NCBI GenBank assembly: GCA_937893635.1
Contig: CALBGF010000212.1
Coordinates: 1 to 19,866, forward strand
Length of the DNA stretch: 19,866 nucleotides
Direction: 5' to 3'
Source: an uncultured Mollicutes bacterium
GTDB lineage: Bacteria > Bacillota_I > Bacilli_A > RFN20 > CAG-826
The translations under genes and the position numbers were made by a program. Positions 1 through 19,866 of this stretch are shown here, piece by piece. Under the pieces are notes generated by a model that searched no databases, was not told where the DNA came from, and saw nothing but the letters and a program-made list of their open reading frames with translations. Each line of letters begins with the position of its first letter. The first letter of the stretch is position 1.

Positions 1-851
1 AAAATAATTATAAATGTTGATATTACGGCTAGTAGTAGCCGTTTTTTTATTATTTTAATAATGTCTATATTAACTAATAAATGTATTTGCATAAGTAATG
101 AAATAGAAGAAAATGAAAAAATAAATGTACTTACTATTTGATTTAAAACACTAAAATTATTAAATAAATATGTTAATGGATAAGAAAACTCTAATATTCC
201 TTGTATATAAAAAATATATGGAGTAGCAATGAATTTTGATAAAATAATTAAAAACAAAGAAAAAAATAAAATAGAACCAGTCATTAAAATAATGTTTTTA
301 AATGTTTTAAGAATTGCTTTAGAAAAGATGTTTTTTTCATTACTTGTATTAAAGTTAAAATCTTCTAAATGATTTATTTTTCGGTATTTTAATAAGAAAT
401 GTAAAATGGCTAAAATATATGGAATTAAAATCGTTAAGTAAAGTTCTTTTTTTGGCCAAGAACTAATATTAATTAAAGCAATAATAAAAGGAAGAGAAGG
501 AAAAGAAAAACATTCTAAAATAAGTTCTCCATCTTCTTGAGAAATACTTTTATTTATTTCATAATCAATAGAACTTGCTAAAGCTGGGGTACCGCTAATA
601 AGACCGGATATAATTATAAAAGCTATGTTAAGGTTATAAACTTTTCTATTCTTTTTTGGATTATTGAAAAGAGATAAGAATCCTCCATTATATGATATAA
701 GATTATTTAATAATAAGGCTGGCGCTAAAGTAGGAAGAACCATAATAACAAATGGCACTATTGCATTAATGGTTATTTCTTTAGTGTCATTTGCTAAAAT
801 CAAAACAAAAATTAAAATAGTACAAAAAAATAATGTAGCAATCTTTTTCAT
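1..851 (-). CDS. ylbJ: YlbJ-like sporulation integral membrane protein (3' end outside window)
   Basis: An open frame runs on the minus strand from ATG at 851 to the window edge with no stop (283 codons visible), so the C-terminus is missing. The protein starts MKKIATLFF and is very hydrophobic with repeated membrane segments. The stretch LPTLAPALLL, then a GLISGTPALASS motif, then a polar helix and FSFPSLPFII follow the order seen in YlbJ/nucleoside-recognition (Gate) membrane proteins, where a GxPxGAK-type motif precedes a conserved SNPLF-like segment. YlbJ of Bacillus is a mother-cell sporulation protein of about 400 residues, so roughly 100 residues should lie beyond the edge. No good ribosome binding site precedes ATG 851, so the start is less certain than the frame; an in-frame stop at 879-881 limits extension. 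The neighbour on the other strand is also a sporulation-type gene. Family assignment is from memory of motifs, not a search. Confidence 0.7.
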   Translation of the reverse strand, partial: MKKIATLFFCTILIFVLILANDTKEITINAIVPFVIMVLPTLAPALLLNNLISYNGGFLSLFNNPKKNRKVYNLNIAFIIISGLISGTPALASSIDYEINKSISQEDGELILECFSFPSLPFIIALINISSWPKKELYLTILIPYILAILHFLLKYRKINHLEDFNFNTSNEKNIFSKAILKTFKNIILMTGSILFFSLFLIILSKFIATPYIFYIQGILEFSYPLTYLFNNFSVLNQIVSTFIFSFSSISLLMQIHLLVNIDIIKIIKKRLLLAVISTFIII

Positions 852-886
852 ATTAAAATATATGCTAAAAAATAGTATTCATTAAT

Positions 887-915
887 AATTTATGGGCAAA
901 AATTATAACAATATT
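887..915 (-). promoter_or_regulatory. Possible sigma-E-type promoter for the YlbJ-like gene
   Basis: On the minus strand AATATT (910-915) is followed after 15 bases by CATAAATT (887-894). This resembles the mother-cell sigma-E pattern (KATATT, 14-15 bases, CATACANT). In Bacillus ylbJ is a sigma-E gene. Short AT-rich matches like this arise easily by chance, so this is a suggestion only. Confidence 0.35.
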
Positions 916-935
916 TAACATTGTCTCATAATCTA
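908..935 (+). promoter_or_regulatory. Possible sigma-K-type promoter for the CotD-like gene
   Basis: AC at 908-909, a 17-base gap and CATAATCTA at 927-935 match the late mother-cell sigma-K pattern (AC, 16-17 bases, CATANNNTA). It lies just upstream of the CotD-like gene's ribosome binding site, and coat genes of this kind are sigma-K dependent in Bacillus. It overlaps the divergent sigma-E-like site. The inference is weak taken alone and better taken with the gene's identity. Confidence 0.4.
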
Positions 936-959
936 TATAGTAAGCAAGGAGGGATTTTT

Positions 960-1226
960 ATGAATAATTGCTGTCCAAATCAATGCCCATGTAAGTATGA
1001 TCCAATTGTTATGCCGGTGAGAGAAAGAATATGTAATCGTTATTACTGTGTTGAACAACCTGTAATTTGTCCAGTGAATACTCGAGTAGTTAATCACTAT
1101 GTTCCACGTCCAGTATATTATCATACTTATACTAGAACCGAAGAAAATGTCTGTGAAGGCAATACCAATATGCCAAATATGCCATATGGAAATGGCATGC
1201 CACCATTCAATAACACCCAACAATAA
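960..1226 (+). CDS. CotD-like small spore coat protein
   Basis: An 88-residue protein starting MNNCCPNQCPC. The frame is open from 921, but the start is ATG 960, which is preceded by a strong AAGGAGGG site at 947-954. It has an N-terminal Cys cluster (CC..C.C), then a Pro/Val/Tyr/His/Arg-rich middle (DPIVMPVRERIC, PVICPVNTRVVNHYVPRPVYYHTYTRT), and a low-complexity Asn/Met/Pro/Gly tail (NMPNMPYGNGMPPFNN). The repeated P-I/V-x-P pattern with NHY and a YYHTYT segment resembles CotD-family coat proteins. Such proteins are made late in the mother cell and cross-linked into the coat. It is a single-gene unit ending in a strong terminator, divergent from the YlbJ-like gene. It could also be another Cys/Tyr-rich structural protein of unknown location. 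Confidence 0.65.
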   Translation: MNNCCPNQCPCKYDPIVMPVRERICNRYYCVEQPVICPVNTRVVNHYVPRPVYYHTYTRTEENVCEGNTNMPNMPYGNGMPPFNNTQQ

Positions 1227-1235
1227 GAAGACAAT

Positions 1236-1276
1236 AAAAAAGCCACTACATCAAAGTGTAGTGGCACATTTTTTAA
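1236..1276 (+). terminator. Bidirectional terminator between CotD-like and thioredoxin-like genes
   Basis: A perfect 9-bp stem, GCCACTACA (1243-1251) with TGTAGTGGC (1258-1266), has a 6-base loop. It is followed by a T-run at 1270-1275 on the plus strand and preceded by an A-run at 1237-1242 that gives a T-run on the minus strand. It therefore serves both converging genes. Confidence 0.9.
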
Positions 1277-1284
1277 ATTACATA

Positions 1285-2034
1285 CTAACGTTCGAAATCG
1301 CCAGTGCCATTCCAACAATCATCTAAAACACGAGCTTTATCATATTTTGTAGAACCTTTGATACCAATTAAAGCTTCACGAATGTTGAATGAGTTATCTG
1401 TACATTCTTTATCCATTAGAAGAATTAATGGAGTGTACAAATCTTCTCCTTCGAGAATTTCTTTGAAATAATCTACATCAGATTCATAGTTTTCGATGTT
1501 ATATTCATGGCTAGCATCAGTTCCAACTTCATAAATTGTATTACGGAATTCAATTGGATCAACTTTACCATCAATTTCGTCGCCAAAGAAAATTTTATAC
1601 ATTTCACTTTCTTTATCAGTTACCTCATAACTAGAAGATTGTTCATCAACAGATATTGTTTTGATTTTGTAATCAGAGTCGAATGTTTTATCATCAAATA
1701 ATGTTTTAAATGCTTGATATGCATCACGGCAATTATCGCAATTTTTTTCAATGAATACTAAGAAATATTTATCTTCATCTTTAAATCTAGTTTCTTCATC
1801 ATAGATTAAATTTTTAGCAGCACCATTAGCCAATTTTACTTTATTGTCGTTGTAATATTTTTCATTGCTAGTGATTAAATCAGCTAATGCAGTTACACCT
1901 TGAGAAATTGGTTGAATAAGTAAGATAATACCAAAAATCAAACTAACGATTAATAATGGTTGAACCCATGCTGTTTCTTTAATCCAACGCCAAATGCGGA
2001 CGAAAAAGTTTCCTATTGCTTTAAATACTTTCAT
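1285..2034 (-). CDS. Membrane-anchored thioredoxin-like protein with a CxxC motif
   Basis: A 249-residue protein. A positively charged N-terminus (about 1-22, Arg/Lys/Trp-rich) is followed by one hydrophobic segment (about 24-45, PLLIVSLIFGIILLI) without a lipobox or clear cleavage site, so it is probably a membrane anchor with an outside domain. After a spacer comes a beta strand and redox-type motif YFLVFIEKNCDNCRDAYQAFKTL (Cys about 99 and 102). This is the layout of a thioredoxin fold whose CxxC sits at the start of a helix. Two more Cys occur near the C-terminus (ECTDNS and DDCWNG) and could form a second disulfide. The likely role is disulfide or thiol chemistry outside the cell; no partner or substrate is visible. 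A GGAGG site lies 7 bases before ATG 2034. It is a single-gene unit. I do not recognise a named family. Confidence 0.6.
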   Translation of the reverse strand: MKVFKAIGNFFVRIWRWIKETAWVQPLLIVSLIFGIILLIQPISQGVTALADLITSNEKYYNDNKVKLANGAAKNLIYDEETRFKDEDKYFLVFIEKNCDNCRDAYQAFKTLFDDKTFDSDYKIKTISVDEQSSSYEVTDKESEMYKIFFGDEIDGKVDPIEFRNTIYEVGTDASHEYNIENYESDVDYFKEILEGEDLYTPLILLMDKECTDNSFNIREALIGIKGSTKYDKARVLDDCWNGTGDFER

Positions 2035-2072
2035 AATAGACCTCCTATATACTCGATATACATAGCATAGTT

Positions 2073-2101
2073 ATGATATCATTGTACGGCTGTTTTTTCA
2101 A
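2073..2101 (-). promoter_or_regulatory. Sigma-A promoter for the thioredoxin-like gene
   Basis: Minus strand TTGAAA (2096-2101), 17 bases, TATCAT (2073-2078). The match and spacing are good, about 40 bases upstream of the start codon. Confidence 0.6.
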
Positions 2102-2204
2102 CAATTAATTTAAAAATTAATTAATAAAATTAGAGCGTATAGACACATTATAAGAAAAGATTTAAAAAATGCAAGATTTTATTGTAAAAAATGCTGCAAT
2201 GTTG

Positions 2205-2221
2205 TTTACTATAATAGTAAA
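2205..2221. promoter_or_regulatory. Perfect palindrome over the YitT gene -10 box
   Basis: TTTACTAT (2205-2212), one central base, ATAGTAAA (2214-2221): perfect 8-base arms. It contains TATAAT (2210-2215), the likely -10 of the downstream gene. No strong -35 is seen at 16-18 bases. A repressor operator is the natural reading, though none is identified. Confidence 0.45.
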
Positions 2222-2247
2222 TTGTTTCGAAGAAAAGGTGATTATTA

Positions 2248-3285
2248 GTGTCATTGAAAAATACAAAACGAAAAATGGAAGATTATCTATTCGACCATGA
2301 AAAACTTAAAAACTCTCTAGAAGTTATAAAGCAACTATTAGCTTGTGTTTTAGTGGCAATGATATATGCGTTTGGTTATCGTTGCTTTATGTTAAATACT
2401 AATCCTCACTATTGCTTAGTTGGCGGAGGTATGTCAGGATTTTCCCAAATTATTACAAAAATATTAGAGATTATCGGTCTTATAAAAGCACAAGATGTTG
2501 TATTGTGGCAACCAATATTTAACTACTTGCTTAATATCCCAATTTTCGTAATAGGATGGAAATTTATCGGAAAAAGATTTGCTATCTATACACTATTTGT
2601 TGTTATGCTCATTTCGCTTATGACTTATATTATGCCAAGTGCTATTACTGAAAAATTTGATTTATCTATGACAATTAATGAAGCGGTTATAGTTGGTGAT
2701 CAAATAACAGTTCAAGAGTCGATTATTCCTAATTTCTTACCTCGTGCTATATTCGCTGGTATTTGCACTGGTGTTGCTACGGTTATTGCTTTTAAAAACT
2801 GTTCTTCAACTGGCGGATTAGATGTTGTCTCTTTAGCGGTTGCTAATAAAAAGTCAACTTCAATTGGTAAGTATTTAGTTTTATTCAATGGGTTTGTTCT
2901 TACAGGATACACCATTTGTAATTATTTCTCTGTTTCAAGAGATTATGCCTTACAATTATTCTTATTCTCATTTGTCTATTTATTCGTTAATGCTTTAGTA
3001 AATGATTTCTTAAATGGTAGATACAAAAAAGCACAAATACAAATTATTACTACCAATGAAAATATTTCTAAAATCCTTATTGCTAATTTCCCACATGGTT
3101 GTACAGTGGTTAATGGTAAAGGCGCTTTCTCTCAAGAAAATCGTTTCATCATTTATATGGCTGTTTCTTCTGCAGAAGTTAACAAAGTTGTGCATCTAGT
3201 GCAAATGGTTGATCCGCATGCCTTCGTTAATGTTACGGCATTGCAGCAGGTGTACGGAAGGTTCTATATTGAACCATTTAAATAA
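2248..3285 (+). CDS. YitT family membrane protein (DUF161 plus DUF2179)
   Basis: A 345-residue protein with a GTG start at 2248, chosen because AAGGTG (2235-2240) lies 7 bases upstream; a later in-frame ATG at 2275 has no such site. A charged N-terminus is followed by a five- or six-helix membrane domain (about 27-245) with the glycine-rich motif CLVGGGMSGFSQII after the first helix and KNCSSTGGLDVVSLAVANK before a later one, both characteristic of YitT proteins. The cytosolic C-terminal domain (about 255-342) matches DUF2179: FPHGCTVVNGKGAFSQ, then DPHAFVNVTALQQVYGRF. The length is slightly above the usual 280-300 because of an insert around residues 120-155. The transported substrate of this family is not established. 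It is a single-gene unit, possibly repressor-controlled (palindrome at 2205-2221). Confidence 0.92.
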   Translation: MSLKNTKRKMEDYLFDHEKLKNSLEVIKQLLACVLVAMIYAFGYRCFMLNTNPHYCLVGGGMSGFSQIITKILEIIGLIKAQDVVLWQPIFNYLLNIPIFVIGWKFIGKRFAIYTLFVVMLISLMTYIMPSAITEKFDLSMTINEAVIVGDQITVQESIIPNFLPRAIFAGICTGVATVIAFKNCSSTGGLDVVSLAVANKKSTSIGKYLVLFNGFVLTGYTICNYFSVSRDYALQLFLFSFVYLFVNALVNDFLNGRYKKAQIQIITTNENISKILIANFPHGCTVVNGKGAFSQENRFIIYMAVSSAEVNKVVHLVQMVDPHAFVNVTALQQVYGRFYIEPFK

Positions 3286-3288
3286 ACA

Positions 3289-3339
3289 AAAAAATTCATA
3301 TCAAGTAGCAAAATACGCTTTCTTAGATATGAATTTTTT
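3289..3339 (+). terminator. AT-rich inverted repeat, probable bidirectional terminator
   Basis: A perfect 14-base repeat: positions 3289-3302 (six A, then TTCATATC) pair with 3326-3339 (GATATGAA, then six T), with a 23-base loop. It sits between converging genes just after the YitT stop codon. The low GC of the stem and the long loop make it weaker than the other terminators here. Confidence 0.6.
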
Positions 3340-3363
3340 AATACTTAAATTTTAATAACGAGA

Positions 3364-3933
3364 CTAAAAGTCAGAATTTGAAAGGAAATTCTTAATGGCT
3401 TTTTCTGTTTTACGAAGATGAGAACTAAATACAAGAGTAGTGACAAAATCACAAACACCATCAACGATAAGAGAAATACCCGCAAATACAATGACAGAAT
3501 CAAATGTATCAAACATTACTAAGAATCCTAACACCATTGATAATACTGCTACAACAAATAATGACCAAGATCCTTTGATGTGTGCATTAGCGCAATCGAT
3601 ACCATCTTGGAATTTAAATAATCCATCGGCAATAAGGAAAATACCAAAGATTACTGTGTAAATGCTTTTTACTAAATCAGCTTTTGTTAAGCATAAGATA
3701 CCTAAGGCAATAAGAATTACACTAGTAACAAAAAGATGAGATCCAAAAAGTAATCCGGTTACTAAGTAACGAGTTAATAAAATCGCTCCTAATAAGATGA
3801 ATATTACGCCAGCGACATAGCAAACAACAGTACTAGACTTTTCAGGTACAGCAAGGAATACAATACCAATGATTACAGCAAATAAAGCAGTAATAAGTGA
3901 CTCCCATTTAATTCTTCTAAAAAATTCTTTCAT
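3364..3933 (-). CDS. HdeD/DUF308 family membrane protein
   Basis: A 189-residue protein composed of six short hydrophobic helices in three pairs (about 12-30, 36-56, 66-83, 88-105, 122-141, 145-165). This is the internal repeat pattern of DUF308 proteins, related to HdeD of enteric bacteria. Short Gly/Asp turns (GIFLIADGLFKFQDG, GISLIVDGVCDF) mark the repeats. The C-terminal 20 residues are basic and cytosolic (SSHLRKTEKAIKNF). The biochemical role of Gram-positive members is unknown; HdeD in E. coli is linked to acid resistance. A GGGTGG site lies about 7 bases before ATG 3933. It has its own promoter and lies downstream of the folA terminator, so it is transcribed separately. Confidence 0.75.
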   Translation of the reverse strand: MKEFFRRIKWESLITALFAVIIGIVFLAVPEKSSTVVCYVAGVIFILLGAILLTRYLVTGLLFGSHLFVTSVILIALGILCLTKADLVKSIYTVIFGIFLIADGLFKFQDGIDCANAHIKGSWSLFVVAVLSMVLGFLVMFDTFDSVIVFAGISLIVDGVCDFVTTLVFSSHLRKTEKAIKNFLSNSDF

Positions 3934-3956
3934 TTAATCCACCCACTTTCGCCTTT

Positions 3957-3984
3957 ATTATAATCAAAATATCAACAATGTAAA
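3957..3984 (-). promoter_or_regulatory. Sigma-A promoter for the DUF308 gene
   Basis: Minus strand TTTACA (3979-3984), 16 bases, TATAAT (3957-3962), 23 bases upstream of the start codon at 3933. Confidence 0.65.
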
Positions 3985-4024
3985 TATTTTGTTCTACTTA
4001 TTCAACAATTATACATATTTTGTT

Positions 4025-4052
4025 AAAAAAACGATGTCAGCTTGGACATCGT
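4025..4052 (-). terminator. Terminator of the thyA-folA operon, overlapping the folA stop codon
   Basis: On the minus strand an 8-bp stem ACGATGTC/GACATCGT (4045-4052 and 4031-4038) with a 6-base loop is followed by six T (4025-4030). The first base of the stem is the last base of the folA stop codon region. Confidence 0.85.
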
Positions 4053-4513
4053 TAACGTTTTTTATAGTATTTAATTACGAATTGTTCGTGTTCTTCTTCT
4101 TTGTATTCGACAAATTTATCTTCATACTCAGGAAAGAATACATTACCAACATAATCGCCTTTGACTAAAGAAATAATTAATTCTTCACAATATGGTAAGA
4201 ACAATCGATAAATTGATGCACCACCACAGACGAAGACAACTTCTGAAGAATGCTCATATCTTTTAACAAGTTCCATGTAGTCAGTGCAAACTTCACATCC
4301 TTGAGCATCATAATCTTTGTTAAAGTCTAATACAATGGTTTTTCTTCCTGGTAAAGGTTTACCAATTGATTCAAAAGTTGTTTTTCCCATAATCATCGTA
4401 TGACCCATTGTGGTGTTCTTGTAGTGTAAGAAATCTTCTTTAATGTGCCATGGTATATGAATGCCATTACCAATGACACGATTTTTATCATGAGCAACAA
4501 TAATTTTAAGCAT
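4052..4513 (-). CDS. folA: Dihydrofolate reductase
   Basis: A 153-residue protein of normal length for bacterial DHFR. It reduces dihydrofolate to tetrahydrofolate with NADPH and so regenerates the cofactor used up by thymidylate synthase. Visible hallmarks are the N-terminal strand [15 protein letters not shown], the PWHIKEDFLHYK active-site helix with Trp22, Asp27 and Phe28, the NADPH-binding MIMGKTTFESIG (40-51), LPGRKTIVL (54-62), and the late VVFVCGGASIYRLF motif (92-105). Its ATG shares a base with the thyA stop (TAATG), so translation is coupled to thyA. It is the second gene of a two-gene operon. Nothing suggests a drug-resistance variant on a mobile element; the pair looks chromosomal. 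Confidence 0.97.
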   Translation of the reverse strand: MLKIIVAHDKNRVIGNGIHIPWHIKEDFLHYKNTTMGHTMIMGKTTFESIGKPLPGRKTIVLDFNKDYDAQGCEVCTDYMELVKRYEHSSEVVFVCGGASIYRLFLPYCEELIISLVKGDYVGNVFFPEYEDKFVEYKEEEHEQFVIKYYKKR

Positions 4514-5385
4514 TAAACAGACACCTTACCTTTAATTGCAGGATATGGATCATAATTTACTACTTCGAAATCATCGTATTTGAAATCTAAAATTGAATTG
4601 ACTTTTCTTTTAATGACTAGTTGTGGTAAAGGACGTGGTGTTCTTTCCAATTGAGTTTTAATTTGTTCTACATGGTCTAAATAAATATGAACATCACCAA
4701 AAGTATGAACAAAATCACCAGGTTCTAAGTTACAAACATGAGCCATCATAATTAAAAGAGTGGCATAGGAAGCAATGTTAAACGGAACTCCTAAGAACAA
4801 GTCTGCACTTCTTTGATATAGTTGAAGAGATAATTTTTTGCCATCGCCAGAAACATAAAATTGCATAAATGCATGGCATGGTGGTAAAGCCATTTGATCC
4901 ACTTGAGCGGGATTCCAAGCACAAATAATGTGACGACGGGAGAAAGGATTTTCTTTAATTGATTTCTCTACTTCAAGTAATTGATCTTTTCCAAAAAAAT
5001 CACGCCATTGCTTTCCATAAACAGGACCTAAGTCACCGTACTTATTCGCAAATTCTTCGTCGTTTTTTATTTTTTCAATAAACTCTTCCATAGTTTCGCC
5101 TTTATAATCTTTTGATTCTGTATAAGCTTTATAAGGCCATTCATTCCATATGCGGATATTTTGTAATACTAATGGACGGATATTTGTGCTACCAGTAATA
5201 AACCACAATAATTCTCCTAAAACAGCTTTATAATAAACTTTTTTTGTTGTGAGAAGAGGAAATCCGTCACTTAAAGAACAACGCATTTGATATCCAAATG
5301 TAGAAATTGTGCCAGTTCCAGTACGATCTTTTTTGACCATGCCATTTTCTAGTACGTGTCTACATAAATCTAAATAACATTTCAT
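4513..5385 (-). CDS. thyA: Thymidylate synthase
   Basis: A 290-residue ThyA-type enzyme that methylates dUMP to dTMP using methylene-tetrahydrofolate, yielding dihydrofolate for the adjacent DHFR. Motifs: [14 protein letters not shown] (18-31, phosphate-binding Arg21), FPLLTTKKV (42-50), [21 protein letters not shown] (120-128), [10 protein letters not shown] (150-159) and the catalytic Cys170 in [12 protein letters not shown], then [18 protein letters not shown] (191-208) and [16 protein letters not shown]. It carries about 25 residues more than the E. coli enzyme, around 85-115 (the small-domain insert also seen in lactobacilli). An AAGGTG site lies 8 bases before ATG 5385. It is the first gene of the operon. 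Confidence 0.98.
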
Positions 5386-5412
5386 TTTTACTACACCTTA
5401 CTTTCAATAAGC

Positions 5413-5441
5413 ATTTTACCATTACTTAATCATTAGGTAAA
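5413..5441 (-). promoter_or_regulatory. Sigma-A promoter for thyA-folA
   Basis: Minus strand TTTACC (5436-5441), 17 bases, TAAAAT (5413-5418), with a TG just upstream of the -10 (TGGTAAAAT). It lies 28 bases upstream of the start codon. Confidence 0.55.
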
Positions 5442-5470
5442 TTGCAAAATTAAAAAATAAAAACAAATTT

Positions 5471-5502
5471 TTGGAAAAAGTTAAATCAAGGTATGCTACA
5501 AT
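5471..5502 (+). promoter_or_regulatory. Candidate promoter for the MerR gene
   Basis: TTGGAA (5471-5476) and TACAAT (5497-5502) are separated by 20 bases. This is longer than normal but is in the range used by MerR-activated promoters, so the gene may control itself. An alternative -10, TATGCT (5492-5497), would give a spacer of only 15. The pairing is uncertain. Confidence 0.35.
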
Positions 5503-5546
5503 ATAAAAAAGTCTAATGTAGGTTAGAGTTTTGGATGGAGTAAAAT

Positions 5547-6383
5547 ATGGAAAAATTAATTAAAATTGGTGAATTTTCAAAAATTAATCATATTTCAATA
5601 CCAACATTACGTTTATATGATGAATTAGGTATTTTAAAGCCAATGTATGTTGATAAAGAAAGCAATTATCGTTATTATTCAATCAACCAAAATGCGCGTT
5701 TAGATATGATTCAATATATGCGTGAATTAAACATGAATTTAAGTGAAATAAAAAGTATTCTTAATAGTAATGATTTAACATTAATTGAATCGACTTTAAT
5801 TAAAAAGAAAAAGCAAGTTAAAGATCAAATTAATGAATTAAATTTATCTCTTACTGCGATTAGTAGAACTATTGATTCTATAGAAAGATTTCGTAAATCT
5901 CCTAAAAAGGGTATGATAACTATTGAATATATCCCGCATAGAAAAATATATGCAATTGATACTAATACGAACTTTTATGAGCATGACATCAGTGTTTATG
6001 AGACCGTTTTAAGTGATTTAAAAAACGATATGTTAAAAAATAATTTACCACAAGTGTACTACTATAATGCGGGAAGTAGTATAAAAAAAGAAGACTTTGC
6101 CAATAATAACTATGTTTCTGATAAAGTATTTGTATTTGTTGATAATGATTTTCCTTATTCGGAAAATATTAAAACTATTGAAAGTGGTATGTATGCTTGT
6201 ATTTATTTAGATGATTTTGATGATGAAGTGGAATATGGAAAAAAACTTCTCGAATATTGTAATTCTAATGGATATATAATAAGCGGAGATTATATATGTG
6301 AAGTAATCACAGAATTTAATGTTTTCTCAGAAAAAAAGCGTTCAATGTATCTTAGATTACAGGTGCTTTTGACATTTCGATAA
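5547..6383 (+). CDS. MerR family transcriptional regulator, BmrR-like
   Basis: A 278-residue protein. The N-terminal winged helix-turn-helix is classic MerR: LIKIGEFSKINHISIPTLRLYDELGILKP (4-32), then NYRYYSINQNARLDMIQYMRELNMNLSEIKSIL (40-72). A long dimerisation coiled coil follows (about 75-118: KKKKQVKDQINELNLSLTAISRTIDSIERF). The C-terminal half (about 123-278) is a putative effector-binding domain of the BmrR/GyrI type (EYIPHRKIYAID, then a late IYLDDFDDEVEYGKKLLEYCNSNGYIISGDYICEVI). This layout is that of multidrug- or small-molecule-sensing MerR activators. GGATGGAG (5533-5540) precedes ATG 5547. The ligand is unknown. The next gene has a MerR-type promoter with a 19-bp spacer, so it is the obvious target. 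Confidence 0.88.
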   Translation: MEKLIKIGEFSKINHISIPTLRLYDELGILKPMYVDKESNYRYYSINQNARLDMIQYMRELNMNLSEIKSILNSNDLTLIESTLIKKKKQVKDQINELNLSLTAISRTIDSIERFRKSPKKGMITIEYIPHRKIYAIDTNTNFYEHDISVYETVLSDLKNDMLKNNLPQVYYYNAGSSIKKEDFANNNYVSDKVFVFVDNDFPYSENIKTIESGMYACIYLDDFDDEVEYGKKLLEYCNSNGYIISGDYICEVITEFNVFSEKKRSMYLRLQVLLTFR

Positions 6384-6397
6384 AAAATTATCGAATT

Positions 6398-6432
6398 AGT
6401 ATTGACTCTACTTTAGACTGATACTTTAAAAT
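6398..6432 (+). promoter_or_regulatory. MerR-type promoter (19-bp spacer, internal dyad) of the oxidoreductase gene
   Basis: TTGACT (6402-6407) and TAAAAT (6427-6432) are 19 bases apart, too far for good unassisted use by RNA polymerase and the hallmark of promoters activated by MerR proteins through DNA untwisting. An imperfect dyad centred at about 6412 fills the spacer (TCTA at 6407-6410 against TAGA at 6414-6417; outer AGTAT at 6398-6402 against ATACT at 6421-6425). The gene upstream encodes a MerR protein. Confidence 0.65.
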
Positions 6433-6461
6433 ATAGTTGAACAAATAAGGAGGAATGCAAA

Positions 6462-7487
6462 ATGCAAAAAATTAAAGTTGTTCAATATGGTTGTGGAAAG
6501 ATGGCTAAATATATTCTTCGCTATTTATATGAACATGGCGCAGAGATCGTTGGAGCTATCGATGTTAATCCAAAAGTAGTTGGAATGGATGTTGGAGATT
6601 TCGCTGGTTTAGGAGTTAAAACAGGTGTATTAATTTCTAATGATGCAGATGCAGTATTAGATGGTTGTGACGCTGATGTGGCGGTTGTTACTTTATTTAG
6701 TTTGGTTAGTGATTGCTATGATCATTATGTAAAATGTTTATCAAGAGGAATCAATGTTATTTCTACTTGTGAAGAAGCAACATATGCTTGGACTACTGAT
6801 CCAGTTAGAATGAATAAATTAGATGTCCTTGCTAAACAAAATGGTTGTACATTTGTTGGATCTGGTATGGAAGATACTTTCTGGGTCAATATGGTTGGTA
6901 TGGTTGCAGGATCTTGTAACTCTATTAAAAAGATTTGTGGTGCCGTTTCTTATAACGTTGAAGACTATGGCTTAGCTTTAGCAAAAGCACATGGTGTTGG
7001 CTTAAGCGCTGATGAATTTGAGAAACAAATTGCTCATCCAGAAGAAATCGAACCTTCTTATGTTTGGAACTCAAATGAAGCTTTAGCACATAAAATGGGT
7101 TGGACTATTAAATCACAAACTCAAAAATGTGTTCCTTACTTCCATGATAGTGACTTATATTCATCAACAATGGGTCGTGTAATTCCAAAAGGAGAATGTA
7201 TTGGTATGGCAGCAGTTGTTACTACTGAAACATTCCAAGGACCTATTATTGAAACACAATGTATTGGAAAAGTTTATGGACCTGATGATGGTGATATGTG
7301 TGATTGGACTATCGAAGGTGAACCAAATGTGGAATTCCATGTTGTAAAACCTGCAACTGTTGAGCATACATGTGCAACAATCGTAAATCGTATCCCAAGT
7401 TTAATTAAGGCTCCAGCAGGTGTAGTAACACTTGATGAACTTGAACCTATTTCTTATTTAACTTATCCAATGGAATATCATCTTTAA
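6462..7487 (+). CDS. NAD(P)-dependent oxidoreductase of the 2,4-diaminopentanoate dehydrogenase / DapB-like family
   Basis: A 341-residue protein with an N-terminal Rossmann domain: [20 protein letters not shown] (GxGxM dinucleotide motif near 10-14), [47 protein letters not shown], then [14 protein letters not shown] and [14 protein letters not shown]. The order and spacing match 2,4-diaminopentanoate dehydrogenase-like proteins, which act in ornithine fermentation, and more loosely dihydrodipicolinate reductase. The segment [17 protein letters not shown] is also like that group. No other ornithine-degradation genes are present, so the real substrate is open. It is unusually Cys-rich for a cytosolic enzyme. 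GGAGG (6449-6453) precedes ATG 6462. It is probably switched on by the neighbouring MerR protein and is followed by its own terminator. Confidence 0.75.
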
Positions 7488-7510
7488 TAAGATTAATAAA
7501 TGATTATTTG

Positions 7511-7546
7511 GGCTACTAGTAAATAATTTTGCTGGTAGTCTTTTTT
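7511..7546 (+). terminator. Terminator of the oxidoreductase gene
   Basis: GGCTACTAG (7511-7519) pairs with CTGGTAGTC (7532-7540) through 9 pairs, including two G-U, and is followed by six T. Confidence 0.8.
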
Positions 7547-7560
7547 ACTAAAAATGTAAT

Positions 7561-7603
7561 AAAAAAAGCTCACTTAAATTCAAACAAGAATTAGTGAGCT
7601 TTT
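7561..7603 (-). terminator. Terminator of fucO, probably bidirectional
   Basis: AAGCTCACT (7566-7574) pairs with AGTGAGCTT (7593-7601); the stem can extend inward (AATTC/GAATT). Runs of A at 7561-7567 give a T-run on the minus strand. Confidence 0.8.
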
Positions 7604-7628
7604 GAGTTTTATTAAAAGAATAATTAAA

Positions 7629-8774
7629 TTACATTAAAGATTCGTATAATTTGATGATATCTTCTAATGTAGGATCTTTTGGATTACCTGGTCTACAAGC
7701 ATCATCCATTGCAGATTGAGCTAAGAAAGGAATATCTTCTTTTTTAACAATATCTTTTAAGTTTTGTGGAATGCCAACATCTAATGATAATTGTCTTACA
7801 GCATCAATTGCAGCTTTACGATATTCTTCTTGAGACATTTCATCAACGCCTTTAACACCCATAGCACGAGCAATTTCACGATATTTTTCACCAGTTGCTG
7901 GAGCGTTATATTCCATAACTGTTGGAAGAATAATAGCGTTAGCGACACCATGTGGAGTGTTATAAACTGCACCTAATGGGTGAGCCATTGAGTGAACAAT
8001 ACCTAAGCCAACATTACTGAATCCCATACCGGCAATATATTGACCAAGAGCCATACCTTCACGGCCTTCAGGTGTATTTGCGACAGCGCCTCTTAAGTGT
8101 TTAGAAATTAATCTAATTGCTTCAAGATGGAACATATCAGACATTTCCCAAGCGCCTTTAGTAATATATCCTTCAATTGCATGAGTCAAAGCATCCATAC
8201 CAGTAGCAGCGGTTAAGCCTTTTGGCATACTTGACATCATGTTTGGATCAACAACAGCGATGACTGGGATATCATGAGTATCTACACAAACGAATTTTCT
8301 ATTCTTTTCTACATCAGTAATAACATAGTTGATTGTAACTTCTGCAGCAGTACCAGCAGTAGTAGGAACAGCAATAATTGGTGTACATGGTTTTTTAGTA
8401 GGTGCGACACCTTCTAATGAACGAACATCAGCGAATTCAGGGTTTTCAATGATAATACCAATTGCTTTAGCAGTATCCATTGATGAACCTCCACCGATAG
8501 CGATAATGTAATCAGCTTTAGAAGCTTTAAATGCTTCGACACCATGTTTAACATTTTCAATAGTTGGGTTAGGCTTGATGTCAGAATAAATTTCATATTC
8601 TAATTTAGCATCATCAAGTAGTTTGGTAACTTTTTGAGTTACTCCGAATTTTAATAAATCAGGATCTGAGCATACGAATGCTTTTTTAAATCCTCTTCTT
8701 AATACTTCAGGAACAATATTCTCAATTGCGCCTGCTCCATGATATGAAGTTTCGTTTAATACAAATCTTGGCAT
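7629..8774 (-). CDS. fucO: Lactaldehyde reductase (iron-dependent alcohol dehydrogenase)
   Basis: A 381-residue group III iron-dependent dehydrogenase very close to FucO, which reduces lactaldehyde (from fucose or rhamnose breakdown) to 1,2-propanediol with NADH. It shares long FucO signatures: an N-terminal FVLNET(S) strand, IGGGSSMDT (93-101, NAD phosphate binding), NPEFADVRSLEG (111-122), PTTAGTAAEVTINYVITD (137-154) and GNP near the end. Metal ligands are Asp194 and His198 in TGMDALTHAIEGYI, His261 and His275 in VHSMAHPLGAVYNTPHG. AGGAGG lies about 8 bases before ATG 8774. It is a single-gene unit; no fucose or rhamnose genes are nearby, so it may serve several sugars or act as a general fermentative alcohol dehydrogenase. 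A perfect palindrome upstream suggests repression. Confidence 0.92.
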   Translation of the reverse strand: MPRFVLNETSYHGAGAIENIVPEVLRRGFKKAFVCSDPDLLKFGVTQKVTKLLDDAKLEYEIYSDIKPNPTIENVKHGVEAFKASKADYIIAIGGGSSMDTAKAIGIIIENPEFADVRSLEGVAPTKKPCTPIIAVPTTAGTAAEVTINYVITDVEKNRKFVCVDTHDIPVIAVVDPNMMSSMPKGLTAATGMDALTHAIEGYITKGAWEMSDMFHLEAIRLISKHLRGAVANTPEGREGMALGQYIAGMGFSNVGLGIVHSMAHPLGAVYNTPHGVANAIILPTVMEYNAPATGEKYREIARAMGVKGVDEMSQEEYRKAAIDAVRQLSLDVGIPQNLKDIVKKEDIPFLAQSAMDDACRPGNPKDPTLEDIIKLYESLM

Positions 8775-8802
8775 AAATTTTCCTCCTAAATTAATTTTGT
8801 AT

Positions 8803-8823
8803 TATAGAAATATTATTTCTATA
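8803..8823. promoter_or_regulatory. Perfect palindrome upstream of fucO, candidate operator
   Basis: TATAGAAAT (8803-8811), three bases, ATTTCTATA (8815-8823): perfect 9-base arms, 30 to 50 bases before the fucO start. A -10-like TATAAT on the minus strand (8829-8834) would place the start of transcription close to the palindrome, a normal place for a repressor to bind. The -35 is poor and the binding protein is unknown. Confidence 0.45.
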
Positions 8824-8945
8824 AATTTATTATATACTTTTTTCTAACAAATTAAAAATAATAAGTGAGCAAATCTAAAATCACATCGAAAAAGTATATA
8901 TTTTTATGTATTTTGCTAATAAAAACATAATAATATTTTTTATGC

Positions 8946-8974
8946 TTGATAAAAAATAGTTAATGTATTAGAAT
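8946..8974 (+). promoter_or_regulatory. Sigma-A promoter of the MATE exporter leader
   Basis: TTGATA (8946-8951), 17 bases, TAGAAT (8969-8974). It predicts a transcript starting near 8981, at the first base of the structured leader. Confidence 0.7.
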
Positions 8975-8980
8975 AGCATT

Positions 8981-9070
8981 GCTCACGCGGAGGGCGAAGT
9001 ATTCATTAGAAATATTAGCTGGATAAGGTGATAGGCTGAAATGCCCTATTTCGTTATCCGGCTTTTTTTT
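8981..9070 (+). promoter_or_regulatory. Attenuator riboswitch, probable guanidine-IV (mepA motif)
   Basis: The leader is GC-richer than its surroundings and lies between a good promoter and a MATE exporter. It holds a short hairpin (AGTATT 8999-9004 with AATATT 9011-9016) and then a strong terminator: GCTGGATAA (9018-9026) with TTATCCGGC (9054-9062), an inner stem ATAGGC/GCCCTAT, and eight T ending right at the ribosome binding site. AGGGC (8991-8995) is perfectly complementary to GCCCT (9043-9047) near the terminator's tip, so a long-range pairing could compete with the terminator. Guanidine-IV riboswitches are known as transcriptional ON switches in front of mepA-like MATE genes in Bacillota. 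I infer the class from this architecture and gene context; I could not match a consensus. Confidence 0.6.
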
Positions 9071-9083
9071 GGAGGTAATGTTT

Positions 9084-10424
9084 ATGGATGTACTAAATGG
9101 AAATATAAAAAAGACATATTTAAAGTATTTATTCGCAGCTTTTGGTAGTTCATTAATTTCTTGTATTTATGGGCTTGTGGATATGGCTATGGTCGGACAA
9201 TACTATGGACCTATTGGCTCACAAGCGATGGCAATTATTGCTCCAATTTGGAATATTATTTATAGTTTGGGATTATTAATTGGTATTGGTGGATCAATTT
9301 TACTTGCGGTTAATAAGGGAAAAAGCGATAAGGAAACCGCTAATAAATTTTTTACCTCTTCAATAATATATGGCGTTATCATATCAATTATATTTTTAGT
9401 TTTATTTTGGTTGTTTGAAGATCAGCTATTATATGTTTTTGGAGCAAAAGACGCTAATACACTTAAACTTTGTAAAGAATATCTTTTACCAATTAAATTT
9501 ACCGCGCCTTCATTTATTTTTGCTCAAATTCTAGCGGCATATTTAAGAAATGATAATAAACCAATGCTTGCAACATTTGCTATTATTTTTGCTGGTGTAT
9601 TTAATGTTGTTGGTGACTATGTTTTTGTTTTCCCGTTAGATATGGGAATGTTAGGTGCCGGTTTAGCAACCGCAATTGGATCATTAGTGTCGGTATTAAT
9701 TATGTCTACACATTTCTTTAGTAAATCAAATACTATGAAATTTTCATGCAATAAAGAAGTATTTCCTTTATTTATACCAATTGCTAAAACAGGATTTTCA
9801 GCTTTTATTGTAGATATAGCTATGGGATTTTTGACAATGATATTTAATAACTTAATATTAAAATATTTAAATGATGATGCACTGGCTGTATATGCAGTAA
9901 TTATCAATATCTCAACAATTGTACAATGTTGTGGCTATGGTATTGGACAAGCAGGACAACCAATATTATCTACTAATTTTGGTGCAAAACAATATGATAG
10001 AGTTTCTTTAACTTTAAAATATAATATTATTACAGCAATAATCGTTGGTGCTATTTGGACGGGAATTGTAATGATTTTTCCTAAACAATTAATAAGAATA
10101 TTTATGGCACCTACGGAAGAAGTATTAAATATTGCACCTAATATTATGCGTGTTTATAGTATTTCATTTTTAATTTTGCCTTTTAATGTTTATTGTACTT
10201 ATTATTTCCAAGCGTTATTAAAAGAAAATGTAGCAACTATTATATCTTTAGCTAGAGGTATAGTTATAAGCGGAATCGTATTAGTATTATTGCCATTAAT
10301 ATTTGGTGGTAACGCGATGTGGTGGACAATGGTCATTACAGAAGCGTTAGTGGCAATTTATGCAGTCTTACTAATGATAAAACTACAAAGAAAGTTAAGA
10401 ATAGAAAAAATTAATAGTAAATAA
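9084..10424 (+). CDS. MATE family efflux transporter, MepA-like
   Basis: A 446-residue protein with about twelve membrane helices in two similar halves, a sodium- or proton-driven drug/cation exporter. Typical MATE features are the early VDMAMVGQYYGPIGSQAMAIIAPIWNI segment (helices 1-2), GIGGSILLAVNKGK after helix 2, YLRNDNKPMLA in the first half, and GIGQAGQPILSTNFGAKQYDR in the second half. The start is ATG 9084, 8 bases after GGAGG (9071-9075); ATG 9078 in the same frame is too close to that site, and an upstream TTG overlaps the terminator T-run. The leader suggests control by a small ligand, probably guanidine, in which case guanidinium or a related cation would be a plausible substrate. 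No terminator with a GC-rich stem is seen downstream. Confidence 0.9.
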   Translation: MDVLNGNIKKTYLKYLFAAFGSSLISCIYGLVDMAMVGQYYGPIGSQAMAIIAPIWNIIYSLGLLIGIGGSILLAVNKGKSDKETANKFFTSSIIYGVIISIIFLVLFWLFEDQLLYVFGAKDANTLKLCKEYLLPIKFTAPSFIFAQILAAYLRNDNKPMLATFAIIFAGVFNVVGDYVFVFPLDMGMLGAGLATAIGSLVSVLIMSTHFFSKSNTMKFSCNKEVFPLFIPIAKTGFSAFIVDIAMGFLTMIFNNLILKYLNDDALAVYAVIINISTIVQCCGYGIGQAGQPILSTNFGAKQYDRVSLTLKYNIITAIIVGAIWTGIVMIFPKQLIRIFMAPTEEVLNIAPNIMRVYSISFLILPFNVYCTYYFQALLKENVATIISLARGIVISGIVLVLLPLIFGGNAMWWTMVITEALVAIYAVLLMIKLQRKLRIEKINSK

Positions 10425-10488
10425 AATGTTTTCATACACAGATTCATAAATTCAACTTAAAATGATAATAAAATATTTTGTAAAGTTA

Positions 10489-10507
10489 ATCTTTTTTATA
10501 AAAAGAT
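10489..10507. repeat. AT-only dyad upstream of the recombinase gene
   Basis: ATCTTTTT (10489-10496) and AAAAAGAT (10500-10507) form a perfect 8-base inverted repeat. It could be a weak terminator for the MATE gene or a binding site at the recombinase promoter. The stem has only one G-C pair on each side, so neither reading is firm. Confidence 0.3.
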
Positions 10508-10567
10508 ATTAATTTGCCAAAATAATAAATGAGCAAAAAATTTTATTTCAATTAGGAGTTGATAGTA

Positions 10568-11548
10568 GTGAAGTATAAAAAGTGGGCTAATATTTGGCTA
10601 GAAAATTATATTAAACCAACTTTAAAAAACAAAACATATTGGAATTACATGAATATATGTAACAATTATATAATTAAAAAATTTGGAAAAGATGAATTAA
10701 TAGATATAACTCCATTAAAAGTACAATCTTATATAAATGAATTATTAGATAGTAAAAACAAATTATCCATTAGCAGTGTAAATTTAATAATTACAGTTAT
10801 ACAATCTTCAATAAAAATGGCATTTTTGTCGAATAATTTAAAGAGTTATAATTTAGGAAATATACGTAGACCGCATTTAGAAGAAAAAGAAATTACATGT
10901 TTTACTTTTGAAGAACAAAAAATAATTGAAAATAATGTTTGGGCTTCTAAAAAGAAGAAGATGTTAGGCATCATTATATGCTTATATACGGGCATGAGAA
11001 TAGGAGAATTGCTTGCTTTAACCTGGGATGATGTTGATATAGAAAAAAGAATTATAAGCATAAATAAAACATGCCATGAAGGAAAAGATAAAAATGGCAT
11101 ATATCAACGTATTCTTAATAGCCCCAAAACATTTTCTTCAAAAAGAATGATACCTTATCCTAAACAATTAGAAATAATATTTAAGTTACTAAAACAAGAT
11201 AATTCAATATATGTTATTTCTTGTAATCAAAAACCGATATCAGTTAGATCGTATCAAAAGAGTTTTGCGTTATTACTAAAACATGCCAATATAAAGCATA
11301 AAGGATTTCATGCCTTGCGTCATACTTTTGCCACAAGATCAATTGAATGTGGGGTGGATGTTAAAACACTTTCTGAGATTCTAGGACATAAAAATGCGAC
11401 AATTACATTAAATCGCTATGTTCATTCATTATTGAATCATAAAAAAGATATGATGGATAAAATCGGAAATTTATTTAATGATAATCAAGAAAAATTTATT
11501 AGTTCGTCTAATGATATATTAGATGAACAAGTTGTGACACTAGTTTAG
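10568..11548 (+). CDS. Tyrosine recombinase, probable DNA invertase of the adjacent promoter switch
   Basis: A 326-residue tyrosine recombinase. The N-terminal SAM-like DNA-binding domain (about 1-95) precedes the catalytic domain with the full set: Arg144 in TGMRIGELLAL, Lys187, His248 and Arg251 in HALRHTFATR, His274 in LGHKNATI, and nucleophile Tyr284 in NRYVHS. The start is GTG 10568, 9 bases after TTAGGAG; a TTG at 10559 is in frame but abuts that site. There are no phage or conjugation genes nearby, and it directly adjoins a pair of 23-bp inverted repeats. The left repeat (11508-11530) lies within its own 3' end and encodes residues just before the tail VVTLV. Inversion would replace that tail with NSGIINDFSTLNL, giving 334 residues. 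The role as invertase is inferred from this arrangement. Confidence 0.9.
   Translation: MKYKKWANIWLENYIKPTLKNKTYWNYMNICNNYIIKKFGKDELIDITPLKVQSYINELLDSKNKLSISSVNLIITVIQSSIKMAFLSNNLKSYNLGNIRRPHLEEKEITCFTFEEQKIIENNVWASKKKKMLGIIICLYTGMRIGELLALTWDDVDIEKRIISINKTCHEGKDKNGIYQRILNSPKTFSSKRMIPYPKQLEIIFKLLKQDNSIYVISCNQKPISVRSYQKSFALLLKHANIKHKGFHALRHTFATRSIECGVDVKTLSEILGHKNATITLNRYVHSLLNHKKDMMDKIGNLFNDNQEKFISSSNDILDEQVVTLV
11508..11530 (+). repeat. Left inverted repeat (IRL) of the invertible segment
   Basis: 23 bases, perfectly complementary to 11659-11681. It starts CTAATGATATATTAG and ends ATGAACAA. Within it lies an 8-5-8 dyad at 11505-11525 (arms CGTCTAAT and ATTAGATG around GATAT), the form expected of a core site for a pair of tyrosine recombinase monomers. 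It lies inside the recombinase coding sequence. Confidence 0.92.
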
Positions 11549-11570
11549 TAATTTGAAAACATTTTGTCAA
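11542..11570 (-). promoter_or_regulatory. Strong promoter inside the invertible segment, pointing left
   Basis: Minus strand TTGACA (11565-11570), exactly 17 bases, TAAACT (11542-11547). A perfect -35, a 5-of-6 -10 and ideal spacing make this the best sigma-A promoter in the window. The recombinase stop codon overlaps its -10. No gene lies downstream of it in this orientation except the recombinase, antisense. Confidence 0.85.
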
Positions 11571-11592
11571 GAAATTATTTTAGTTAAGCACA

Positions 11593-11617
11593 ATTTTTTG
11601 CAAAAAACGCAAAAAAT
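11593..11617. repeat. A-tract inverted repeat inside the invertible segment
   Basis: ATTTTTTGC (11593-11601), seven bases (including six A), GCAAAAAAT (11609-11617): perfect 9-base arms. Three A/T6 tracts are spaced 8-9 bases apart, which would tend to bend the DNA. It could help bring the two recombination sites together or bind an accessory factor; it has no T-run typical of a terminator. Confidence 0.5.
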
Positions 11618-11658
11618 CATAGGTTTAACGTACTAAAATCATTTATAATTCCTGAATT

Positions 11659-11681
11659 TTGTTCATCTAATATATCATTAG
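11659..11681 (-). repeat. Right inverted repeat (IRR) of the invertible segment
   Basis: The exact reverse complement of 11508-11530, beginning TTGTTCATC. It has the matching 8-5-8 dyad at 11664-11684 (CATCTAAT, ATATC, ATTAGGTG). The outer flanks (11506-11507 and 11682-11683) no longer match, so the repeat ends sharply. Confidence 0.92.
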
Positions 11682-11752
11682 GTGTACAGTTGCCTTCCCG
11701 TTTTATGTTTCGCCAAAAAGGGATTGATTTTATTTATCTTAGGAGGGGCAAA

Positions 11753-12322
11753 ATGAAAAAATTAAGTGCAATTATTGCAATGGCAACAATTATGACAGTC
11801 GGTGGAGTATACGCAACTTTTAATTATGCGCAAGGAGATGCTGATTCTGTATCAGATACATTATCACCTTCAATTGATGGTGCAGTATTAGAAAGTAAAA
11901 AAGGTAAAATAGAAATAATTTCAGATTTTGCAGTAATTATTGACGATTTAGGTGTTATAAATAACACTACTCGTTCTTATGTTACTGGTATGAAAACAAC
12001 TGGAACATTTAAAGTGAAATTCACACCAGAAGTTGGCGCTGATGCCGATGTAAGAGATAATGGTATTAAATTAAAGATGAAATTATCTTTTACTGGTAAT
12101 CAATATGATAACAAAAATATTTTTGTTACTACAGGATTAGATAGCGATAGTTCAGTTGTGTTGGATGAAGGCAATAAAATTATAGGCGAATATGAAGTGG
12201 ATTTAACTAATTATCTTGATGCAAATCATGATATCACATTAGCAACATATGATGAATATCAAGCTTATGAAACTGAATTAAATAAAACAAAAATTACAAT
12301 TGCAATTAGTGAAGCTAAATAA
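11753..12322 (+). CDS. TasA/camelysin-like exported protein with SipW-type signal peptide
   Basis: A 189-residue protein starting MKKLSAIIAMATIMTVGGVYATFNYAQGDADS. The start is ATG 11753 with AGGAGGGG at 11741-11748; an earlier in-frame ATG-less extension lies in the leader. The signal peptide has the GGVYATF motif near its end, the pattern of SipW-dependent substrates (TasA, TapA, CalY). The mature part is beta-rich (EIISDFAVIIDDLGV, TGTFKVKFTPEVG, KLKMKLSFTGNQYD, IIGEYEVDLTNYLD) and acidic, with no Cys, as expected for TasA-like fibre subunits. TasA forms the amyloid-like matrix fibres of Bacillus biofilms. It is the first gene of the operon tasA-like, sipW, second exported protein, and is reachable by the invertible promoter only after inversion. 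A small spore- or surface-associated camelysin-like role is the alternative. Confidence 0.82.
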   Translation: MKKLSAIIAMATIMTVGGVYATFNYAQGDADSVSDTLSPSIDGAVLESKKGKIEIISDFAVIIDDLGVINNTTRSYVTGMKTTGTFKVKFTPEVGADADVRDNGIKLKMKLSFTGNQYDNKNIFVTTGLDSDSSVVLDEGNKIIGEYEVDLTNYLDANHDITLATYDEYQAYETELNKTKITIAISEAK

Positions 12323-12344
12323 ATAGAATTAGGAGAATAAAATT

Positions 12345-13529
12345 ATGGCAGGATACGATAAGTATATTATTGTAGTTTGCCTCATAGTTTTTACAGCATT
12401 AACAGCGGGTTTTACACTTTTAATAATTAATATTGCAAAACTGCGATTAAAAATTATTAAAGGCGGACTTGCCGATAGCGAAATATCAAAATCTGAGCAG
12501 CAAGGAGAAAAGGCGAAACAAAACCATGCTGCTCGTTTAATTATCGATAAAGTGTTATCAGTTTTTTTCTGTATTTTAATGTTATCAGTATTTGGGTTAT
12601 CAATTGGAAATAATATTTCAAGTTCTAAGAAAGTAGGAGAAACTCCAATTGTTAAAGCTGTAAAAAGCGGTTCAATGGCTACAATATATGAGAAAAATGA
12701 ATATATAGTAAAAAATAATTTAACAAATCAAATTAAAAGATATGATTTGATTACTCTTTTTCAATTACCAAGTGAAAACGATTTAAAATTATATGACATT
12801 GTTATGTATGAAACAGATGGAATTTTCGTTATTCATAGAATAGTGAATATTGAAGAACCAAATGATGAACATAGTGAAAGATACTTTTTACTTCAAGGAG
12901 ACGCAAATCAATATCCAGATAGATTCCCAGTGCGCTATTCGCAAATGCTAGGAATTTATAAAAACAATCGTATTCCTTTTTTAGGAAGCTTTGTTGATTT
13001 TATGCAATCTCCAGCAGGATATTTATGTTTATTACTTACAGTTTTTTCTTGTGCTATATCGCCAATTGTGGACAAAAAATTAGATAAAGCAATGGAAGAA
13101 AGAAAATTTGTAATATCTACTCAAAAGAAATATTTGTTTTTTAGGAGTTCTTTTTCTAAAAGAGCAGTCGCAGATTATATAGAACAAAATTATCAAGATA
13201 AAATATATGTAAAAAGAGGTAAAAAATTATCTAGAAGTAGTTTATTAATTCCTGATACATATTACGCTATGCTGGATGGAAAAAATAAGTGTTTTGCTTA
13301 TATTTATGGAACAAAAACTGGTGATGCTATTTTAAGAGTTATTTTAGATGAAAACTCAAAATTAAAGTTTGAAGGAATGAAAGAAACTTTCTTCCCAAAA
13401 TCATATAAAGAAAAATGGTATGTAATTAAGTTGTGTGACAAATCCGAAACAACAGCTCAAACAATTATTGATATTCTTGAATTATCATTTAATAAGATTG
13501 CTAATAAAGAAGTAAAGGAGAAGAAATAA
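12345..13529 (+). CDS. sipW: SipW-type signal peptidase I with an extra C-terminal domain
   Basis: A 394-residue membrane protease, about twice the length of Bacillus SipW. The N-terminal helix (7-31) and a second helix (68-88) precede the catalytic domain: Ser110 in KSGSMA, His164 in DGIFVIHRIV, Asp186 in LLQGDANQYPD. The Ser-His-Asp set marks the ER/SipW type rather than the usual bacterial Ser-Lys type. A further helix (about 223-243) is followed by a cytosolic extension (about 250-394) that I do not firmly recognise. It has a small alpha/beta look (SLLIPDTYYAMLDGKNKCFAYIYGT, FFPKSYKEKWYVIKL, a closing helix) and may be distantly MmcQ/YjbR-like. It lies between two genes whose products carry SipW-type signal peptides and should cleave both. 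AGGAG (12331-12335) precedes ATG 12345; the stop is one base from the next ATG. Confidence 0.9.
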   Translation: MAGYDKYIIVVCLIVFTALTAGFTLLIINIAKLRLKIIKGGLADSEISKSEQQGEKAKQNHAARLIIDKVLSVFFCILMLSVFGLSIGNNISSSKKVGETPIVKAVKSGSMATIYEKNEYIVKNNLTNQIKRYDLITLFQLPSENDLKLYDIVMYETDGIFVIHRIVNIEEPNDEHSERYFLLQGDANQYPDRFPVRYSQMLGIYKNNRIPFLGSFVDFMQSPAGYLCLLLTVFSCAISPIVDKKLDKAMEERKFVISTQKKYLFFRSSFSKRAVADYIEQNYQDKIYVKRGKKLSRSSLLIPDTYYAMLDGKNKCFAYIYGTKTGDAILRVILDENSKLKFEGMKETFFPKSYKEKWYVIKLCDKSETTAQTIIDILELSFNKIANKEVKEKK

Positions 13530-13530
13530 T

Positions 13531-14187
13531 ATGAAAATGTTTAAAAATTCTCTTTTAATTTGTCTTGCTATCTTTACTTTAACTTGTGGAGGAGTGTATG
13601 CAACTTTTGATTACGCTATTAATGATTCATCTTCTATAAATGGAGAAATCGTTGCGAACATTAACGAATTTAAATATTTATTTCCAAATACTGAAGAAGG
13701 AAAAAAACACGAACAATTAACAAATAATATTTTAAATGGAACTGGGACTAATGCCGAAAGTTCGGGATTAAATGATCCTAATTCGAATATTAATAAAGTA
13801 ATAAAAAATCGTTCAGGAACATGGTGGGCAAATAGCAGCGCTCTAGGTAGTTGTGATGGATGGGAACAAGACAGTTTATCAAATTTGTTTGATGAAGATA
13901 CAAAAGATATGTTCTTTTTAATCTATTTCCCTAATGGAGTATCAGATACATATTATTTGTTTACAACTACTGTAAATTTAGGAACATTAAACAATCCAAC
14001 TTTTGCTTATGGAGAAGAATATGTTGAACCAATTTATCGTACAGTGTTAAAACAAAATGCCGGTGGTAAATATGAAGCAATTCAAACTGGTGTTGGAAAA
14101 GCAATGTCGGAAAAGTATAAGAATTATCTTGGAGATTTGGTTTCATCCGCTCCATCGTTTAATCCAACAACTTGGGTGGAAATCTAA
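13531..14187 (+). CDS. Second SipW-type exported protein, unknown mature domain
   Basis: A 218-residue protein starting MKMFKNSLLICLAIFTLTCGGVYATFDYAINDSSS. Its signal peptide shares GGVYATFxYA with the first protein of the operon, so both are likely cut by the SipW enzyme between them. The mature part is unlike the first protein: Asn/Ser/Gly-rich (NNILNGTGTNAESSGLNDPNSN), with SGTWWANSSALGSCDGW, a beta segment MFFLIYFPNGVSDTYYLFTTTVNLG, and a C-terminal helix followed by SFNPTTWVEI. It may be a minor fibre subunit, a tip or an anchor (compare TapA beside TasA), but I recognise no family. AAGGAG lies 10 bases before ATG 13531, overlapping the end of sipW, so expression is tightly linked. Last gene of the operon. 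Confidence 0.8.
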   Translation: MKMFKNSLLICLAIFTLTCGGVYATFDYAINDSSSINGEIVANINEFKYLFPNTEEGKKHEQLTNNILNGTGTNAESSGLNDPNSNINKVIKNRSGTWWANSSALGSCDGWEQDSLSNLFDEDTKDMFFLIYFPNGVSDTYYLFTTTVNLGTLNNPTFAYGEEYVEPIYRTVLKQNAGGKYEAIQTGVGKAMSEKYKNYLGDLVSSAPSFNPTTWVEI

Positions 14188-14231
14188 AACATTTAGATTT
14201 TATGTTAATTACAAAATAATTCAATATTAAG

Positions 14232-14267
14232 ACTTAGTTTAATAGCAAAATTATACTAAGTTTTTTT
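14232..14267 (+). terminator. Terminator of the tasA-like/sipW operon
   Basis: ACTTAGT (14232-14238) pairs with ACTAAGT (14255-14261), with an inner TAAT/ATTA extension, followed by a run of T to 14267. Confidence 0.75.
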
Positions 14268-14330
14268 GTTATTTAAACTATTTTTCAAGCGGAATAATTT
14301 AATTTGAAAAAAAGTATAATAATTGGATAT

Positions 14331-14366
14331 TTGACAAAACTACTTTTATAGAGGTATAAAAGGTAG
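14331..14366 (+). promoter_or_regulatory. Orphan promoter with an overlapping inverted repeat
   Basis: TTGACA (14331-14336), 18 bases, TATAAA (14355-14360). An imperfect inverted repeat, CTACTTTTATA (14340-14350) against TATAAAAGGTAG (14355-14366), lies between and over the -10. No open reading frame follows on this strand before the tRNA on the other strand; the roughly 80 bases downstream include a relatively GC-rich patch (14362-14395). It may make a small RNA, or an antisense RNA to the tRNA-Ser. Confidence 0.45.
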
Positions 14367-14401
14367 TGCTAGGGGAAAATCTGTATATCTTCAGCTGTTA
14401 A

Positions 14402-14436
14402 ATAAAAAGTTTGATACGTTTTAATTGCATCAAACT
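14402..14436 (-). terminator. Terminator of the tRNA-Ser(CGA) gene
   Basis: On the minus strand AGTTTGAT (14429-14436) pairs with ATCAAACT (14408-14415), followed by TTTTTATTT. It lies 15 bases past the tRNA's CCA end. Confidence 0.75.
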
Positions 14437-14450
14437 AATTGTTTTTATCC

Positions 14451-14541
14451 TGGCGGAGAAAAGGGGATTTGAACCCCTGCTGGACTTTCATCCACTGCTA
14501 GTTTTCGAAACTAGTCCCTTCAACCACTTGGGTATTTCTCC
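14451..14541 (-). tRNA. tRNA-Ser, anticodon CGA (reads UCG)
   Basis: 91 bases with a long variable arm as in serine tRNAs. Acceptor GGAGAAA (14535-14541) pairs with TTTCTCC near the 3' end, and CCA is encoded (14451-14453). The anticodon stem CTAGT/ACTAG has loop TTCGAAA, giving CGA. The T arm includes GGTTCAAATCC. The gene stands alone on the minus strand with its own terminator. Confidence 0.95.
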
Positions 14542-14698
14542 ATATGATAATGATAGCATAAAGTCAAAGCTGATAAAAATGATTTTTTAAACAGCTAATT
14601 GTTTGTATAAACTAAGAATTGAACAATGATATAAAAATAAATCTTTATATCTAATTAATTATATGTTAATCTATTTCTTAGAAAAGGAGAGGCAATTT

Positions 14699-15193
14699 AT
14701 GAATAATATAATCAAAATCGACGGAGTTGGAGAACTTAGTGTCACAGAAAACATTTGGACTGGAGCAAGAACTTTATTTATTAATGGAATAAAGTTACAA
14801 AAAGTTTCCAAAAAACAATTTAGTTGTGTTATTGATGGACAAGAATTAAATGTTTTTCTTGAAGGAAATTTTTTGACTGGACTAAAGTGCAACATCAATG
14901 GACAAAAGTACAAAGTTAGTGAATCAACAACACCATATGAATATGTTTTAGCATTTCTTCCATTTGTTTTTATTATGGTTTGGGGAAATGTTCCAAGTTT
15001 AATTGAGATTTTTCCTGTTGTAAGTGGCGCTATTGGTGGATTAATTAGTGGTATATTTGCTGTTGTTAGCTTGTATGTCATGAAATTAACTAAAAAGCCA
15101 TATTGGAAAATATTAATTGGCCTAGGTTTCTTCGTGTTAACTGTGCTTATTTGTTATTTGGTAGCATTTGCAATTTTATCAGTATCTAAATAA
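14699..15193 (+). CDS. Small membrane protein with an N-terminal beta domain, unknown function
   Basis: A 164-residue protein. The start is ATG 14699, 9 bases after AAGGAG (14684-14689); an upstream in-frame ATG at 14663 has no ribosome binding site. The first 75 residues look like a small beta-rich soluble domain (IIKIDGVGELSVTENIWTGARTLFINGIKLQKVSKKQFSCVIDGQELNVFLEG, then GLKCNINGQKYKVSE). Four hydrophobic segments follow (about 80-95, 100-120, 122-140 and 142-160), with a Gly-rich VVSGAIGGLISGIFAVVSLYVM stretch. It resembles common uncharacterised Bacillota membrane proteins whose N-terminal half repeats a strand-GxxxxINGxxL pattern. No function can be assigned. It is a single-gene unit with a strong terminator. 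Confidence 0.8.
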   Translation: MNNIIKIDGVGELSVTENIWTGARTLFINGIKLQKVSKKQFSCVIDGQELNVFLEGNFLTGLKCNINGQKYKVSESTTPYEYVLAFLPFVFIMVWGNVPSLIEIFPVVSGAIGGLISGIFAVVSLYVMKLTKKPYWKILIGLGFFVLTVLICYLVAFAILSVSK

Positions 15194-15202
15194 AATCAAA
15201 TT

Positions 15203-15231
15203 AAAAAAGCCGTTTTTATCGGCTTTTTTTT
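15203..15231 (+). terminator. Terminator after the small membrane protein gene
   Basis: AAAAAAGCCG (15203-15212), a 7-base loop, CGGCTTTTTT (15220-15229) running on into further T. Bidirectional in form. Confidence 0.88.
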
Positions 15232-15251
15232 ACATTGCTTAAAAAAACATA

Positions 15252-15279
15252 TTGAATATTGCTCAATTTTGATTATAAT
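15252..15279 (+). promoter_or_regulatory. Sigma-A promoter of the CheA-like gene
   Basis: TTGAAT (15252-15257), 16 bases, TATAAT (15274-15279). It lies right after the preceding terminator. The TTG-initiated extension of the reading frame (from 15269) falls inside this promoter, which argues for the downstream ATG. Confidence 0.65.
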
Positions 15280-15328
15280 AAAACTAGCCTGTAAAATTTA
15301 TTTGGGGAAAATGAAACAAGGTGGGCAT

Positions 15329-16387
15329 ATGGAGACTAGTGTTGATAATACTAATGATGTTAAGACTTTAGCAAATGAGATTTTGCGAATGTTTACTATT
15401 GACGAAAAAGATGATGATTGGGTAAAAGAAGTTCAAATAAAAACACATACTTTAAAAGGATTATGCGGCATTTATGGATTAACTGCTAGTTTTAATCATT
15501 TAAAAATAATGGAAAAATTCATGAAAGTATGTACTATTAACAAAATTACTATTAATAGAGAAATTGCTTATTTTAAAAACATTTTAAATAATTTGCTTAA
15601 AGAAAAGAGCAGCGGTGTTCAAGAAGGATTTACCGCTAAAGACATAAGATGTTATAAAATTGTCTATAATTTTTCTACTGTCGCAGCATTTGAAAATATG
15701 ATCCATGTATTAAATGAACTTACTTTTATTACCAATATTCATGTCGATAGCAGAAAAATAGTTGTGGAAGTATTATCACAAATCCCAATTTCTGATATGA
15801 AACAAATGTTATTTGCATTAGGAATTGTTGACATTAATGTTATCAAACATAAAAAAGTCTCCATTACCAAACCGAAAATTTTGAAAAATATATCTTCTTG
15901 TATAAATTGTATTTGCTATAAAATTATTTTTTTACATTTGTTAGAAATGTGTAATCAATTTTCTAAATACACTCATAAACAATTTAAATTGAGTTTCCAT
16001 TCTAATGTTAAACATTTTACTTTAGAATTTTGGAAAGATTTAAAAGTTCCTTTTATGGAATTAATAAAAAATGCATTTACTCATAGTTCCGATGATAAAA
16101 AGTTAAGAATAATTGTTAACATTGTGAAAATAAAAGGAAAACTAAACATATATGTCTACAATTCTAACTCAAAAGTTAAAAATGGAAGTAAAATATTTGA
16201 TTATCAATACACCACATCTAAAAGTGAAGATTTAAGCGGAAATGGTGTAGGATTATTCGAAACAAAACGACTAATTAATGGTCTAGGGGGAACAATTAAA
16301 TATCGTAATCATATGTTAGGAGTGTATTTTTTAATGTCGTTCCCAAATGAGAAATTTTCTTCAACACATGAGCATGTAAAACTTTAA
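15329..16387 (+). CDS. CheA-like histidine kinase (HPt + P2-like + ATPase) lacking the CheW-binding domain
   Basis: A 352-residue cytosolic protein from ATG 15329 (AAGGTG five bases upstream; ATG 15311 in frame is the alternative). Residues about 10-92 form an HPt helical bundle with phospho-acceptor His40 in KTHTLKGLCGIYG, very like CheA. Residues about 105-175 have the alternating strand-helix form of a CheA P2 response-regulator docking domain. Residues about 195-340 are a histidine kinase-type ATPase: N box ELIKNAFTH (244-252) preceded by LEFWKDLKVPF as in CheA, and G2 motif GNGVGLFETKRLINGLGG (304-321). The G1 box DxGxG is replaced by YNSNS, losing the Asp that contacts adenine, so ATP use is doubtful. 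No P5/CheW-like domain, no TM segment and no chemotaxis gene nearby. It could be an HPt-type phosphorelay or scaffold protein. Confidence 0.7.
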   Translation: METSVDNTNDVKTLANEILRMFTIDEKDDDWVKEVQIKTHTLKGLCGIYGLTASFNHLKIMEKFMKVCTINKITINREIAYFKNILNNLLKEKSSGVQEGFTAKDIRCYKIVYNFSTVAAFENMIHVLNELTFITNIHVDSRKIVVEVLSQIPISDMKQMLFALGIVDINVIKHKKVSITKPKILKNISSCINCICYKIIFLHLLEMCNQFSKYTHKQFKLSFHSNVKHFTLEFWKDLKVPFMELIKNAFTHSSDDKKLRIIVNIVKIKGKLNIYVYNSNSKVKNGSKIFDYQYTTSKSEDLSGNGVGLFETKRLINGLGGTIKYRNHMLGVYFLMSFPNEKFSSTHEHVKL

Positions 16388-16447
16388 TTTTGTCTAAGCA
16401 AATTTTTTGACCAATTTAACTTTTAAAAAAGTTTACTTTATTTAATT

Positions 16448-16463
16448 TATATACAAGTATATA
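16448..16463. promoter_or_regulatory. Palindrome over the -10 of the GGDEF-EAL/proS transcript
   Basis: TATATAC (16448-16454), two bases, GTATATA (16457-16463): perfect 7-base arms that run into a TATAAT at 16460-16465. A -35-like TTTATT at 16437-16442 gives a 17-base spacer. It could be an operator, but AT-rich palindromes are common by chance. Confidence 0.35.
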
Positions 16464-16482
16464 ATATTAACAGGTGAAATTT

Positions 16483-18228
16483 ATGACTCGTTATTTTGTA
16501 TACCTTATTAGCGATACTAAACTTACACAGCTACTTGTATTACTTGCCGTAGCTATTTTTGTCGTGATAGTGGTCAGCATGATTTTATCTAATCATGAAA
16601 ACGTCAATGTAAAAAAGAAATTCGAATTAGCGGAAAATACTACTAGAATAATTTGTATTGATGCTAAAAATAACAAAGTGCGATATTTTAATAAATCAAA
16701 CATTGAGCATCAAGTTGTTTGTTCTATTGATGAATTCTTAAATAATTTTCCAACAGAAGAGAAAGTTCGTTTTGAAAAATGGATTGATGAATTATTATCC
16801 ACTAAGAAAAATGTTAGTGATTATTTAGAAGTAGATGTTATTTTTGAAAAAGAAAAGAAAAGTTATTATTCTTTTATACAACTTCAAAAATTAGATAAAA
16901 GAAAGAAAATCATTCATCTTGAAAGTTATGTAATGAAGTATCTTGATGTCAAAAATAAAACTGATAAAAAGAAACTTTCTAATATTACGGTAACAAACAT
17001 TGAACAAATGTTAACTATCGAGAAAATGAAAAACAAAAATAAAGGTTCTTTCTTATTCGTAGCATTTAGAAATACTAAAATTCAAGATGAAGATGATGAC
17101 AAAGTAAGTTCTTTATTCTTTGTATGCGCTAAAAATATTATTGCTCCATATTTAACAAATAACTGCACTATTGCGGATTATTCACAATCTTCATTCACTA
17201 TTTATTATCCAGGAATAAGTTCAAGAAAAAATTTATTACGTTTAATGCATAGCATTTCTAAAACAATATCCAAATATTTAAAAATTAATTCTTACAATGA
17301 AGATTATAATTATTCCATTACCGGAACATTAATTAATGAAGAAAATTGTACTTATAAACAATTAGTTCGTAATACTAAATCTATTTCTGTTACAGCAATG
17401 GACCATAATGATCATATTATGATTTATGATGATAATAGCGTTTCAAGCGTTGAAATTACTTCTTCATATGAAAACGAATTTAATACGCTTATTAGTAAAA
17501 AAGATTTCAAGATTTTATATCAACCAGTTATTAATATTAAAACTGGATCCATACTAGCGTATAATTCAACAATTAAATGTAACAACACAATTTTCTCGAA
17601 TATTCAAGAATTAAAAGAATATGCTTATAAAGTTGGTAAGATTAAAGATTTATTTGCAATGTTTAACAAAAAAATACTTAGTCGTTACTTAAATGAAAAT
17701 ATTTCTAATGTTAAATTAATTTATAATGTTTCAGTTCTAGAAAGAGAACATGTTGCAAAAAGCTTTTCTCATATCGCTGGCATTGATAGTGAAGATATTA
17801 TTCTTGCATTTAGTGAACTTGAAATATCTGAATGGCTTTCAGAAGAAGAAGAAATTATTTCTTCAATTGTTAATTTAAAAGAACATGGTTATAAAGTGGC
17901 TTTAAAAATTGATAAAAAAGAATTGTTGCTTACAAATGAATTAATGAAAGTGTTCGATTATTTCATTTTAGATAGCGAATTAATTAAAGATTGTCGTAAG
18001 AGCGGTAGATCAATTTTGATTATCCATACTCTTATTGATACTTTAAAGAGTTATGATAAAAATATCATTGCTTATGGATTAGATACTAATAACTCAATGT
18101 ATTTGATTTGTAAGATGGGAATTAAATATGTTTCAAGTAATTTGATTAGCCAAGCAGATGAAATGATTTTACCAATTGAAAAGAAAAAATTAAGTAAAGT
18201 TATGACTCTCGTTAACGGCAAGAAGTAG
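16483..18228 (+). CDS. Degenerate GGDEF-EAL protein with one membrane helix and a PAS-like domain
   Basis: A 581-residue protein from ATG 16483 (AGGTG six bases upstream; the GTG inside that site is rejected as start). One N-terminal TM helix (about 16-36) is followed by a PAS-like region (about 55-150), a degenerate GGDEF domain (about 185-315) and a degenerate EAL domain (about 335-570). The GGDEF signature site reads DYSQSSF, so no cyclase activity is expected. In the EAL domain KILYQPVINIKTGSILAYNSTIKC has lost the EAL glutamate; the DDFG site reads KIDKK; AEGVE reads AYGLDT. Only fold residues such as LIYNVS remain. It is therefore probably not a phosphodiesterase but a nucleotide sensor or a protein-interaction module. 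It ends 12 bases before proS and shares its transcript. Confidence 0.78.
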   Translation: MTRYFVYLISDTKLTQLLVLLAVAIFVVIVVSMILSNHENVNVKKKFELAENTTRIICIDAKNNKVRYFNKSNIEHQVVCSIDEFLNNFPTEEKVRFEKWIDELLSTKKNVSDYLEVDVIFEKEKKSYYSFIQLQKLDKRKKIIHLESYVMKYLDVKNKTDKKKLSNITVTNIEQMLTIEKMKNKNKGSFLFVAFRNTKIQDEDDDKVSSLFFVCAKNIIAPYLTNNCTIADYSQSSFTIYYPGISSRKNLLRLMHSISKTISKYLKINSYNEDYNYSITGTLINEENCTYKQLVRNTKSISVTAMDHNDHIMIYDDNSVSSVEITSSYENEFNTLISKKDFKILYQPVINIKTGSILAYNSTIKCNNTIFSNIQELKEYAYKVGKIKDLFAMFNKKILSRYLNENISNVKLIYNVSVLEREHVAKSFSHIAGIDSEDIILAFSELEISEWLSEEEEIISSIVNLKEHGYKVALKIDKKELLLTNELMKVFDYFILDSELIKDCRKSGRSILIIHTLIDTLKSYDKNIIAYGLDTNNSMYLICKMGIKYVSSNLISQADEMILPIEKKKLSKVMTLVNGKK

Positions 18229-18240
18229 GAGGTAATTATT

Positions 18241-19674
18241 ATGGCAGATTTAAAAAACGAAGCAATAACATCACGTGATGTAGATTTTGCTCAATGGTAT
18301 ACAGATGTATGTAAAAAAGCAGAATTAATGGATTACTCATCTGTAAAAGGATTTATTATTTATCGTCCTTATGGCTACGCTATATGGGAACAAATCCAAA
18401 AACATTTGGATGAAAAATTTAAACAAACAGGACATGAAAATGTTTATATGCCTATGGTTATACCAGAATCATTATTCCAAAAGGAAAAGGACCATGTCGA
18501 AGGATTTGCACCAGAATGCGCAATTGTTACTATTGGTGGTAAAAACAAATTAGATGATCCGCTTATTATTCGTCCAACAAGTGAAACATTATTTTGTGAA
18601 CACTTTGCAAAGATTGTTACTTCATATCGTGATTTACCAAAAAAATACAATCAATGGTGTTCAGTAGTTAGATGGGAAAAAACTACACGTCCATTCTTAA
18701 GAGGATCAGAATTCTTATGGCAAGAAGGACATACCATCCATCGCACAAAAGAAGAAGCAAAGCAAGAAACATTAATGATGCTTGATGTCTATAACAACAT
18801 GGGTAAAGATTTATTAGCAATACCTTTTGTTACTGGAAGAAAAACTGATAAAGAAAAATTTGCTGGCGCAGAAGAAACTTATACTGTTGAAGCGTTAATG
18901 CATGATGGTAAAGCATTACAAAGTGGGACATCACATTACTTTGGTGATGGATTTGCTAAGGCTTTTGGAATGAAATATCAAGATAAAGATGGACAAGTTA
19001 AACATGTTTACCAAACTTCTTGGGGTGCTTCCACACGTCTTATTGGCGCAATTATCATGGTACATGGTGATGATAATGGTTTAGTACTTCCACCACATGT
19101 TGCTCCAACACAAGTTGTTATTATTCCAATTCAACAAGCTAAACCTGGAATAGTGGCTAAATGTCAAGAAATTAAACATCGTTTAGAAGAACAAGGTATC
19201 CGTGTTAAATTTGATGATTCAGATCGTACACCAGGATGGAAGTTCTCTGAATATGAAATGAAAGGTGTCCCACTAAGAATTGAACTTGGACCTCGTGATT
19301 TAGAAAAGAATCAAGTGGTTTTATGTAAACGTAATGATGGGGCTAAAGAAATTTGTTCAATCGATGACATTGAAAAAGAAGTTAAAAACAAATTAGAACA
19401 AATACATAATGAAATGTATCAAAAAGCTTTAGATCAATTATTACATAGTGTAACTGAAGTACATACTTATGATGAATTAAAAGAAGTTGTCAATGTTAAA
19501 GGTGGCTACGCTAAAATGATGTGGTGTGGCGATGAAGCATGTGAAAATAAAATTAAAGAAGACACTAACGCTACATCAAGATGTATGCCATTTGATCAAA
19601 GACCTTTTGGCGATACATGTCCAATATGTGGCAAAAAAGCTACAAAAGTTGTCTTATTTGCTAAAGCATACTAA
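18241..19674 (+). CDS. proS: Prolyl-tRNA synthetase (short, archaeal/eukaryal-like type)
   Basis: A 477-residue class II synthetase that charges tRNA-Pro. It lacks the editing insertion of the long bacterial form, so it is the shorter ProRS type also found in mycoplasmas and some Bacillota. Motif 1 region: [39 protein letters not shown]. Proline/ATP site: [14 protein letters not shown] and motif 2 [23 protein letters not shown]. Then [18 protein letters not shown] and motif 3 [27 protein letters not shown]. The anticodon-binding domain follows (VVIIPIQ to about residue 395), and a C-terminal domain with CGDEAC and CPICGKKA Cys pairs, probably zinc binding. AGGAGG (18227-18232) overlaps the stop of the preceding gene, with which it is co-transcribed. 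Confidence 0.97.
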
Positions 19675-19720
19675 AAAAATTAACAATTTAAGAGGAAAAT
19701 TCGCCTTTTAAAGCAAAAAA

Positions 19721-19770
19721 ACTTAATAATGAGTTGTAAAAATAATACTTATGTGTTATCATTATTAAGT
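19721..19770. repeat. 12-bp inverted repeat between proS and tRNA-Ser(GCU)
   Basis: ACTTAATAATGA (19721-19732) and TCATTATTAAGT (19759-19770) are perfect complements with a 26-base loop. Seven A precede the left arm, so on the minus strand it looks like a weak terminator; on the plus strand no T-run follows. The right arm overlaps the -10 of the tRNA promoter. Confidence 0.5.
19734..19762 (+). promoter_or_regulatory. Promoter of tRNA-Ser(GCU)
   Basis: TTGTAA (19734-19739), 17 bases, TATCAT (19757-19762). It lies 13 bases before the tRNA 5' end. Confidence 0.6.
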
Positions 19771-19774
19771 CTTT

Positions 19775-19865
19775 GGAGCAATACCCAAGTTGGTGAAGGG
19801 GCGTCCCTGCTAAGGACGTAGATCGGGTAACTGGTGCGAGAGTTCGAGTCTCTCTTGCTCCGCCA
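19775..19865 (+). tRNA. tRNA-Ser, anticodon GCU (reads AGC/AGU)
   Basis: 91 bases with encoded CCA (19863-19865). Acceptor GGAGCAA pairs with TTGCTCC. The anticodon stem CGTCC/GGACG has loop CTGCTAA, giving anticodon GCT. A long variable arm and a T arm with AGTTCGAGTCT complete a type II serine tRNA. Confidence 0.96.
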
Positions 19866-19866
19866 T

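Follow-up and report, generated by a model that had tools for sequence, protein, structure and literature searches.

In the fimS/FimE system of Escherichia coli a promoter lies in a short inverted segment beside a tyrosine recombinase gene, and the orientation of the segment feeds back on the recombinase. The locus described here differs from that system in that the recombinase frame itself enters the segment, so that the protein sequence would change with orientation. Invertible promoters ("invertons") with a neighbouring tyrosine recombinase are already known from gut Clostridia, for example inverton group 139/invertase group 35, which passages of PMC11892184 place mostly in Clostridia and for which they describe flipping measured in culture. 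Short inverted repeats and a nearby tyrosine-type recombinase are common to this group and our locus; the two group-139 examples quoted in these passages have inner gaps of 205 and 227 bases, compared to 128 bases here, and no SipW target is named in them (PMC11892184). Group 139/35 may be the very group to which our recombinase belongs, the comparison being one of description and not of repeat motif.

Two further systems are related. The C. difficile switches Cdi1-Cdi7, some of which are flipped by RecV, are, in the passages of PMC5903667, likewise segments that invert next to genes for surface or signalling functions; a single recombinase acts on several of them there, whereas the recombinase studied here abuts its own switch. 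A secreted-protein operon dependent on SipW is represented by the C. perfringens sipW-bsaA matrix operon, whose bimodal expression requires a two-component system according to PMC7395162, whereas for our locus we propose that the two states arise by DNA inversion. A search of the open PMC literature at record level found no report of a SipW operon under DNA inversion. We take three things as new: that the target is a SipW operon, that the tail of the recombinase lies within the switch, and the rule for sites and spacing presented below.

The window, i.e. the whole stretch of 19,866 nucleotides that was analysed, with coordinates counted from its first letter, contains a tyrosine recombinase gene followed by a short segment between inverted repeats and three tightly packed genes to the right of it. 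With a probability of roughly 0.85, judged from sequence comparison, the segment 11508-11681 is flipped by the adjoining upstream recombinase, and a flip would place the operon for a SipW-like peptidase and two secreted proteins under a predicted promoter. The features are as follows.

10559..11548, plus strand: tyrosine recombinase, 329 aa from TTG 10559 (PF00589 96.4 bits, PF14659 43.6 bits)
11502..11528, plus strand: left core recombination site GTTCGTCTAAT-GATAT-ATTAGATGAAC, a motif common to recombinase relatives
11508..11530, plus strand: left inverted repeat, 23 bp
11542..11570, minus strand: predicted promoter TTGACA-N17-TAAACT, pointing left (OFF; antisense to the recombinase gene), a motif that fits the register of the family
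11659..11681, minus strand: right inverted repeat, 23 bp
11661..11687, plus strand: right core recombination site GTTCATCTAAT-ATATC-ATTAGGTGTAC
11741..11746, plus strand: ribosome-binding site AGGAGG
11753..12322, plus strand: secreted protein 1, 189 aa, SipW-type signal sequence (GGVYATFNYAQG), predicted beta-rich
12345..13529, plus strand: SipW-like signal peptidase, 394 aa (NF046067 and TIGR02228 below cut-off)
13531..14187, plus strand: secreted protein 2, 218 aa, SipW-type signal sequence

The perfect 23-bp inverted repeats with 128 bp between them, on which an earlier note on this DNA had built, were confirmed, and together with the DNA between them they make up a segment of 174 bases bracketed as in an inverton. 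Perfect inverted repeats of at least 20 bases within 650 bases were found in none of 200 first-order shuffles of the window, while repeats of at least 18 bases occurred in 1 and of at least 16 bases in 6 of the 200. The repeats turned out to belong to two core sites of 27 bp, whose 5-bp spacers are complementary. The left site consists of two 11-bp arms, paired at 10 of 11 positions, around the spacer 11513-11517; in the right site 9 of 11 positions are paired, and its spacer (11672-11676) is the exact reverse complement of the left one. With the segment ON, the leader transcript would include the right core site, which can form a 10-pair hairpin (-7.7 kcal/mol).

The recombinase gene had been thought to end at the left repeat. 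Its frame instead runs through the repeat, crossing the left site as the peptide SSNDILDEQ, and stops inside the segment at 11548. Inversion in silico changed the end of the protein from DEQ-VVTLV to DEQ-NSGIINDFSTLNL; since the frame runs through the left recombination site, each flip would swap these C-terminal residues. The true start is likely GTG 10568, as in the public relative P0001. The protein carries the PF00589 catalytic domain, with R145, H249, R252, H275 and Y285 invariant in 18 sequences, which we take to be the catalytic residues (conserved R, H-x-x-R, H, Y). Assignment as a Xer equivalog was rejected, the scores being 88.5 bits for XerA, 67.3 for XerC and 54.8 for XerD against NCBIfam cut-offs of 220, 335.15 and 329.6, respectively.

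The leftward promoter motif TTGACA-N17-TAAACT was indeed present on the minus strand at 11570..11542, and its score of 10/12 was the best, tied with three others, among 19 sigma-70-like matches in the scanned stretch. As 17.1 such matches are expected there by chance, the motif alone proves little; the segment holds it in the register of the family, and from there outward transcription is predicted. The operon starts with ATG 11753, 72 bases right of the right repeat as had been stated, and the claim that it lacks a good promoter of its own agrees with the finding of no plus-strand promoter match in 11682-11752. Inversion would place the end of the -10 element 106 bases before this ATG, close to the approx. 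105 bases given earlier, with a transcript start approx. 99 bases upstream of the ATG. While the segment is OFF, transcription from this promoter would run antisense through the recombinase gene. A weaker match inside the segment, TTGAAA-N17-TATTTT (9/12, 11553-11581), points right, at the operon, in the OFF orientation, and the OFF state may therefore leak.

One Clostridia-like order yielded 80 matches to the recombinase at E <= 1e-75, spread over 56 of 297 genomes. In the order to which G414 belongs, 4 of 279 genomes had a relative of it (E <= 1e-70); in the family of G320 none of 146 genomes did. We compared 40 of these 84 matches together with their flanks, namely 36 of the 80, mostly the best scoring ones, and all 4 from the order of G414. 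Inverted repeats adjoin most of the recombinase stops, each with a different sequence and all built on one plan, a 5-bp spacer between a pair of 11-bp arms of the GTTCATCnAAT type. A site pair was scored when two 27-bp cores, GTWCAY-N15-RTGWAC, reached a summed motif score of at least 19 out of 24 and had exactly complementary spacers. Such a pair was present beside the recombinase stop in 30 of 41 loci, i.e. in the window, with a score of 23/24, and in 29 of the 40 relatives; these are not independent, many of the recombinases being more than 80% identical in DNA and L106 and L120 representing one switch. The window differs from its relatives in where the protein ends: the 40 relatives stop 0 to approx. 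15 residues past the conserved LGKLL region, compared to 23 residues in the window. The left site starts 4 to 218 bases after the recombinase stop in the 29 relatives with a scored pair, and in L131 one site touches the stop codon.

Among the 11 loci without a scored pair, L110 and L124 have less than 50 bases after the stop, and L104, L112, L127 and L131 have repeats with matching spacers by eye; in L117, L130, L132, L136 and L137 neither a scored pair nor repeats visible by eye were found. The contigs of L105, L110 and L124 break off at or close to the switch, 205, 48 and 31 bases past the recombinase stop, an outcome that assembly from mixed orientations could produce.

If the segment inverts, it might mainly control the recombinase, with antisense RNA and the swapped tail altering its activity, while the SipW operon is transcribed from another promoter. 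The OFF promoter does point into the recombinase gene, with no terminator-like site found in 10500-12500, the tail is exchanged by inversion, and the weak rightward match lies within the segment. Between the repeat and the operon, however, there is no plus-strand promoter match, and 22 of the 29 pair-bearing relatives have a frame of 80 or more codons on the plus strand that starts within 200 bases of the right site, which fits control of a downstream gene. The remaining seven are L105, where the contig ends, L113, L125, L129, L134, L139 and L142. We consider control of mainly the recombinase unlikely, and prefer the reading in which the segment switches the operon.

To see what lies downstream of the cassette we scanned 17 loci, 15 with a scored pair as well as L112 and L131. 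Restriction or defence-type genes followed in 7 of the 17: HKD and Snf2 domains in L106, type III in L107, type IIG/II in L108 and L142, a cytosine methylase in L116 and L119, and TIR in L121. Surface-type proteins were found in 6, with BspA repeats in L114 and L133, Listeria-Bacteroides repeats in L118, L126 and L140, and a MACPF domain in L134. L112 has a helicase and L131 an AraC regulator; the downstream genes of L109 and L128 gave no family match. The position of the cassette before restriction-modification and defence genes suggests phase-variable defence in uncultured Clostridia.

No match to the SipW-like peptidase or the secreted proteins of the window was found in the 40 recombinase loci, and 59 loci with SipW relatives gave no recombinase match in flanks of up to 7 kb (less at contig ends). 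As the targets in the scanned relatives differ, the cassette, though common, has an unusual target in the SipW operon. Longest contigs of equal size suggested two further links between SipW and recombinase, P0018/P0141 (52,933) and P0023/P0143 (162,070). In G005 the SipW and recombinase genes lie on one contig of 108,354 bases approx. 23 kb apart, and because of this distance the two pairs show at most presence on the same contig.

At the scoring threshold the site pairs were specific to the recombinase. Apart from those beside the stop, none occurred in the 421,915 bases of the 41 loci, in 3,900 shuffled regions, or in the 59 SipW-relative loci (705,804 bases). With a looser threshold of 16, pairs appeared in 27 of 780 shuffles; the 41 loci had 25 pairs away from the recombinase stop, and another 39 occurred in the 59 loci with SipW relatives. 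By sequence, the window recombinase is a member of a group of putative local invertases. This bears on whether the switch could be inverted by another recombinase of the same genome, for which RecV of C. difficile, described as acting at distant sites in passages of PMC5903667, is a precedent. The core-site pair, however, adjoins this group of recombinases and was not found elsewhere in the same loci, which makes a second enzyme very unlikely; the recombinase upstream is the better candidate.

The distance between the two sites in the 29 relatives clustered near 138, 148 and 159 bases, with outliers at 118 and 202. The spacing followed a period of 10.65 bp (R 0.82), and none of 5,000 jittered sets was as strong; the 159 bases in the window are in phase. 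The distance from the outer spacer edge inward to the end of the -10 element peaked at 28-30 bases for promoter matches with a score of at least 10 (3, 7 and 1 loci at these three distances, at most 2 at any other), and the -10 element of the window, ending 29 bases from that edge, is in register. The best promoter match was off register in L105, L119, L121, L138, L140 and L141. Read by this register, 16 of the 29 relatives are OFF, with the promoter facing the recombinase, 5 are ON and 8 are unclear; the register was derived from the same loci that it then calls, and several calls were made on weak matches (score 9.5). The OFF orientation that had been proposed for the window is well supported by the comparison with its relatives.

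Switches in both orientations were detected, at two levels. In DNA, L106 and L120, which come from two genomes, have recombinase genes that are 90.7% identical and flanks that are 98.8% (left) and 99.3% (right) identical, while the segment between them is 99.3% identical when inverted and 61.4% when aligned directly. The outer arms are in place and the inner arms have moved, as expected for strand exchange in the spacer. L108 and L115 form a weaker second pair (73.9% inverted, 59.5% direct). At the protein level, the peptide SNDILDEQ is common to four public recombinases, which were compared as cluster representatives only. P0001 (94% identical to the window recombinase, cluster of 70 sequences) and P0004 (cluster of 5) have the tail of the window, whereas P0002 (93% identical) ends in NSGIINNFSRFNQ. 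This tail agrees with the translated flipped segment in 9 of 13 residues, and no other stretch of 13 residues in a six-frame translation of the window agrees with it as well. A search with the flipped-tail region matched P0002 over the whole region with an E of 3.8e-13, compared to 1.4e-8 for P0004 and 2.4e-8 for P0001 over 71% of it. For the lineage of the window itself the flipped state is represented by P0002, one single-member cluster representative that covers only the left junction. In P0003 (68% identical) SNDILDEQ is exact while most of the ten preceding residues differ, as expected if the DNA site and not the peptide is constrained.

Comparison with relatives, which the earlier note had named as a way to check its claim, gave opposite orientations of another switch of the group in DNA (L106/L120) and the flipped tail at the protein level (P0002). 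The reading as an invertible promoter flipped by the adjacent tyrosine recombinase is well supported by comparison, namely by the core sites with their complementary spacers, the promoter register, the helical phasing, the L106/L120 pair and the flipped tail of P0002. That the repeats are inactive remnants of an integrated mobile element, i.e. integrase attachment sites, is hardly credible: the recombinase does look like an integrase (PF00589; Int protein of PDB 6en0, E 2e-16), but the sites are inverted with complementary spacers, lie 159 bases apart enclosing only a promoter match, recur in this layout in 29 of 40 relatives with different neighbours, and exist in opposite orientations (P0002; L106/L120).

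In the proposed inversion mechanism the recombinase would bind the arms of the sites and exchange strands in the spacer, most likely with the two sites brought together across a loop of matching helical phase. The cells would then form a population with two heritable states of SipW-dependent surface or matrix proteins. If this is true, DNA inversion would decide, as a heritable coin flip, whether SipW-dependent secreted proteins, perhaps of a matrix, are produced. The sequence rule, i.e. pairs of GTWCAY-N15-RTGWAC with complementary spacers, 10.6-bp phasing and a -10 element near 29 bases from the spacer edge, would let such switches, and often also their present state, be read from assembled genomes of uncultured Bacillota.

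A more far-reaching possibility, which we hold tentatively and think rather less likely true than false, is that the switch edits its own enzyme. Each inversion would give the recombinase a different C-terminus and the OFF orientation an antisense promoter, and orientation would therefore set the flipping rate in each direction. The locus would then be one case of a large modular group of recombinases with a switch at the 3' end, in which one helically phased core-site rule brings the same kind of phase variation to restriction systems, to surface proteins and, in this case, to a SipW operon. Whether a recombinase can be tuned by a tail rewritten in its own reaction would thereby become testable.

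The first gene of the operon had been called tasA-like, and this identity was not borne out. Secreted protein 1 gave no TasA family match in profile searches. Its model is beta-rich (pLDDT 79) and gave no significant structural match, the TasA structure 5of2 ranking 27 in Foldseek with a non-significant E of 0.70. Of 37 aligned sequences, TIGR04088 (SipW-signal) matched 2, with a best E of 0.7, and TIGR04090 (BsaA matrix) 1, with an E of 0.032; the protein of the window was not among them. Secreted protein 1 is TasA-like by context only, and as TasA identity is unsupported, the word fibre depends on the SipW-like peptidase next to it and on the signal sequences of SipW type. In view of the missing family or fold match we named the operon a SipW-type secreted-protein operon and not a TasA operon. 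Matches to secreted protein 1 were present in 46 of the 59 SipW-relative loci (E <= 1e-4).

The peptidase is of the ER-type signal peptidase I, with S110, H164 and D186 invariant in 19 sequences; these are presumably the conserved Ser, His and Asp of this type. Its profile matched SEC11A with an E of 6.8e-4. A SipW assignment by curated cut-off was rejected (NF046067, 49.1 bits compared to 190), and TIGR02228 reached 49.0 bits against a cut-off of 51.85. The peptidase has a C-terminal extension of approx. 140 residues, which is absent in some relatives (P0154, P0155, P0157).

Secreted protein 2 had matches in 20 of the 59 SipW-relative loci, around the peptidase. It matches only approx. residues 1-228 of six homologs of approx. 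327 residues, the C-terminal approx. 100 aa being missing. In L029 the part in question models as a separate beta domain resembling the collagen-binding domain of ColH (Foldseek E 4.1e-5); directly after secreted protein 2 in the window no remnant of it was found. A tRNA-Ser (cga) follows the operon on the minus strand at 14451-14541. Further downstream, at 15269-18228, a HATPase-domain protein and an EAL-domain protein are encoded on the strand of the operon, and a link between cyclic-di-GMP signalling and the operon is possible. A second tRNA-Ser (gct) is located at 19775-19865.
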